NCBI RefSeq assembly: GCF_000013385.1
Contig: NC_007760.1
Location: 992,001 to 1,056,000, forward strand
DNA length: 64,000 nucleotides
Direction: 5' to 3'
Source of the DNA: Anaeromyxobacter dehalogenans 2CP-C
GTDB lineage: Bacteria > Myxococcota > Myxococcia > Myxococcales > Anaeromyxobacteraceae
Part shown: in pieces, positions 1-64,000 of the stretch
How the letters are laid out: each line of letters starts with the position of its first letter
How positions within the stretch are numbered: position 1 is the stretch's first letter
The notes under the pieces: model-generated
What the model was told of the DNA's origin: nothing
Databases searched by the model: none
The model's input: only the letters and a program-made list of their open reading frames with translations
Translations under genes and position numbers: made by a program

Positions 1-290
1 AGGAGGGCCCGCCCTGGCTCCGGTCGGCGGTGCTGCGCCAGCTCCAGGCGCAGATCGACCGCGACCCGTACCCCGCCGCCGCGGAGCTGATGGGCTGGTC
101 CGGGACGGTGCGCGTCGGCTTCACCATCCTCACCGACGGGAGCGTGGCCGACGTCCGCGTCCTCGCGTCGAGCGGCCATGGCGTGCTCGACCGCGCCGCG
201 CTCGCCGCCGTGCGCAAGGCCGCCCCGTATCCCCGCCCGCCGGTGGACCAGCCGGTGGTCGTCCCGGTGGTCTGGTACCTGCCCCCGTGA
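1..290 (+). CDS. TonB-family C-terminal domain protein (5' end outside window)
   Basis: The reading frame is open from the first bases of the window and ends at a TGA at 288-290, so only the C-terminal part is visible. It shows the TonB C-terminal fold signature: a GTVRVGFTI strand, the DGSVADVRVL turn, then a helix with LDRAALAAVRKA and a closing PYPRPP...VPVVW strand. In the family this domain lies in the periplasm and contacts outer-membrane receptors or partners, energised by ExbBD. An internal GTG at 30 is not needed as a start because no stop lies upstream of it. The next gene converges on it with a 27-bp gap. Confidence is good for the domain; the full protein cannot be classified. Confidence 0.75.
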   Translation, partial: EGPPWLRSAVLRQLQAQIDRDPYPAAAELMGWSGTVRVGFTILTDGSVADVRVLASSGHGVLDRAALAAVRKAAPYPRPPVDQPVVVPVVWYLPP

Positions 291-317
291 GCCGGCCGCC
301 GTGGCGCGGCGGGCGCG

Positions 318-1568
318 CTACTCCGCCCGCATCGCCTCGACGGGATCGAGCCGGGAGGCCCGCGCCGCGGGGTAGATGCCGAAGACCAGGCCGGCCGCCG
401 CGGCGGAGCCGAGCGACAGCAGCACCGACCAGAGCGGCACCCGCGCCGGCACGACGTCCAGCTCCCGCGCGACCAGCGCCACGCCGCCGCCGAGCGCGAC
501 GCCGATCGCGCCGCCCGCGAGCGCGAGCACCAGCGACTCGACCAGGAACTGCGCCAGGATCCGCTGGCGCCGCGCCCCCAGCGCCATCCGCACGCCGATC
601 TCGCGGGTCCGCTCGGTGACCGAGACCAGCATGATGTTCATCACGCCGATGCCGCCCACCAGCAGCGAGAGCGCGCACAGGCCGAACGTGGCCGCGCCCA
701 CCACCCGCGCCAGCCCGTCGAACAGGTCCGCGGCGGTGTCGTTCGAGAAGACCTCGAAGTCGTTCTCCTCGAGCGGGCCGAGCCCGCGCACCCGGCGGAG
801 CGTCGCGACCACCTCGGCCATGGCCTGCGGCACGTCCTCCACGCGGGTGGCGCGGACCGCGAGGTTCGTGCCGAGGGCGCGCCCGAGCACCGCGTCGTAC
901 GCGGTCCACGGGACCGCCACGAACCCGTCGCGCGACTCGAGCCCGAGCACCGTCCCCATCCGCTCCGCCACGCCCGCCACCTCGAACGGCACGCCGCGGA
1001 TCCGGATCTCGGCGCCCAGCGGGTCGGCCCCCGGGAACAGCACGTCGGCGACGCCCGCGCCCACGAACGCCACCCGGCGCGCCAGCGCCACGTCGGCGTG
1101 CGAGAGGAACCGCCCGCTCGCGACGGTGACCGCGTTGGTGAACTCGTAGTCGGGCAGGACCCCGAGCACGTCGATCTCGTTGCGCGTGGCGCGCGTCCGC
1201 GTGGCGACGGCCTCGGGCCGGCGCCCCTGCTCCTCGATCGAGACGAACGCGACGTGGGGCAGGCCGCGGAGCGCCTCCCCCTGCGCGCGGGTGATGTCCT
1301 TGCGGCTCGCGTACCGGTGCCACGCGTCGTGGCCCACGGTGACCATCGGGAACTTCTCCACCCGGAACGCGCCCGCCTCGAGCATGGAGAGCTGGCCGGT
1401 CATCTCCAGCCGCAGCCCCTCGGTGAGCGCCATCATCGCCACCACCGTGGCGGTGCCGATGACGATGCCGAGGGCGGTGAGGAGCGAGCGGAGCGGGCTC
1501 GCCCGCAGCGTGGCCGCGGCCATCCCGACGTCGTCGAGCCAGGAGCGCATCGCCTCCCAGTTCACCAC
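318..1568 (-). CDS. MacB/FtsX-type ABC transporter permease
   Basis: A 416-residue inner-membrane permease with the MacB architecture. An N-terminal membrane helix near residues 22-50 (LRSLLTALGIVIGTATVVAM) is followed by a periplasmic MacB_PCD domain of about 220 residues and a C-terminal FtsX domain with three helices, including the TERTREIGVRMALGARR loop conserved in this family. Members couple ATP hydrolysis to periplasmic events such as lipoprotein, peptide or drug export. No ATPase gene lies beside it: the gene downstream is on the other strand and upstream are two HtrA-like genes 63 bp away. The start is uncertain, with GTG codons at 1568 and 1565 and an ATG at 1550. The partner ATPase must be elsewhere. 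Confidence 0.85.
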   Translation of the reverse strand: MVNWEAMRSWLDDVGMAAATLRASPLRSLLTALGIVIGTATVVAMMALTEGLRLEMTGQLSMLEAGAFRVEKFPMVTVGHDAWHRYASRKDITRAQGEALRGLPHVAFVSIEEQGRRPEAVATRTRATRNEIDVLGVLPDYEFTNAVTVASGRFLSHADVALARRVAFVGAGVADVLFPGADPLGAEIRIRGVPFEVAGVAERMGTVLGLESRDGFVAVPWTAYDAVLGRALGTNLAVRATRVEDVPQAMAEVVATLRRVRGLGPLEENDFEVFSNDTAADLFDGLARVVGAATFGLCALSLLVGGIGVMNIMLVSVTERTREIGVRMALGARRQRILAQFLVESLVLALAGGAIGVALGGGVALVARELDVVPARVPLWSVLLSLGSAAAAGLVFGIYPAARASRLDPVEAMRAE

Positions 1569-1631
1569 GCCGGCGCGCGGGCGTCACGCCCCGAAGGACC
1601 GCCGCGGCTCCGGCGGCGATCGGGGCCGCGC

Positions 1632-2537
1632 TCAGGCCGCGGCCGCGCGCGGCGGGTCGGGGCGGATGGCGAGCCGCAGCGGGCGGCCGGCGCGCAGCAC
1701 CTGGAGGTCGATCTCGCCGGCGCGGGCCAGCACCAGCACGCGCTGCAGGTCGTCCAGCGTCTGCACCGGGCTGCCGCTCGCCGCGACCAGCAGGTCGCCG
1801 GGCCGGAGCGCGGCCCGGCCGGCGGGCGCGCCCTCCACCACCTCGAGCACCCGCACCCCGCGCCCGTGGCCGGCCAGCGTGGCGTCGCGCGCCTCCAGGT
1901 CCTCGCCCCGGGCGGCGATCCCGAGGAACGGGCGGCGCACCTCGCCCTCGCGCATCAGCACCGAGGCCACCCACGCGGCGGTGTGCGCCGGCACCGCGAA
2001 GCCGATCCCGTGCGCCCAGGGGAGCATGGCGGTGCTGAGCCCGACCACCGCGCCGCCCGCGTCGAGCAGCGGTCCGCCCGAGTTGCCCGGGTTGATCGAC
2101 GCGTCGGTCTGGACCAGCCCCTCCAGCACCGCGCCGCGCGGCGCCGCCAGGTTGCGGTGCAGCGCCGAGACCACGCCCACCGTGACCGAGCGCTCGAAGC
2201 CGAGCGGGTTGCCGATGGCCACCACCAGCTCGCCCACCGAGAGCCGCCGCTCGGAGAGCGCCAGCGCGGGGAGATCGCGCGCGTCCACCCGCAGCACGGC
2301 CACGTCGGTGCGGTCGTCGGCGCCGGCGCGCTCCGCCGCCACCACCCGCGCGCCGGAGAGCCGGACGCGGACCGGGCCGCGTCCGCGCGCGACGTGCGCG
2401 TTCGTGAGCACCCAGCCGTCGGGCGCGATCACCACGCCGGAGCCCTGGCCGCCGCCCTGCTCGACGCCCACCACCGCCGGGGCGGCGCGGGCCACCAGGT
2501 CCGCCACGTCGCGCGAGAGCGCCTGCAGCCCGGTCAC
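1632..2537 (-). CDS. HtrA/DegQ-like trypsin-family serine protease with PDZ domain (second of pair)
   Basis: A 301-residue S1C-type protease. The catalytic triad is complete: His48 in TNAHVARG, Asp78 in DDRTDVAVLRV, and Ser153 in the canonical GNSGG loop (residues 151-155). One PDZ domain follows from about residue 205 (FLGIAARGEDLE ... PGDLLVAASG). No signal peptide is evident, unlike secreted HtrA/DegQ proteins. The GTG start at 2537 overlaps the TGA of the upstream protease gene (GTGA), so the two are translationally coupled. The much longer open frame extending to 3326 is a shadow of the upstream gene. The usual family role is degrading or refolding damaged proteins; the cellular compartment here is unclear. 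Confidence 0.88.
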   Translation of the reverse strand: MTGLQALSRDVADLVARAAPAVVGVEQGGGQGSGVVIAPDGWVLTNAHVARGRGPVRVRLSGARVVAAERAGADDRTDVAVLRVDARDLPALALSERRLSVGELVVAIGNPLGFERSVTVGVVSALHRNLAAPRGAVLEGLVQTDASINPGNSGGPLLDAGGAVVGLSTAMLPWAHGIGFAVPAHTAAWVASVLMREGEVRRPFLGIAARGEDLEARDATLAGHGRGVRVLEVVEGAPAGRAALRPGDLLVAASGSPVQTLDDLQRVLVLARAGEIDLQVLRAGRPLRLAIRPDPPRAAAA

Positions 2538-3472
2538 GCCCGCCTCCCGCGCACGCCCACGGTCACCGCGACGTCCCGCACCTCGCCGGCGCGCAGCACG
2601 CGCAGCGCCACCGCCTGGCCGATCCGGTCCTCCGAGAGCAGGGCCAGCAGCTCGCCCGGATCCTGGAGCGCCTCGCCGCCCACCGAGAGGATCGCGTCCC
2701 CGAGCAGCACGCCGGCCCGGTCCGCCGGGCTGCCCGGCTCGACCCGCGCCACGAGCAGCGCCAGCTCCTCGCCGGTGCGCGCGCGCAGCGCGGGCGGGAG
2801 CGGGACCGGCTGCGTGGCGAGCCCGAGGTAGCCGCGGCGCACCTCGCCGTGCGAGAGGAGCGAGGTCACCACGCGGCCGAGCGTGGCCGCGGGCACCGCC
2901 AGCGCCGCGCCGCGCACCAGCCCGGCCGCCGCGACGCCGAGCGCGAGGCCGTCCGCGCCCAGCACCAGGCCGCCCGACAGGCCGGGGTGCCGGGGGACGC
3001 CCAGCTCCAGGTGGCGATCGATGCGCCCGCCCATCGGCGCGCGGAACGCCTCGCCGGCGCGCATGAGCAGGCCCAGCTCCGCGCGCGGCCCGCGCCCGGG
3101 CCGCGTGACGACCAGCGTGAGCTGCCCGGCCGCGGCGCCGTCCGCGTCCGCCCAGCCCGGCGGCGCGAGCCCGGGCGCGCGCACCCGCAGCGCGGCGAGG
3201 TCGGTGCTGGGGTCGCGGCCGATCACCTCCGCGGCGACCTCGCCGCCCGACGGCAGCCCGACCGTCACGCCCTCGTCGCGCTCGAGCGCGTGGTGCGCGG
3301 TGACGATCACGCCGTCGGACGACCACACGACGCCCGAGGCGGAGGCGTGGCGCCGCCCGTCCACGCGGACGACGTGGGCGGCCGCCGACGCGGCGAGCGC
3401 GGCGAGGCGGGCGGAGAGCTGGGCGAGGACGTCGGCCTGGGGGGGCGTGGCGGAGGGGGACGCGGAGGTCAT
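2534..3472 (-). CDS. HtrA-like serine protease with PDZ domain and atypical GLSGG active-site loop (first of pair)
   Basis: A 312-residue homologue of the downstream protease with the same plan: a trypsin-like domain and a C-terminal PDZ domain (RGYLGLATQPV ... LLGDAILSVGG). The likely triad is His61 in VTAHHAL, Asp91 in DPSTDLAALRV and Ser166 in HPGLSGG. The loop departs from the family GNSGG, and the residue before the His also departs from TNAH, so activity may be altered or the protein may serve as a regulatory partner. No signal peptide is visible. It is the first gene of an operon with the second protease (4-bp overlap) and perhaps the permease behind it. The divergent LuxR-type regulator starts 147 bp away. 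Confidence 0.8.
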   Translation of the reverse strand: MTSASPSATPPQADVLAQLSARLAALAASAAAHVVRVDGRRHASASGVVWSSDGVIVTAHHALERDEGVTVGLPSGGEVAAEVIGRDPSTDLAALRVRAPGLAPPGWADADGAAAGQLTLVVTRPGRGPRAELGLLMRAGEAFRAPMGGRIDRHLELGVPRHPGLSGGLVLGADGLALGVAAAGLVRGAALAVPAATLGRVVTSLLSHGEVRRGYLGLATQPVPLPPALRARTGEELALLVARVEPGSPADRAGVLLGDAILSVGGEALQDPGELLALLSEDRIGQAVALRVLRAGEVRDVAVTVGVRGRRA

Positions 3473-3619
3473 GGCCGGAAGCTAGGCGGCCCGGGCGCGG
3501 CGCACATCGGCGGGAGGGCCAGGGCGCGACCTGGCCGGATGGGCAGGGCGGGCTGAGCGGATGGGATCCGCGCGCCCGCGTCCCGAGCCCGCCCGGCCGC
3601 AGGCGGTTAGATCCGGCGC

Positions 3620-4255
3620 ATGGAGCCGCTCCGGGTGCTGGTGGTCTCGGCCGATCCGCTGGCGCGGGCAGGCCTCGCGGCGCTGCTCGGCGCGCGGCCC
3701 GAGCTCCGGCTCGCCGGCGAGGCGGAGCCGGCGCGGGCGCAGGCCGTGGCGCGCGAGGCGGACGCGGCGCTCTGGGACCTGGGCGCGCCTCCCGCTCCTC
3801 CGACGCCCCGCGGGGCCGCGGACGGCGGGGGCGCCGAGGCGCTCGCGGTGCTCGCCGCGGGGCTGCCCGCGGTGGCGCTGGTGGCCGGCGAGGCGCAGGC
3901 GGGCGAGGCGCTCCGGGCCGGGGCGCGGGCCGTGCTCCACCGGGGCGCCGGCGCGGAGGCGATCGCCGCCGCGCTGCGCGCCGCGGTGGCGGGGCTGACC
4001 GCGCTCGACCCCGAGCTGGCGGCGGCGCTGCTCCGGGCCCCCGCCGCCGAGGCGGGCGGGCCGCTCACGCCGCGCGAGCGCGAGGTGCTGGCCCTCGTGG
4101 CGGAGGGGCTCGGCAACAAGGGCATCGCGGCGCGGCTCGGGATCTCCGAGCACACCGCCAAGTTCCACGTGAACGCGATCCTCGGGAAGCTGGGCGCGGG
4201 CTCGCGCGCCGAGGCCATCGTGCGCGCCGCGCGGCTCGGTCTCGTCGTGCTGTGA
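3620..4255 (+). CDS. NarL/LuxR-family response regulator with degenerate receiver
   Basis: A 211-residue two-domain regulator. The N-terminal domain follows the receiver pattern, but the acidic pocket is reduced to one Asp (VVSADPLARAG), the phospho-acceptor region reads ALWDLGAP with its Asp kept, and the conserved Lys is missing (LVAGEAQ). Phosphorylation control is therefore doubtful. The C-terminal LuxR/GerE helix-turn-helix is canonical: LTPREREVLALVAEGLGNKGIAARLGISEHTAKFHV at residues about 153-190. It lies divergent from the HtrA pair with 147 bp between them, so it may control those genes; this is inference from position only. Confidence 0.85.
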   Translation: MEPLRVLVVSADPLARAGLAALLGARPELRLAGEAEPARAQAVAREADAALWDLGAPPAPPTPRGAADGGGAEALAVLAAGLPAVALVAGEAQAGEALRAGARAVLHRGAGAEAIAAALRAAVAGLTALDPELAAALLRAPAAEAGGPLTPREREVLALVAEGLGNKGIAARLGISEHTAKFHVNAILGKLGAGSRAEAIVRAARLGLVVL

Positions 4256-4361
4256 CCGCGCGGCGCGGCGCCGCGGCCCCGGCCGGGCGTGGCGCGCGGC
4301 GGGGCGGCGCGCGATCGGCTGGTGTGGGCGCGGCGCGGTCGCGGCGCCCGGGAGGACGGAC

Positions 4362-4877
4362 ATGGCGGGGCACGAGGCGGAGGAGCGGGCGCAGGCCGGC
4401 GCGGAGCGCGCGGGCGGGATCGAGGCGGTCCGGGGGCTGCTGGACCGGGAGCGGGTGGCGGTGCTGTCCACGCTGTCGCTCCGCCACGCAGGCTGGCCGT
4501 ACGGCACGCTGGTGCCGTTCGCGGTGGCCGCGAGCGGCGAGCCGCTGCTGCTGCTGTCGGCGCTGGCGCAGCACACGCAGAACCTGGAGGCGGACCCGCG
4601 GGCCACGTTGCTGGTGTTCGACGGGGAGGCGGCGCGGGCCGATCCCCGGACGGCGGCGCGCGCGACGCTGGTCGGGCGGGTGGTCCGGGTCGGCGCGGCG
4701 GAGGAGGACGGCGCGGTCGAGCGGTACGCCGCGCGCGTGCCGGGCGCGAGGGGGCTGCTCGCGCTCGACTTCTCGCTGTGGCGGCTCGAGGTGGAGGAGG
4801 TGCAGCTCGTGGGCGGGTTCGCGGCGGCGGGGTTCTTCGGGGGGGAGGAGCTGCGCGCGGGGGCGAAGGCGGGGTGA
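4362..4877 (+). CDS. Pyridoxamine 5'-phosphate oxidase-like (PPOX/HugZ-type) split-barrel protein
   Basis: A 171-residue protein with the FMN/haem-binding split beta-barrel signature: the VLSTLSLRHAGWPYGTLVPF strand pair, then LSALAQHTQNLEADPRATLLV and RATLVGRVVRV. This is the N-terminal half of HugZ-like haem utilisation proteins and general PPOX flavoproteins, usually soluble and dimeric. The HugZ C-terminal DUF2470 domain is absent, so a haem-degrading role cannot be claimed. The ATG at 4362 follows a GGAGG ribosome site. It sits 106 bp after the LuxR regulator on the same strand. Confidence 0.75.
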   Translation: MAGHEAEERAQAGAERAGGIEAVRGLLDRERVAVLSTLSLRHAGWPYGTLVPFAVAASGEPLLLLSALAQHTQNLEADPRATLLVFDGEAARADPRTAARATLVGRVVRVGAAEEDGAVERYAARVPGARGLLALDFSLWRLEVEEVQLVGGFAAAGFFGGEELRAGAKAG

Positions 4878-5303
4878 GCGGGCGGTTCTTGACGGCTGGG
4901 CTGTTGAGGGGGCAGCGGCGGTCGGGGGACGGGGCCGCGTGGTCCGGAACCGGGGCGGCGCGGATCGGCTCACGAGAGGCCCGTGGGTGGGGCGCGGGGC
5001 GCGGGGGGCGGTCGGGGGTTGGCGGCGGGGAAGGTGGCGGGGCGGCGGAGGGGGAGGGGCGTGGTCACGGTTAGGGAATGACTGCGGCCCAACGGGAACG
5101 CTCTGCGTGCTTGACGGGGGTCGCGCGGGAAGCGGCGGTCGCGTTCGGAATGGCTGGGGCGCAGGGCTCTGCTGCGTTCGCAGGCCGCCGCTGCGGCGCT
5201 GGAGGGCGACGCGAGGGGGCGCGAGGCCCGGGTTGCGTTCGCGCGCCTGAGGCGATCGTCGTGCGTTTTACGATGGGCGAAATTCGCCTGCGATGCTTCG
5301 CGC
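4878..5303. other. 426-bp gene-free stretch with G-rich run
   Basis: I see no coding signature here. The plus strand is strongly purine- and G-rich. At 4985-5018 five G-runs of three or more are separated by one to five bases, a G-quadruplex-prone pattern. Its 3' end, near 5260-5300, is more AT-rich than the surroundings and holds a TACGAT box at 5269-5274 that could serve as a -10 element for the HNH gene, followed by a perfect 13-base dyad (GGCGAA-A-TTCGCC, 5276-5288) about 15 bases before that gene's ATG. The antisense frame over this stretch lacks any recognisable protein features. Confidence 0.4.
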
Positions 5304-6416
5304 ATGGACAACGCTACCGAGTTCACGAAGCGTCTCATCGAGCTGCTCCGGTCCGAGCGGCACGCCATGGCGGAGTTCCTGGTCGCGCTGGCGGAGTTCG
5401 ACCGTCGGGCCCTGTGGCGGGAGCGGGGGCACACCTCGCTGTTCTCGTTCCTCCGGCGCGAGCTGGGGCTGTCGGCGGGCGCGGCGCAGTACCGCAAGAC
5501 GGCGGCGGAGCTCATCCGGCGGTACCCGGCGGTGGAGGCGGCGCTCCGGGACGGCAAGCTGTGCCTGTCCTCGGTCTGCGAGCTGGCGAAGGTGGTGACC
5601 ACCGAGACCTGCGCGGAGATCCTGCCGCGGTTCTACGGGCTGTCGAGCCGGGATGCGGCGGAGGTGGCTGCCTCGATCCGGCCGGTGGAGAACCCGCCGC
5701 GGCGCGAGGTCGTCGTGCCGCTGCGGGCGGTCTCTGCGCCGCCGGCGGTCGTCGCACCTGCTGCGGAGCCGGTTCTATTTCGGGCGCCCGAACTGAATGC
5801 ACCCAGTCGGGTCGAATTCGTGGGCCATTCAGAGTCGGCTCGCAGTGAGCCAGAGTCCGCTCGCAGTGAGCCTGTCGAACTGCGAGCGGCAACCCCTGCC
5901 GGCAAGCCCAGCTCCGTGGACTGGCTCGACTCGGACCAGGCGCGGATGCACCTCACCGTCTCCAAGGCCTTCCTGAAGAAGCTCGAGGCGGCTCGGGACG
6001 CGCTCTCCCATTCGATGCCGGGTGCGTCTCGCGAGAACGTCCTCGAGGCGGCGCTGGACCTGCTTCTCGACGACCGCGCGCGGCGCAAGGGGATCACGGC
6101 TCGGCCGCAGAAGAACGTTCGTCCCTCGAAGCCGGATCACATCCCCGCCCATGTCCGGCGCGAGGTCTGGGCCCGCGACGGCGGGCGGTGCACCTTCGTC
6201 CTCCCGTCCGGCGAGACCTGCGGCTCGACCCACCAGCTCGAGCTCGACCACGTCGTGCTGCGGGCGCGCGGCGGCGCCTCGACGGCGGACAACCTTCGGA
6301 TCCGCTGCCGGGGGCACAACCTCGCGGAGGCGCGGCGGGTCTTCGGGGACGCGTTCATGGACGCGTACGCGGCGAGACGACGGGGCGGGTCGCCCGATGA
6401 GGCGGCAGCACCGTGA
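5304..6416 (+). CDS. HNH endonuclease domain protein
   Basis: A 370-residue protein with a helical N-terminal region (about 1-130) like the DUF222-type regions that precede HNH domains in multicopy families, a Pro/Ala-rich linker, a helical segment (DQARMHLTVSKAFLKKLEAARD) and a C-terminal HNH nuclease domain. The HNH core is visible: LELDHVVLRARGG, then ADNL and RGHN, with a Cys pair (RCTF, ETCG) ahead of it. Proteins of this layout are often multicopy and may be mobile or defence-associated, but their targets are unknown. The linker carries an in-frame tandem 21-base repeat and a perfect hairpin (see repeat at 5832-5889). No strong ribosome site precedes the ATG. Upstream composition is less GC-rich than neighbours, which hints at transfer. 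Confidence 0.82.
   Translation: MDNATEFTKRLIELLRSERHAMAEFLVALAEFDRRALWRERGHTSLFSFLRRELGLSAGAAQYRKTAAELIRRYPAVEAALRDGKLCLSSVCELAKVVTTETCAEILPRFYGLSSRDAAEVAASIRPVENPPRREVVVPLRAVSAPPAVVAPAAEPVLFRAPELNAPSRVEFVGHSESARSEPESARSEPVELRAATPAGKPSSVDWLDSDQARMHLTVSKAFLKKLEAARDALSHSMPGASRENVLEAALDLLLDDRARRKGITARPQKNVRPSKPDHIPAHVRREVWARDGGRCTFVLPSGETCGSTHQLELDHVVLRARGGASTADNLRIRCRGHNLAEARRVFGDAFMDAYAARRRGGSPDEAAAP
5832..5889. repeat. REP-like palindromic element inside the HNH coding sequence
   Basis: Two 21-base copies lie in tandem at 5832-5852 and 5853-5873, differing at two positions and encoding ESARSEP twice. Within the second copy CCGCTCGCAGT (5857-5867) pairs perfectly with ACTGCGAGCGG (5879-5889) across an 11-base loop that contains GTCGA. 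The layout resembles dispersed REP-type sequences whose reverse strand reads FDRLTASG-like peptides in many genomes. It occupies the disordered linker and keeps frame. Confidence 0.7.
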
Positions 6417-6428
6417 GTAAACGGCCGC

Positions 6429-6821
6429 TCAGCCTCGGGTCACCTTGCGTACCCCGCGGCGCTCCAGCCACGCGACGGCGCGGTCGCGCTGGTCGCCTTG
6501 CAGCACGATGGCGTCGGCCTCCACGCCGCCGCCGCAGCCGAGGGCGCGCTTCATGGCATCTGCCCACGCGGCGAGCGGCCCGGGCGCGAGGGCGAGCTTC
6601 TCCACCACGGTCGCCTCCTTGCCGCCGCGGCCCTTGCGCTCGAGGCGCACCACGGCGCGCGCGGGTCCGGGCGCGGGGGTGGCCGCGGGCGGCGGGGCGG
6701 GGGCGGGCTCCGGCTCCTGCGGGGCGACGTGGTCCTCGGGGAGCCGCGCACGGAGCTTCTCGAACGCGGCGTTGAACGGGCCGGCGGGCGCGTCCACGGG
6801 CGGCGGCTTCTTCTTGCTCAC
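6429..6821 (-). CDS. SUI1/YciH-family translation factor, coupled to ycaO-tfuA
   Basis: A 130-residue protein with a low-complexity Ala/Pro-rich N-terminus (residues about 1-60) and a C-terminal SUI1 domain (VVRLERKGRGGKEATVVEKL ... ALGCGGGVEADAIVLQGDQ ... LERRGVRKV), the fold of eukaryotic eIF1 and bacterial YciH. YciH binds the 30S subunit and affects initiation fidelity. The start is GTG at 6821, preceded by a strong GAGGAGG ribosome site and overlapping the TGA of the TfuA gene (GTGA). Longer open frames in this register are shadows of tfuA. Coupling to a YcaO-TfuA pair is unusual and suggests a shared link to translation (inference). Confidence 0.85.
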   Translation of the reverse strand: MSKKKPPPVDAPAGPFNAAFEKLRARLPEDHVAPQEPEPAPAPPPAATPAPGPARAVVRLERKGRGGKEATVVEKLALAPGPLAAWADAMKRALGCGGGVEADAIVLQGDQRDRAVAWLERRGVRKVTRG

Positions 6822-8029
6822 GGGGACCTCCTCCTCGTCCTCGCGCGGCGGCGCGGGCTCGCGCGCGGCGCGGCGAGCCGCTGCGCCTCCTCGAGCCACG
6901 CTCCGCCGAGCCGCGCTGCCAGCGCCAGCCCCTCCTCCCACGACGGCCCGTCGGGCACGGCCCGCTCGGCCATCCCGAGCAGCCGTGCCTCGAGCGCCAG
7001 GTCCTCGCAGAGCCGGCGCGCGGCGCCGTCGTCGAGGCCGCAGGCGGCGAGGAACGCGGCGCGCCCGGCGGGCCGCACCCCGGCGCGGCGCAGCCAGGCG
7101 CGCTCGGCCTCCGCGGTCTCCTCCTCGCCGGCGGCGAGCCCCATCGAGCGGGCGAGCGCGGCGAGCGCGGCGCGGCGCAGCCCGTCGGCGGCGAGCCGGC
7201 GGGCGTCGGGCCGGCGGGCGAGCGCGGCCAGCACCTCGCTGGAGGGCACCTCGGCGCCGCCGGGGAGCAGCGTCGCGGCGCGCGCGAGCCGCGCCCGGCG
7301 CAGGTGCGCGGGCGGCGGGCCGGCCGCTGGGCGGGGCGGGGGCGGCGCCCCCTGCCGGCGGGCGCGGGCGAACGCGGCGGCGGCGAGGAGGCACGCCTCG
7401 GCGTCGGCGCGCTTCACGTCGGGCGCGCGGGGCAGCCGCTCGGCGAGCCGCGCCCGCTCGGCCGGCCCGACGCGCGTCCGGGCCAGCACGGCGGGCCAGG
7501 TGCGGTGCGTGTAGGGGATCGCGCCGGCCGCGGAGAGCACGCCGCGCGCGGCGGCCGGGCCGATCTCCCCCGAGGCCCGCGCGTCCTCCAGCGCGGCGCG
7601 CACCTGGACCAGCGGCAGCGTGAACGGCCGGAAGCCGTCCTCGGCGCGCCCGTGCAGCAGCGCCACCTCGCCGTCGTCGTCGATGACGCCGTCGCGGTAC
7701 CAGGCGAACACGCGGCCCACGCCGACGACCCCGTGCGCGGCCAGCTCCGCGGCCCGGAGCGCGCCCATGCTCCCGCCGCCGAACACCGCCACGCCGGCGT
7801 CCAGCGCGGCCAGCACCTCGCGCGGCCACACCGACGGCACCGTGTCGAACAGCCCGTCCACCAGCGCGATGGCGAGCGGGCGCGCCGGCAGCACCGCCAG
7901 CAGGTCGCCGGCGCGGGCGGGCGGGAGCACGCGGCAGGGCGCGAGCCGGCGCGCCTCCTCCGCGGGGAGCGAGGGGCCGAGGAAGGCGACGACGTCGCCG
8001 GGGCGCAGGCGCGCGGAGGCGGGCTTCAC
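6818..8029 (-). CDS. tfuA: TfuA-like protein (YcaO partner)
   Basis: A 403-residue protein whose first about 170 residues match the TfuA core: FLGPSLPAEEAR, then ALVDGLFDTVPSVWPREVLAAL, the AVFGGGSMGALRAAEL box and GRVFAWYRDGVIDDDGEVALLHG. The remaining about 230 residues form an Arg/Ala-rich extension with predicted helices that I do not recognise. TfuA proteins work with YcaO enzymes, for example in trifolitoxin biosynthesis and in thioamidation, where TfuA is thought to deliver sulfur or recruit the substrate. Here tfuA overlaps ycaO upstream (4 bp) and the SUI1 gene downstream (4 bp), so all three are one translationally coupled operon. Confidence 0.85.
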   Translation of the reverse strand: MKPASARLRPGDVVAFLGPSLPAEEARRLAPCRVLPPARAGDLLAVLPARPLAIALVDGLFDTVPSVWPREVLAALDAGVAVFGGGSMGALRAAELAAHGVVGVGRVFAWYRDGVIDDDGEVALLHGRAEDGFRPFTLPLVQVRAALEDARASGEIGPAAARGVLSAAGAIPYTHRTWPAVLARTRVGPAERARLAERLPRAPDVKRADAEACLLAAAAFARARRQGAPPPPRPAAGPPPAHLRRARLARAATLLPGGAEVPSSEVLAALARRPDARRLAADGLRRAALAALARSMGLAAGEEETAEAERAWLRRAGVRPAGRAAFLAACGLDDGAARRLCEDLALEARLLGMAERAVPDGPSWEEGLALAARLGGAWLEEAQRLAAPRASPRRRARTRRRSP

Positions 8030-9165
8030 AGGAGCTCCGAGAGCAGGAGGCCGGGCGCGACGATCTTCACGACGTGAAGGCCGGGCGGGCCCTCGAGCGC
8101 GACGCGCACCGCCGGGCCGAGCCCGGCCGCGCGGAGCCGGGCGGCGATCCGCCGGAGCGCGGCCGCGGGGGACGGGGCGGCGAGCGAGGGCAGCGCGGCG
8201 GCCCGGCGCGACGGACGCAGCGCGGCGCAGGCGGCGGCGAGCGGCGCGGACGAGCCGCGGTCGCCGTGCAGCACGTCCTCGCGCGCGCCGTGGATCTCGG
8301 TGGCGCGCGACTGGGCGCCCTCGAGGAGCGCCGCGAGGAGCGCCTCGTCGCGCCCCGGCCGGCAGGCGTACCCGGCCGCGAGCGGCACGGGCCCTCCCGG
8401 ATCCCCGAGGAGCGCGCCGGCCACGGGCAGCCCGAGCCCGCCCGCGCGGCGCCCGGCGGGCGTGAGATCGAGCAGGTGGATCCGCAGCCCGCGCCCCTCC
8501 AGCGACGCCGCCAGGGCCGCGGCCCGCGGGGCGGCGGCCGGCAGCGAGCGCGGATCGATCAGGCGCCGCGCCAGCTCACCTCGGGTGAATCCGTCCGGGA
8601 GCGCGCGCGCGAGCTGGTCGCGCTCCACCGCCTCGAGCAGCGCGTGCAGCGCGGCGCGGTCCGGGTCCGGGTGCGCGCCCATGCCGTTCGAGGTCCAGGC
8701 CAGCACCGCCGGCCCGAGCAGCGGGCCGCCGGGGGGAGGGCAGAACACGGCCTGCGCCGGCACCGCCACCGGCGCGCCGCCCTCGAGCGGCACGCCCTCG
8801 CACCAGGCGACGCGCAGCGCCTCCCAGGCCGGATCGGCGCCGCCGCCGGCCAGGGCGCCGGGCCCGATCACCGCGCCCTCGCCCAGGCGGGCGCGGAGCT
8901 CCGCCGCGGACGCCAGCGGCATGGGGCCGGGGCGCTCCGCCGCCCACAGCTCGGCCGCCTCGGCCACCGCGCCGAGCGCTGCGTCCTCGAAGGTCGCGCC
9001 CTTGCCGTTCGTGACCTGGAGCACGTGGCCGTCCGGGCGCACCGCGCTCGCCACCTCCACCCCGGTCCGGTCGAGGCCGGTCAGGCGGGCGACGCGCGTC
9101 ACCCCGAGTGCGTGCGTCAGCGTGTCGCGCCGTCCGTCCCGAAGGGGTCGAGGGATCCCGGCCAT
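8026..9165 (-). CDS. ycaO: YcaO-domain ATP-dependent amide-activating enzyme
   Basis: A 379-residue YcaO protein. The ATP/Mg-binding elements are visible in order: [23 protein letters not shown] (two Glu of the first motif), [15 protein letters not shown], and the Gln/Arg helix [18 protein letters not shown] near residues 280-300. The C-terminal strand [12 protein letters not shown] also fits. The tail does not end in the Pro-rich motif of azoline-forming YcaOs, which is typical of TfuA-partnered, thioamide-type members. YcaO enzymes phosphorylate a backbone amide using ATP. No precursor peptide, dehydrogenase or leader-binding E1-like protein lies nearby, arguing for a protein substrate rather than a classic RiPP. 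It is the first gene of the ycaO-tfuA-SUI1 operon. Confidence 0.9.
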
Positions 9166-9235
9166 GCGCCCTTATATCCCGGGCCGCCCCTCGCCCGCCC
9201 GCGGCGCGGGAACCCTTCTGCCCGAGGTGACATCG

Positions 9236-10633
9236 ATGCCCGAGACGCCGGTCGGCCTGGCCCTGGCCCACTACGAGAAGAACGCCGCGAACTACCTCGA
9301 CGAGCTGAAGCGGCTGGTCCGCATCCCCAGCGTCTCGTTCCCGGGCTTCCCGGAGAACGAGGTGCGGCGCAGCGCCGAGGCCACCGCCGAGCTCCTGCGC
9401 CGGCGCGGCTTCGAGAAGGTCGAGGTGCTCGAGGTGGAGGGCGCGCACCCGTACGTCTTCGGCGAGCGCATCGAGGATCCCGCCGCGCCCACCCTGCTGC
9501 TGTACGCGCACCACGACGTGCAGCCGGCCGGCGAGGCGGAGGCCTGGAAGACCCCGCCGTTCGAGCCCACCGAGCGCGACGGCCGGCTGTGGGGCCGCGG
9601 CGCCGCCGACGACAAGGCCGGCATCATCGTGCACGCGGCGGCGGTGGACTCCTGGGTGCGCGGCGCGCGGCGCATGCCGCTCAACGTGAAGATCGTGGTC
9701 GAGGGCGAGGAGGAGATCGGCTCCGACCACCTGACGGCCTTCCTCACGCGCTACCGCTCGCGCCTCGACGCCGACGCGATGGTGCTCACCGACACGGGCA
9801 ACGTGGACGCGGGGGTGCCGTCGATCACGGTGGCGCTCCGCGGCCTGGTGGTGCTCGAGGTGGAGGTCCGCGCGCTCGAGCAGAGCGTCCACTCCGGCAT
9901 GTGGGGCGGCCCGGTGCCGGACCCGACGATGGCGCTCGCCAAGATGCTCGCCGCGCTGGTGGACGACGACGGGCGCATCACCATCCCCGGGATCCACGAC
10001 CGCGTCCGCCCGCTCACCCGCGAGCAGCGCGACGCCATCGCCGCGCTGCCGGTCACCGAGGAGGACATCCGGCGGCAGGCCCGGCTGCGGCCCGGCGTGC
10101 GGCTGCTGGGCGGCCGGCACCCGCTGGAGACGAACTGGTGGCAGCCGTCGCTGGCGGTGAACGCCATCCAGGCGTCCTCGCGCAAGGACGCGCGCAACAT
10201 CATCAACGACGTGGCCTGGGCGCGCCTCGGCGTGCGCCTGGTCCCGGACATGGACCCGGTGGACGTGCGCGAGAAGCTGGTGGCGGCGCTCCACGCGGCC
10301 GCGCCCTGGGGCGTGGAGGTGACCGTCAAGCCGGACACCGCCGGCGCGCCCTGGATCACCGACCTCGGCCACCCGGCGTTCGACGCGGCGTTCCGGGCGC
10401 TGGAGAAGGGGTTCGGGCGCCCCGCGCTCGCCATCGGGTGCGGCGGGTCCATCGGGTTCGTGGAGCCGTTCGCCAAGGCGCTCGGCGGCGTCCCGGCGCT
10501 GCTCATCGGCGTCGAGGACCCGTCCTCCAACGCGCACTCGGAGAACGAGAGCCTGCTGCTCTCCGACTTCCAGAAGGCCATCCGGAGCGCGATCCACCTC
10601 TACGAGGAGCTGGCGGGCGCGCTCCGCCGGTAG
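9236..10633 (+). CDS. M20-family metallopeptidase (dipeptidase)
   Basis: A 465-residue M20 peptidase. Metal-binding motifs are intact: [11 protein letters not shown] with His and Asp, the [11 protein letters not shown] segment with the bridging Asp, [10 protein letters not shown] with the catalytic Glu pair, and a late His in [10 protein letters not shown]. The lid/dimerisation domain sits between. Family members cleave dipeptides or deacylate amino acids in the cytosol, using two zinc ions. The ATG at 9236 has a GAGGTGA site; a much longer upstream open frame to 8300 is antisense to ycaO. It is divergent from ycaO with 70 bp between starts. Confidence 0.92.
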
Positions 10634-10762
10634 CGCCCGCCCGCGCGCCCGGCCGGCGCGGCGCGCCGGCCGCTCCGCCGCGCCGCGGCGGGGATGCGGC
10701 TATGATGTCCCGCCGCCCGCCCTGGCCGCCGCCCGCGCCCGGTGCGCACCCTGAGGAGGAGC

Positions 10763-13288
<2,526 letters not shown>

Positions 13289-13741
13289 CGCGGCCCGCCG
13301 CGCCGCGGGGACCGCGCCAGCCGAACTCCGCCAGCTCCACGCGCCCCTGCGCGTCGAAGCCGACGCCCTCCGCCTCGAGCAGCGCGCGCTGCACCGCCGC
13401 GCCCATCGGGTCGAGCAGGCTGATCCCGGCGCGCCCGCGCGGGCGCGCGCCGAGCACCCGCTGCCAGGGGACGGCGTGGCGGGTCCCGCGCAGCGCCGCC
13501 ATCGCGTACCCGACCTGCCGGGCCGCGCCGGGCTTGCCGGCGGCGAGCGCCACCTGCCCGTAGGTCGCCACCCGGCCCCGCGGGATCCGCTTCACCACGC
13601 GATAGAACTGCGCCCAGCCGGCCGGCTCCGCCATGCGCGGAGCCTACCACCGCGCCGGCCGCCGCCCCGGTCCCGCACGCGGCGTGCCGGCCCGGGCGTC
13701 CGATGCTAGGCTCGGGCCGCGGCGGCGCCGCGGGAGGTCAC

Positions 13742-14293
13742 ATGCACGGGGCGAGGTGGGGGGTCATCGCGGCGGTGCTGGCAGTCTCGGGCTGCTTCGA
13801 CACCGAGCCCTGCCCGGCGCCGCTCGAGGCGTGCGGCGGCATCTGCTACGACCTGCGCACCGACCGGCTGCACTGCGGCGAGTGCGGCAACGCCTGCGCC
13901 GGCGGCGAGGTGTGCCTGAGCGGCGCCTGCGTGTCGGATCCCAACGCGGCCTGCGTGAGCCGGTCCGGCGGCGCGTTCGTGACCCTGGGCGTGTGCGGGG
14001 ACACCGTGAAGGCGTGGATCGTCGCGCCCGACTTCATCAGCCGCGCCGAGGCGCTGGTCGCCGACCCCGCGTCGCCCGGCGCCGCCGTGCCGACGTTCGA
14101 TCTCCGCGACGGGAGCGACTGCGACGCACAGTGGAGCTGGAGCCCGTCCCCCGCGACCGCCCGGTTCGCGGACGCCGGCTCCCCCTCCTGCAGCGCCTGC
14201 CCCAGCTCGGTCCAGGCGGATCCGGCCGGGTGGATCACCCAGGTGGGCGTGTGGTGCCCGCCGGCGCGGGTCCTCGCCGTCCACAGGCAGTGA
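13742..14293 (+). CDS. Cys-rich lipoprotein of myxobacterial type
   Basis: A 183-residue exported protein. An N-terminal hydrophobic stretch ends in the lipobox AVSGC with lipidated Cys18. Next comes a Cys-rich module (CPAPLEACGGICYDLRTD, then HCGECGNACAGGEVCL and GACV) of the CGxCxxAC type found repeatedly in myxobacterial secreted proteins. The rest (residues about 70-183) is an uncharacterised domain with four further Cys. The ATG at 13742 has a GGAGGT site, preferred over a GTG or other start at 13703. Function is unknown; it probably sits in the envelope. Confidence 0.75.
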   Translation: MHGARWGVIAAVLAVSGCFDTEPCPAPLEACGGICYDLRTDRLHCGECGNACAGGEVCLSGACVSDPNAACVSRSGGAFVTLGVCGDTVKAWIVAPDFISRAEALVADPASPGAAVPTFDLRDGSDCDAQWSWSPSPATARFADAGSPSCSACPSSVQADPAGWITQVGVWCPPARVLAVHRQ

Positions 14294-14386
14294 AGCTGGC
14301 CCCCGGCGGATCCCCAGGCCCGGCCTGGGTGTGGCTGCGGTAATTCGTCCTTCTCGCGCCGGTCGCAGCGCGCTAGCCTCCGGCGC

Positions 14387-14971
14387 ATGACTCACGCGCG
14401 CTCCGTCGTCGTCGCCGCCGCGGCCGGCCTGCTGCTCGCAGGCTGCGGCTTCCAGTCCATCCCCCAGGCGGAGAACGCCGTCTCCGCGGCCTGGGCGGAG
14501 GTGGAGAACCAGTACCAGCGCCGCGCCGACCTCGTGCCCAACCTGGTCGAGACGGTGAAGGGCTACGCCTCGCACGAGCGCGGCACGCTCGAGGCGGTGA
14601 TGGCGGCGCGCGCCCAGGCCACCCAGGTGCGCATCCCGGTGGACCAGCTCACGCCGGAGAACCTGAAGAAGTTCGAGGGCGCGCAGGGCGCGCTGTCCTC
14701 GGCGCTGGGGCGGCTGCTCGCGGTGTCGGAGAACTACCCGCAGCTGAAGGCGAACGAGAACTTCCGCGACCTGCAGGCGCAGCTCGAGGGCACCGAGAAC
14801 CGCATCGGGATCGCGCGCCGCCGCTACATCCAGGAGGTGCAGCGGTTCAACGATCTCGTGACCGTGCCGCCCACCAGCTGGACGAACTCGATGATGTACC
14901 ACAAGCAGCCGAAGGCGCAGTTCACCGCCACCACGCAGGGGGCGGAGAAGGCGCCCGCGGTGAAGTTCTGA
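14387..14971 (+). CDS. lemA: LemA family lipoprotein
   Basis: A 194-residue LemA protein. The N-terminus has a lipobox (LLLAGC, Cys20) rather than the plain membrane anchor of many LemA proteins. The family helices follow: VSAAWAEVENQYQRRADLVPNLVETVKGYASHE, then RLLAVSENYPQLKANENFRDLQ and GTENRIGIARRRYIQ. LemA proteins face outward and are usually encoded with TPM-domain proteins, as here: its TGA overlaps the ATG of the next gene by one base. The molecular role is unsettled; links to envelope stress have been proposed in the family. Confidence 0.93.
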   Translation: MTHARSVVVAAAAGLLLAGCGFQSIPQAENAVSAAWAEVENQYQRRADLVPNLVETVKGYASHERGTLEAVMAARAQATQVRIPVDQLTPENLKKFEGAQGALSSALGRLLAVSENYPQLKANENFRDLQAQLEGTENRIGIARRRYIQEVQRFNDLVTVPPTSWTNSMMYHKQPKAQFTATTQGAEKAPAVKF

Positions 14972-15753
14972 TGGCGGTCGCCGCCCCGGCCGGCCGCCGC
15001 GCGCGCGCGCTCGCGGCCGCCGCCGTCCTCGCGGCGGCGCTCGCCGCGCCGCCCGCCGTCGCCGAGACGGCCGTCCCGCCGCTCACCGGCCCGGTGGTGG
15101 ACGCGGCCGGCGTGCTCTCGCGCGCCGATGAGGCGCGGCTGGCCGCGCTCTCCCGGGCGGCGCGCGGCGCCGAGGGCGGGCAGGGCGTGCAGCTCCAGTA
15201 CCTGCTGGTGCGCACGCTCGAGGGCGAGCCGATCGAGGACTACTCCATCCGCGTCGCCGAGGCCTGGAAGATCGGGACCCGCGGCAAGGACAACGGCGTG
15301 CTGGTGACGGTCGCGGTCGAGGATCGCCAGGTGCGCATCGAGGTGGGCGGGGGGCTGGAGGGTGGCCTCACCGACGTGCAGTCCTCGCGCATCATCCGCG
15401 GCGTCATCGTCCCCGCGTTCCGGCAGCAGCGCTACGGGGACGGGCTCTACGACGCCGGCGTGCAGGTCCTCGGGGCGCTCGGCGCGCTGCCGCAGGGCGT
15501 GGACGCGCGCCGGGCGGTCCGGCCGCAGGTGCGCGTGCCCTCGCTGTTCGTGCTGCTCCTGTTCGTGGTCGCGTTCGTGATCCGCGTCCTGACCGGCTTC
15601 GGCCCGCGCCGGCGCCGCTCGCTGTGGTGGGGCGGCGGCGGGCCCTGGGGCGGCGGAGGCCCATGGGGCGGCGGCGGCTTCGGCGGCGGCGGGGGCGGCT
15701 GGTCCGGCGGTGGGGGCGGGTTCTCGGGCGGCGGCGCCTCGGGGCGCTGGTGA
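14971..15753 (+). CDS. TPM-domain membrane protein (YgcG-like)
   Basis: A 260-residue protein with a signal peptide (residues about 1-31), a TPM domain (VVDAAGVLSRADEARLAALSR ... VLVTVAVEDRQVRIEVGGGLEGGLTD), one transmembrane helix at about residues 190-205 and a Gly-rich tail (GGGGPWGGGG repeats) to the C-terminus. This is the classic YgcG/LemA-operon arrangement. TPM domains bind calcium or act as phosphatases in some homologues. It overlaps lemA by one base and the next TPM gene begins 11 bp after its stop. Confidence 0.9.
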   Translation: MAVAAPAGRRARALAAAAVLAAALAAPPAVAETAVPPLTGPVVDAAGVLSRADEARLAALSRAARGAEGGQGVQLQYLLVRTLEGEPIEDYSIRVAEAWKIGTRGKDNGVLVTVAVEDRQVRIEVGGGLEGGLTDVQSSRIIRGVIVPAFRQQRYGDGLYDAGVQVLGALGALPQGVDARRAVRPQVRVPSLFVLLLFVVAFVIRVLTGFGPRRRRSLWWGGGGPWGGGGPWGGGGFGGGGGGWSGGGGGFSGGGASGRW

Positions 15754-15763
15754 GGAGGCGCGC

Positions 15764-16405
15764 GTGAAGCTCGAGCTGCAGTTCGACGAGGCGGCCCGCC
15801 GCCGCATCGCGGAGGCGGTCGGGCGCGCCGAGGCGCTCTCGCGCGGGCAGATCGTCCCGGTGGTGGTCGAGAAGAGCGACCCGTACCCGGAGGTCCGCTA
15901 CCGCGGCGCGCTCCTCGCCGCGGCGATCGCCACCGGGGTGGTGCTGGCGCTGCACCTGCCGGTCACGCTGGCCGAGCTCCCGCTCCTCCAGCTCGCGGCC
16001 GGCCTGCTCGGCGCGTGGCTCTCGATGTGGGATCCGGTGGAGCGCCGGCTCGCTGGCGCGCGCGCGCTCGACCAGGCGGTGCGCGCGCGGGCGGTGCGCG
16101 CGTTCCACGAGAACGGGCTGCACCGGACCGCGGAGGGCACGGGCGTCCTGGTGTTCGCGTCCCTGTTCGAGCGCGAGGCCGTGATCCTGGGCGACCGCGG
16201 CATCCACGAGAAGATGGGCGACGCGGGCTGGGACCGCGCGGTCGCGGCGCTGGTGGCCGGGATGCGCGCGGGCGAGCCGGGGAGCGGCTTCGTCGAGGCG
16301 ATCGCCCAGTGCGGCGCCCGGCTCGCCGAGCACTTCCCCCGCGACCCGGCGGCGCGGCCGCCGCCGAACGAGCTGGAGGACGCCATCCGCGCGTCGCGCA
16401 CCTGA
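15764..16405 (+). CDS. Second TPM-domain membrane protein
   Basis: A 213-residue protein completing the lemA operon. Residues 1-45 resemble the first part of a TPM domain (FDEAARRRIAEAVGRAEALSRGQIVPVVVEKSDPYPEVRYR), two membrane helices follow at about 46-87, and the rest of the domain carries VLVFASLFEREAVILGDRGI. This helix-interrupted layout is common in the second TPM protein of lemA clusters. The start is GTG at 15764 with a GAGGAGG site beginning in the stop codon of the preceding gene. Confidence 0.85.
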   Translation: MKLELQFDEAARRRIAEAVGRAEALSRGQIVPVVVEKSDPYPEVRYRGALLAAAIATGVVLALHLPVTLAELPLLQLAAGLLGAWLSMWDPVERRLAGARALDQAVRARAVRAFHENGLHRTAEGTGVLVFASLFEREAVILGDRGIHEKMGDAGWDRAVAALVAGMRAGEPGSGFVEAIAQCGARLAEHFPRDPAARPPPNELEDAIRASRT

Positions 16406-16424
16406 CGGCGCGGCGCGGCCCGGC

Positions 16425-17897
16425 TCAGCCCTCCTCCTCGCGGCCGAACAGGAGCTGCACGAACGGCTTCTCGTCCGGCGGGGCGAACACGTAGACGTGG
16501 TCGCCGGGCTGGAGCACGGTCCGCCCGCGCGCCGCCACCAGCTCGCGGCCGCGGACCACCAGCATCACGGTCGAGCCCTCCGGGAACGGCAGCTCCGAGA
16601 TGCGGGAGCCGGCGACGGCGCTCGCCGGCTCGACGTAGTACGAGGCGACCTCGCCGCCGAGCTGCTGGGTGGACACGATCTCCAGCACGGCGCGCGGCGG
16701 GGGCGGTCCCGCGGTCTCCAGGCCGAGCTTCCGCGCGAGCCAGGCGATGGTCGAGCCCTGCACCACCGTGCTCACCACCACCACGAAGAAGACCAGGTCG
16801 AAGACGTGCTCGGCGAACGGGAGCCCGGCCAGCACCGGCGTGGTGGCGAGCATGATGGGCACCGCGCCGCGCAGGCCGACCCAGGAGATGAAGATCACCT
16901 CCCGCGCCGGCATCCGGAACGGCAACAGCATGAGCCCCACCACCAGCGGCCGCGCCACGAACGCGAGGAGCAGGCCGATGGCGAGCCCGGGGCCGGCGAC
17001 CGCCGCCACGCGCGACGGGAACACCAGCAGCCCGAGGAGCAGGAACATCGCCACCTGGCTGAACCAGGCCATGGCGTCGTGCACGCGGCGCAGGCCGGGC
17101 AGGTACGGGAGCTGGCCGGCGCCGAGCGTGATGCCCGCCGCGTAGACCGCCACGAAGCCGCTGCCCCACAGCAGCGTGGGCGCGCCGAAGGCGAACAGCG
17201 CGATCGACAGCGTCAGGACCGGGTAGAGCCCGCTCGCGGCGAGGTGGGCGCGGCGCAGGAGCCAGCGCCCGCCCAGCCCGATGGCCACGCCGGCGGCGAG
17301 CCCGACCGCCAGCTGGACCGCGATGTCCAGCAGGATGGTCCAGCGCACCGGCTCGCCCGACGCGAGGACCTGCGTCACCGCGAGCGTGAGGATCACCGCC
17401 ATCGGGTCGTTGCCGCCCGACTCGACCTCGAGCAGGTGCGCCACGCGCGGACGCACCCGCACCCCGGCGTTGCGCAGCGCCGAGAACACGGCCGCCGCGT
17501 CGGTGGAGGAGACGATGGCGCCGAGCAGCAGCGCCTCCGACCAGGGCAGGCCGAACGCGCGCGCGCCCAGGGCGGTGAGCGCGGCGGTGCCGGCCACCCC
17601 GGCGGTCGCGAGCAGCGCGGCGGGCGCGAGGATCTGGCGCAACCCGCGCACGTCGGTGCTGAGGCCGCCCTCGAACAGGATCAGCACCAGCGCCACCGTG
17701 CCCACCCGGAAGGTGAGGTGGTAGTCGGCGAAGGCGATCCCGCCGATGCCCTCCGAGCCGGCCAGGATGCCCACCGCCAGGAACAGCAGCGCGAACGGGA
17801 CGCCCAGCCGCCCGGAGGTGCGGGAGGAGAGCACGCTCAGCCCGAGCAGGAGCGCGGTGGCGGTGAGCGCGATGGCGGTGGGGAGCGGCTCGGTCAC
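16425..17897 (-). CDS. CPA1-family potassium or sodium/proton antiporter (NhaP2/CvrA-like)
   Basis: A 490-residue inner-membrane antiporter with about 12-13 helices. Typical CPA1 segments are the N-terminal LGVPFALLFLAVGILAGSEG, LVLILFEGGLSTD, GAIVSSTDAAAVFSAL (the ion-binding SSTDAA motif) and EVESGGNDPMAVILTL. The final about 90 residues form a TrkA-C (RCK_C) domain (SRISELPFPEGSTVMLVVRG ... LQPGDHVYVFAP), as in NhaP2, where it senses a cytosolic ligand. It probably ejects potassium or sodium in exchange for protons. It converges with the lemA operon, 19 bp between stops. Confidence 0.92.
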   Translation of the reverse strand: MTEPLPTAIALTATALLLGLSVLSSRTSGRLGVPFALLFLAVGILAGSEGIGGIAFADYHLTFRVGTVALVLILFEGGLSTDVRGLRQILAPAALLATAGVAGTAALTALGARAFGLPWSEALLLGAIVSSTDAAAVFSALRNAGVRVRPRVAHLLEVESGGNDPMAVILTLAVTQVLASGEPVRWTILLDIAVQLAVGLAAGVAIGLGGRWLLRRAHLAASGLYPVLTLSIALFAFGAPTLLWGSGFVAVYAAGITLGAGQLPYLPGLRRVHDAMAWFSQVAMFLLLGLLVFPSRVAAVAGPGLAIGLLLAFVARPLVVGLMLLPFRMPAREVIFISWVGLRGAVPIMLATTPVLAGLPFAEHVFDLVFFVVVVSTVVQGSTIAWLARKLGLETAGPPPPRAVLEIVSTQQLGGEVASYYVEPASAVAGSRISELPFPEGSTVMLVVRGRELVAARGRTVLQPGDHVYVFAPPDEKPFVQLLFGREEEG

Positions 17898-17968
17898 CCG
17901 CCGACCTTAACCGAGGCGGCGCCGCCGTGGGGACGCGCGTGCACGCCCCGGACGCGGTCGCCCGGCGC

Positions 17969-19042
17969 TCAGGCGCCGCCGGGGCGCCGGAACGCGCACC
18001 CATCGCACACGGGGTGAACGGGGTGACCCCCCGGTCCGGGCGCGACGAACGCCTGGAACGCCGGCGCCGCCCACAGCGCTCCGAGCGGCGCCTCGGCCAC
18101 CGACCCGAAGTCGCCCAGCTCGCCGGCGGCGGCGGCGGGGTGCGGGCACGGCGCCAGCCGGCCGTCGGGGTGGATCCAGGCCTCCCGCCCCGCGAACGGG
18201 CACGGGCCGCGCGGCGCCGGGGCGGCGGGATCCGGCGCCAGCTCCACCGCGTGCTCGAGCGCCGGGGCGCGCCCGTGGATCGAGAGCGCCTCCGCGGCCG
18301 CCTCGCGCACCGCCCGCGCGGCGGCGTTCCAGCGGGCGATGGCCTCGGGGCTGCGGCGCAGCGACAGCGGCGCCAGGTCGGGGCTGCGCACCTGGAGCTG
18401 GTTCAGCTTCACGCGATCCACGCCGAGCCGCGCGGCGAGCCGCACGATGCCGGGCAGCTCCGCCACGTTGTCCTCGCGCGCGGTCACCTGGAACGAGACG
18501 CTGCAGCGTGCGCCGCCGCGGGCCGCGTGCCGGTCGCGCGCGGCCACCAGGGCCCGGACCCCTTCGACCGCGGCCTCGAGGTCGAGGCCCGGCATCACCG
18601 CCGCGGCGGTCGCGGCGGTGGCGCCGTTCCAGGAGACCTTGACGTCGCGGCAGGCCGGCACGAGGACCTCCGCCCAGCCGGCGGCGCCGCGGCCGGGGAA
18701 GGTGCCGTTGGTGGTGACGTTGCCCCGGATGCCGAGCGCCGCCGCGCGCGCGAGCAGGTCCGGGAGCGCCGGCCAGAGCAGCGGCTCCCCCATGGTGGAG
18801 GGGATGAGCTCGCGCAGCGGGCTGCCGCGCCGCTCCTCCAGGACGCCGAGCGCGAGCGCCGGCGCCATGCGCCGCGGCGGCGTGCGCGGTTCCCCGCGCG
18901 CCCTGGCCGCGCCGCACGGGCACATGGCGCACGCGAGGTTGCAGTCGTCCGGGTCGGTGACGAGGGTGAGCCGCCACGGGCCGGCGGCGCTGGCGGAGCG
19001 CGTTGACAACGCCTCCGTTGTAACGGAAAACCATCGGTTCAT
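17969..19042 (-). CDS. Radical SAM/SPASM protein
   Basis: A 357-residue radical SAM enzyme. The cluster motif CNLACAMC (CX3CX2C) lies near residue 35, followed by ELIPSTMGEPLLWP and later barrel strands (NVTTNGTFPG, DVKVSWNGA, VSFQVTARED). A SPASM-like C-terminus holds further Cys: CPFAGREAWIHPDGRLAPCPH and VCDGCAFRRPG, likely ligating auxiliary iron-sulfur. The substrate is unknown. The start is uncertain: an ATG at 19042 would collide with the divergent regulator's ATG at 19041, while a TTG near residue 12 is possible; the conserved part begins at about residue 21. The gene is probably controlled by the divergent XRE-cupin protein. Confidence 0.82.
   Translation of the reverse strand: MNRWFSVTTEALSTRSASAAGPWRLTLVTDPDDCNLACAMCPCGAARARGEPRTPPRRMAPALALGVLEERRGSPLRELIPSTMGEPLLWPALPDLLARAAALGIRGNVTTNGTFPGRGAAGWAEVLVPACRDVKVSWNGATAATAAAVMPGLDLEAAVEGVRALVAARDRHAARGGARCSVSFQVTAREDNVAELPGIVRLAARLGVDRVKLNQLQVRSPDLAPLSLRRSPEAIARWNAAARAVREAAAEALSIHGRAPALEHAVELAPDPAAPAPRGPCPFAGREAWIHPDGRLAPCPHPAAAAGELGDFGSVAEAPLGALWAAPAFQAFVAPGPGGHPVHPVCDGCAFRRPGGA
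19001..19039. promoter_or_regulatory. Three tandem palindromes between radical SAM and XRE-cupin genes
   Basis: Three perfect short dyads lie side by side: CGTTG-A-CAACG (19001-19011), CCGTT-GT-AACGG (19015-19026) and AACC-ATC-GGTT (19029-19039). A TTGACA at 19003-19008 could be a -35 box for the regulator, but I find no convincing -10. The position between two divergent starts fits an operator for the XRE-cupin regulator, with autoregulation likely. Binding is inferred from layout only. Confidence 0.5.
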
Positions 19043-19706
19043 GAAGACCGCCCGCGACACGCAGAAGCGCTCCCGCCGTCCGGCCGCGGCGCCGGCCGAC
19101 GCCCGCTCCGCCCCCGAGCCGGGCGAGGTGGCGCCCGCCGGCAAGGACCTCACGCCGGTCGTCGGGACGAACCTCCGCCGGCTGCGCACCCAGCGCGACC
19201 TGTCGCTCGAGAAGCTCTCGAAGCTCTCCGGGGTGTCGCGCGCCATGCTCGGCCAGATCGAGCTCGGCCAGAGCGCGCCGACCATCAACGTGCTCTGGAA
19301 GATCTCGTCGGCGCTGGGCGTGCCGTTCTCGGCGCTCATCACCGCCCGCAGCTCGGGCGGCCTGCACGTGCTCCGGGCCGAGCACGCCAAGGTGCTGAGC
19401 AGCCACGACGGCTCCTACTCGTCGCGGGCGCTGTTCCCGTTCGACGAGCCGCGCCGCGTCGAGTTCTACGAGCTGCGCATGGCGCCGGGCAGCGTGGAGC
19501 GCGCCGACGCGCACAACCCCGGGACCATCGAGAACCTGGTGGTCGCCGCGGGCGCGGTGGAGATCGAGGTCCCCGGCCGCAAGGAGCAGCTCGGGCCCGG
19601 GGACGCGATCGTGTTCCAGGCCGACGCGCCGCACGTGTACCGCAGCCGGGCCGACGTCGAGACCGTCATGTACCTCGTCATGACCTACGCCGACACGGTG
19701 GGCTGA
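19041..19706 (+). CDS. XRE-family transcriptional regulator with cupin sensor domain
   Basis: A 221-residue regulator. A basic N-terminal tail (about 1-38) precedes an XRE helix-turn-helix (VGTNLRRLRTQRDLSLEKLSKLSGVSRAMLGQIELG, residues 41-76). A C-terminal cupin_2 domain follows (residues about 120-215; NPGTIENLVVAAGAVEIEV and LGPGDAIVFQADAPHVY). Such HTH-cupin proteins sense small molecules such as amino acids or polyamines through the cupin. The ATG at 19041 lies directly after three palindromes and has no clear ribosome site, so the message may have a very short leader. Upstream open sequence to 18339 is antisense to the radical SAM gene. Confidence 0.88.
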   Translation: MKTARDTQKRSRRPAAAPADARSAPEPGEVAPAGKDLTPVVGTNLRRLRTQRDLSLEKLSKLSGVSRAMLGQIELGQSAPTINVLWKISSALGVPFSALITARSSGGLHVLRAEHAKVLSSHDGSYSSRALFPFDEPRRVEFYELRMAPGSVERADAHNPGTIENLVVAAGAVEIEVPGRKEQLGPGDAIVFQADAPHVYRSRADVETVMYLVMTYADTVG

Positions 19707-19822
19707 GCGGTTCTCGCAGGGTGAACCCTCCCGCGCGCGCCTCCCCCGCCGGCACGACGGGGCGTCGAGGGACGCGGCGTCGTGGGACGTCGCCGGCGCC
19801 CGCGGCCGCCTAGAATCCGCCT

Positions 19823-19841
19823 CGACCCGCCCTGCGGGTCG
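19823..19841 (+). other. Hairpin directly before the ribosome site of the MshEN-REC-TPR gene
   Basis: CGACCCGC (19823-19830) pairs perfectly with GCGGGTCG (19834-19841) around a three-base loop. It abuts the G-rich ribosome site (19841-19850) of the GTG start at 19854. It could end transcription from upstream or affect translation. There is no T-run, so an intrinsic terminator is unlikely. Confidence 0.4.
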
Positions 19842-19853
19842 GGGGGAGGGGGC

Positions 19854-21233
19854 GTGGTACCGCGCATCGGCGAGCTGCTGATCCGGCGCGGCGTGGCGAC
19901 CGCCGCACAGGTGGACGCCGCGCTGCACGACCGGCGCGACCGGCCGCTGCCGCTCGCGTCGAGGCTGCTGGAGTCCGGCGTGGACGAGGGCGCGCTGGCG
20001 GCCGCGCTCGCGGAGCGCCTCGGCATCCCCGGGGTGGACCTGTCGCGCACCACCGTGGACCTCGACGCGCTCGAGGCGGTGCCGCGGTCGGTGGCCGAGC
20101 AGGACCTCATCCTGCCGCTCTCGCTCGAGGGCGGCCGCATCCACCTCGCCATGGCGCGCCCGCTCGACGACCGCGTCGTCGCCGAGCTGCGGTTCGTGAC
20201 CGGGCGGGAGGTCTCGGTGTACGCGGCGGTCCGCTCGGCGCTCGACCGCGCCATCGAGGGCGCGTACGAGGCGCGCGCGCGCGGCGAGCGGTCCTGGCGT
20301 GGCGCCAACGCCGGCCCGCTGCCGGAGCTGGGGGCGGCGTTCCCGGCGGGCGGGCCGGCCGACGAGCCGCTGGACCTGGTGGAGGTGCTCGACGCCGACC
20401 TCCTGCCGGACGAGCCGGACGCGGGCGTGCGGATCGAGGTGGGCGCGCCGGAGCCGTTGCCGGAGCGCGCCGGCGGCCGGCCCCTGGCGCTGGTGGTGGA
20501 CGACGAGCCGGAGATCCGCCACCTCGTGCAGCGCACGCTCGAGGCGAAGGGCTGGGCGGTGGAGCTCGCCGCCGACGGCGAGGAGGCGCTGGCGAGGGCG
20601 GACGCCCTGCTCCCGGACGTCGTGCTCCTCGACGCGATGCTGCCGAAGCTGCACGGGTTCGAGGCGTGCCGGCGGCTCCGGTCGTCGCCGCGCACGCGCA
20701 ACGTCCCGGTGGTGATGATGACCGCCATCTACCGCGGCTGGCGCTTCGCCGAGGACGCGCGCGAGAACTACGGCGCGGTGGACTACGTCGAGAAGCCGTT
20801 CCGGCTCGACGACCTGGCCCGGCGGGTGGCGGCCGCGCGCGAGGCGAGCGCGTCGCGGCCGCTCGCGCCCGCGCCCGCGGCCGACGCGCGCGTGGCCCGC
20901 GGGCGCGCGCTCCTCGAGGAGGGCCGCACCGCGGAGGCCGCCGCGCTCCTCGCGGACGCGGCCCGCGCCGATCCGCTCGGCGCCGAGGCGCACCTCCAGC
21001 TCGGCCGGGCGCTCGCGGCCACCGGCGACGCGTTCGGGGCGATGACCGCCCTCGAGCGCGCCGTCGAGCTGCGCCCGGCGAACCTGCCGGCGCTGCGCGC
21101 GCTGGCGCGCGTCTACGAGGAGAAGGGCTTCCGCCGGAACGCCGCCGGCACGCTGGAGCGCGCCGTCGCCGCGGCGCCGGAGGGCCCGGAGCGCGCCGCC
21201 CTCCGCGAGGACCTGCTGCGCCTGCTCGCCTGA
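19854..21233 (+). CDS. MshEN - receiver - TPR protein
   Basis: A 459-residue, three-part protein. Residues 1-130 form an MshEN/T2SSE_N domain (IGELLIRRGVATAAQVDAAL ... LAERLGIPGVDL), which in GspE/PilB-type ATPases and relatives can bind cyclic di-GMP. Residues about 212-335 are a receiver with all key residues (VVDDEPE, phospho-Asp in VVLLDAMLPK, Lys in VEKPF). The C-terminus (about 345-459) carries TPR-type helices (AHLQLGRALAATGDAFGAMTALERAVELRP). No output domain is seen, so it likely works by protein contacts. The start is GTG at 19854 with a GGGGAGGG site; a 24-residue upstream extension looks non-coding. Confidence 0.85.
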   Translation: MVPRIGELLIRRGVATAAQVDAALHDRRDRPLPLASRLLESGVDEGALAAALAERLGIPGVDLSRTTVDLDALEAVPRSVAEQDLILPLSLEGGRIHLAMARPLDDRVVAELRFVTGREVSVYAAVRSALDRAIEGAYEARARGERSWRGANAGPLPELGAAFPAGGPADEPLDLVEVLDADLLPDEPDAGVRIEVGAPEPLPERAGGRPLALVVDDEPEIRHLVQRTLEAKGWAVELAADGEEALARADALLPDVVLLDAMLPKLHGFEACRRLRSSPRTRNVPVVMMTAIYRGWRFAEDARENYGAVDYVEKPFRLDDLARRVAAAREASASRPLAPAPAADARVARGRALLEEGRTAEAAALLADAARADPLGAEAHLQLGRALAATGDAFGAMTALERAVELRPANLPALRALARVYEEKGFRRNAAGTLERAVAAAPEGPERAALREDLLRLLA

Positions 21234-21245
21234 GCGGCGGGCGGC

Positions 21246-21452
21246 TCAACCGCCGGCGCCTCCCGGCGTCTTCCAGCTCCGGATCAGGAACTCCTCGTCG
21301 AGCGGCGTCAGGTCGAAGCGCCGCGCCGCCTCGCCGATCGCGCCGGCGCGATCGAGCTTCGGCTCCTCGCGCGCGCGCTCGTCCAGCCAGCGCAGCGCCC
21401 GGCGCAGCGATTCACCCTCCGGCAGCAATCCCCCCGAGCCCTCGCGCGCCAT
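21246..21452 (-). CDS. Conserved small protein of delta-proteobacterial type
   Basis: A 68-residue soluble protein: a GLLPEGESLRRALRWLDERARE helix, a loop, then GEAARRFDLTPLDEEFLIRSW. I know similar 60-70-residue proteins (PEGE.LR.AVRW ... FDLSP ... FL) from Geobacter-like genomes, where the function is unknown. The ATG at 21452 has an excellent GGAGGT site eight bases upstream, so the longer frame reaching 21572 is not used. It converges on the MshEN-REC-TPR gene with 12 bp between stops. Confidence 0.72.
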   Translation of the reverse strand: MAREGSGGLLPEGESLRRALRWLDERAREEPKLDRAGAIGEAARRFDLTPLDEEFLIRSWKTPGGAGG

Positions 21453-21674
21453 GTTCGACCTCCGTCGGAGCCGCGCGGCCATCATGGCAGCGGCGCCCCG
21501 CCGCGGCGCGTGCCGGGCGGGGCTGCTGCGTCCTGCCGCGCCGGACCCGCCCGCGCGCACGAGCCGGCGCACGGGCGGCGGCGCGGCCGTGGGGCCGCTG
21601 GTGGGCGGTGTGGGTCCGCCCTAGCTTTCCGGCTGGGGGCCCGCAGCGCAGGGGCGGGGAGGGGGCTTCAGGGC

Positions 21675-22856
21675 GTGCGCTTCGTCGTCTTCGGGCTGAC
21701 CGTCAGCTCCTCGTGGGGGAACGGGCACGCCACGCTGTGGCGCGGGCTGGCGGGGGCGCTCGCGCGCCAGGGGCACCGGCTCGACTTCTTCGAGCGCGAC
21801 CAGCCCTGGTACGCCGCGCACCGCGATCTGCGGACGCTCCCGGCCGGAGACCTCGTGATCTACCGCGAGCTCTCCGAGGTGCGCGCGCGCGCGGACGAGG
21901 CGATCGCCTCCGCCGACGTCGCCATGGTCACCTCCTACTGCCCGGACGGCGTGGAGGCGGGCGACCGCGTGCTCTCCGCCCGCTCGGCGCTCCGCGTCTT
22001 CTACGACATGGACACCGGGGTCACCCTGGAGCGGGCGCGGCGCGGGCTGCCGGTCGAGTGGCTGGGTCCGCGCGGGCTTCGCCACCACGACCTGGTCCTC
22101 TCGTACACGGGCGGACGGGCGCTCGGCGCGCTGGCGGGGCTGCTCGGGGCCCGGCGAGTGGCGCCGCTCTACGGCTCGGTTGATCCCGAGGTCCACCGGC
22201 CGTCGCGCCCGGTGCGCCCGTTCCTGGGCGACCTCTCCTACCTGGGGACCTACGCGCCCTCGCGGCAGGCGGCGCTCGAGGCGCTGTTCCTCGGCCCGGC
22301 GGCGCGGCTCCCGGAGCGCACGTTCGTGCTCGCCGGCTCGATGTACGACGACCGCTTCCCCTGGCGCCCGAACGTCCGCTACGTGCGGCACCTCGAGCCC
22401 TCGCTCCACCCGGCGTTCTTCTGCTCGTCGCCGCTCACGCTCAGCGTCACCCGGGCCGAGATGGCCGCGCTCGGCCACTGCCCGTCGGGCCGGCTGTTCG
22501 AGGCGGCCGCCTGCGGCGTGCCGGTCCTGTCCGACTGGTTCGACGGCCTGGACGCGTTCTTCACGCCGGGCGAGGAGATCCTGGTGGCGCGCTCGACCCG
22601 CGAGGCGGTGGCCGCGGTGGAGCTGCCGCGCGAGCGGCTCGCCCGCCTGGGCGCGCGCGCCCGCGAGCGCGCCCTCGACGAGCACACCGCGGCCGCGCGC
22701 GCGCGGGAGCTGGTCCGCCTGTGCGAGGCGGCCCGCCGCAGCGAGCGGCCGGCGCCACCCCCGGCCGCGGCGGCGGAGCTGCGCGCCGGGCCGGAGGCCG
22801 CCACGCGCGCGGCCGCGGCGCCGCTCGACGCGGCGGCGGAGGGGCTGGCCGGATGA
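21675..22856 (+). CDS. CgeB-like glycosyltransferase
   Basis: A 393-residue GT-B glycosyltransferase of the CgeB type. The N-terminal half has FGLTVSSSWGNGHATLWRGL and LVIYRELSE; the C-terminal nucleotide-sugar half has SYLGTYAPSRQAALEALF and the GRLFEAAACGVPVLSDWFDGLDAFF loop with the acidic donor-binding region. CgeB relatives decorate spore or cell-surface structures. The start is GTG at 21675. It is the first gene of a four-gene cassette; its TGA overlaps the ATG of the nucleotidyltransferase gene (ATGA). Confidence 0.88.
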   Translation: MRFVVFGLTVSSSWGNGHATLWRGLAGALARQGHRLDFFERDQPWYAAHRDLRTLPAGDLVIYRELSEVRARADEAIASADVAMVTSYCPDGVEAGDRVLSARSALRVFYDMDTGVTLERARRGLPVEWLGPRGLRHHDLVLSYTGGRALGALAGLLGARRVAPLYGSVDPEVHRPSRPVRPFLGDLSYLGTYAPSRQAALEALFLGPAARLPERTFVLAGSMYDDRFPWRPNVRYVRHLEPSLHPAFFCSSPLTLSVTRAEMAALGHCPSGRLFEAAACGVPVLSDWFDGLDAFFTPGEEILVARSTREAVAAVELPRERLARLGARARERALDEHTAAARARELVRLCEAARRSERPAPPPAAAAELRAGPEAATRAAAAPLDAAAEGLAG

Positions 22857-23623
22857 CGTGGGGCATCGTGCCGGCGGCCGGCGTGGGGAGCCGGATCCAG
22901 CCGCTCGCGTTCTCGAAGGAGCTCCTGCCGGTGGGGAGCCGCATGGTGGACGGCAGCGAGCGGCCGCGCGCGGTGTCGGAGTACCTGGTCGAGCGGATGC
23001 TCCGCGGCGGCGCCGACCGGCTGTGCTTCGTCATCTCGCCCGGCAAGTCGGACATCGTCGAGTACTTCGGCGGCGCGGTCGGCGGCGCCCGGATCTGCTA
23101 CGTGGTCCAGCCCAGGCCTGCCGGGCTGTGCGACGCGCTGTTCCGCGCGCTGCCGTTCGTGGGGCCGGCGGACGAGGTGCTGGTGGGGCTGCCCGACACG
23201 GTCTGGTTCCCCGCCGACGGCTACCGAGCGCTCCCGGGCGGCGGCCTCTCGTTCCTGTGCTTCCCGGTGGAGCGGCCGGAGCTGTTCGACGCGGTGGTCA
23301 GCGGGCCGGACGGCGTCGTGCGCGAGGTGCAGGTCAAGGCCGCGCGGCCGTCCACCGGCTGGGTGTGGGGCGGCTTCAAGCTGACCGGCGCGGTGCTCGC
23401 CGAGTTGCACGCGCTGTTCCTGGAGCGCGGCGAGGCCGACGCGTACGTCGGGACGCTGGTCAACGCCTGGCTGGAGCAGGGCGGCGCGGCGCGGGCGGTG
23501 CACGCGGGGCGCGCCTACGTGGACGTCGGGACGCTGGACGGATACCGGCAGGCGCTGCGGCTGCTCCGCGAGGGGCCGCAGCCCGAGCCAGGCGAGGCCG
23601 GCGAGGCGCCGGGGATGGGGTGA
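22853..23623 (+). CDS. Sugar nucleotidyltransferase
   Basis: A 256-residue NTP_transferase enzyme. The N-terminal signature GIVPAAGVGSRIQPLAFSKELLPVG contains the nucleotide-binding Gly-rich loop and the catalytic SKELLP segment; a second region VVQPRPAGLCDALFRAL and VLVGLPDTVWFP carries the metal-binding Asp, and AYVDVGTLDGYRQAL ends the fold. Such enzymes make NDP-sugars from sugar phosphates, probably the donor for the glycosyltransferase just upstream. It overlaps that gene by 4 bp and the methyltransferase starts 4 bp after its stop. Confidence 0.88.
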   Translation: MTWGIVPAAGVGSRIQPLAFSKELLPVGSRMVDGSERPRAVSEYLVERMLRGGADRLCFVISPGKSDIVEYFGGAVGGARICYVVQPRPAGLCDALFRALPFVGPADEVLVGLPDTVWFPADGYRALPGGGLSFLCFPVERPELFDAVVSGPDGVVREVQVKAARPSTGWVWGGFKLTGAVLAELHALFLERGEADAYVGTLVNAWLEQGGAARAVHAGRAYVDVGTLDGYRQALRLLREGPQPEPGEAGEAPGMG

Positions 23624-23627
23624 GCGG

Positions 23628-24389
23628 ATGACGCGAGCGGAGATCGAGGCGCGCGTGCGCGCGCTCTCGCCGTGGTTCCACAACCTCGAGCTGAACGGCG
23701 TGCGCACCGCGCCGGACCACTTCCTCGGCGACTACCCGGGCCTGGTCTGGCGCGCGATCGCGCCGGCGCTCCCGCAGGACCTCTCGGGCAGGAGCGTGCT
23801 CGACGTGGGCTGCAACGCCGGCTTCTTCTCGCTCGAGATGAAGCGGCGCGGCGCCGACCGCGTGCTGGGGGTGGACTTCGACCCGCGCTACCTGGCCCAG
23901 GCGCGGCTCGCCGCCGAGATCTCCGGCCTGGACGTCGAGTTCCGGGAGCTGTCGGTCTACGACGTCGCGCGGCTCGGGGAGCGCTTCGACGTGGTGCTGT
24001 TCATGGGCGTGCTCTACCACCTGCGCCACCCGCTGCTCGCCCTCGACCTCCTGCGCGCGCACGCGGTCGGCGACCTGCTCGTGTTCCAGAGCATGCTGCG
24101 CGGCTCCAACGGGCGGTTCCCGGCGGAGCCGGACTATCCCTTCGAGGAGCGCGAGGTGTTCGACCACCCGGCCTGGCCCAAGCTGCACTTCGTCGAGCGG
24201 CGCTACGCGCACGACGAGACCAACTGGTGGATCCCGAACCGCGCCTGCGTCGAGGCGATGCTCCGCTCGGCCGGGTTCGCGCCGGCGCCCGTGCCGGGCA
24301 CGGAGGTCTACCTGTGCCGGCCGGCCGAGCCGGATCCCTTCGGCGGCCCGGTGTACCCGGCGCCGCCGCGCGACGGAGGTGCGCCGTGA
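23628..24389 (+). CDS. SAM-dependent methyltransferase of the CmoB-like (mo5U34/DUF1698) type
   Basis: A 253-residue class I methyltransferase. The SAM site is SVLDVGCNAGFFSLEM, followed by GVDFDPRYLAQARLAAE and VVLFMGVLYHLRHPL. The start WFHNLELNGVRTAPDHFLGDYP and the FQSMLRGS and NWWIPNRACVEAML segments are those of the CmoB-like clade. Because it is embedded in a sugar cassette, a sugar or glycolipid substrate is more likely than tRNA (inference). Its TGA overlaps the GTG of the glycoside hydrolase gene. Confidence 0.85.
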   Translation: MTRAEIEARVRALSPWFHNLELNGVRTAPDHFLGDYPGLVWRAIAPALPQDLSGRSVLDVGCNAGFFSLEMKRRGADRVLGVDFDPRYLAQARLAAEISGLDVEFRELSVYDVARLGERFDVVLFMGVLYHLRHPLLALDLLRAHAVGDLLVFQSMLRGSNGRFPAEPDYPFEEREVFDHPAWPKLHFVERRYAHDETNWWIPNRACVEAMLRSAGFAPAPVPGTEVYLCRPAEPDPFGGPVYPAPPRDGGAP

Positions 24390-25270
24390 TCGAGGCGGTG
24401 ATGCTCTGGAACGAGCCGAACAACCTGTCGCACTGGGACTTCGGCGCCGATCCGGGCTGGGGCCGCTTCTCGCAGATGGTGCGCCTCGCCGGCGCGGCGG
24501 TGGGCGCGGAGCGGCCCGGCCTGACCCGCGTGCTGGGCGGCACCTCGCCCATCGACGCGGGGTTCCTGCGCCTGCTGGAGTCGCAGGGCGGGCTCGCCGA
24601 GGTGGACGCGGTCGCGATCCACGGCTTCCCGCTCGACTGGAACCACTGGCAGATCCAGGAGTGGCCGGCGCGGCTCGCCGAGATCACCTCGGCCATGCGG
24701 CTCCCGGTGTGGATCTCCGAGGTGGGCGTCTCGTCGTTCGGCGCGGAGGAGGTCCAGGAGTGGGGGCTCCGCCGCACCGCCGAGCTGCTGCTCGGCAAGG
24801 CCCCGCGCATCCACTGGTACAGCCTGTTCGACCTGCCGCGCGCGTGGCCCGCCACCACCCGCCACCGCGAGGCGGAGGGCTCGTCGTACTACCGGCACTT
24901 CTACATGGGGCTCATCCGCGAGGACGGCACGCCCAAGCCGGCGCTGGCGGCGTTCCCCGCGCTCGCGCCCGGCCTGGGCATCTGCCAGTGGTTCCACTTC
25001 GAGGACCCGCGGCTCGACGCGGGCGTGCGGTGGCTGAAGGACCTCGGCGTGCGCCACCTGCGCACCGGCCTCTCCTGGGCGGACAGCTTTCGGCCGGGCT
25101 GGGAGGCCTGGTTCGACCGGCAGATGCGCGCCCTGGAGCCGTTCGAGGTGACGGTCACGTTCTGCTTCACGCCCGAGCACCGCGGCCTGAAGCCGCACCA
25201 CACCAGCCCGCCGCGCGAGCCGGAGGAGTACGCCGACTTCTGCGCGCGGATGGTCCGGCGCTACGCCTGA
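24386..25270 (+). CDS. GH39-like clan A glycoside hydrolase with circularly permuted barrel
   Basis: A 294-residue protein with beta-xylosidase-like (clan GH-A) motifs in an unexpected order. The acid/base motif WNEPNNLSHW is at residues 8-17 (Glu10), right at the N-terminus; the likely nucleophile is Glu112 in VWISEVG; the end of a normal barrel (YMGLIREDGTPKPAL) lies at 173-187. Only then come segments that normally open such barrels: LKDLGVRHLRTGLSWADSF (Arg226), VTVTFCFTPEH and EEYADFCARMVRRYA at the very C-terminus. The GTG at 24386 overlaps the methyltransferase stop, so the short N-terminus is real. No signal peptide is seen; a cytosolic or biosynthetic role in the cassette is likely. 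Confidence 0.8.
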   Translation: MIEAVMLWNEPNNLSHWDFGADPGWGRFSQMVRLAGAAVGAERPGLTRVLGGTSPIDAGFLRLLESQGGLAEVDAVAIHGFPLDWNHWQIQEWPARLAEITSAMRLPVWISEVGVSSFGAEEVQEWGLRRTAELLLGKAPRIHWYSLFDLPRAWPATTRHREAEGSSYYRHFYMGLIREDGTPKPALAAFPALAPGLGICQWFHFEDPRLDAGVRWLKDLGVRHLRTGLSWADSFRPGWEAWFDRQMRALEPFEVTVTFCFTPEHRGLKPHHTSPPREPEEYADFCARMVRRYA

Positions 25271-25980
25271 CCGCGGCCGCGCGAGCGGCCCCGGCGCGAG
25301 CCCCCCGAGCGCGACCCGCCGCGCGAGCCCCCGCGGCCGCTGGCGCTGCGGCGGCCGCCCGAGCTGCCGCGCGAGGTGCCCCGGCCCTTGCCCGTGCGCG
25401 AGGTCCCGCCGCGGCGCGCGGTGCGGGCCGCCTCCGCGCGGGAGGCCTGGCGGCGCCCCTGCGTCTCGCCCGTGCGGCGCCCGCCCGTCCGGCCCCGCGC
25501 GGTGCCCCGCGCGCTGCCCGACCGCGCCGAGCCCGCGCGCGCCGTCTTGCGCGTGCGGCCGGCCCCGCCGCGCGCCGACCGCGCGCCGGCGCGTCCGGCC
25601 GACGTGCGGCTCCGCGCTCGCGCACCCGACCGCGCCCCGCCGCCGGCGCGGCTCGCCCGCCGCGAGGTCCGGCGCCCGCGCGCCCGCGCGTCGGCGGTCT
25701 CCCGGCCGATGAGCTTGTTGAAGTTCGAGCGCTGCCCGCCGGCGGTGGTCTCCTCGTACGTGAACGCGAGGTTCGCCTCGTCGAACTTCCGGAACCAGTC
25801 GTCCCAGGGGATCCGCTCCAGCTTGCCCTCGCCGCTGTAGCCCGGGAAGTCCACGCGGATGATGCCGGTCTCGTCTCCCCGCTCGGTGCCGATGACCGAC
25901 GCCGGCCAGCCCCCGCGCTCCTCGACCCACCGGCGGATCGTGTCGTGATCCGTCGTCGTGCTCGAAACCCGTCGCGCCAT
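25261..25980 (-). CDS. Conserved protein with extended Arg/Gly/Ser-rich basic tail
   Basis: A 239-residue protein. The first about 88 residues are a compact conserved domain (DHDTIRRWVEERGGWPASV ... IIRVDFPGYSGEGKLERIPWDDWFRKFDEANLAFTYEE ... GGQRSNFNKLIGRET). I know such small domains as stand-alone proteins, often mislabelled as glucan branching enzyme. Residues about 90-239 are almost entirely Arg, Gly, Ser, Ala and Thr, like a histone H1-type or nucleic-acid-binding tail. The ATG at 25980 has a GGAGGT site. The final 10 bp overlap the stop of the convergent glycoside hydrolase gene. Confidence 0.75.
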   Translation of the reverse strand: MARRVSSTTTDHDTIRRWVEERGGWPASVIGTERGDETGIIRVDFPGYSGEGKLERIPWDDWFRKFDEANLAFTYEETTAGGQRSNFNKLIGRETADARARGRRTSRRASRAGGGARSGARARSRTSAGRAGARSARGGAGRTRKTARAGSARSGSARGTARGRTGGRRTGETQGRRQASRAEAARTARRGGTSRTGKGRGTSRGSSGGRRSASGRGGSRGGSRSGGSRRGRSRGRGQA

Positions 25981-26180
25981 GCGCCACCTCCGTGACGCGT
26001 ACATCCTGCGCACGGCGCCTGGCCGGCGGGAGCCCGCCCGGCCTCCGCGCGCGGGCGCCGCCGCGCCGGCGCCGCCCGGGCGCAGAGGTGGGTCCGGGGC
26101 CCACCGCGACGCGCGCGACGGCGCTTGCGGCCGCCCCCGGCCGGCGTAGAAGATCCGCACCTCGCGCAAAGGAGATCGAC

Positions 26181-26693
26181 ATGACCCGCCTCGCCCTCGC
26201 CGCCGTGATCACCCTCGCCCTCGCCGCGCCGGCGGCCGCACAGGTGCCCTGGGACGCCGCCAAGAAGGCGGCGGGCCAGGCCACCGTCGGGAAGCTCGAG
26301 AAGGAGATCAACCGCCGCCTGCTGGAGGAGGGGCGCAAGAACCAGTGCTCGTTCAAGACCGACAACGACCAGCTCGAGCCCGGCTGCGACCAGAAGATGA
26401 AGCGGCTCTCGAACGCGCTGGTGGACGCGAAGAAGCGCCTCAACGGCGCCGGCGTGAAGAACTTCAAGTTCGTGGTGTCCGGCCACACCGACACGTCCGG
26501 CTCGGCCGCGCACAACCAGGAGCTGTCCGCCCGCCGCGCCGCGGTGATCGAGAAGGAGCTGGTGGCGCGCGGCATCCCGCAGGCCGAGATCGAGTCGGTG
26601 GGCATGGGCTCGAAGAAGCCGCTGGTGAAGCCCGACGACACGCCCGCGAAGAAGGCGAAGAACCGGCGGTACGAGCTGCAGGTGAGGCTGTAG
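26181..26693 (+). CDS. OmpA-family outer-membrane/peptidoglycan-binding protein
   Basis: A 170-residue exported protein with a signal peptide (LALAAVITLALAAPAAAQ, cleavage near residue 21) and a C-terminal OmpA-like domain (NFKFVVSGHTDTSGSAAHNQELSARRAAVIEKELVARGI ... NRRYELQV). The Asp and Arg used to bind diaminopimelate in peptidoglycan are present (HTDTSG and NRRYEL). The Cys pair at CSFK and GCDQ may form a disulfide. There is no membrane barrel, so it tethers or organises the wall. The ATG at 26181 has an AAAGGAGA site. Confidence 0.87.
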   Translation: MTRLALAAVITLALAAPAAAQVPWDAAKKAAGQATVGKLEKEINRRLLEEGRKNQCSFKTDNDQLEPGCDQKMKRLSNALVDAKKRLNGAGVKNFKFVVSGHTDTSGSAAHNQELSARRAAVIEKELVARGIPQAEIESVGMGSKKPLVKPDDTPAKKAKNRRYELQVRL

Positions 26694-26780
26694 CGCTCGC
26701 GAGCCGGAGGGCGATCCCGGCCCGCGCCGCCGCGCGCCGGCGGCCCGCCTCTGCTAGCATCCGGGCGGTCGGAGGGGCGC

Positions 26781-27203
26781 ATGGACTGGTGGATGTGGGT
26801 GCTGGCCGGGATCGGCCTGCTGGTGGTGGAGCTGGTCACGCCGGGCGGCCTGTTCGCGCTGTTCTTCGGCGTGGGCGCGCTGGTGGTCGCGCCCGCCGCG
26901 GCGGCGGGCCTGGGGCGCGTCGGGCAGTGGCTGCTGTTCACCGCGGTGTCGCTGGTGCTCCTCGCGACCCTGCGCCGGCGGCTCCAGGATCGGCTGACGC
27001 GGCGCCCGGGCGCCCCGGTGGACTCGCTGGTCGGCGAGGAGGTCGTGCTGCTCGGCGACGTGCCCGCCGGCGGCGAGGGCGCCGCCGAGCTGCGCGGCGT
27101 GCCCTGGCGCGCGCGGGCGGTGGGCGGGGACACGCTGCGCGCCGGCCAGCGCTGCCGGGTGGAGCGGGTCGAGGGCGTGTTGCTGTGGGTCCGCGCCGCG
27201 TGA
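26781..27203 (+). CDS. NfeD-family membrane protein
   Basis: A 140-residue short NfeD protein: two or three N-terminal transmembrane helices (MDWWMWVLAGIGLLVVELVTPGG, then LVVAPAAAAGLGR and WLLFTAVSLVLLATL) and a C-terminal soluble OB-fold (VDSLVGEEVVLLGDVPAGGEGAAELRGVPWRARA). NfeD proteins work with SPFH/stomatin partners in membrane quality control. The SPFH gene follows 28 bp downstream on the same strand, the classical pairing. A GGAGG site precedes the ATG. Confidence 0.92.
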   Translation: MDWWMWVLAGIGLLVVELVTPGGLFALFFGVGALVVAPAAAAGLGRVGQWLLFTAVSLVLLATLRRRLQDRLTRRPGAPVDSLVGEEVVLLGDVPAGGEGAAELRGVPWRARAVGGDTLRAGQRCRVERVEGVLLWVRAA

Positions 27204-27231
27204 CGGCGCGCACGAGGTCCGGGAGGACGGG

Positions 27232-28242
27232 ATGGAACCGATGAGCGCCGGGCTGATGATCGCGATCGTGGTCGCGGCCTTCGCCGTGTTCGTGGTGGTG
27301 AAGACCGCGGTGGTGGTGCCGCAGCAGAACGCCTACGTGGTGGAGCGGCTGGGCCGGTTCCACAGCGTGCTCGACGCCGGCTTCCACGTGCTGCTGCCGT
27401 TCGCGGACGTGATCCGCTACCGGCACACGCTGAAGGAGCAGGCGGTGGACATCCCCGAGCAGATCTGCATCACCAAGGACAACGTGCAGGTGGCGGTGGA
27501 CGGCATCCTGTACCTGAAGGTGCTCGACGCCCAGCGCGCGTCCTACGGCATCGCCGACTACTACTACGCCATCAGCCAGCTGGCGCAGACCGCGCTCCGC
27601 TCCGAGATCGGCAAGATCGACCTCGACCGGACGTTCGAGGAGCGCTCGCACATCAACGGCATGGTGGTGACCGAGCTGGACAAGGCCAGCGGGCCCTGGG
27701 GCGTGAAGGTGCTGCGGTACGAGATCAAGAACATCACCCCGCCGCAGGACGTGCTCGCCGCCATGGAGAAGCAGATGCGCGCCGAGCGGGAGAAGCGCGC
27801 GGTGGTGCTCGCCTCGGAGGGCGAGCGCGACGCCGCCATCAACACCGCCGAGGGCAAGAAGCAGCAGGTCATCAAGGAGTCCGAGGCCTCGCGCCAGCAG
27901 CAGATCAACGAGGCCGAGGGGCAGGCGCAGGCGATCCTCGCCATCGCGGAGGCCACCGCCGGGGGCCTGCGCAAGGTGGGCGACGCGATCAGCGCGCCGG
28001 GCGGCGTGGAGGCGGTCCAGCTCCGCGTGGCCGAGCAGTACGTGGAGCAGTTCGGCCACCTCGCCAAGGTGAACAACACGGTCATCCTGCCCGCCACGCT
28101 CTCCGACGTCGGCTCCATGATCGCCGCCGCCATGAACGTGCTGAAGACCGCGCGCGCCGAGGAGCCGGTGCGCAACGCGGCGGTCGCGCCGTCGCGCGCC
28201 GGGCCGGCCATGCCGCCGCGCCCCCCGCTGCCGCGACCCTGA
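27232..28242 (+). CDS. SPFH/Band 7 membrane protein (QmcA/stomatin-like)
   Basis: A 336-residue protein with one N-terminal transmembrane helix (residues about 8-25), a Band 7 domain (VVVPQQNAYVVERLGRFHSVLDAGFHVLLPF ... VDIPEQICITKDNVQVAVDGILYLKV) and a long coiled-coil (EKQMRAEREKRAVVLASEGERDAAINTAEGKKQQVIKESEA) that drives oligomer assembly. The C-terminal about 35 residues are Pro-rich and disordered. With the upstream NfeD protein it probably forms a membrane-microdomain scaffold linked to proteolysis. An in-frame ATG at 27241 is an alternative start. Confidence 0.93.
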   Translation: MEPMSAGLMIAIVVAAFAVFVVVKTAVVVPQQNAYVVERLGRFHSVLDAGFHVLLPFADVIRYRHTLKEQAVDIPEQICITKDNVQVAVDGILYLKVLDAQRASYGIADYYYAISQLAQTALRSEIGKIDLDRTFEERSHINGMVVTELDKASGPWGVKVLRYEIKNITPPQDVLAAMEKQMRAEREKRAVVLASEGERDAAINTAEGKKQQVIKESEASRQQQINEAEGQAQAILAIAEATAGGLRKVGDAISAPGGVEAVQLRVAEQYVEQFGHLAKVNNTVILPATLSDVGSMIAAAMNVLKTARAEEPVRNAAVAPSRAGPAMPPRPPLPRP

Positions 28243-28342
28243 GGCGCCGCCCGCCCCGCCGCCGGCGAGGTGGGCGGGCGCCGCGACGGAGCGTGCCGGG
28301 GCTCGCCGCCGTCTCCATCCTCTCGTGCGGGGAGGGACACGC

Positions 28343-28999
28343 ATGACCGCACGAATCTCGAGGCTCGCGCTCGGCGCGGCGCTGGCGCTGGCCGGCGCCA
28401 CCGCCGGCGCCCAGACACCGGGCGTTCCACGCCCGATCCCGCGGCAGCCGGCGACCACGCCGCCCGTCACGGCGGCGCCCGGGCAGCCGGCGGCGGGCCA
28501 GCCGGCGCTCACCGAGGACGCCCGCAACACGCTCGCCACGCTGCACCTGCGCAACGCGTTCGAGGTGGACGCCGGGCAGCTCGCGCAGCAGCAGGGCGCG
28601 TCGCAGCCGGTGAAGGACTTCGGCCGCACGCTCGAGCAGGACGCCCGCCGGGTGGACGGGGAGCTCGCGGCGCTGGTGCGCGAGCGCGGCCAGGACGTGA
28701 CGACGCTGCCGCTCCCGGAGCACGAGCGCGCCGGGCACCAGCAGATGATGGACCGGCTGCGCGCCGCGCAGGGCGAGGCGTTCGACCGCGAGCTGGTCCG
28801 CGCCGCCATCGACGTCGAGCAGCGCTACGTCCAGGACCTGAAGACGATGCGCAACCGGACGCCGGGCCAGGACCCGCGCCTGAAGAAGTGGCTGGACGAC
28901 ACCGAGAACGTGGCCGAGGCGCACCTCGCGGCGGCGCGCGCGCTGAAGCGCAGCCAGGACGGGCAGCGCGCGGCGCGCCGTCCGCCGGGCTCGCGCTAG
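28343..28999 (+). CDS. DUF4142 periplasmic protein
   Basis: A 218-residue exported protein: signal peptide (ISRLALGAALALAGATAGAQ), a Pro-rich linker (about 23-60), then the helical DUF4142 domain (LATLHLRNAFEVDAGQLAQQQGASQPVKDFGRTLEQDARRVDGEL ... AIDVEQRYVQDLKTM), a ferritin-like four-helix bundle of unknown role. Family members appear in stress and metal contexts, but no metal ligands stand out here. The ATG at 28343 has a GGAGGG site; an upstream start at 28325 would spoil the signal peptide. It overlaps the convergent MerR-TPR gene by 4 bp. Confidence 0.87.
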   Translation: MTARISRLALGAALALAGATAGAQTPGVPRPIPRQPATTPPVTAAPGQPAAGQPALTEDARNTLATLHLRNAFEVDAGQLAQQQGASQPVKDFGRTLEQDARRVDGELAALVRERGQDVTTLPLPEHERAGHQQMMDRLRAAQGEAFDRELVRAAIDVEQRYVQDLKTMRNRTPGQDPRLKKWLDDTENVAEAHLAAARALKRSQDGQRAARRPPGSR

Positions 29000-29820
29000 C
29001 CGGGGCGGAGGGCCGCGTCGAGGTGCCGGCGGGCATCCTCGGCGCGGCCCAGCCGTGTCAGGAGCCGGGCCGCGGCGCGGTGCGCCTCGGGGAGCGCCGG
29101 ATCCGCCTCGAGGGCGCGGGCGCACGCGAGCAGGGCCTCGTCGAGCAGGCCCTGGGCCTCGAGCGCCGCGGAGAGCTCCACGCCCGCGGGCGCGCGCAGC
29201 GCCGGGTCCTCGAGCGCCCGGCGCAGGTGCAGCTCCGCCGCGCGCGCGTCGCCGTCGTCGCGCAGCAGCAGCCGCCCCAGGTGCAGGTGCGCGCCGGCGT
29301 GATCCGGCGCGACCCCGAGCGCCTGCCGGTAGGCGGTGCGCGCCTCGGCGGGCGCCACGTCGTGCAGGTCGCGGCCCCACTGGAACCAGGCCTCGGCGTC
29401 GAGCGGCCGGACCCCGCGGCCGCGGCGGGCCGCCGCGCGCACCAGCGGGGCCACGCGCCGCGCCAGGTCGCCGACCCCGAAGTCGAGCAGCACCTGGCCC
29501 GTCTCCGGGTGCCAGCGCGCGCCGCCGTCGCGCACCACCACGCGCCCGCCCTCGGCGGCGACGTGGACCGACGCGAGCGAGCGGCCCTCGGGGAGCTGCG
29601 CCGCGAGCCGCCGCAGCGCGCGCCGCACCCGGGCCGGCCGCAGCCGCGCCTGCACCAGCCCGGCGGCCGCGCGCAGCAGCACGAGGTCCTGGAACGAGAA
29701 GCGCAGCTCGTTGCGCGGGCCGCGCCGCGCCGCCACGAAGCCGGCCCGCGCGAAGCGCCGGACCTCCGCCGGTGGGAGGCCGAGCATGCGGGCGACCTCG
29801 CGGGTGCGGTAACCCCACAT
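28996..29820 (-). CDS. MerR-type HTH protein with C-terminal TPR repeats
   Basis: A 274-residue protein. Residues 1-60 are a MerR-like winged helix (YRTREVARMLGLPPAEVRRFARAGFV ... LRFSFQDLVLLRAAAGLVQA); a middle segment (about 70-135) includes a short beta region (SVHVAAEGGRVVVRDGGARWHPETGQVLLDF); from about 140 TPR-type helices follow (AEAWFQWGRDLHDVAPAEARTAYRQALGVAPDHAGAHLHLGRLL). Fusion of MerR DNA binding to TPR is typical of Myxococcota and related groups. The ATG at 29820 has a weak site. Its targets are unknown; the divergent LigD-like gene starts 79 bp away. Confidence 0.82.
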   Translation of the reverse strand: MWGYRTREVARMLGLPPAEVRRFARAGFVAARRGPRNELRFSFQDLVLLRAAAGLVQARLRPARVRRALRRLAAQLPEGRSLASVHVAAEGGRVVVRDGGARWHPETGQVLLDFGVGDLARRVAPLVRAAARRGRGVRPLDAEAWFQWGRDLHDVAPAEARTAYRQALGVAPDHAGAHLHLGRLLLRDDGDARAAELHLRRALEDPALRAPAGVELSAALEAQGLLDEALLACARALEADPALPEAHRAAARLLTRLGRAEDARRHLDAALRPG

Positions 29821-29899
29821 ACGTCCGCCGAGGTTCGCACGCGCCGGCGGATCTGGGAAGCGCGGGCCGCGGGGGCGGCCGAGGGCTAGATCACCTCCG

Positions 29900-32110
29900 G
29901 TGCCCGACCGGCTGGAGCGATACCGCGCCATGCGCGACCCGGGCCGGACCCCGGAGCCGTTCGGCGGCCGCGGGCCCGGCGACGGCGAGCCCGGCCCGGC
30001 GCGGGCGTTCGTGGTGCAGAAGCACGCGGCCCGGCGGCTCCACTGGGACTTCCGGCTGGAGCTGGGCGGCACGCTGCGGAGCTGGGCCGTGCCGAAGGGC
30101 CCGTCCGCGGATCCGTCCGACCGCCGCATGGCGATCGAGGTCGAGGACCACCCCGTCGAGTACGCCGACTTCGAGGGGATCATCCCGGCGGGAAACTACG
30201 GCGCCGGGGCCGTGATCGTGTGGGATCGCGGCGCGTGGTGGCCGGTGGGCGATCCCGAGGACGGGCTGGCCCGCGGCAAGCTGGTGTTCCGGCTGCGCGG
30301 CCACAAGCTGCACGGAGAGTGGACGCTGGTCCGGACCCGCGCCGCGGAGGGCGGGAAGCGCGAGTGGCTGCTGCTGAAGCACCGCGGCGACCCGTTCGCC
30401 GGGCCGGGGCGGCCGTTCCCGGAGGCGTCGGTGCTCTCCGGCCGAACGGTGGAGGAGCTCGCGGCCGGGACGAGCCGGGCCGAGGCGGCCGCGCGCGAGG
30501 CCGCGCGCCTCGGCGCGCCGGAGCGCCCGCTCCCGGCGCGAGGGGTGGCGCCCATGATGCCCGGCGCGCGGCGCCCGCCGTTCGACCGCGCGGGCTGGAT
30601 CTTCGAGGTGGCGCAGGGAGGCCAGCGCGTGTCGGCGCGCCGCGAGGGCATGGGGGCGGTGCTGCGCACGCCGGGGGGCGAGGAGCTCGCCGCGCGCTTC
30701 CCCGAGGTGGCGCTCGCCGTGGCGCTCCTGCCGGCGGATCCGGTGCTCGACGGGGAGCTGGTCGTGCTCGACGACGACGGACGCGCGTCGCCGGAGGCGC
30801 TGGAGGCGCGCGCCCGGGCCGCCACGGGCGCGGCCGCAGGCGCCGCGCTGGAGCGGCCGGCGACCCTGTTCGCGTTCGACCTGCTGGCGCTGGGCGGGCG
30901 CGACCTGCGCCGCCTGGCGCTCGCGGATCGCAAGCGGCTGCTCGCCGAGGTCGCGCCGGCGGTCGGGGCGGTGCGCTTCGCCGGCCACGTCGAGCGGGCG
31001 GGGCGCGCGCTCCACCGCGAGGCGGAGCGCCGGGGCCTCCCCGGCGTGCTCGCCCGCCGCGCCGCGGCGCCCTACCGGGCAGGCCGATCCGCCGACTGGG
31101 TCCTCGTGCCGGCCGCTGCAGGCCCTGCGCCGCGCCGCCCGCCGCCGGGCGTCCGGTCGAGGCCGCCGGCCGCGCCACGCTCCCGCGGGCCGGAACGCAG
31201 CGTGAACGTGACCCACCCGGAGAAGGTCTGCTTCCCGGAGGACGGGATCACCAGGGGCGATCTGCTCGCCTACCACCGGGCCATCGCGCCGTTCATGCTG
31301 CCGTTCCTGGCCGACCGTCCGCTGGTGCTCACCCGCTTCCCGGACGGCATCCACGGCCGGAGCTTCCTCCAGGAGGACGCGCCCGCGTGGCGGCCGTCCT
31401 GGCTGCGCGCGGTGCCGGTGCACGCGGAGGGCGGCCGCGCCGCCGAGCACCTCGTGGTGGACGACGCCGACGGCCTCGCCTGGCTGGTGAACCAGGGGGC
31501 GATCCCCTTCGACGTGCTGGCGGGCCGCGCGGGCGCGCTGGAGCGGCCGGACTGGTGCGTGGTGGAGCTCGACGCGGCCGGCGCGCCGTTCGCGCAGGTG
31601 GTGCGGGTGGCGCGCGCGCTCCACGCGCTCTGCGCCGCCGCCGGGCTGCCGAGCCACGCGAAGACCGCCGGGGAGCGGGGGCTCGACGTGCTCGTCCCGC
31701 TCGGCGGCCAGCTCACGCACGCGCAGGCGCGGACGCTGGCCGAGCTGCTGGCGCGGACGGTCGAGGCGGAGCTGCCCGGGCTCGCCACCACCGCCCGCAC
31801 GGCCGCGGCGCGCGGCGGACGCGTGCACCTCGACTGCCTGCGGAACGGCCACGGCGCGGCCATCCCGGCGCCCTACACGGTCCTGCCGCGGCCGGGCGCG
31901 CCGGTGTCCACGCCGCTGCGCTGGAGCGAGGTGAACGCCCGCCTCGACCCGGCGCGGTTCACCGTCCGGACCGTTCCCGCGCGCGCGGCCCGGCTCGGCG
32001 CGGATCCGCTCCGGCCCGTCCTGACCGAGCGCCCCGACCTGCTGCGCGCGCTCGCGCGCCTGCGGGCGCGGCCGGGTGCGGCCGGCCGGCGCGCCGCTCG
32101 CCGGCCTTGA
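29900..32110 (+). CDS. LigD-like protein: intact phosphoesterase, inactive ligase module, divergent polymerase
   Basis: A 736-residue protein laid out like LigD of bacterial end joining, PE-ligase-Pol. The 3'-phosphoesterase domain keeps all expected residues (His42, His48, Asp50, Arg52 in KHAARRLHWDFR; His84 and Tyr88 in DHPVEY). The ligase nucleotidyltransferase motif I, normally ExKxDGxR, reads EVAQGGQR at 236-243: the catalytic Lys is Ala and the Asp is Gly. The OB-fold is missing, since the polymerase begins right after about residue 430. In the polymerase the DLD metal motif reads ELD (Glu556, Asp558), QKH reads QED (491-493), and other residues differ. GTG start at 29900. No Ku gene is in the window. 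Confidence 0.85.
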   Translation: MPDRLERYRAMRDPGRTPEPFGGRGPGDGEPGPARAFVVQKHAARRLHWDFRLELGGTLRSWAVPKGPSADPSDRRMAIEVEDHPVEYADFEGIIPAGNYGAGAVIVWDRGAWWPVGDPEDGLARGKLVFRLRGHKLHGEWTLVRTRAAEGGKREWLLLKHRGDPFAGPGRPFPEASVLSGRTVEELAAGTSRAEAAAREAARLGAPERPLPARGVAPMMPGARRPPFDRAGWIFEVAQGGQRVSARREGMGAVLRTPGGEELAARFPEVALAVALLPADPVLDGELVVLDDDGRASPEALEARARAATGAAAGAALERPATLFAFDLLALGGRDLRRLALADRKRLLAEVAPAVGAVRFAGHVERAGRALHREAERRGLPGVLARRAAAPYRAGRSADWVLVPAAAGPAPRRPPPGVRSRPPAAPRSRGPERSVNVTHPEKVCFPEDGITRGDLLAYHRAIAPFMLPFLADRPLVLTRFPDGIHGRSFLQEDAPAWRPSWLRAVPVHAEGGRAAEHLVVDDADGLAWLVNQGAIPFDVLAGRAGALERPDWCVVELDAAGAPFAQVVRVARALHALCAAAGLPSHAKTAGERGLDVLVPLGGQLTHAQARTLAELLARTVEAELPGLATTARTAAARGGRVHLDCLRNGHGAAIPAPYTVLPRPGAPVSTPLRWSEVNARLDPARFTVRTVPARAARLGADPLRPVLTERPDLLRALARLRARPGAAGRRAARRP

Positions 32111-32271
32111 CGCGCCGCACGCCTGCGGATGCGACGCGCCGCCGCGCGCGCCGCCTCCTGGCGCCCCGCGCGCATGTGGGGGCAGGTGGCCGAACCCCGC
32201 CGGGGGGCCGACTTTGCGGCAATGTGCCGTTCGAAGCGCAATCGCTCGCGCAATGAATGTCGAAGGGAGCG

Positions 32272-32299
32272 TGGACAATCAATGCGGATGGACTATGTT
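32272..32299 (+). promoter_or_regulatory. Sigma-70-type promoter for the 112-residue protein
   Basis: TGGACA at 32272-32277 and TATGTT at 32294-32299 are separated by 16 bases, close to the -35/-10 consensus, in an AT-richer patch. The start would fall near 32306, about 20 bases before the ATG. The -35 is also within an inverted repeat, GTGGAC (32271-32276) with GTCCAC (32302-32307), which brackets the promoter and could be an operator. Confidence 0.55.
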
Positions 32300-32324
32300 T
32301 CGTCCACACCCGAGGGAAACGCCC

Positions 32325-32663
32325 ATGCCGAGACCCGCCCGCGAGACCTCCATCGACGCCATCATCCGAGAGACCGCCGACCGCGTGGTCGAGCGGATCT
32401 CCGCCGCCATCGCCCGCCAGGTCGGCGATCTCGTGCAGGACGGGATCCAGCGCGAGATGGCCGCGGGCCGCGCCGGGCGGCCCGTGCGCACCAGCCGGCG
32501 CCGCGTCGAGATCACCCGCTGGGTGGCCGACGCGCGCGCGCGCCGCGTGCCGAACTTCGTGATCGAGGCGACCGGCCTCGACACCAAGAAGAAGATCGTG
32601 GCCCGCTTCGGCGAGAACGCGGCGTTCGAGAAGGGCAAGCCGCTGCCGCGCGCCCGCGCCTGA
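32325..32663 (+). CDS. Small basic helical protein, function unknown
   Basis: A 112-residue protein. The N-terminal half is an amphipathic helix (IDAIIRETADRVVERISAAIARQVGDLVQDGIQREM), then a basic segment with an AT-hook-like GRP core (AGRAGRPVRTSRRR), then a conserved-looking end (ITRWVADARARRVPNFVIEATGLDTKKKIVARFGENAAFEKGKPLP). I do not recognise the family; the composition suggests nucleic acid binding. The ATG at 32325 follows a GAGGG site and a good promoter. Starts further upstream run through non-coding sequence. It converges on the next gene with 4 bp between stops. Confidence 0.6.
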   Translation: MPRPARETSIDAIIRETADRVVERISAAIARQVGDLVQDGIQREMAAGRAGRPVRTSRRRVEITRWVADARARRVPNFVIEATGLDTKKKIVARFGENAAFEKGKPLPRARA

Positions 32664-32667
32664 CGGC

Positions 32668-32937
32668 TCAGCGCCGGACCAGGCCCGCCACCAGCCCCGC
32701 CCGCTCCAGCGCCTCGACGCCGCGGTCGGCGTCGGGCGCGTCCAGCCAGAACCCGACCCCCCGGCGCCGCGCGCGGAACGCGCTCGGCGGCGCCAGGTCC
32801 TCGGTCTCGGCGCCGTACTCCAGCCCCGCGCCGTCCAGCGCCTGCTCCACCGCCTGCGCCTCCTCGAGCCGCGCCGCGAGGTAGACGCGCACGATCTCGG
32901 TGCCCTCCTCGAAAGCCTCCATCGGGATGCGTGCCAT
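32668..32937 (-). CDS. Small DUF2007-like protein
   Basis: An 89-residue soluble protein with a ferredoxin-like pattern: EIVRVYLAARLEEAQAVEQALDGAGLEYGAETED, then GVGFWLDAPDADRGVEALERAGLVAGLV. This resembles DUF2007-type putative signal-transducing domains, which are PII/ACT-like in size, but the match is weak and I infer it from pattern only. The ATG at 32937 is preceded by a GGAGGAACC site. It is divergent from the MscS gene, 63 bp apart. Confidence 0.65.
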   Translation of the reverse strand: MARIPMEAFEEGTEIVRVYLAARLEEAQAVEQALDGAGLEYGAETEDLAPPSAFRARRRGVGFWLDAPDADRGVEALERAGLVAGLVRR

Positions 32938-33000
32938 CCGGTTCCTCCGGCGCCAATGTAACCCGCCGCGCCGCCCGCGCCCGCGCTATCCTCCCCCGCC

Positions 33001-34296
33001 ATGACGCGATCCTCCCTCGCCCTCGCAGGCGCCGCCCTCGCGCTGGCGCTCGCGGCCGCGCCCGCAGCCGCCCAGCCGGACGCGGCCGGGGCCCCGCCCG
33101 CCGCCGCGACGTCCCCCCGGGACGCGGCCGCCACCCCGGCGCGCGCGCCGCGCGTGGAGGTGCGGGTCGAGCCGCAGGGCGACGCGCGCCCGTTCTTCGA
33201 GGCGCACCTGCCGGCGCCGCTCCGGGAGCGCGGGCCGCGCGGCCTGCTGTGGTGGCAGTGGCTCGCGATGCCGGTGCTGGTCGTGCTCGCGATGGCGCTC
33301 GGGTCCGTGCTCGGCTGGGCCACGCGCCAGGTGCTCGGCCACCTCGCCGCGCGCACCCGCACGACCTGGGACGACCTGCTGCTCCAGCGCATCGCGAGCC
33401 CGCTCACCGCGCTGTGGGCGGTCGGCCTGGTCACCGCGATGCTCCCGTGGCTGGTCCTGCCCGACGGGGCCGCCACGGTGGTGCACCACCTGCTGCGCGC
33501 CGTCGCGTTCCTGGTGGTGTTCTGGGGCGCCTACCGCTCGGTGGGCGTCGCGTTCCAGGCCATGGCGCAGGCGCCGCGCACCGCCGCGAACCCGGGGCTG
33601 GCCGCGTTCCTCCCGGTCGGCCGCAAGATCTCGAAGGCGGCGGTGGTCGCCATCGGCCTCATCTCGGTGCTGAACGAGCTCGGGTTCCAGGTGGCGAGCC
33701 TCCTCGCCGGCCTCGGCATCGGCGGCATCGCGGTGGCGTTCGGCGCCCAGAAGACCGTCGAGAACCTGTTCGGCTCGGTGTCCATCGGCGTGGACCAGCC
33801 GTTCCGGCAGGGCGACTACGTGAACGTGGAGGGCGTCACCGGGACGGTGGAGTCGATCGGCATGCGCTCGACGCGCATCCGCACGCTGGACCGGACGCTC
33901 GTCACGATCCCGAACGGCAAGCTCTCCGAGATGCGCAGCGAGACGTTCGGCGCGCGCGATCGCATCCGCCTCTCGCTCAACCTGGGCCTGTCCTACGGGA
34001 CCACGGCCGCGCAGATGCGCGAGGTGATCCGCCGGGTGGACGCGCTGCTGCGCGCGCACCCGAAGGTCCACCCGGAGGGCATCGGCGTGCGGTTCACGGC
34101 GCTGCTCGACTCGACGCTCAACGTCGAGGTGCTGGCCTGGTTCCGCACCACCGACTGGAACGAGTTCTGCGAGATCCGCACCGAGGTGCTGCTGCAGATC
34201 ATGGAGGCGGTGGAGGGGGCCGGATCGTCGTTCGCGTTCCCGACCCGCACCGTCCAGCTCGTGTCGGAGGACGGCGCCGAACGGGCGCGCCGGTAG
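33001..34296 (+). CDS. MscS-family mechanosensitive channel
   Basis: A 431-residue channel. A signal peptide (LALAGAALALALAAAPAAAQ) and a Pro/Ala-rich periplasmic stretch of about 60 residues precede five membrane helices. The pore-lining TM3 and the following domain are canonical: LLAGLGIGGIAVAFGAQKTVENLFGSVSIGVDQPFRQGDYV, residues about 236-275, then the beta-domain VEGVTGTVESIGMRSTRIRTLDRTLVTIPNG and the C-terminal alpha/beta domain. It releases solutes on membrane tension during hypo-osmotic shock. There is no clear ribosome site before the ATG. Confidence 0.92.
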   Translation: MTRSSLALAGAALALALAAAPAAAQPDAAGAPPAAATSPRDAAATPARAPRVEVRVEPQGDARPFFEAHLPAPLRERGPRGLLWWQWLAMPVLVVLAMALGSVLGWATRQVLGHLAARTRTTWDDLLLQRIASPLTALWAVGLVTAMLPWLVLPDGAATVVHHLLRAVAFLVVFWGAYRSVGVAFQAMAQAPRTAANPGLAAFLPVGRKISKAAVVAIGLISVLNELGFQVASLLAGLGIGGIAVAFGAQKTVENLFGSVSIGVDQPFRQGDYVNVEGVTGTVESIGMRSTRIRTLDRTLVTIPNGKLSEMRSETFGARDRIRLSLNLGLSYGTTAAQMREVIRRVDALLRAHPKVHPEGIGVRFTALLDSTLNVEVLAWFRTTDWNEFCEIRTEVLLQIMEAVEGAGSSFAFPTRTVQLVSEDGAERARR

Positions 34297-34329
34297 GAGC
34301 AGGGCGCAGGCGGGCCTCCCCGCAAAGAC

Positions 34330-34359
34330 GAAGGGCCCGGCGTCGCCGCCGGGCCCTTC
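34330..34359 (-). terminator. Intrinsic terminator after tRNA-Ala
   Basis: A perfect 13-bp stem, GAAGGGCCCGGCG (34330-34342) with CGCCGGGCCCTTC (34347-34359), with a TCGC loop on the plus strand. On the minus strand it follows the tRNA CCA end by five bases and is followed by GTCTTTG, a short T-run. It also lies 34 bp downstream of the MscS stop and may serve both strands. Confidence 0.75.
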
Positions 34360-34364
34360 GAGAT

Positions 34365-34440
34365 TGGTGGAGCTGATCGGGATCGAACCGACGACCTCTA
34401 GAGTGCGATTCTAGCGCTCTCCCAGCTGAGCTACAGCCCC
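34365..34440 (-). tRNA. tRNA-Ala (anticodon CGC)
   Basis: The minus strand folds as a complete 76-base tRNA with encoded CCA. The acceptor GGGGCTG pairs with CAGCTCC and includes the G3-U70 wobble that defines alanine identity. The D arm (GCTC ... GAGC), an anticodon arm with stem CTAGA/TCTAG and loop ATCGCAC, giving anticodon CGC for GCG codons, and the T arm (GGTTCGATCC) are all standard. GCG is heavily used in this genome, so a dedicated CGC tRNA makes sense. Confidence 0.96.
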
Positions 34441-34472
34441 ACGAAGACTTCCCCGAGGTCAGGGGACGCCTT

Positions 34473-34501
34473 CTCTAACGGTTCCGGCCGGGGGGTGTCA
34501 A
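34473..34501 (-). promoter_or_regulatory. Promoter of tRNA-Ala(CGC)
   Basis: On the minus strand a perfect TTGACA (34501-34496) is followed after 17 bases by TTAGAG (34478-34473), a weak -10. The mature 5' end of the tRNA lies about 33 bases further, leaving a short leader for RNase P. The strong -35 and correct spacing support it. Confidence 0.5.
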
Positions 34502-34545
34502 GCACCGTCTGACGCACCGGCCTCGATGCTATGTTGGACTCCCCC

Positions 34546-36816
34546 ATGCGCACGCCTGGAAAGCCCCTCACGCCCGCAGAGCTGTCGGCGCTCGAGCACG
34601 CCTTCGCCTCCGATCCCGCCTCGGACGCCTACCGTCCCTTGACCGAGGCATACCTCGCCGCCGGCCGGTTCATGGAGGCGATGGTCGTCTGCAAGAAGGG
34701 CGTGAAGGCGCACCCCGACGATCCCGCCGCCAAGGTGCTGCTGGCGCGCGTCTACGCCGAGCAGGGGAAGGATCGGAAGGCGCTCGAGGAGCTCGGCGCC
34801 GTGCTCGCGGCCTTCCCCACGTTCGCGGCCGCGAACCAGCTCGCCGGCGTGCTCCACCTCCGGCTGGGTGAGCGGGAGGCGGGAGAGGCGGCGCTGCGCC
34901 GCGCCGCCGACGCCGCGCCGAACGACCCGGAGATCCGGGCGCTGCTGGAGAAGCACGGCGTCGGACCCGCCGCGCCCGCCGTGCCCGCGGCCCCGGCGCG
35001 GCCGGCCGCGCCAGCCACGCCGGCCGGCGCCGGTGGACCGCCCGTCGCGCCGCGCGTAACGGCGCCGGCCCAGCGCCCGCCCGCTCCCCCGCCCGCGCGC
35101 CCGCAGGCGCCGGGCGCGCCGGCCGCGGCCGAGCGTTCCGAGGAGGTGCCGCTGCCGACGCCGCCGCCCACGCAGGCGAGCGGCGCCGCGTACGCGCAGC
35201 AGCTCGCGGAGAAGTACGGCACGCAGACCTTCCAGATCCCGCACTCGCGCCAGCCGAAGCGCGCCGGCCGCGGGCCCATCGTGGCGACGGTGGCGCTCGC
35301 CGTCGCCCTGGCGGTCGCGCTGGGCGGCTGGGCGCTCTACAGCAAGGCGCGCAAGGAGCGGATCGAGGCGATCGACCGGCTGCTCCGCGAGACGCGCGAG
35401 CTGGTGGACCGCGACGCCTACGCCGCCTACGGCGAGGCGGCCGCCAAGCTCCAGGACATCCTGAAGCGCGACCGCGACGCGCTCGCCGGCCACGCGTTCC
35501 TCGCGTACGTGGACGCGATCCGCTGGGCCGAGCACGGCGACGGCGACGCCGTGCGCGACGAGGCGATGCGCCAGGTGGACGCGGCGCGAAAGCTCGGCCG
35601 CCACTCGCACCTCGTGGCGGCGGAGGCGTACCTGCGCGCGAGCTCGGGCGACGCGGCCGGCGCGAAGCAGGCGCTCGACGCGGTGCTGGGCGGCGAGGAC
35701 GGCTCGCAGAGCCCGTTCCTGCTCGCGGTGCTCGGCGCGGTGCAGCTGCGCGCCGGCGACCTCGACGCGGCGCGGGACGCGCTCACCCGCGCGCAGCAGG
35801 CGAACCCGGGCGACGCCCGGACCGCCTGGCTGCTGGCCGAGCAGTTCCGGCGGCGCGGCGAGGGCTACGAGCTGCAGGCGTCCGGCTACTACGACTACGC
35901 GCTGCGGATCCAGAAGGAGCACCTGCCGTCGATCCTGGGCAAGGCGCTGGTGGTGCTCGGCCGCGGCCAGCTCGACGAGGCGGCGCGCGCCGCCGCGCTG
36001 GTCCTCGCGCCGCAGGCCGGCGCCTCGAAGCCGCAGCAGGCCCTCGCGCACGCGGTCCGCGCCGGCGTGCTCGGCGCGCACGGCAAGGCCGCCGAGGCGG
36101 CGTCGGAGGAGCAGGCCGCCGCGAAGCTCGACCCGTCCAGCCCGGAGATCCCGTGGCTGGTCGGCCAGCGCAAGCTGCGCGCCGGCGACGCGGCCGGGGC
36201 GGTGGAGGCGTTCCAGCGCGCGGTGTCGCTCGACGACCGCCGCGTCTCGCTCTACGCCGACCTGGTGCGGGCGCAGCTCGCGCAGGAGGGTGGCGCGCAG
36301 CGCGCCCTCGAGACGCTGAAGCGGGCCGTGGCCCGCGTGGGCGAGAGCCCGCGCCTCGCGCTGCTGCTCGGCGACGCCTACCGCGCGGCGGGCGACGCCG
36401 ACCTGGCGCGCGGCCAGTACGAGAAGGCCATCGCGCTCGGCAAGCCGTTCCCCGACGCGCGCGTCGCGCTGGCGCGGCTGCACCGCGACCGCAACAACGT
36501 CCCCGGCGCGCTGGTGGAGCTGACGCAGGCCATCGACGAGTACGGCCAGGGCGGCGCCGGCGGCGCGGCCGCGGCCTACGTGGAGATGGCGGACGTGGAG
36601 CGCGCGCGCGGCGCGCGCGCCGACGTCGTGGCCGACCTGTACCGCAAGGCGCTCGAGAAGGACCCGGCGAGCTGCGAGGCGCTCTGGGGCGCCGGCAAGC
36701 TCGAGCACGACGCGAACAAGCTCGCGGACGCCAAGACCAAGCTGGGCGCCTACGCGAAGCTGTGCCCGCGCGCGCCCCACGCGGCCGAGGCCGCGCGCCT
36801 CGCCGGCGGGAACTGA
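34546..36816 (+). CDS. Membrane-anchored TPR-repeat protein
   Basis: A 756-residue protein. The N-terminal about 150 residues are TPR (AYRPLTEAYLAAGRFMEAMVVCKKGVKAHPDDPAAKVLLARVYAEQG), followed by a Pro/Ala linker, one transmembrane helix near residues 250-268 (VATVALAVALAVALGGWALY), and about 490 residues of TPR-like repeats (FLLAVLGAVQLRAGDLDAARDALTRAQQANPGDARTAWLLAEQFRRRG and others). The topology puts one TPR block in the cytosol and one outside. This layout occurs in Myxococcota and may serve as an assembly scaffold. An ATG at 34531 would add five residues; a TATGTT at 34530-34535 could be a -10 box, making the leader very short. Partners are unknown. Confidence 0.85.
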   Translation: MRTPGKPLTPAELSALEHAFASDPASDAYRPLTEAYLAAGRFMEAMVVCKKGVKAHPDDPAAKVLLARVYAEQGKDRKALEELGAVLAAFPTFAAANQLAGVLHLRLGEREAGEAALRRAADAAPNDPEIRALLEKHGVGPAAPAVPAAPARPAAPATPAGAGGPPVAPRVTAPAQRPPAPPPARPQAPGAPAAAERSEEVPLPTPPPTQASGAAYAQQLAEKYGTQTFQIPHSRQPKRAGRGPIVATVALAVALAVALGGWALYSKARKERIEAIDRLLRETRELVDRDAYAAYGEAAAKLQDILKRDRDALAGHAFLAYVDAIRWAEHGDGDAVRDEAMRQVDAARKLGRHSHLVAAEAYLRASSGDAAGAKQALDAVLGGEDGSQSPFLLAVLGAVQLRAGDLDAARDALTRAQQANPGDARTAWLLAEQFRRRGEGYELQASGYYDYALRIQKEHLPSILGKALVVLGRGQLDEAARAAALVLAPQAGASKPQQALAHAVRAGVLGAHGKAAEAASEEQAAAKLDPSSPEIPWLVGQRKLRAGDAAGAVEAFQRAVSLDDRRVSLYADLVRAQLAQEGGAQRALETLKRAVARVGESPRLALLLGDAYRAAGDADLARGQYEKAIALGKPFPDARVALARLHRDRNNVPGALVELTQAIDEYGQGGAGGAAAAYVEMADVERARGARADVVADLYRKALEKDPASCEALWGAGKLEHDANKLADAKTKLGAYAKLCPRAPHAAEAARLAGGN

Positions 36817-37039
36817 TCGGGGCGCCTCCTCGCAGGCGCCCGCGATCGCGCCGGTTTCGGCGCGCTCGACGCGGGGCGCGGCCGCCGCGCGCACCCGTAC
36901 GATGCGTGACGGGCGGGAACGCGGTGGGGCGCGCAGCCCCGCCCGCTGTCGCTCGCGCCTGGGATTGTCCCCTCGCCCTGCGTGACAGAGACTCCCGGTG
37001 TTCTGAGCGGCTCGTGAAGGCGCTCCGGGGGAGAATGAC

Positions 37040-37507
37040 ATGCGGATCTCGTTCGCGCCGCTGGGAGCGGCGGCGGTCGCCGCGCTGCTGCTCGGGTCCG
37101 GGGACGCCGGCGCCCGGGAGAAGCTCCGGCCGGACGGCGCGAGCCGGGCCGACGTGGAGGCAGGCCGCGCGGATCGCGCGCCGCCCGGTGCACCCGCCGC
37201 CGGACCCGTCGGTGGCGACGCGCGGGGGCAGGCGCCCGCGGACGATCGCGCCGGCGAGCACGGGCAGCAGAACGGCGTCGGCCACGACAACGGCGGCGAC
37301 CACGGCAGCGGCGTCGGCCAGGGGAACGACGGCGATCGGGGCGCCGGCGGCGGGTGGGGCGTCGGCGGGGTCGGCGGCGGGGACCCTGGCGGCGGCGGGA
37401 GCGCCGGTGGCATGAGCGTCCCGGAGCTGGACCCGTCCGCGGCCGGCGTGATCTCCGCGCTCGTGGTCGGCGGCGGCGTCCTGCTGGCGCGCCGCCGTCG
37501 CCGCTGA
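37040..37507 (+). CDS. VPEID-CTERM-type exosortase target protein
   Basis: A 155-residue exported protein with a signal peptide (about 1-24), a Gly/Asp/Arg-rich low-complexity middle of about 100 residues, and a tripartite C-terminal sorting signal: the motif SVPELDPSAAG at residues 126-136, a hydrophobic helix (VISALVVGGGVLLA) and a final Arg cluster (RRRRR). This matches the VPEID-CTERM class, in which the tail holds the protein in the inner membrane until a dedicated exosortase cleaves it. The exosortase E/protease gene follows 10 bp downstream. A GGGGGAGA site precedes the ATG. The mature function is unknown, probably a surface component. Confidence 0.82.
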   Translation: MRISFAPLGAAAVAALLLGSGDAGAREKLRPDGASRADVEAGRADRAPPGAPAAGPVGGDARGQAPADDRAGEHGQQNGVGHDNGGDHGSGVGQGNDGDRGAGGGWGVGGVGGGDPGGGGSAGGMSVPELDPSAAGVISALVVGGGVLLARRRRR

Positions 37508-37517
37508 GCGGCCCGCC

Positions 37518-39161
37518 ATGAGCGCGGGCGCCGTCGCCGTCACGTCCCGCGGCAGCGGCCTGCGCGCCGCGCGCCTGCGGGCGGGGCTGCGGTGGACGGT
37601 CCCGGCGGCGCTGCTGGTCGCGGAGTACCTCGGCCTGTCGCTGCTCGTGGACCTGCCCATGGCCGGGCCAGCGATGGCGCTGGTCCGGCCGCTGCGCATG
37701 CTGGGGCCGGTGCTGTTCGGCGCCGCCGGGGCCGGCTGGCTCATCGCGCGCGGCGACGCACGCGCCGCCGCGACGGCGGTCCCGCTCCCGCCGCTCCCCG
37801 CGTGGCGGCCCTGGCCGGTCCTCGCGCTCCAGGCCTGCGCCTACGCGGTCACCGCCGCCGTGGCGGTGGCGCTGCTGCGCCCCGGCGGGCCGCCGCCGTC
37901 CCCGCGCGCCATGGCGGGCTTCATCGCCTGCGCGGCGGTCGCGGGCCTGCTCGCGCTTCGTTCCGCCGCCCCGGTCCGGTGGCTCCTCGCCGCGCTCGCC
38001 CGCCGCTGGCTCGCGCCGCTGGTGGCGCTCTCGGTGGGGCTGCTCGCCTGGCGCGCGGCGGCGGCGGCCGAGGGGCTGTGGGGAACGCTCTCGGCGGTGA
38101 CGCTGCACGCGGCGGGCGCGCTGGCGTCGGCGGCGGGCGCGGCGATCCGGGTGGACGCCGCCCGGAGCGTGATCCGGGCGAGCGGGCTGCGCATCGAGAT
38201 CGCGCCGGTCTGCTCCGGCGTGGACGGCGTCGGGCTGGTGGTCCTGTTCCAGGCGGTCTGGATCGCGCTCGCGCGCGGCCGCATCCGCTGGGAGCGCGCG
38301 CTGCTCCTGCTGCCGCTCGGCGCCGCGGCCGCGCTGGCGGGCAACGTGCTGCGGGTCGCGGTGCTGACGCTGCTCGCGGCCGCGGGCCGCCCGGACCTCG
38401 CGTTCGGCGGCTTCCACTCCAAGCTCGGCTGGGCGTTCTTCATCGCCATCGCGCTCGGCAGCGTCGCCGTCGCCGAGCGCTCGCGGTGGCTGGCCCGCCC
38501 CGCCGGCGCGGAGGGCGGCACCGCCGCGGGCGTGCCGCCCGGCGCGGGCGCGTACGCGGCGCCGTTCGTCGCCACGCTGGCGGCGGCGCTCGTCACCTCG
38601 ATGCTGGCCGGGGGCGCGCTCGATCGGCTCTACGGGCTCCGCGTCGCCGCGGGCGCCGCGGTCCTGCTGGCGGTCCGGCGCCGCCTGCCGGCGGCGGTCC
38701 TCGCCCCGGCGCTGCTCCCCGTCGCGGCGGGGCTGGCGGTGGGCGCCGCCTGGATCGCGCTGGCCGGCGGCGACGCGACGCCCGTCTCCGAGGCCCTGGC
38801 GCGGATGGGCCCGGCGGAGCGGGCCGCGTGGATCTCGGCGCGGCTCGCCGGCTCGTGCCTGCTCGTGCCGGTCGTGGAGGAGCTCGCGTTCCGCGGCTTC
38901 CTCCTGCCGTGGCTGGTGGCGCCGGGCTTCCGGGACGTGCCACCGCGCGCCTGGAGCTGGCCGGCCGCGCTCGGCTCGTCGCTGGCGTTCGGCGCCGTCC
39001 ACTCCGAGTGGCTGCTCGGCGCCGCCGCCGGCCTGGCGTTCGCGGGCGTGCGCCGCTGGCGCGGCCGCCTCGGCGACGCGGTGCTGGCGCACGCGGTCGC
39101 GAACGCCGCCCTCGCGGCCGCGGTGCTGGGGGCCGGGCGCTGGGGGCTGTGGGGCGGGTGA
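37518..39161 (+). CDS. Exosortase E / CPBP protease fusion
   Basis: A 547-residue polytopic membrane protein made of two enzymes. The N-terminal exosortase part has the catalytic Cys232 in APVCSGVDG, Arg279 in GNVLRVA and His300 in GFHSKLGW. The C-terminal part is a CAAX-type (CPBP/Abi) protease with EELAFRG (Glu454, Glu455, Arg459), His495 in FGAVHSEW and Asn529 in HAVANA. This fusion is the signature of exosortase E, which serves a VPEID-CTERM target. The substrate gene lies immediately upstream in the same transcript. It converges on kdpE with 9 bp between stops. Confidence 0.9.
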   Translation: MSAGAVAVTSRGSGLRAARLRAGLRWTVPAALLVAEYLGLSLLVDLPMAGPAMALVRPLRMLGPVLFGAAGAGWLIARGDARAAATAVPLPPLPAWRPWPVLALQACAYAVTAAVAVALLRPGGPPPSPRAMAGFIACAAVAGLLALRSAAPVRWLLAALARRWLAPLVALSVGLLAWRAAAAAEGLWGTLSAVTLHAAGALASAAGAAIRVDAARSVIRASGLRIEIAPVCSGVDGVGLVVLFQAVWIALARGRIRWERALLLLPLGAAAALAGNVLRVAVLTLLAAAGRPDLAFGGFHSKLGWAFFIAIALGSVAVAERSRWLARPAGAEGGTAAGVPPGAGAYAAPFVATLAAALVTSMLAGGALDRLYGLRVAAGAAVLLAVRRRLPAAVLAPALLPVAAGLAVGAAWIALAGGDATPVSEALARMGPAERAAWISARLAGSCLLVPVVEELAFRGFLLPWLVAPGFRDVPPRAWSWPAALGSSLAFGAVHSEWLLGAAAGLAFAGVRRWRGRLGDAVLAHAVANAALAAAVLGAGRWGLWGG

Positions 39162-39170
39162 GCCGGCGCA

Positions 39171-39862
<692 letters not shown>

Positions 39863-39866
<4 letters not shown>

Positions 39867-42571
39867 GCCGGGCCTCCGCGCGGCGGCGCGGGCTCCGGCG
39901 GCGCCGGGGGCGGCGACTGGACGGGGAGGGTGAGCCGGAACACCGATCCACCGCCCGGCCGGCTCGCGGCGGTCAGGCGGCCGCCGTGCGCCTGCGCGAT
40001 GGCGCGCGCGATGGGGAGGCCGAGGCCGACGCCGCGGACGCCGGGGCGGGCGGCGCGGTGGAACCGCTCGAAGATGCGCTCCTCCTCGCCGGCCGGGATG
40101 CCCGGTCCCCGGTCGGCGACCTCGATCACCAGCGTCCCGCCCTCACGCACCGCCGCGACGGAGATCTCGGTCCCCGGGGGCGTGTACTTCGTGGCGTTCT
40201 CGAGCAGGTTGACGAGCAGCTGCTCGATCAGGATCGGGTCGATGGAGAGGAGCGGGAGGTCGTCCCGGAGGGCGATGGCGACCGGGCGGTTCCCCAGGGC
40301 ACGCTCGACGCGGTTCATGGCGGCGCCCACCACCTCGACGAGCGGCACCCATTCCCGCCTCGGCTCGACCACGCCGGAGTCGAGCCGCGTCATGTCGAGG
40401 AGGTCCGAGACGAGCCGCTCGAGGCGCTCGGCCTCCTCGACCACGGTGGCGACGAGCTCCCGGCGGACCGCCGGGTCGGCGACGGCGGCGTCGAGGAGCA
40501 GCGTCGAGGCGCCGGTGATCGCCGCGAGCGGTGTGCGCAGGTCGTGCGAGACGGCGGAGAGCAGGCCGCTCCGGAGCTCCTCGGTCCGGGCCCGCAGCGC
40601 GGACCGCCGCGCCTCGTCGGCGAGGCGCACGCGGTCCAGCGCGACCGCCGCGTGGCGCCCCAGCGACTCCACGAGCTCGCGCTGCTCGCCGTCGAGGGTG
40701 CGCTCGCGCGGCGCGCGGAGGGCCAGGATCGCGAGCACGTCCCCGGAGGTCCGGAGCGGCAGGCACAGCACGGGCTCGCCCGGGAGCGTGTCGGTGCCGC
40801 GGCCGGCCGGCCGGCCGTGCTCGTGGGCCCACTGGGCCACCGCGCGCGCCCCGGCCGTGAGCGCCTCGCCGGCGGGCACCGCGGCGAGCGGCTCGAGGGT
40901 CTCCCGGTCCTTCGCGACCAGGAACACCGCCGCGCAGTCGAACGCCTCCGCGACCGCGCCTACGCAGGCGGCGCCCACGCCGGCGGCGTCCGCCGCGGCG
41001 GCCAGCTCCTTGCCGAGCGCGTACACGGCGCTGGTGCGCCGCTCCCGCGCCACCGCCGCCTGCTGCTGCTCGCGCAGCCGCAGGGTGAGGGTCCCGATCA
41101 CCACCCCGACGCCGAGCATCATCGCGAAGGTGAGGAGGTAGCGGGCGTCGGTGACGCCGAGCGTGAACGACGGCGGGACGAAGAAGAAGTCGTAGCAGGT
41201 GACGGCGAGCACCGCGGCGACGACCGAGGCGCGGCGGCCACTGGTGAGCGCGACCACCATCACGCCGAGCAGGAACAGCATCTCCACGTCCGGCACGTGG
41301 AGGAGCGCCCGCGCCGCTGCCGCCAGGGCGGTGGTGACGCCCATGATGGCGACCGCCCGCAGGTGCTCGCGGAGCGGCGTGGGGCCCTCGCGGCGCGCCG
41401 GGGCGGCGCGTCCGGGCCCATCGCCGTCGGTGCCGGCGAGCACGTGCACCTCGATGTCGCCGCTGCCGCGGATGACCTCATCGACGAGGGAGCCGCGCAG
41501 GCGGTCCCGCCAGCGCGGGTGGCGCGGCTTGCCGAGCACGATCCGGCTGACGTTCCTCCGCCGCGCGAAGTCCAGGATCCCGTCGGACACGCGGACCCCG
41601 GAGAGGCGCACCACCTCGGCCCCGAGCGACTCGGCGAGGCGCAGGTGCGCCTCCAGGCGGTCGCGGTCCTCCTGCGGGAGCGGGGGCTGGCCGGTCGCCT
41701 CGACCGCCGCGGCGAACCATGGGGCGCGGAGGCCGGCGGCGATCCGCCGCCCGGCCCGGACGATCCGCGCCGAGTCGGGCGCGTGCCCGACGCAGACGAG
41801 GACGCGCTCGGCGGTGGCCCAGGCGCGCCGGACGCCGTGCGCCTCCCGGAACGCGAGCACGTCCACATCCGCCCGGTCCGCCATGCGGCGCAGCGCCAGC
41901 TCCCGGAGCGCGAGCAGGTTGCCGCGCTTGAAGAAGTGCTCGCGCGCGAGCGCCGCCTGCTCGGGGACGTAGACCTTGCCCTCGCGCAGCCGCTCCAGGA
42001 GCTCCTCGGGCGCCACGTCCACGAGCTCGACCTCGTCCGCGCGGTCCAGGATCGAGTCCGGGATCGTCTCGCGCACCTGCACGTGCGTGATCTGCGCGAC
42101 CACGTCGTTCAGGCTCTCCACGTGCTGCACGTTCAGCGTGGTGTAGACCTCGATGCCCGCCGCGAGCAGCTCGACGACGTCCTGCCAGCGCTTGGCGTGG
42201 CGCGAGCCCGGCGCGTTCGCGTGGGCCAGCTCGTCGAGCAGCAGGATCCGGGGCCGGCGGGCGAGCGCCGCGTCCAGATCGAACTCCTCCACGACGCGGC
42301 CGTGATGCGGGAGGGCGCGGCGCGGAAGCACCTCGAGGCCGAGCATGAGGCCGGCGGTGTCGTAGCGGCCGTGCGTCTCGACCGCGCCGATCACGACCTC
42401 GACGCCCTCCGCCACCAGGTCGCGGGCCACCTGCAGCATCCGGTAGGTCTTTCCGACGCCCGGCGCGAAGCCGAAGAACACCTTGAACCGGGCCCGCCGC
42501 GCCCGGTCCTCCTCGGCGCGCGCGTGCGCGAGCAGCGCGTCCGGATCTGGTCGTTGGTCCGGCGACGTCAC
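39863..42571 (-). CDS. kdpD: KdpD sensor histidine kinase
   Basis: A 902-residue membrane kinase of full length. Domains in order: the N-terminal KdpD domain with a P-loop (GFAPGVGKTYRML), a Usp-like domain (about 250-370), four transmembrane helices (about 395-500), a GAF region (about 520-640), HisKA with His676 in AVSHDLRTPLAAI, and HATPase (NLLENATKYTPPG, GPGIPAGEEERIFERF). It senses potassium and ionic state and phosphorylates KdpE. The ATG overlaps the kdpC stop and its stop overlaps kdpE, so C-D-E are coupled. Confidence 0.96.
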
Positions 42572-43179
42572 GGCTCGGGCTCCTCCGCCTCGGTCGTCCC
42601 CGCATCAACGCCCGGGGCCTCGAGCGCGTCAAGCGCGAGATCGAGCGCGAGGACGTTCACCCGTGGCGCGCCGAAGAGCCCGAGCAGTGGCGGCTCGACG
42701 TGGCGCTCGACCAGGGCGCGCACCTCCGTCGCGGGCAGGCCGCGCGCCGCCGCCACCCGCCGGACCTGGTAGAGCGCCCCGGCCGGCGAGAGGTGGGGGT
42801 CGAGCCCGCTCGCGGAGGCCGTCACCAGGTCCACCGGGACCGGCGCCTCGTTGCCGGGATCCGCCACCCGGAGCGCGGCGACGCGGCCGCGGACCGCCTC
42901 CGCGAGCGCGGGGCTCGACGGCCCGAGGTGGGACGCGGCCGACGCGCGGCCGTCGTACGGGATCGGCGCGGTCGCCGAGGGGCGCCCCCAGAAGTACCGC
43001 GGGTCCTGGAACGGCTGCCCGATCAAGGCGGAGCCGGCTGGGTGGGCGTCGCGCGGCAGCACGCTTCCGTTCGCCTGGAACGGGAAGAGGAGCTGCGCCG
43101 CCGCCGTGAGGAGCGCGGGGTAGGCGAGCCCGGTGAGGAGCGTGAAGGCGGCGAGCAGCGCGAGGGCGGGGCGGAGCAT
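42568..43179 (-). CDS. kdpC: KdpC, potassium-transporting ATPase subunit C
   Basis: A 203-residue subunit with one N-terminal membrane helix (LALLAAFTLLTGLAYPALLTAAAQLLFP) and the periplasmic KdpC domain: GSALIGQPFQDPRYFWGRPSATAPIPYD, then VTASASGLDPHLSPAGALYQVRRVAAARGL. KdpC stabilises the complex and aids ion affinity. The C-terminus adds an acidic tail (EAEEPEP). The ATG at 43179 has an AGAGGTG site and starts 11 bp after kdpB. Confidence 0.95.
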   Translation of the reverse strand: MLRPALALLAAFTLLTGLAYPALLTAAAQLLFPFQANGSVLPRDAHPAGSALIGQPFQDPRYFWGRPSATAPIPYDGRASAASHLGPSSPALAEAVRGRVAALRVADPGNEAPVPVDLVTASASGLDPHLSPAGALYQVRRVAAARGLPATEVRALVERHVEPPLLGLFGAPRVNVLALDLALDALEAPGVDAGTTEAEEPEP

Positions 43180-43190
43180 GGCGCACCTCT

Positions 43191-45278
43191 TCAGACCAGG
43201 TGGAGCGCGGCGAGGGCGAGGTCGATCAGCTTGATCCCGGCGAACGGGACCGCGAGCCCGCCGGCCCCGTACAGCAGCACGTTGCGGCGAAGCGTCACCG
43301 CCGCCGGGGCGGGCCGGAACGCGATGCCTCGCAGCGCGAGCGGGATGAGCCCGACGATGACGAGCGCGTTGAAGACGACCGCCGAGAGGATCGCGCTCTC
43401 GGGCGAGTGGAGGCGCATCACGTCCAGCGCTCGAAGCCCGGGGTAGGTGAGCGCGAAGGCGGCCGGCAGGATGGCGAAGTACTTGGCCACGTCGTTCGCG
43501 AGGCTGAAGGTGGTGAGCGCGCCGCGGGTCATGAGCAGCTGCTTGCCGATCTCCACGATCTGGATGAGCTTGGTCGGGTTCGAGTCGAGGTCCACCATGT
43601 TGCCGGCCTCCTTCGCGGCCTGCGTGCCGGTGTTCATGGCCACCGCCACGTCGGCCTGCGCCAGCGCGGGGGCGTCGTTGGTGCCGTCGCCCGTCATGGC
43701 CACGAGGTGACCCCTCGCCTGCCACTCCCGGATGATCGCGAGCTTCCGTTCCGGGGTGGCCTCGGCGAGGAACTCGTCCACGCCCGCCTCCGCCGCGATC
43801 GACGCGGCGGTGAGCGGGTTGTCGCCGGTCACCATCACGGTGCGGATGCCCATCCGCCGCAGCTCCGCGAACCGCTCCCGGATCCCGCCCTTGACCACGT
43901 CCTTCAGCTCGATCACGCCCAGCGCGCGCCTCCCGTCCGCGACGGCGAGCGGCGTGGCGCCGCGGCGCGCCACGTCGTCGGCGATGGCCTGCACCTCGGC
44001 CGGCAGCGTCGCGCCCAGGCTCGCCACGAACCGGGCCACCGCGTCCACCGCGCCCTTTCGCAGCGAGCGGTCGCCCAGGTCCACGCCGCTCATCCGCGTC
44101 TGCGCGGTGAACGCCTGGAAGCTGGTCCCCGGCTCGAGGTGGGGCGCGCGCAGCCCGTGCCGCTCCTTCGCGAGCACCACGATGCTGCGCCCCTCGGGCG
44201 TCTCGTCGGCGACGGAGGCGAGCTGCGCCGCCCCGGCGAGCTCGCGCTCGGAGACGCCGCGGACGGGCAGGAACGCGGCCGCCTGGCGATTCCCCAGCGT
44301 GATGGTGCCGGTCTTGTCGAGCAGCAGCACGTCCACGTCGCCGGCCGCCTCGACGGCGCGCCCGGAGGTGGCGATCACGTTCGCCTGGATCATCCGGTCC
44401 ATGCCGGCGATGCCGATGGCGGAGAGGAGCCCGCCGATGGTGGTCGGGATCAGGCACACCAGGAGTGCGACGAGGACGGTGAGCCCGACCGGCGCGCCCT
44501 GCCCCGACGCCCTGACCGCGTGGACGGAGAAGGGCAGGAGCGTCGCGGTCGCGAGGAGGAACACGATGGTGAGACCGGCCAGCAGGATGTCGAGCGCGAT
44601 CTCGCTGGGCGTCTTCTGGCGCCGGGCGCCCTCGACCATCGAGATCATCCGGTCCAAGAACGAGGACCCCGGCTCCGCCGTGACGCGGACCACGATCCAG
44701 TCGGACAGGATCCGCGTCCCGCCGGTCACCGCGCTCCGGTCGCCACCGCTCTCGCGGATCACCGGCGCGCTCTCGCCGGTGATGGCGCTCTCGTCCACCG
44801 AGGACATCCCCTCCACCACCTCGCCGTCCGCGGGGATCGTCGCCCCCGCCTCCACGAGCACCAGGTCGCCCGTGCGCAGGCGTGGCGCCGGGACCTCCTC
44901 GCGCGCGGCCTCCCGGGACGGCGCCGCCAGCCGGACCGCGATCACCTCGCGACGCGCCCGTCGCAGCGCGTCGGCCTGTGCCTTGCCGCGCCCCTCGGCC
45001 ACCGCCTCGGCGAAGTTCGCGAACAGGACCGTGAACCAGAGCCCCAGCGACACCGCCAGGATGAACGAGGGCGGCGCGTCGCCGCGCCCGGTGGCGAGCG
45101 CGTGCGCGAAGAGCACGAGCGTGAAGGCGCTGCCGACCTCGACCGTGAACATGACCGGGTTGCGGAGCATGCGCCGAGGGTGAAGCTTCCGGACCGCGTC
45201 GAGCGCCGCGGCGCGCAGGACGGCGGGCGTGGCGAGCGGCCTGGGTGCAGGGGAGCGCTGCTCGAGGAGGGCGGCCAT
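43191..45278 (-). CDS. kdpB: KdpB, P-type ATPase catalytic subunit
   Basis: A 695-residue P-type ATPase. The phosphorylation site is Asp321 in [13 protein letters not shown]; the actuator loop is [15 protein letters not shown], the hinge region is [15 protein letters not shown], and the Mg site is [12 protein letters not shown]. It hydrolyses ATP to energise potassium passage through KdpA. The ATG at 45278 has a GAGGTAA site; it begins 5 bp after kdpA. Confidence 0.97.
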
Positions 45279-45283
45279 GATGG

Positions 45284-47020
45284 TTACCTCGGCACGGCCT
45301 GGAGGTGCTCGATCACCGGGCCCAGGGCGAGGGCGGGGAGGAACGTGAGCGCCCCCACCAGGAGCACGGTGGCGACGAGCAGCCCGGCGAACAGCGGTCC
45401 ATGGGTCGGGAGCGTCCCCGGTCCGGCGGGGACCGGCCGCTTGCGCGCGAACGCCCCCGCGATCGCGAGGACCGGCAGCATGACCCAGTAGCGTCCGACC
45501 AGCATCGCGACGCCGGTGAGCAGGGTCCAGAACGGCGTGCTCGCGGCGAGGCCGCCGAACGCGGAGCCGTTGTTGTTCGCGGTCGAGGAGAGCGCGTACA
45601 GCAGCTCGGTGAAGCCGTGGGGCCCGGGGTTCCCGACGGCGCCATACCCGGCGGGCAGCAGGCACGCGGCGGCGGTCCCGAGGAGCACCGTCGCCGAGGG
45701 CGCGAGGATGGCGAGGCTCGCCATCTTCACCTCGTACGCCTCGACCTTCTTGCCCAGGTACTCCGGCGTGCGGCCCACCATGAGGCCCGCGAGAAAGACC
45801 GCCAGGATCGCGAAGAGCAGCATCCCGTACAGGCCCGATCCGACCCCGCCGAACACCACCTCGCCGAGCTGCATCAGCCAGAGCGGCCAGAGGCCGCCGA
45901 GCGCCGTGAAGCTGTCGTGCGCCGCGTTGACGGAGCCGTTGGAGGCCGCGGTGGTGGCCGCCGCCCAGATCGCGGAGTCCACCGGCCCGAGCCGCGCCTC
46001 CTTGCCCTCCATGTTGCCGCCCGGCTGGAGCGCGGAGGGGGACGCATCGACGCCGAGGGCCGCCAGCGCCGGGTTTCCGCGCTGCTCCGCGGAGACCGTG
46101 GCGACGGTGAGGGGGACGAGGATGGCGAGCATGGCGGAGTACACGGTCCACCCCTGCCGCCGGTCCTTCACCAGCGCCCCGAACGCGAAGCAGAGCGCGG
46201 CGGGGACGAGGAGGATCGAGAGCGCCTCGAGCAGGTTGGAGAGCGGGGTGGGGTTCTCGTACGGGTGCGCCGAGTTCGCGTTGAAGTAGCCGCCGCCGTT
46301 CGTCCCGAGCTGCTTGACGGCCACCTGCGACGCCACCGGGCCGAGGGCGACCACCTGCTCCGCGCCCGGGCTCGCGGCCGTCGCCGACAGCGTCGGCCAG
46401 CGCGCGGCGGCGGAGGACGTCTGCGGCACGCCCTGCCAGGCGAGCAGCAGCGCCAGGGCCGCGGCCAGCGGCAGGAGCAGCCGGAGCGTCACCCGCGTGA
46501 GGTCCACCCAGAAGCTCCCGAGGCCGCTGCCCGCCGGCCCGGCCAGGGCGCGCACGAGCGCGGCCAGCACCGAGATGCCGGTCGCGGCCGAGAGGAAGTT
46601 CTGCACCGTCAGCGCCCCCATCTGCGTCAGGTGGCTCATGGTCGACTCGCCGCCGTAGGCCTGCCAGTTGGTGTTGGTGGCGAAGCTGACTGCCGTGTTC
46701 CATGCCACGAGGGGCGACACCGCCGGGAGGCCGGCGGGGTTCCCGGGGAGCGCCGCCTGCAGCCGCTCCAGCGCGAAGACGGCGAGCAGTCCCGCGGCGT
46801 TGAAGGTCAGCGCGGCGGCGGCGTACCGGCGCCAGCCCATCTGCTCGGCGGGATCCACGCCGGCGAGGCGGTAGAGGCCGCGCTCGAGGCGGGCGACCGG
46901 ACCGCGGCCGTGCGGCGGGGCCGTGGAGAGTACCCGCGCGGCGTAGGCACCGAGGGGAACGGCGGCGGCCGTGAGCAGGCCGAAGAACGCGGCGATCTCC
47001 GCGAGGGCGGCGGCGGTCAC
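45284..47020 (-). CDS. kdpA: KdpA, potassium channel-like subunit
   Basis: A 578-residue membrane protein with about ten helices and the four pseudo-repeat selectivity regions seen in KdpA, for example [39 protein letters not shown] and [15 protein letters not shown]. Length is normal. The start is GTG at 47020, overlapping the kdpF stop (GTGA), so translation is coupled. It provides potassium selectivity for the Kdp pump. Confidence 0.97.
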
Positions 47021-47109
47021 GACAGCTTCTCCGGGAAGAGCAGGGCAAACCCGAGGTAGCCGAGGAGGCCGACCACGAGGGCGCCGGCGACGAGCGTGAG
47101 CGCGGTCAT
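47017..47109 (-). CDS. kdpF: KdpF small membrane subunit
   Basis: A 30-residue single-helix protein: ATG, then [29 protein letters not shown] and TGA. The length, single hydrophobic helix and the LLFPE end fit KdpF, a lipid-like stabiliser of the KdpABC complex. It lies directly ahead of kdpA with overlapping stop and start. The ribosome site is weak, so coupling to the preceding 27-residue ORF (10 bp upstream) may help. Confidence 0.85.
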
Positions 47110-47119
47110 GGGGCGGGCC

Positions 47120-47203
47120 TCACAGGCGGTCGAGGAAAGCCGCCAGCGCGGCGGTGGCTGCGAAGAACGCGAGCGTGAGCCCGACGGCCAGGAGGTCGGT
47201 CAC
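47120..47203 (-). CDS. 27-residue putative membrane peptide upstream of kdpF
   Basis: A GTG start at 47203 with a GGAGG site five bases upstream opens a 27-residue peptide: TDLLAVGLTLAFFAATAALA, then AFLDRL and stop. It has one hydrophobic helix flanked by an N-terminal Asp and a C-terminal Asp-Arg. Similar tiny ORFs ending in a CDRL/DRL-type motif occur ahead of kdpF in other bacteria as far as I recall. It may be an extra Kdp accessory peptide; it is too short to be sure. Confidence 0.55.
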   Translation of the reverse strand: MTDLLAVGLTLAFFAATAALAAFLDRL

Positions 47204-47274
47204 GGGTGCCTCCAGGCGCGGAGCGCCGCCGCGGCGGGCCCGATGAGGCGGAGGTGGGGTGCGTCGGTGGCCAT
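47200..47274 (-). CDS. 24-residue candidate leader peptide of the kdp operon
   Basis: An ATG at 47274, preceded by a GAAGGGAG site eight bases away, opens a 24-residue, non-hydrophobic peptide (MATDAPHLRLIGP ...) whose TGA overlaps the GTG of the 27-residue ORF (GTGA). The site and coupling are suggestive of a translated leader. It could equally be chance in GC-rich DNA. Confidence 0.35.
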   Translation of the reverse strand: MATDAPHLRLIGPAAAALRAWRHP

Positions 47275-47324
47275 GGCGCCGGCTCCCTTCACCCCGGAGG
47301 CTACCCGGGGCGGCATCAGGGCGG

Positions 47325-47364
47325 CGTCAAGGTGCAGGCCCACCCCGTCAAGGAAGCGTCAAGG
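47325..47364 (-). promoter_or_regulatory. Direct repeats upstream of kdp, likely KdpE-type operator
   Basis: The octamer CCTTGACG (minus strand) occurs three times, at 47364-47357, 47353-47346 and 47332-47325. Spacings of 11 and 21 bp place all copies on one face of the helix. A degenerate fourth copy (CCTGATGC) lies near 47320-47313. OmpR/KdpE-family dimers bind such direct repeats. The site sits about 50 to 90 bp before the first small ORF of the operon. Confidence 0.55.
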
Positions 47365-47465
47365 CGACCCGGCCGCCCCGGCACCCGATTCGTCACGCCG
47401 CCGCCGCGCGCTCGACATGCGCGCGCGCCATCCTGCGCGTGCGCCGGAGCGCGGAGGTGGCCTGC

Positions 47466-48683
47466 ATGGAGTGGCTCTCGCTCGTCCTCCTGGTCGGCGC
47501 CGCGGTGGGGATCGCGGCGGTCGCGACGCAGCACCTCGTGCTGTGGCGGCACGTGCGGCAGGCTCCGCGCGTGCCGCTCGGCACCCCGGGGGTCTCGATC
47601 CTCAAGCCGCTGTGCGGGCTCGAGGACGGGCTCGCCGCGAGCCTGGCCGCGTTCGCGGTCCTCGACTGGCCCGACTACGAGGTGGTGCTCGGCGTGCGCA
47701 GCGAGGCCGACGCGGCCTGGCCGGTCGCCCGCTGGGCCGCGCGCCGCTGGCCGGGGCGCTTCTCGGTGGCGGTGCAGCGCGGCGAGCCCGGGCTGAACCC
47801 GAAGGTGAACCAGCTGATCACGCTGGCCGCGGCGGCCCGCCACGAGGTGCTGGTGGTGTCGGACTCGAACGTGCGCGTCGAGCGCGGGTACGTCCGCGAG
47901 ATCGTGGCGCTGCTCGAGGACCAGACCGTGGGCCTGGTGACGCACCCGATCGCCGGCGCCGGCGGGGAGACGCTCGGCGGGCTCATGGACGACCTGCACC
48001 TCGCCGGATCCATCACGCCGGGCGTCCTCGCGGCGAAGCGGCTGGCGGGGCGCGACATCGTGGTGGGGAAGTCGATGGCGCTCCGGCGCGCCGACCTGCG
48101 CGCCCTGGGCGGCTTCGCGGCGGTGAAGGACGTGCTCGCCGAGGACTACGTGCTCGGGCGCATGGTCGGCACGGTGCTGCGCAAGCGGGTCGCGGTGGCG
48201 GTGCGCCCGATCCGCAACGTGGGCGGCCGGCGCAGCGTCGGCGAGTTCGCGGCGCGCTACCGGCGGTGGGCCGTGCTCCAGCGCCAGGCGGTGGGCCGGG
48301 GCGTCTACGCGGCGCAGGTGCTCCTCAACCCGGTGCTCCTCGCCGCGCTCGGCGCCGCGGTGGCGCCGTCCTCCGGGACGCTGGCCGCGCTCGGCGTGGC
48401 CGTCGCGGCCAAGACCGGGCTCGACGGCGCGGCCGCGCGCGCGCTCCGGCCCGGCGGGTTCACGCTCGCGCAGCTCGCGGTGGTGCCGCTGAAGGACCTC
48501 GTGTTCGGGGCGGCCTGGCTGCACGGCCTGCTGCGCCGGGACGTGGTGTGGCGCGGCACCCGGCTCCGCGTCGGGCCCGGGACGCGCATCGACTCCGCGG
48601 ACGCGCGCGCCGTGCCGCCGCCCGCCGTCGCGGGGGGCGCCGCGATCGAAGAGCGCCCACCGCTCGCCGACGCCGTCTCCTGA
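47466..48683 (+). CDS. HpnI/ceramide glucosyltransferase-like GT2 glycosyltransferase
   Basis: A 405-residue membrane GT2 enzyme. An N-terminal helix (residues about 4-25), then VSILKPLCGLEDGLAASLAAFAVLDWPDYEVVLGV, the NPKVNQLITL and VVSDSNVRV (metal-binding D-x-N type) motifs, AEDYVLGRMV and the acceptor motif RRWAVLQRQ near residue 265 (Q/RxxRW type) mark the ceramide glucosyltransferase/HpnI group. C-terminal hydrophobic helices follow. HpnI adds N-acetylglucosamine to bacteriohopanetetrol, but no hopanoid genes are beside it, so the lipid acceptor is unknown. The ATG at 47466 has a GGAGGTGG site. Confidence 0.85.
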   Translation: MEWLSLVLLVGAAVGIAAVATQHLVLWRHVRQAPRVPLGTPGVSILKPLCGLEDGLAASLAAFAVLDWPDYEVVLGVRSEADAAWPVARWAARRWPGRFSVAVQRGEPGLNPKVNQLITLAAAARHEVLVVSDSNVRVERGYVREIVALLEDQTVGLVTHPIAGAGGETLGGLMDDLHLAGSITPGVLAAKRLAGRDIVVGKSMALRRADLRALGGFAAVKDVLAEDYVLGRMVGTVLRKRVAVAVRPIRNVGGRRSVGEFAARYRRWAVLQRQAVGRGVYAAQVLLNPVLLAALGAAVAPSSGTLAALGVAVAAKTGLDGAAARALRPGGFTLAQLAVVPLKDLVFGAAWLHGLLRRDVVWRGTRLRVGPGTRIDSADARAVPPPAVAGGAAIEERPPLADAVS

Positions 48684-48763
48684 CGCACGTGTCGCTGCGG
48701 GCCGAAGTGCGGGGTCCCCTGGAACGCCGCCTGGAAGCCGTGCGAGCCCGTGCTCGTTGCCAT
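48305..48763 (-). CDS. Doubtful small ORF opposite the glycosyltransferase 3' end
   Basis: An ATG at 48763 with a very good GGAGG site seven bases upstream opens a frame starting MATSTGSHGFQAAFQGTPHF. Only the first about 27 codons lie outside the glycosyltransferase gene; the remaining about 125 are antisense to it and have shadow-like composition. I list it because the ribosome site is good and the adjacent gap is otherwise empty. It may be a short real gene with a stop I cannot place, or chance. Confidence 0.2.
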   Translation of the reverse strand: MATSTGSHGFQAAFQGTPHFGPQRHVRQETASASGGRSSIAAPPATAGGGTARASAESMRVPGPTRSRVPRHTTSRRSRPCSQAAPNTRSFSGTTASCASVNPPGRSARAAAPSSPVLAATATPSAASVPEDGATAAPSAARSTGLRSTCAA

Positions 48764-48992
48764 CGTCGTCCCTCCGTGGAAAGAGACCCGAACGACGCGC
48801 CGCGACGAGACCGGCGGGCGGGCGCCGCGGCTGCGGGCGTACGTCGGGGCGTGCGTCACCGCCTCGGGTGGCCCCGTGCCGGCACGGAATTCGCGCCTCG
48901 GGCGTGCGTTCCCCCTGCTGCGGCGGGTGCGCGTGACGGCGCACGCGATCCCGCGAGCCCGGCACTCTCACCGACCGGGCGAGAGGAGCTCC
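48684..48992. other. 309-bp gap before the duplicated lipoprotein
   Basis: Apart from the doubtful minus-strand ORF starting at 48763, I see no gene. The last bases carry the GAGAGGAG ribosome site of the lipoprotein at 48993. No convincing promoter boxes or terminator hairpin were found. Confidence 0.3.
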
Positions 48993-50720
48993 ATGAAGAT
49001 CTCCGCACCGGCCGCGACCGCGCTCCTGATCGGCTCGTCCCTCCTGCTCGCGGCCTGCGGCGGCGGCGGGGGAGGCTCCACCCCGGGCTCCTCCCCGGCG
49101 GGCACCATCGGCGGCGCCGTGGTGCTCGGGCCGGTGGCGGGCGCGTCGGTCCGGGCCTACGCGCTGAGCGGGGGGGCGCAGGGCGCGCTGCTCGGCGAGG
49201 CCACCGCCGACGCCGCCGGCCGCTTCACCGTCTCCATCGGCCACCACGCGGGGCCGGTGATGCTGGTGGCCACCGGCGGCAGCTACGTGGACGAGGCCAC
49301 CGGCGCCTCGATGGCGCTCGGGTCCGGCGACGCGCTGGGCTGCGCGATCCCCTCCGTCGCCGCCGACGCCGCGACCGCCGGCATCCAGGTCACGCCGCTC
49401 ACCTCGATGGCCCGCGCCCGGGCCGCCGCGATGCCCGGCGGGATGACCGAGGCGAACGTGGCGGCCGCGAACGCGTCGGTGGGGGCGTACTTCCAGGCCG
49501 GCGACGTGCTGCGCGTCGCGCCCATGGATCCGACCGCCGCGGGCGCCGGCGCCGGCGCGACGCAGGACGAGCGCGGCTACGGGATGGCGCTCGCCGCGAT
49601 GTCCCAGGAGGCGATGGCGCTCGGGATGACCTCGTCCGCGGGGATGGCGACCGCGCTGGCGGCGGACGCGTCGGATGGCGTGATGGACGGGATGATGGGC
49701 GCGACGCCCGTCTCGATGGGCGGGATGGGCGGGATGGGCGGCGGGATGATGGCGCCGTCGGCCGGGAGCTCGGGCCTCGCCGACGCGATGCGCGCCTTCC
49801 TCGCGTCCGCGCGGAACCGGTCCGGCCTGACCGCCGACGACCTGCAGGCGTGCCTCGCGCAGCTCTCGGGCGCGGGCGGGCAGCTGCCCGGCGCGGGCGG
49901 CTCGGGGCAGGGCGCAGGGGGAACGATGACCGGGACCGCGTTCATGGGCGCCATGTCCGGCGGCACCGTCACCGCGTACGCGGTGACCGGCGGCGCGCGC
50001 GGGCAGGCGCTCGGGGCGGCGCCGCTCGGCGCCGCGGGCGCGTTCAGCGTCGGCCTGGGCCCGTACGCCGGGCCGGTCATGCTCGAGGTGGCCGGCGCGA
50101 CGTTCGTGGACGAGGCCACCGGGACCGCGATGCCCATGGCGTCGGGCGACGTGCTCACCGCGTGCGTCCCGTCGGTGGCGGCGGGCGCGACCACCTCGGG
50201 CGTGCACGTGACGCCGCTCACCACCATGGCCCAGGCGATGGCGCAGGGCACGCCGGGCGGCATGACCACCGCGAGCGCCGGGGCGGCCAACGCCGGGGTC
50301 GGCAGCTACTTCATGGCCGGCGACGTCCTCGGGACCATGCCCATGGACCCGTCGGTCGCGGGCTCGGGCGCCGGCGCGACCCAGGACCAGCGAGACCACG
50401 GGATGGCCATCGCCGCCATGTCCGAGTACGCGCGGACCGTGGGGATGACCGGCTCCTCGTCGGCGATGGTCACCGCCATGGCCGAGGACGCGAGCGACGG
50501 CGTCATGAACGGGATGATGGGCGGCACCGGCATCTCCATGGGCGGCGGCGGGATGATGGGCGGCGGCCCGGGAATGATGGCGGCGAACGCGGGCACGCGC
50601 GGGCTGTCCGGCGCCATGACCACCTTCGCGGGCTCCGCCATGAACCGGTCGGGCGTGACGGCCGCCGGCGTCCAGGCGCTGGTGGACCAGCTCGCAGCCT
50701 CCAGCGGCACCATCCCCTGA
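48993..50720 (+). CDS. Lipoprotein with two tandem homologous domains and Met-rich loops
   Basis: A 575-residue lipoprotein (lipobox LLAAC, Cys22, then a Gly tract). Residues about 37-292 and 309-568 are clear duplicates: GPVMLVATGGSYVDEATGASM matches GPVMLEVAGATFVDEATGTAM, and VTPLTSMARARAAAMPGGMTEAN matches VTPLTTMAQAMAQGTPGGMTTAS; PMDP, GAGATQD and NRSG also recur. Each half contains a Met/Gly-rich loop (DGVMDGMMGATPVSMGGMGG and its copy). The VTPLT ... PMDP pattern recurs in proteobacterial surface lipoproteins of unknown role. The Met clusters could bind copper(I), but this is speculation. It stands alone on this strand. Confidence 0.82.
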   Translation: MKISAPAATALLIGSSLLLAACGGGGGGSTPGSSPAGTIGGAVVLGPVAGASVRAYALSGGAQGALLGEATADAAGRFTVSIGHHAGPVMLVATGGSYVDEATGASMALGSGDALGCAIPSVAADAATAGIQVTPLTSMARARAAAMPGGMTEANVAAANASVGAYFQAGDVLRVAPMDPTAAGAGAGATQDERGYGMALAAMSQEAMALGMTSSAGMATALAADASDGVMDGMMGATPVSMGGMGGMGGGMMAPSAGSSGLADAMRAFLASARNRSGLTADDLQACLAQLSGAGGQLPGAGGSGQGAGGTMTGTAFMGAMSGGTVTAYAVTGGARGQALGAAPLGAAGAFSVGLGPYAGPVMLEVAGATFVDEATGTAMPMASGDVLTACVPSVAAGATTSGVHVTPLTTMAQAMAQGTPGGMTTASAGAANAGVGSYFMAGDVLGTMPMDPSVAGSGAGATQDQRDHGMAIAAMSEYARTVGMTGSSSAMVTAMAEDASDGVMNGMMGGTGISMGGGGMMGGGPGMMAANAGTRGLSGAMTTFAGSAMNRSGVTAAGVQALVDQLAASSGTIP

Positions 50721-50780
50721 CGCCTCGGGAGCGGCGCGCGCCGCCTGCCCCGCGTGCGGCGGCGGGCGCGGCGGACCGCG

Positions 50781-51209
50781 CTACGGCGCCGGCGCCAGGT
50801 GGTACAGCATCACGTAGACGACGACGCCGGTCACCGAGACGTACATCCAGACCGGCAGCGCGGCGCGCGCGATGCGGCGGTGATCCGGGAAGCGGGCGCG
50901 GAACGCCAGGAACAGCGTCCGCAGGATGAGCGGCGCCGCCAGCGCGGCGAGCAGGGTGTGCGAGCCGAGCACGGCGAGGTAGGCGGCGCGGAGCGCGCCG
51001 CCGCCGGGGAAGCGGTGGGTGCCGGTCAGCGCGATCCGCGTGAAGTAGCCGGCCAGGAACAGCACCGAGCTGGCGCAGGCGGCGAGCATGAGCGCCCGGT
51101 GGACGTCGCGGGCGCCGCGGCGGATGGCCACGAAGCCGGCCAGGAGCAGCGCGGCGCTGGTGCCGTTCAGGACGGCGTTCACGGTGGGGAGGATCTCGGC
51201 GAGGGTCAT
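50781..51209 (-). CDS. DUF420 membrane protein (cytochrome oxidase-associated)
   Basis: A 142-residue protein with four transmembrane helices (AVLNGTSAALLLAGFVAI, ALMLAACASSVLFLAGYF, HTLLAALAAPLILRTLFLAF, PVWMYVSVTGVVVYVMLY) and conserved His in DVHRALM, TGTHRFPG and LGSHTLLA. DUF420 proteins are frequently encoded with haem-copper oxidase assembly genes. It is the last gene of the ctaB operon and its ATG overlaps the stop of the ABC permease by 4 bp. Confidence 0.9.
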   Translation of the reverse strand: MTLAEILPTVNAVLNGTSAALLLAGFVAIRRGARDVHRALMLAACASSVLFLAGYFTRIALTGTHRFPGGGALRAAYLAVLGSHTLLAALAAPLILRTLFLAFRARFPDHRRIARAALPVWMYVSVTGVVVYVMLYHLAPAP

Positions 51210-52069
51210 GCGCGCGGGGCCCGGCGGGTGGAGAGGACGGCGGCGGCGAGGGCGATCGCCGCGAACGCGGCCAGGACGGCGAGGTCTCGCGCGGCGGACC
51301 CGGGCAGCGCGCCCGGCGCGTCGGGGCCGGCCAGGGCGCGGCGCGCGGCCGACACCGCGTACGACACCGGGTTCCAGCGCATCGCGGCGGCGAACCCGGG
51401 CCGGTCGGCCGGCACCGGGAACATCGCGCCGGAGATCACCCAGAGCGGCACGAGCAGCGTCATCTGGACCGCGTGGTAGCCCTGCACGTTGTCGATGAAC
51501 CAGGCCACCGCGAAGCCGAGGGCGGCGAGCCCGATCGCGGCGAGCGCCAGCGCCGCGACGAGGAGCGGCCAGTCGATGGAGCCGTACGGGAAGCCCGCCG
51601 CGGGGGCGAGCAGCAGGAACAGCGCCGCCTGGCTGAGCGCCACGGAGGCGGAGCCGAGCGTCTTGCCCGCCACCAGCGACGCGCGCGAGCCGGGCCCCGC
51701 CAGCACGCCCTGCAGGAAGCCGCGGTGCCGGTCCTCGATGACCGAGAGCGTGGTGAAGATCGACGCGAACAGCACCACCATCAGCACCACGCCGGGGAAG
51801 AAGTAGGCGAGGTAGCCGGTGCCGCTGCCGGCCATCCGGAACGTGCCGGACATGCCGGAGCCGATGACGAACCAGAAGATCAGCGGCTGGCCCAGCGCGC
51901 CGGCGAGCCGGGAGGGCTGCCGGAAGAAGCGGACCAGGTCGCGGCGCCAGAGCACCAGCGCGGTCGCGACGTCGTAGGCGAGGGCCGGGCCGGGCGCGGG
52001 CAGCGGCGCGGCGGGGGCGGCGCCGGGCGGCGCGGCGCCGGCGACGGGCTCGGGGCGCGCCGGGCTCAC
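51206..52069 (-). CDS. ABC-2 type transporter permease
   Basis: A 287-residue permease: a Pro/Ala-rich cytosolic N-terminus (about 1-30), an amphipathic RRDLVRFFRQPSRLAGALGQP segment and six helices typical of ABC-2 proteins (LIFWFVIGSGMSG, YLAYFFPGVVLMVVLFASIFTTLSVIEDRHRGFLQ ...). The start is GTG at 52069, overlapping the ATPase stop, and its stop overlaps DUF420. The substrate is unknown; the position between ctaB and DUF420 suggests a role in oxidase or cofactor assembly. Confidence 0.9.
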   Translation of the reverse strand: MSPARPEPVAGAAPPGAAPAAPLPAPGPALAYDVATALVLWRRDLVRFFRQPSRLAGALGQPLIFWFVIGSGMSGTFRMAGSGTGYLAYFFPGVVLMVVLFASIFTTLSVIEDRHRGFLQGVLAGPGSRASLVAGKTLGSASVALSQAALFLLLAPAAGFPYGSIDWPLLVAALALAAIGLAALGFAVAWFIDNVQGYHAVQMTLLVPLWVISGAMFPVPADRPGFAAAMRWNPVSYAVSAARRALAGPDAPGALPGSAARDLAVLAAFAAIALAAAVLSTRRAPRA

Positions 52070-53034
52070 GCGGCCACCTCGGCGGCGTCCTCGAGCGAGG
52101 CGCCGGTGAGCGCCAGGTAGGCGTCGGCGAGCGTGGGGCGCCGCAGCGAGACGGCGCGCAGCCGCCCGGCCGGGAACGCCTCGACGATCCGCGGCACCAG
52201 CGTGTGCCCGGCCTCGCGCTCGACGTGGACCGCGCCGTCGCGCACGCGGGCGGGGAGGCCCAGGCGGGCGCGGATCTCCGCGGCGAGCGCGTCCGGCGCG
52301 TCCGCCTCGACCACCACCACGTCGCCCGGCACCCGCGCGCGCAGCGCCTCCGGCGACTCGCACGCGACCACCGCGCCGCCGGAGAGCACCGCCAGGCGGT
52401 CGCAGCGCTCCGCCTCGTCGGGCCGGTGGGTGGTGAGCACCACGGTGAGCCCCTGCTCGCGCCGGAGCGCCAGGACCTCGTCCCAGAACGCCTGGAACGC
52501 GCCGGCGTCGAGCCCGGTGGTCGGCTCGTCCATCACGAGCAGCGCCGGCCGGTGCACCAGCGCGCGCGCCAGCTCGACGCGCCGGCGCATGCCGCCGGAG
52601 AAGCGGTCCACCGGCTCGCGCGCGCGATCGGCCAGGCCCGCGCCGGCGAGCAGCGCGGCGATCCGGCGGCGGGCCTCGGCGCGGGGGACCCGGTGCATGG
52701 CGGCGGCGAGGCGCAGGTTCTCCTCGGCGGAGAGCTTCCCGTCCAGGCCGGGCGACTGGAACACGATCCCGGAGGCGGCCCGGAGCGCGCGGGCGCCGGC
52801 GGGGATCTCCCGGCCGTCGAGCCAGAACCGGCCGGCCGCGGGCGGCAGCAGGCCGGCCAGGATCGAGAACAGCGTGGACTTGCCCGCGCCGTTCGGCCCG
52901 AGCAGCCCGAACACCTCGCCGGCGCGGACCTCCAGCGAGACGCCGCGCAGCACCTCGCGCGCGCAGTGGTGGAACGCGACGTCCTTCAGCGCGAGGCGCG
53001 CCGGCGCGCGCGGCATGGCGGCGGGGGCGGGCAC
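52066..53034 (-). CDS. ABC transporter ATPase
   Basis: A 322-residue ATPase: Walker A GPNGAGKST, Q-loop VFQSPGLDGKLSAEEN, signature FSGGMRRRVELARAL, Walker B LLVMDEPTTGLD and H-loop TTHRPDEAE. After about residue 230 a C-terminal extension (VVVVEADAPDALAAEIRARLG ... LRRPTLADAYLALTG) as in NodI/CcmA-like exporters. The GTG at 53034 is one base from the ctaB stop; an ATG at 53016 is an alternative. It pairs with the ABC-2 permease downstream. Confidence 0.93.
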   Translation of the reverse strand: MPAPAAMPRAPARLALKDVAFHHCAREVLRGVSLEVRAGEVFGLLGPNGAGKSTLFSILAGLLPPAAGRFWLDGREIPAGARALRAASGIVFQSPGLDGKLSAEENLRLAAAMHRVPRAEARRRIAALLAGAGLADRAREPVDRFSGGMRRRVELARALVHRPALLVMDEPTTGLDAGAFQAFWDEVLALRREQGLTVVLTTHRPDEAERCDRLAVLSGGAVVACESPEALRARVPGDVVVVEADAPDALAAEIRARLGLPARVRDGAVHVEREAGHTLVPRIVEAFPAGRLRAVSLRRPTLADAYLALTGASLEDAAEVAA

Positions 53035-53035
53035 G

Positions 53036-53932
53036 TCAGCGCGAGAGGAAGAGGGCCACGAACAGCACGGTGAGGTGGACGAGCGTCCCGAGGAAGAACG
53101 TGCGCGCCCAGCGCCCGCCCTCGCGGCCGATGCCGGAGATGGCGTAGGCCGAGAGCGCGAGCCCCAGCACGGCGGCGGTGATCGCGTAGCCGGTGCCGGC
53201 CAGGCCCAGCGGCACGAGCGCCAGCGAGGCGGGCAGGAGCAGGATCGTGGTCAGCGCCATCCAGAGCCGGGTGGCGCGCTCGCCGTGCACCGAGGCGAAC
53301 ATGCGCAGCCCGCCGCGCTGGTAGTCCTCGCGGAGGTACAGCGAGATGGCGAGGAAGTGCGGGAGCTGCCACGCGAACAGGAGGCCGAACAGCGCCAGCC
53401 CGCCGGCGTCCACCCCGCCCGTCACCGAGGTCCAGCCCATCAGCGGCGGGATCGCGCCCGGCACCGCGCCGACGAACAGCGCGGTCGCGGAGCGCTGCTT
53501 CATGGGCGTGTACACGAGCACGTAGGTGAGGAGCGCGACCAGCGCGAGCAGCGCGGTGAGCCCGTTGGCGGCGAGCGAGAGGATCGGGATCGCGAACGCG
53601 GGCGCGGCGATGCCGAGCCCGAGCGCCACGAACGGATCGACGCGGCCGGCCGGCAGCGGGCGGTCGCGGGTCCGCCGCATCCGCGCGTCGATGTCGCGCT
53701 CCAGGTAGCAGTTGAGCGCGTTCGCGGCGCCGACCACCACCGCGGTGGCGAGGACGGTCAGCACGGCGCGGGCGGCGCCGATCTGGCCGGGCGCGAGCCA
53801 CATGCCGCCGGCGCAGGTGATCATCACCAGCCCCGAGAGCCGCGGCTTCGAGAGGAGGACGAGGTCCTTGAGGTAGGCGAGCGGCTGCGGAGCGGTGCGG
53901 GCCTGCGCGGTGGCGACGGTCACCGCGAGCAC
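53036..53932 (-). CDS. ctaB: Protohaem IX farnesyltransferase (haem O synthase)
   Basis: A 298-residue UbiA-family membrane enzyme making haem O from haem B and farnesyl diphosphate for haem-copper oxidases. The first Asp-rich motif NCYLERDIDARMRRTRDRPLPAG (about 72-94), the YTPMKQRSATALFVGAVPGAIPPLMGW segment and LREDYQRGGLRMF are canonical. Nine helices are expected. The start is GTG at 53932 with an alternative GTG a few codons on. It is the first gene of the four-gene operon. Oxidase structural genes are not in the window. Confidence 0.95.
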   Translation of the reverse strand: MLAVTVATAQARTAPQPLAYLKDLVLLSKPRLSGLVMITCAGGMWLAPGQIGAARAVLTVLATAVVVGAANALNCYLERDIDARMRRTRDRPLPAGRVDPFVALGLGIAAPAFAIPILSLAANGLTALLALVALLTYVLVYTPMKQRSATALFVGAVPGAIPPLMGWTSVTGGVDAGGLALFGLLFAWQLPHFLAISLYLREDYQRGGLRMFASVHGERATRLWMALTTILLLPASLALVPLGLAGTGYAITAAVLGLALSAYAISGIGREGGRWARTFFLGTLVHLTVLFVALFLSR

Positions 53933-54093
53933 TTAGTCAGGGCTCGGCAGGGGGTCAACGTCGCGTTAGGGGCCTCGCCCGGGTGCCGAGCGCGGCGCGC
54001 GCGGATCCATGGCCCGGACGGGCGACGGCGCGCCGTGAGTTGACGAAAGGTGAACTCGGCCGCACGCCCGCGCAGGGGCGCGGCGGCGACAGG

Positions 54094-54360
54094 TCAGGGC
54101 TCGTCGTCGTCGGCGGCCTCTTCCAGGTCGTCCGCGTCGTCCTCGAGCTCCTCGGTGTCTACCTCGACCTCTTCGGCCTCCGGCTCGACCGGGCGGGCGG
54201 CCGCCCGGGCCCTCCGCTCGGTCGGCGGCGGCTTCAGGGCCGGGCTCTCGCGCTGATCCGCCCCGCACTTCGGGCAGACCGGGACCGGCTTCTTCATGTC
54301 GTAGAACTTGGTGCCGCACTTGAAGCAGCTGTGCTTGGTCCCGAGGTCCTTGGCAGGCAT
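54094..54360 (-). CDS. FYDLN-type acidic zinc-ribbon protein
   Basis: An 88-residue protein: a zinc ribbon with HSCFKCGTKFYDMKKPVPVCPKCG (two CxxC pairs, residues 11-34) and a highly acidic C-terminus (EAEEVEVDTEELEDDADD). This is the TIGR02300/FYDLN_acid family, of unknown function and common in Alpha- and Deltaproteobacteria. The ATG at 54360 has a GAGGAAA site. Confidence 0.9.
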   Translation of the reverse strand: MPAKDLGTKHSCFKCGTKFYDMKKPVPVCPKCGADQRESPALKPPPTERRARAAARPVEPEAEEVEVDTEELEDDADDLEEAADDDEP

Positions 54361-54391
54361 GTTTCCTCGTCCTGGGCGGAGAGACCGGGCC

Positions 54392-54419
54392 TTTATCCCA
54401 ACGAAAGCGGCGGCGTCAA
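54392..54419 (-). promoter_or_regulatory. Promoter for the zinc-ribbon gene
   Basis: On the minus strand TTGACG (54419-54414), 16 bases, then GATAAA (54397-54392), close to sigma-70 consensus and in a locally AT-richer patch. The transcript would begin near 54385, about 25 bases before the ATG. Confidence 0.6.
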
Positions 54420-54476
54420 ACGGAAATGGCGCCGCACCGCTCGACCGCCGGGGCTGGGCCGCGCTAGAACCCCGCC

Positions 54477-55349
54477 ATGCAGCAGATCCACCGGCTGGAG
54501 CGGAAGCTCCTGCGCGCGACGGCAGAGGCCATCCGCGACTTCGACCTCGTCTCCCAGGGCGACCGCATCATGGTCGCCGTCTCCGGGGGCAAGGACAGCT
54601 ACACCCTGCTCCACCTGCTCATGCGGCTGCGCGAGCGGGCCCCCATCGACTTCGACCTGGTCGCGGTGAACCTCGACCAGGGGCAGCCCGGCTTCCCGGC
54701 GCACGTGGTGGAGGACCACCTCCGGTCGCTGGGCGTCCCCTACCGCATGCTGCAGCGCGACACCTACTCGGTGGTGCGCCGGCTCGTGCCGGAGGGGAAG
54801 ACCACCTGCCCGGTCTGCTCGCGCCTGCGGCGCGGCGTCCTCTACAACGCCGCCGTGGAGATGGGCTGCACCAAGATCGCGCTCGGGCACCACCGCGACG
54901 ACCTCGTCGAGACGCTGCTCCTCTCGGCGCTCTACTCCGGCGCGCTGAAGAGCATGCCGCCCAAGCTCCGCTCGCGCGACGGCCGCAACGTGGTCATCCG
55001 GCCGCTCTGCTACGCGGCGGAGGAGGACGTCGCCGCGTTCGCCGAGGCGATGCGCTTCCCCATCGTCCCGTGCGACCTGTGCGGCTCGCAGCCCAACCTG
55101 CGCCGCAAGCGCGTGAAGCGGCTGCTGGCGGAGCTGTCCGCCGAGCACCCGGCGGTGAAGGGCAACCTGCTTCACGCGCTCGGGCACGTGGTGCCCTCGC
55201 ACCTGCTCGACCGCGACCTCCACCGCCAGCTCGCCGACGCGACCGGCCGCGATCCCTGGCTCGACGCCGAGGACGAGGAGGCCGAGGACTGCGGCGAGCC
55301 GGCCGGCGACGGCGTGGTGTCGCTGGGCGGGGCGCGCGGCGGGCGGTAG
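54477..55349 (+). CDS. ttcA: TtcA, tRNA cytidine-32 2-sulfurtransferase
   Basis: A 290-residue PP-loop enzyme. The ATP site SGGKDS is at residues 36-41. The iron-sulfur/thiolation Cys pair is Cys111 and Cys114 in TTCPVCSRLRRG, and the second pair Cys199/Cys202 is in VPCDLCGSQPN, as in TtcA. GHHRDDLVETLLL also matches. It thiolates C32 of certain tRNAs using ATP, in the cytosol. The tail from residue 255 is acidic and less conserved. No strong ribosome site is seen before the ATG. The deoC gene follows 9 bp later. Confidence 0.93.
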   Translation: MQQIHRLERKLLRATAEAIRDFDLVSQGDRIMVAVSGGKDSYTLLHLLMRLRERAPIDFDLVAVNLDQGQPGFPAHVVEDHLRSLGVPYRMLQRDTYSVVRRLVPEGKTTCPVCSRLRRGVLYNAAVEMGCTKIALGHHRDDLVETLLLSALYSGALKSMPPKLRSRDGRNVVIRPLCYAAEEDVAAFAEAMRFPIVPCDLCGSQPNLRRKRVKRLLAELSAEHPAVKGNLLHALGHVVPSHLLDRDLHRQLADATGRDPWLDAEDEEAEDCGEPAGDGVVSLGGARGGR

Positions 55350-55358
55350 CATCCGCGC

Positions 55359-56042
55359 ATGCGCTCCGTTCCCGTCGAGGCGATCCGCACCCCGCGCGAC
55401 CTCGCGCCGTACCTGGACCACACCGTGCTCGCGCCGGACGCGACGCCCGACGACGTGCGCCGCGCCTGCGCCGAGGCCCGCGCGCACCGGTTCGCCGGGG
55501 TGTGCGTGCGCGCCGAGGCGGTGGAGGAGGTCCGGCGCGCGCTGGACGGCAGCGGCGTGCTCGCGATCGCGGTGGTGGACTTCCCGCGCGGCGAGGCGGG
55601 CACCGGGGCGCGGGTGGCGGAGGCGCGCGAGGCGGCGCGGCGCGGCGCGGAGGAGCTGGACCTCGTGGTCCGGCTGCCGGCGCTGCTCGCCGGCCGCCAC
55701 GAGGAGGTGCTCGACGACCTGCGCGCGGTGATCGGGGCGGTGGCGGTGCCGGTGAAGGTCATCCTCGAGACCTCGCGCCTCACCCGCGACCAGAAGGTCG
55801 TGGCGGCGGCGCTCGCCCGCTGCGCCGGCGCCGCGTACGTGAAGACCTCCACCGGGTTCGCCGGGGGCGGCGCCACGGTGGAGGACGTGGCCCTGCTGCG
55901 CTCGGTCGTGGGCGAGCAGGTCGGCGTGAAGGCGTCCGGCGGGATCCGCACCGCGGAGGCGGCCCGGGCCCTGCTCGCGGCCGGGGCGAGCCGGATCGGC
56001 GCCTCCGCCTCGGTGGCGCTCGTGTCCGGCGCCTTCCCGTGA
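55359..56042 (+). CDS. deoC: Deoxyribose-phosphate aldolase
   Basis: A 227-residue TIM-barrel aldolase that splits 2-deoxyribose 5-phosphate into glyceraldehyde 3-phosphate and acetaldehyde. LDHTVLAPDAT opens the barrel, VKVILETSRL contains the proton-relay Lys, and the Schiff-base Lys162 is in YVKTSTGF; GVKASGGIRT completes the site. It lies between ttcA and deoB on one strand; with deoB it degrades deoxynucleosides. Confidence 0.95.
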   Translation: MRSVPVEAIRTPRDLAPYLDHTVLAPDATPDDVRRACAEARAHRFAGVCVRAEAVEEVRRALDGSGVLAIAVVDFPRGEAGTGARVAEAREAARRGAEELDLVVRLPALLAGRHEEVLDDLRAVIGAVAVPVKVILETSRLTRDQKVVAAALARCAGAAYVKTSTGFAGGGATVEDVALLRSVVGEQVGVKASGGIRTAEAARALLAAGASRIGASASVALVSGAFP

Positions 56043-56079
56043 CCGCGCCGCGCGGCGCCCCCGGGGTTAGGATCCGGGC

Positions 56080-57255
56080 ATGAGCACGAACCGCCGCCGC
56101 CTCGTCATCCTGGTCGCCGACAGCGCCGGCTGCGGCGCGCTCCCCGACGCCGCCGCCTACGGCGACGAGGGCTCCGACACGCTCGGCAACACCAGCCGCG
56201 CCGTGGGCGGCCTCTCGCTGCCGGTGCTGGGCCGGATGGGCCTCGGCCACGTGACCGCGATCCAGGGGGTGCCGCCGGATCCCGCGCCCACCGCGTTCCA
56301 CGGGCGCATGGCGGAGCGCTCGGAGGGAAAGGACACCACCACCGGCCACTGGGAGATGATGGGCGTGGTGCTGCGCGAGGGGCTGCGCACGTTCCCGCGC
56401 GGCTTCCCGCCGGAGATCCTCGAGGCGTTCGTCCGGGAGACCGGCGCGCCGGGCGTCCTCGGGAACACCGTCGCGAGCGGCACGGTGATCATCCAGGAGC
56501 TGGGCGAGGAGCACCAGCGCACCGGCAAGCCCATCGTCTACACCTCGGCCGACTCGGTGTTCCAGGTGGCGGCCCACACCGACACGGTGCCCCTCGAGAC
56601 GCTGTACGCCTGGTGCCGGACCGCGCGGCGCATCCTCGATCCGTGGCGCGTGGCGCGGGTGATCGCGCGCCCGTTCGTGGGGACGCCGGGGAGCTACGCG
56701 CGCACCTACGACCGCAAGGACTTCTCCATGCCGCCGCCGGCGCCCACCGTGCTGGAGCGGCTGGTCGAGGCGGGCGTGCCGGTGGTCGGGGTCGGGAAGA
56801 TCCCGGACATCTTCGACCGCCGCGGCATCACCGAGGAGATCCACACGGCCGGCAACGCCGACGGCCTGGCCCGCACCGCGGCGCTCCTCGACCGGGTGGA
56901 CCGCGGCCTCGTGTTCGTGAACCTGGTGGACTTCGACATGCTCTACGGGCACCGCAACGATCCGGCCGGCTACGCGCGGGCGCTGGAGGAGCTGGACCGC
57001 GGGCTGCCGGCCATCCTCGACCGGCTCGGGCCGGGCGAGCTCCTGGCGCTCACCGCCGACCACGGCTGCGATCCGACCACCCCGTCCACCGATCACTCGC
57101 GCGAGCACGTGCCGCTGATCGTGCACGCGCCCGGGCGCGGCGGCGGCGACCTCGGCACGCGCGCCACCTTCGCCGACCTCGGGGCCACCGTGGCGGAGTA
57201 CTTCGGCGTCCGGTCCGAGGTGGGCACGAGCTTCCTCGCCGAGGTGACGCGTTGA
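56080..57255 (+). CDS. deoB: Phosphopentomutase
   Basis: A 391-residue alkaline-phosphatase-superfamily mutase converting (deoxy)ribose 1-phosphate to the 5-phosphate. Metal-binding segments are VADSAGCGALPDAAAYGDEGSDTLGN, the Thr nucleophile region KDTTTGHWEMMG, VDFDMLYGHR and TADHGCDPTTPSTDHSREHVP. Length is normal. It feeds deoC upstream. Its TGA overlaps the TTG start of the next gene. Confidence 0.96.
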   Translation: MSTNRRRLVILVADSAGCGALPDAAAYGDEGSDTLGNTSRAVGGLSLPVLGRMGLGHVTAIQGVPPDPAPTAFHGRMAERSEGKDTTTGHWEMMGVVLREGLRTFPRGFPPEILEAFVRETGAPGVLGNTVASGTVIIQELGEEHQRTGKPIVYTSADSVFQVAAHTDTVPLETLYAWCRTARRILDPWRVARVIARPFVGTPGSYARTYDRKDFSMPPPAPTVLERLVEAGVPVVGVGKIPDIFDRRGITEEIHTAGNADGLARTAALLDRVDRGLVFVNLVDFDMLYGHRNDPAGYARALEELDRGLPAILDRLGPGELLALTADHGCDPTTPSTDHSREHVPLIVHAPGRGGGDLGTRATFADLGATVAEYFGVRSEVGTSFLAEVTR

Positions 57256-58172
57256 GCGAGGCGGGGGTGGCGGGGGCGGCGGACCGCGCGGCGGCGGTGC
57301 CGGCGGCGGACGCCGGCCGGCTGGAGCGCGCCCGGTGGGCGGCGGGCGAGGTGCTGCGCGCGGCCCGGCTCCTGGCCGACGACGCGGCGCTGCGCCGGGC
57401 GGCGCTCCTGCCCACCGCGCTCACCGCGGCGGGATGCGCGGTGTTCGCCGCGCTCACGGTGGCGGGCGACGCCGCCGACGGCGCGGTCACCGGGCCGGGC
57501 GCGCTCCACGTGTTCACCGTCACCTTCGTCGGGCTCGCCTCGATGCCCCCCACGCTGCTGCAGCGGCAGTGGATGCGCGTCGCGCTGGAGGCGCGCCGCG
57601 CGCTCGGCCTCCCGGCGGGCGAGGATCCCTTCGCCGGCCAGCGCTGGCCACGGATGGTGCTGCGCGAGTGGGTGAAGGCGCTGCGCCAGGCGGTGGTGGT
57701 CTCGGCGGGCCTGTTCCCCGTGGCGATCGTGCTCGCGATGCTGCCGGGGAAGCTCGCCACCGTCGCCATGGGCGCGGCCTGGGCGTTCTACTGGGTGCTG
57801 GTGGACGCGTTCGAGCTGCCGCTGGAGGCGATCCCCGGGCCGCGGCGGGGCGCCGACACCCCCTGGTACGCGCGGGCGCTGCAGCGGCTCGGCGGCGCGC
57901 TGTGGCTGCTCCGGCCGTTCCGCTGGGCGGGCCGGCTGCTCGCGCGCCTGACGCGCCCGTGGGCCGAGGAGGTCCAGTTCACCGAGCGCCACCCCTGGGA
58001 GACGGCCGGCTTCGGGGTCGCGGTGGGCGCGGTGCTGGCGATCCCGGGCGTGGGGTTCTTCTTCCGCTCGATCGCGATCGTGGCCGCGACCGCCCTGGAC
58101 GCGCGGCTCGAGGGCGACGGCGCCGCGGCCGGCGCTCAGGCCCCGCCGTCGCCCGGCTCGTCCGCGACGTAG
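57252..58172 (+). CDS. EI24/CysZ-like integral membrane protein
   Basis: A 306-residue membrane protein. After a cytosolic N-terminus come about four to five helices: ALLPTALTAAGCAVFAALTV, ALHVFTVTFVGLASM, VVVSAGLFPVAIVLAML, LATVAMGAAWAFYWVLV and GFGVAVGAVLAIPGVGFFFRSIAIVAATAL. The last helix pair and the RHPWETAGFGVAVG segment resemble EI24/CysZ-type proteins, but the match is loose and substrate unknown. The TTG start at 57252 overlaps the deoB stop. The last 37 bp overlap the convergent napD gene. Confidence 0.7.
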   Translation: MSEAGVAGAADRAAAVPAADAGRLERARWAAGEVLRAARLLADDAALRRAALLPTALTAAGCAVFAALTVAGDAADGAVTGPGALHVFTVTFVGLASMPPTLLQRQWMRVALEARRALGLPAGEDPFAGQRWPRMVLREWVKALRQAVVVSAGLFPVAIVLAMLPGKLATVAMGAAWAFYWVLVDAFELPLEAIPGPRRGADTPWYARALQRLGGALWLLRPFRWAGRLLARLTRPWAEEVQFTERHPWETAGFGVAVGAVLAIPGVGFFFRSIAIVAATALDARLEGDGAAAGAQAPPSPGSSAT

Positions 58173-58384
58173 GTCGGGTACACGCCCAGCACCTCGTCGT
58201 CCCCGGCGAGCAGCCGGTCCGCGAGCGCCTCGAGCGCCGCGCCGTCGGCGCCCGCGAACACGGCCGCCAGGCGGCGGTCGCCGTCCCCGCCCTCCAGCTC
58301 CAGCGCGGGCTCGGAGAGCAGCCGAACGGCGACCCGGGGCGCCGCCCCCGGCACGGTCTCGATCACCACCCCCGCGACGAGCAT
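58136..58384 (-). CDS. napD: NapD-like maturation chaperone
   Basis: An 82-residue protein of ferredoxin-like pattern: MLVAGVVIETVPGAAPRVAVRL, then LAAVFAGADGAALEALADRLLAGDDEVLGVYPTYV. Short length, the VAGVVIET start, the GVYPTYV end and position directly after napA identify it as the NapD chaperone that binds the Tat signal of NapA during cofactor insertion. The ATG at 58384 follows GGAGGT, 17 bp after the napA stop. It overlaps the convergent membrane protein gene. Confidence 0.82.
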   Translation of the reverse strand: MLVAGVVIETVPGAAPRVAVRLLSEPALELEGGDGDRRLAAVFAGADGAALEALADRLLAGDDEVLGVYPTYVADEPGDGGA

Positions 58385-58401
58385 GTGGACCTCCCTCCGG
58401 C

Positions 58402-60660
58402 TCAGGCCTTGCGGACCGGCTCGATCTTCACCGCGCAGATCTTGAACTCGGGCTGCCTGGACACGGGATCCACCGCGTCGATGGTGAGGCGGTTGCACAT
58501 GCGCTGCGGGTCGTGCATGTGCACGAACACGGTGCCCGGGCGCGCGCCGTCCACCAGCTTCGCCTTGAACGTCTCGGCGCCGCGGCGCGAGCTGACGCGC
58601 ACCTCGTCCCCGGTCCGGATCCCGAGCGGCTTCCCGTCGTCGGGGTGGAGCTCCACCACCGACTCGGCGTTCGCGTGGCGCAGCTCCTTGCAGTTCCGGG
58701 TCATGGTCCCGGTGTGCCAGTGCTCGATGACGCGGCCGGTGGTGAGGACCAGCGGGTACGCGGCGTCGGTCACCTCGGCCGGCGGCTGGTGCGGGCGCAG
58801 CCAGACCACCGCGCGCGCGTCGGGCCGGCCGTAGAAGCGGATCCGGTCGGGCGCGTCGGCCGGGACGAGCGGGTCCTCGCCCTTCACGAAGCGGCGCTTC
58901 GTGCCCGGGTGGCCCTCCGACGGCAGCGGCCAGAGCAGCCCGTGCGACTCGGCCAGGCGGGCCCGCGTCATGCCGGTGAAGTCGTACGCGGTCCCCTTGC
59001 TCAGCGTCAGGATCTCGTCCCAGGCCTCCGCCGGGCGCCTCCAGGGCAGCAGCTCGCCGTGCCCCAGCCGCGCGGCGAGGTCGCAGAGGATGGCGAAGTC
59101 CGGCCGCGCCTCGCCGGCGGGGCGGACCGCCTGCTCGAGCAGCTGGTAGCGCCGCTCGGTGCAGCCGTACACGCCCTCCTTCTCGGCCCACAGCGCGGCC
59201 GGCAGGACCACGTCGGCGAGCTCGGAGGTGCGCGTGGGGTGGAACGCCTCGGTGACCACCAGGAACGCCTTGCGCGCCTCGAGCGCCTTCCGGTACCGGT
59301 CCACGTTCGGCAGCGACTGGGCCGGGTTGGTGGTCATCACGTAGAGCGCCTTCAGGTCGCCCGCCTCCAGCGCCTGGAACAGGTCCATCGTGGCCTTGCC
59401 GTTCTCGGGCTGGATGGTGCCGGGCGGCACGTTCCAGAGCCTCTCCATCTCGGCGCGGTGCTTCTCGTTCGCGATCACGCGCCCGTAGGGCAAGAGGTGC
59501 GAGAGCGCGCCGCCGTCCCGGACGCCGCCGCAGGCGTTCGGCTGCCCGGTGAGCGACAGCGGGGTCGAGCCGGGGAGGCCGATCTTGCCGGTCAGGAGGT
59601 GGAGGTTGTGGACGAGGTTGTTCGCCCACACGCCCCGGGTCCGCTGGTTGAGCCCCATGCACCACATCGACGTGGCGGTGCGCCCCTTCTCGCCGAACCA
59701 GCGCGCGGCCGTGACGATGTCCTCGGCGCGCGCGCCGGACAGCTCCGCCGCGCGAACGGGCGTGTACGGCGCCAGGAAGGCCCGGTAGTCCTCCCAGGCC
59801 CGGTTCACGTCCTTGCCCTCGCCGAACGCGACGTGCGCCTTCAGGAAGGCCTCGTCCACCAGCCCCTCGGCGACGAGCACGTTCGCCATCGCGTTCAGGA
59901 TGGCGAGGTCGGTGCCCGGCGTGAAGGAGAGGTGCAGGTCGGCGATGCGCGCGGTAGGGGTGCGCCGCGGGTCGAGGACGATCACCTTCACGTCCTTGCC
60001 GGTCTGCTTCCGGCGGGCCATCCGCTCGAACAGGATGGGGTGCGCCTCGGCCGCGTTCGACCCGACCAGCAGCATGACGTCGGCGTGGTCGATGTCCTCG
60101 TAGCAGCCCATCGGCTCGTCCTTGCCGAACGTGCTGAGGTAGCCGCCGACCGCCGAGGCCATGCACAGGCGCGGGTTGCCCTCGACGTTGTTCGTGCGCA
60201 GGCCCGCCTTGAACAGCTTGTTCGCCGCGTAGGTCTCCTCGGTGAGCCCCTGGCCGGAGCCGTAGAAGCCCACCGCGCCCGGTCCGTGCGCCTCGACGGC
60301 CTCGCGGAACCGCCGGGCCACGAGGGACATCGCCTCGTCCCAGCTCGCGCGCACCAGCTTGCCGCCCTTGCGCACCAGCGGGTGCAGGCAGCGATCCGGC
60401 GCCGACATGATCTGCGGCAGCAGGAAGCCCTTCAGGCAGAGCAGGCCGCGGTTGTGGTTGTCCCGGTCGCCCTTGACGGCGAACACCTTGCCGTCGCGGA
60501 CGCCGACGTACAGGCCGCAGCCGGTGCCGCAGTAGCGGCAGACCGACTTCACCCAGCGCTCACCGCCCTCGGCGGCGAGCGCGTCCACGGGGAGCCCGAG
60601 CCCGGCCAGGGCGGAGGCGGCGGCGGAGGCCTTCAGGAAGTCACGGCGCGTGAGAGGCAT
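58402..60660 (-). CDS. napA: Periplasmic nitrate reductase catalytic subunit
   Basis: A 752-residue molybdopterin enzyme. A Tat signal (RRDFLKASAAASALAG) precedes the 4Fe-4S motif CRYCGTGCGLYV with the fourth Cys in GLLCLKG. The Mo-bis-MGD ligand is Cys166 in NPRLCMASAVGGY. Later motifs include WCMGLNQRTRG, TGQPNACGGVRDGG and the C-terminal cofactor domain (GRVIEHWHTGTMTR). It reduces nitrate to nitrite in the periplasm. It lies after the tetrahaem cytochrome gene and before napD; napB and napC are missing, so electrons must come from another cytochrome. Confidence 0.95.
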   Translation of the reverse strand: MPLTRRDFLKASAAASALAGLGLPVDALAAEGGERWVKSVCRYCGTGCGLYVGVRDGKVFAVKGDRDNHNRGLLCLKGFLLPQIMSAPDRCLHPLVRKGGKLVRASWDEAMSLVARRFREAVEAHGPGAVGFYGSGQGLTEETYAANKLFKAGLRTNNVEGNPRLCMASAVGGYLSTFGKDEPMGCYEDIDHADVMLLVGSNAAEAHPILFERMARRKQTGKDVKVIVLDPRRTPTARIADLHLSFTPGTDLAILNAMANVLVAEGLVDEAFLKAHVAFGEGKDVNRAWEDYRAFLAPYTPVRAAELSGARAEDIVTAARWFGEKGRTATSMWCMGLNQRTRGVWANNLVHNLHLLTGKIGLPGSTPLSLTGQPNACGGVRDGGALSHLLPYGRVIANEKHRAEMERLWNVPPGTIQPENGKATMDLFQALEAGDLKALYVMTTNPAQSLPNVDRYRKALEARKAFLVVTEAFHPTRTSELADVVLPAALWAEKEGVYGCTERRYQLLEQAVRPAGEARPDFAILCDLAARLGHGELLPWRRPAEAWDEILTLSKGTAYDFTGMTRARLAESHGLLWPLPSEGHPGTKRRFVKGEDPLVPADAPDRIRFYGRPDARAVVWLRPHQPPAEVTDAAYPLVLTTGRVIEHWHTGTMTRNCKELRHANAESVVELHPDDGKPLGIRTGDEVRVSSRRGAETFKAKLVDGARPGTVFVHMHDPQRMCNRLTIDAVDPVSRQPEFKICAVKIEPVRKA

Positions 60661-60684
60661 GGTGTTCTCCTCGGGGTGCGATGC

Positions 60685-61077
60685 TCACCTGGAATGCGGG
60701 GTCTCGCCCGTTGCGGTGAGCGCGTGCGGCTCGTGGCAGGAGAAGCAGCCGCGCGGCCCCGCGCGCGCCGCGGCGGGCGAGGCGGCCTCGGCCGCGTGGC
60801 AGCCCGCGCAGCGCGCGCCGGCGACGGCGCGGGTGAAGTCCTTCCCGGTCGAGCCGTGGCAGACGACGCACTTGACCAGCGCGGTGCCGTGCGGCGACCC
60901 CTCCCACGCCCGGACCACCGCGGGCGTGCGGGTGGCGTGGCACTCGGCGCAGTCCTGCACCGCGAGCTGCGCGGCGACGTCGGGGTGGCGCGGCGGCGCC
61001 TTGGCGCGGGCGGGGGCGCCCGGCGCCGCGGCGGCCAGCGCCGGGGCGAGGAGGGAAGCGAGCAGGAGCGTGCGCAT
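60685..61077 (-). CDS. Small periplasmic tetrahaem cytochrome c
   Basis: A 130-residue exported cytochrome: signal peptide (LLLASLLAPALAAAAPG) and four CxxCH haem sites (CAECH, CVVCH, CAGCH, CFSCH). Flanking His (PRHPD, GSPHG, EPHAL) could be distal ligands. It is encoded between nrfA and napA, the place where napB or napC would be expected, and probably passes electrons to NapA or NrfA. This is inference from position. Confidence 0.85.
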   Translation of the reverse strand: MRTLLLASLLAPALAAAAPGAPARAKAPPRHPDVAAQLAVQDCAECHATRTPAVVRAWEGSPHGTALVKCVVCHGSTGKDFTRAVAGARCAGCHAAEAASPAAARAGPRGCFSCHEPHALTATGETPHSR

Positions 61078-61179
61078 TCTCGACTCCTTCGGAGCGACGG
61101 GTGGGACGTCGTGGTCCCCCGCGCGCCGGCCGCCCCGGGGGAGTGGGGGACGGGGCGGCCGGGCGCGGGGACCGGGCTG

Positions 61180-62652
61180 CTACTTCAGGACCGCGGGGAC
61201 CACCGCCGGGGTGGCGGGCGCCGCGGGGGCGGGCGCGGTGGAGACGTTCACCACCGCCACGGTCGGCTTGAACGACGGATCGCGCAGCGCGAGCTGACCC
61301 TGGCGCGAGGCGTCGATGGACTCGAACAGCACGCGGGCGGACTCCTGCGGCGCGTGGAAGCCGGTGGAGTTCTCGGCCTCGACGAAGTCGAACAGGAACT
61401 GGGCGCGGCGCTGCAGGTAGCGGGCGGCGACGAGCTGGTCGTCGGTCTTGCCCGCCTCGCGCGCGGCCTTGATCTCGCCGATGAGCGCGACGAGGGCGTC
61501 GAAGGCCTGCTCGCGGAGCTGCATGTGCTTGTCCTGGATCGCCTCCACGCGCCCCTTCAGCTCCGCCTCCGGCCACTTGTGGCAGCCCTGGCAGGCGCGG
61601 TTCAGGTTCAGCACCGGGCTGCGGACCTGGTGATCCGAGACCTTGGTGCCGCCCACCCGCATGTACGGCATGTGGCAGTCGGCGCAGGCCACGCCGGAGC
61701 GGGCGTGGATGCCCTGGTTCCACATCTCGAACTCGGGGTGCTGGGCCTTGAGCGCGGGCGCGCCGCTCTCCTTGTGCACCCAGTCCTTGAACCCGACCTC
61801 GTCGTAGTACGAGACGATCTCGTCGGCCTTGAGGCCCTTCGACCAGGGGAAGGTCAGCCGCTTCTCCGGCCCCTTGAAGTAGTACTCGACGTGGCACTGG
61901 CCGCAGACGTACGCGCGCATCTCCTGCCGCGTGGCCATGGTGTTCGGGTCGTAGTCCTTCACGCCCAGCGACGCCTTGTACGCGCGGATGCCTTCGAGGA
62001 ACCCGGGGCGCGTGACGCGCAGGTCCATGGAGGCCGGGTCGTGGCAGTCGATGCAGGACACCGGGTGCTTGAAGTGCTGCTTCGCCTCGGAGTACGGCAT
62101 CTTGTTGAGCGCCTCGAAGCCCTTGAAGATGTCGCCGTTCCCGAGCTTCTTCATGGGCACGTACACCGACGCGTGGCACTGGCCGCAGGTGCCGGGCTGC
62201 TTCGCGACCACCTGGCGCTGCGTGAAGAACTGGTCGTCGAGCATGTACGCGTGGCCGCGCTCCTCGCGGAAGTCGGCGGCGAACGCGTAGCCGGCCCACA
62301 TGGTCTTGAGGCGCGGGTCGGCGTCGGTCTTGGACTGGGCGGTGACGCTGCGCGGATCGCCGTCGCTCGGCGTGCGCGGCATCGCCTCGGACCCGCCGTG
62401 CTTGGTCCGCACCATGTCGGCGGTCCGCTTGTAGAGGTCGTACTCGACCGGGAAGTTCTTCCCCCAGATTGCGGGGTCCTCGGTCTCGTCGGTGAGCTCC
62501 ACGACGCGCACCACCGGGTTGCGCGCCTCGGCCTTCTTCTGGGCGACGTCCACCAGGACCACGGCGGCGAGGACGGCGGCGAGCGCGAACACGGCGGCGA
62601 TCGCGCCGACGACGAGCGCGCGCTTCCTCGGGGACTGGGTCTCGACGGTCAT
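61180..62652 (-). CDS. nrfA: Ammonia-forming cytochrome c nitrite reductase
   Basis: A 490-residue pentahaem enzyme reducing nitrite to ammonium. It has an N-terminal membrane or signal helix (ALVVGAIAAVFALAAVLAAVVLV) and five haem sites: CGQCH, CIDCH, CGQCH, CADCH, CQGCH. The first, catalytic haem site is CxxCH rather than the CxxCK of E. coli, placing it in the known CxxCH group of NrfA, which includes Anaeromyxobacter as I recall. Active-site His is expected in GIHARSG and KVSDHQVRSPV. A Pro/Ala-rich tail ends it. nrfH lies 37 bp upstream. Confidence 0.95.
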   Translation of the reverse strand: MTVETQSPRKRALVVGAIAAVFALAAVLAAVVLVDVAQKKAEARNPVVRVVELTDETEDPAIWGKNFPVEYDLYKRTADMVRTKHGGSEAMPRTPSDGDPRSVTAQSKTDADPRLKTMWAGYAFAADFREERGHAYMLDDQFFTQRQVVAKQPGTCGQCHASVYVPMKKLGNGDIFKGFEALNKMPYSEAKQHFKHPVSCIDCHDPASMDLRVTRPGFLEGIRAYKASLGVKDYDPNTMATRQEMRAYVCGQCHVEYYFKGPEKRLTFPWSKGLKADEIVSYYDEVGFKDWVHKESGAPALKAQHPEFEMWNQGIHARSGVACADCHMPYMRVGGTKVSDHQVRSPVLNLNRACQGCHKWPEAELKGRVEAIQDKHMQLREQAFDALVALIGEIKAAREAGKTDDQLVAARYLQRRAQFLFDFVEAENSTGFHAPQESARVLFESIDASRQGQLALRDPSFKPTVAVVNVSTAPAPAAPATPAVVPAVLK

Positions 62653-62689
62653 TGCAGGTTCTCCTTGGAGTGCGGCGTGAGGCGGTGGA

Positions 62690-63145
62690 TCAGCGGAGGT
62701 GTCCGACGGAGGCGTGGCAGCGGATGCACGAGACGCCGTCCCGGCCGCCGGTCATGGCATCGACGATCTGGGCGTGGCAGTGGCGGCACTGGCCCTCGAT
62801 CACCGCGGTGCTCTCGGCGCGCGCGCGGATGACGTCCGGGAAGCCGCCGACGGTGAACGCCATCGAGTGGTGCCAGCCGTTCTCCGCCTTGACCGCGTAC
62901 TTCGAGACGGTCGCGGCGGGCGTGTGGCAGTCGTTGCAGGTGGCCACCGCGTGGTGGGCCGAGGCCTGCCAGCCGGCGTAGTGGCCGCTCATCACGTGGC
63001 AGTTGGAGCAGGTGGCGGGGTCGTTGCCGAGGTACGACGTGCCCTTCGCGTAGGCGAAGGCGTATCCGCCCACGCCGACCGCGGCGCCGGCGGCGGCCGC
63101 GAGGAGGACGACCGGCAGGGAGAGGAGGGAGCTTCCTTTGCGCAT
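62690..63145 (-). CDS. nrfH: NrfH/NapC-family tetrahaem quinol dehydrogenase
   Basis: A 151-residue membrane-anchored cytochrome: one N-terminal helix (LLSLPVVLLAAAAGAAVGVGGYAF) and four CxxCH sites (CSNCHVM, CNDCH, CRHCH, CIRCH). The CxxCHxM first haem is typical of NrfH, where the Met ligates haem 1. It oxidises menaquinol and feeds NrfA; with napC missing it may also supply NapA through the tetrahaem protein. First gene of the nrfHA-cyt-napAD operon. Confidence 0.95.
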   Translation of the reverse strand: MRKGSSLLSLPVVLLAAAAGAAVGVGGYAFAYAKGTSYLGNDPATCSNCHVMSGHYAGWQASAHHAVATCNDCHTPAATVSKYAVKAENGWHHSMAFTVGGFPDVIRARAESTAVIEGQCRHCHAQIVDAMTGGRDGVSCIRCHASVGHLR

Positions 63146-63972
63146 GGAGGGGAGCCTCGCGTTCGGGGACGGGCCTGCCTCTTCGCAAGCGCCTTGCCAC
63201 CACGGCGGGAGGGCTCGCCGGCACGCAAGGCCGCGTGCTCACTGCGTTCGACCCCCCCGGCGGCGGGATGCCGCGCCCCGCCCGGTCGGATGAGGCGCGC
63301 CGGATCCTCGGATGCGCGCGTCCGATCCGGCGCCGCGCGGCGATCAAGTCCGCTCGGGGTGAAGGCGGTCCGCTGGCGAGGCGGGAGATTGCAAACCGGA
63401 TCAATTTCCGCGCGGTGCTCCGACCGGCGCGCACCCGGGCGCCGCGCGGCCGGCTCGAGCCGGGGTTCCCCCTGCCCCCGCGCGAGGAGGTCGCGCGCGC
63501 CGCTGGGCGCCAGGCGCCTCGGCGCGTTCACCCAGGGTGATTATGGCCCGAGGCTCCGTTGGGTCGTCAATGAGAGCTTTCTCATCGTGATCTCGTGGAG
63601 CGCCGGCCGCGCGGTCGCCGGCGGCCGCCACGTCCGGGCACGCGTCGCTCGCGCCCGGATCGTGCCAGGCCAGATCAAGGGGCACGACCCAACTCCGCGA
63701 GACCCGGGCGGTTTGGGCGGCGGAGTCGCATGCACGAGCGGTGAAGCAGGACGGCCTCCGGCGCGCGCCCGGCGCCGCTCCCATGGTGCAATCCCGAGCA
63801 CCATCCGCACTACCGCGGTTCAATGATTGATCAATGTGTCCCCGCTGTTCGGGATGGTCGCCCGCCGGGCCCTGGATAGCTTCGACCGAGACCACGCACG
63901 GACGGAGCGAGGGTGGCCGACGGCGGCGTGGCACGGACGGTGTGCGGCACCGAGGGTGCACGGGAGGACACG
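63146..63972. other. 827-bp regulatory gap between nrfH and the next gene
   Basis: I see no convincing gene. The two minus-strand frames here lack protein-like composition and ribosome sites. The stretch is AT-richer in patches (63385-63410, 63540-63595, 63820-63850). It contains a 6-4-6 dyad at 63570-63585 and a perfect ten-base palindrome ATTGATCAAT at 63826-63835. It should hold the nrf/nap promoter (minus) and the promoter of the gene starting near 63976. Confidence 0.4.
63570..63585. promoter_or_regulatory. Dyad ATGAGA-N4-TCTCAT
   Basis: A perfect inverted repeat with a four-base spacer (GCTT), the geometry of CRP/FNR-family sites, though the half-site is not the FNR TTGAT. It lies about 425 bp before nrfH and 390 bp before the next gene, too far for a simple promoter-proximal site. 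Role unproven. Confidence 0.4.
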
Positions 63973-64000
63973 GTGATGACGACGAGGATGCTTCGGCACT
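63973..64000 (+). CDS. Start of a gene cut by the window end
   Basis: A GGGAGG ribosome site at 63962-63967 is followed by GTG at 63973 and ATG at 63976 in the same frame; the visible codons read (V)MTTRMLRH. Spacing suits either start, the ATG slightly better. Nothing can be said of the product. Confidence 0.45.

Follow-up and report, generated by a model that had tools for sequence, protein, structure and literature searches.

Bacterial end joining has LigD as its textbook all-in-one tool. A 64,000-nucleotide stretch of DNA from the soil bacterium Anaeromyxobacter dehalogenans 2CP-C (the window; positions 992,001 to 1,056,000 of NC_007760.1) contains a LigD-derived gene with damaged ligase and polymerase active sites, which raises the question of what such a protein can still do. 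Our comparisons suggest that a former three-activity LigD now probably provides the genome with its sole 3'-phosphoesterase of the LigD type, in trans, with its dead ligase and polymerase folds persisting. The window genome, a single contig of 5,013,479 bases, is referred to below as G000, and other genomes by similar numbers.

Domains and active sites

Homologous phosphoesterase (PE), ligase (LIG) and polymerase (POL) domains form one chain in the window protein, according to Pfam, NCBIfam and predicted folds. The features of the locus, in window positions, are as follows:

28996-29838, minus strand: conserved MerR-HTH/TPR neighbour, marking the orthologous locus (synteny)
29841-29899, no strand: site of a divergent ku in relatives (G002, G004, G005, G008, G017); ku is absent here (Pfam, synteny)
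29900-32110, plus strand: LigD-derived gene, 736 aa, GTG start, PE-LIG (remnant)-POL (altered) (ORF, Pfam, conserved start)
29900-30469, plus strand: PE domain, aa 1-190, catalytic residues intact (Pfam, alignment; roles from PMC8656161)
30545-31108, plus strand: ligase nucleotidyltransferase remnant, aa 216-403; its predicted fold resembles that of the Mtb LigD NTase core (Pfam, structure prediction)
30611-30622, plus strand: ligase motif I, AQGG for K-x-D-G (K481A, D483G), aa 238-241 (alignment)
31040-31057, plus strand: ligase motif IV, PGVLAR for EGxxxK (E613P, K618R) (alignment)
31109-31195, plus strand: linker, aa 404-432, left by the deletion of an OB fold of about 110 aa; without motifs V and VI (alignment)
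31196-32005, plus strand: polymerase (AEP/PrimPol) domain, aa 433-702, catalytic residues lost (Pfam, alignment)
31370-31378, plus strand: POL QED for QKD (K66E), with F64L adjoining (alignment)
31565-31573, plus strand: POL motif I, ELD for DLD (D137E) (alignment)
31685-31687, plus strand: POL motif II, His178 to Asp596 in the window genome only; His kept in G001 (alignment)

The GTG at 29900 is aligned and conserved across Anaeromyxobacter relatives. The 736-residue protein matched the Pfam models LigD_N (PE, 1e-42), DNA_ligase_A_M (2e-12) and LigD_Prim-Pol (6e-69), and no ligase C-terminal or OB model. NCBIfam matched the individual domains, with its full-length LigD models scoring below their cut-offs. 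All three folds are still present in the predicted structure (mean pLDDT 75.5), for which Foldseek matched POL, PE and the NTase core of Mtb LigD; the fold search with PE gave 58% identity to the solved P. aeruginosa PE. The closest named relative, from Anaeromyxobacter sp. PSR-1 (G006), is 92% identical. Judged from its sequence, the window protein is a LigD by descent in which the catalytic features that define LIG and POL are missing.

Active-site residues were located by alignment to solved structures, with Mtb LigD (1vs0) as the ligase reference and LIG and POL residues in Mtb numbering; catalytic roles were taken from a review (PMC8656161). In PE, all seven residues tested are intact and keep their residue numbers, as a first-pass annotation of this DNA had stated. 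They comprise H42, H48 and D50, assigned to metal, R52, H84 and Y88, assigned to phosphate (PMC8656161), and E82.

The same annotation had read Ala238 for the adenylated Lys and Gly240 for Asp in ligase motif I, and these residues do align with K481 and D483 of 1vs0. The damage extends further, to R501P (residue 258 of the window protein), E613P (381), K618R (386) and the loss of K635 and K637 of motif V (402-403), where the window protein reads WVLVP versus WxKxR or WxKxK in relatives. E479, R486, E530, the Phe of FDL and R629 remain. The OB fold is indeed missing: full-length relatives have about 110 extra residues at this point. Setting aside the OB-less Anaeromyxobacter proteins, 21/21 ligase domains compared have both the K and the D of motif I, and full-length orthologues from a 60-genome sample of the order keep all ligase residues. 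A sequencing error at motif I was ruled out, since the A/G pair is common to three genomes (G000, G001 and G006). Ligation by the window protein is, from these residues, very unlikely.

Damage to POL likewise exceeds what was first described. The reported ELD for DLD (E556) and QED (E492) both stand, except that the gene's own relatives have QKD at the second site, not the QKH given as the standard. Besides K66E (492) and D137E (556), the window protein carries F64L (490), H111D (538), S172A (590), H178D (596) and R244L (662); E556 alters the hhhDhD metal motif, and D596 the motif II His. In G001, the LIG changes are the same and are accompanied by F64L, K66E, H111D and D137E, with H178 and R244 retained. 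The positions of Lys16 and Lys26 in the 5'-phosphate pocket are still basic in the window protein (K442, R452). Polymerisation by this protein appears unlikely. It could nevertheless be argued that only the ligase is dead, and that nucleotide addition by the polymerase survives the Asp-to-Glu replacement and the other changes: D139 and D227 remain, residual metal binding is possible after an Asp-to-Glu exchange, and G003, G004 and G008 keep all POL residues, as G001 keeps H178 and R244. We regard a working PE-POL enzyme as quite improbable, given that F64, K66, H111, D137, S172, H178 and R244 are all changed in the window protein and that POL constraint is relaxed only in its clade (see below).

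The locus and the loss of the ligase within the genus

The gene order NfeD, SPFH, DUF4142, MerR/TPR, [ku], LigD, two small genes, MscS is conserved. The MerR-HTH/TPR gene lies beside LigD or the ku-LigD pair throughout the genus and in G017, which belongs to another genus; it is a possible regulator of the pair. In G002, G005 and G017, the locus combines a divergent ku with an adjacent full-length PE-LIG-OB-POL gene whose motifs are intact. That ku is also present in G004 and G008, and their LigD lacks the OB fold, motif V and the motif IV Glu but has motif I and POL intact. In G003 (contig C171, L059), LIG has been removed in frame, leaving a clean PE-POL fusion of 524 codons at a locus without ku. 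The locus is also without ku in G000, G001 and G006; G000 and G001 have no OB fold, a dead LIG and an altered POL, and the G006 orthologue ends at a contig end, with its motif I changes still visible. The window gene is part of a repeated pattern in the genus and not a one-off.

The possibility that part of a ku survives upstream of the window gene was rejected: Pfam gave no Ku match there, and tblastn with the G005 ku region, a query that detects close relatives only, was negative for this site in G000, G001, G003 and G006. The ancestral locus is a full-length LigD with a divergent ku, which has since been lost in G000.

How often the ligase was lost was judged from trees. Placing the four OB-less genes in one clade was rejected by the PE+POL tree (AU p 0.0005), which needs three architecture changes. 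The tree of neighbouring proteins joins the full-length G005 to G004/G008 and the full-length G002 to the LIG-less G003 (both 100/100). PE+POL thus rejects a single origin of OB loss and the neighbouring genes speak against it, but LIG alone allows it, its tree not rejecting a single OB-less clade (AU p 0.22). The two OB-less groups also agree in the residue at which the OB deletion begins, and all have a Pro following motif V. Such LIG features would be left behind by a history in which a single old OB deletion gave rise to every OB-less form and full-length genes were later regained by gene transfer or recombination; against the PE+POL and neighbouring-gene trees, we consider that history unlikely. 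On the phylogenetic evidence, the ligase is crippled in three Anaeromyxobacter lineages, once via deletion of the whole domain.

A 542-residue PE-POL protein without any ligase domain was also observed in Microvirga splendida (L049:5959-7584). Plasmid relatives of its gene cover about 2.5 kb, PE and POL forming two pieces separated by a gap the size of LIG. This span is consistent with a full-length LigD, so the loss of LIG in Microvirga splendida was apparently independent.

Selection on the three domains

Constraint was measured with MG94 branch models that compare the tips of the window clade with the background. We found dN/dS values of 0.057 on the clade tips versus 0.098 in the background for PE, 0.174 versus 0.127 for LIG (not significant, p 0.35), and 0.161 versus 0.060 for POL (p=0.0014). 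An omega of 1 was rejected on the clade tips for all three domains, and GY94 gave the same direction as MG94 for LIG and POL. PE dN/dS is as low as in relatives with an intact LigD, LIG is under no less constraint here than where the ligase is active, and a relaxation of POL is confined to the window clade. The NG86 values between G000 and G001 were 0.11 for PE, 0.33 for LIG and 0.29 for POL, to be read with the dependence of dN/dS of GC-rich genes on the codon model.

At codon positions 1 and 2, respectively, G000 and G001 diverge by 2.6% and 2.6% in PE, as in a normal gene, by 9% and 6% in LIG, and by 7% and 6% in POL. The LIG and POL values are two to three times those of neighbouring genes and about as high as in nearby intergenic DNA; therefore, the models may overstate the constraint on these two domains. 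The pattern implies that PE is firmly maintained, and LIG and POL less firmly. A freely evolving LIG (omega of 1) is rejected by both codon models, with the codon-position divergence as a caveat. Subject to that intergenic-like divergence, the LIG remnant is still under purifying selection.

The proposal that selection has kept a 3'-end-cleaning domain is upheld by the low PE dN/dS, by the dead LIG and POL sites and by this being the genome's only PE. As to the variant in which a decaying gene is kept for one domain, LIG and POL, with dN/dS far below 1, are not freely decaying. A starker possibility is that the gene has been caught in the middle of its decay, with ku and the ligase lost, the polymerase going and PE next, and that it has no lasting special function. 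The absence of ku from the locus, the relaxation of POL together with the further residues lost in the window genome (H178D, R244L), and the rapid divergence of LIG and POL relative to neighbouring genes would all fit such a course. PE, however, is not relaxed and is present as a single copy in 9/9 genomes, LIG and POL have omega values well under 1, and the reading frame is intact over all three domains in G000 and G001 (although stops are rare in GC-rich DNA). Ongoing decay is, accordingly, a rather doubtful explanation.

A proposed division of end joining among several proteins

The suggested search for Ku and a second LigD found both in G000. The genome has one Ku gene (1109929-1110471), about 86 kb from the window LigD and directly adjoining an intact polymerase (PrimPol) gene of 314 aa. 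The second LigD, at 904.7 kb, is a 691-residue LIG-POL protein without PE, in which all listed residues are intact; LigC- and LigB-like genes are also present. There is one PE domain per genome in 9/9 Anaeromyxobacter genomes, always the window gene's orthologue, so that a redundant second PE was rejected across all nine. The window protein, with its PE, and the 691-residue LIG-POL LigD look complementary in their domain content, and the LIG and POL active sites of the former were apparently lost because other genes now supply those activities. Two PrimPol matches on G008 contigs C61 and C99 have identical scores and lengths, representing either a recent duplication or an assembly artefact.

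Under the phosphoesterase-in-trans reading, PE would trim 3'-phosphates and excess 3'-ribonucleotides left by other polymerases at broken ends. It would do so in trans to the intact LIG-POL LigD and to the Ku-plus-polymerase operon encoded elsewhere, and the LIG-POL LigD would seal the ends after PE healing. The dead LIG and POL folds may serve as scaffold or docking modules, probably positioning PE at DNA ends or Ku. Domain anatomy, residue losses, the uniqueness of PE, the occurrence of the other modules and the selection patterns are direct observations; the PE activity, the docking and the partnership with the other end-joining proteins are inferred. G003 supports the PE reading, having kept PE and POL after deletion of the whole LIG; the basic positions kept in the 5'-phosphate pocket, while POL catalytic residues were lost, support docking. 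Counting against action in trans, no LIG-POL LigD was found in the draft genome of G006 (340 contigs), whose Ku may have no intact LigD ligase, with an assembly gap as the alternative. More tentatively, and with somewhat less than even confidence, we suggest a dedicated end-healing factor: the dead ligase and polymerase folds would have taken on a new role in docking the phosphoesterase to DNA ends and Ku, and the recurrent, independent loss of the LigD ligase within the genus would stem from end joining having been re-divided among several proteins.

No paper naming Anaeromyxobacter together with LigD was found in the literature library searched. The window protein resembles PE-LIG-POL LigD of the P. 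aeruginosa type in domain order, PE active site, and LIG NTase-core and POL folds, but lacks ligase motifs I, IV and V, the OB fold and the POL catalytic residues, and its locus has no ku. The B. subtilis type, LIG-POL without PE, is the architecture of the second LigD of G000, whereas the window protein retains the PE which that type lacks. As in the stand-alone or split archaeal PE proteins (Methanocella paludicola, 5dmp; Methanosarcina; Korarchaeum), PE is expected to act in trans to separate LIG and POL, but the window protein still carries it in one chain with the dead LIG and POL folds. Closest in kind is the noncanonical PolX of Deinococcus, for which loss of polymerase activity with retention of the nuclease was shown biochemically (PMC9226535). 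The evolutionary logic is the same, but the family is unrelated, two catalytic domains were lost in the window protein, and the present case is known from sequence.

Homology-based surveys that count LIG or POL domains (an approach as in PMC7719229) could score such dead domains as present. A LigD with 3'-end cleaning alone, its other activities being supplied by separate genes, together with parallel ligase losses in sister species, would constitute a natural separation-of-function experiment, one that bears on the ability of PE to act in trans and on the reason for retaining dead folds.
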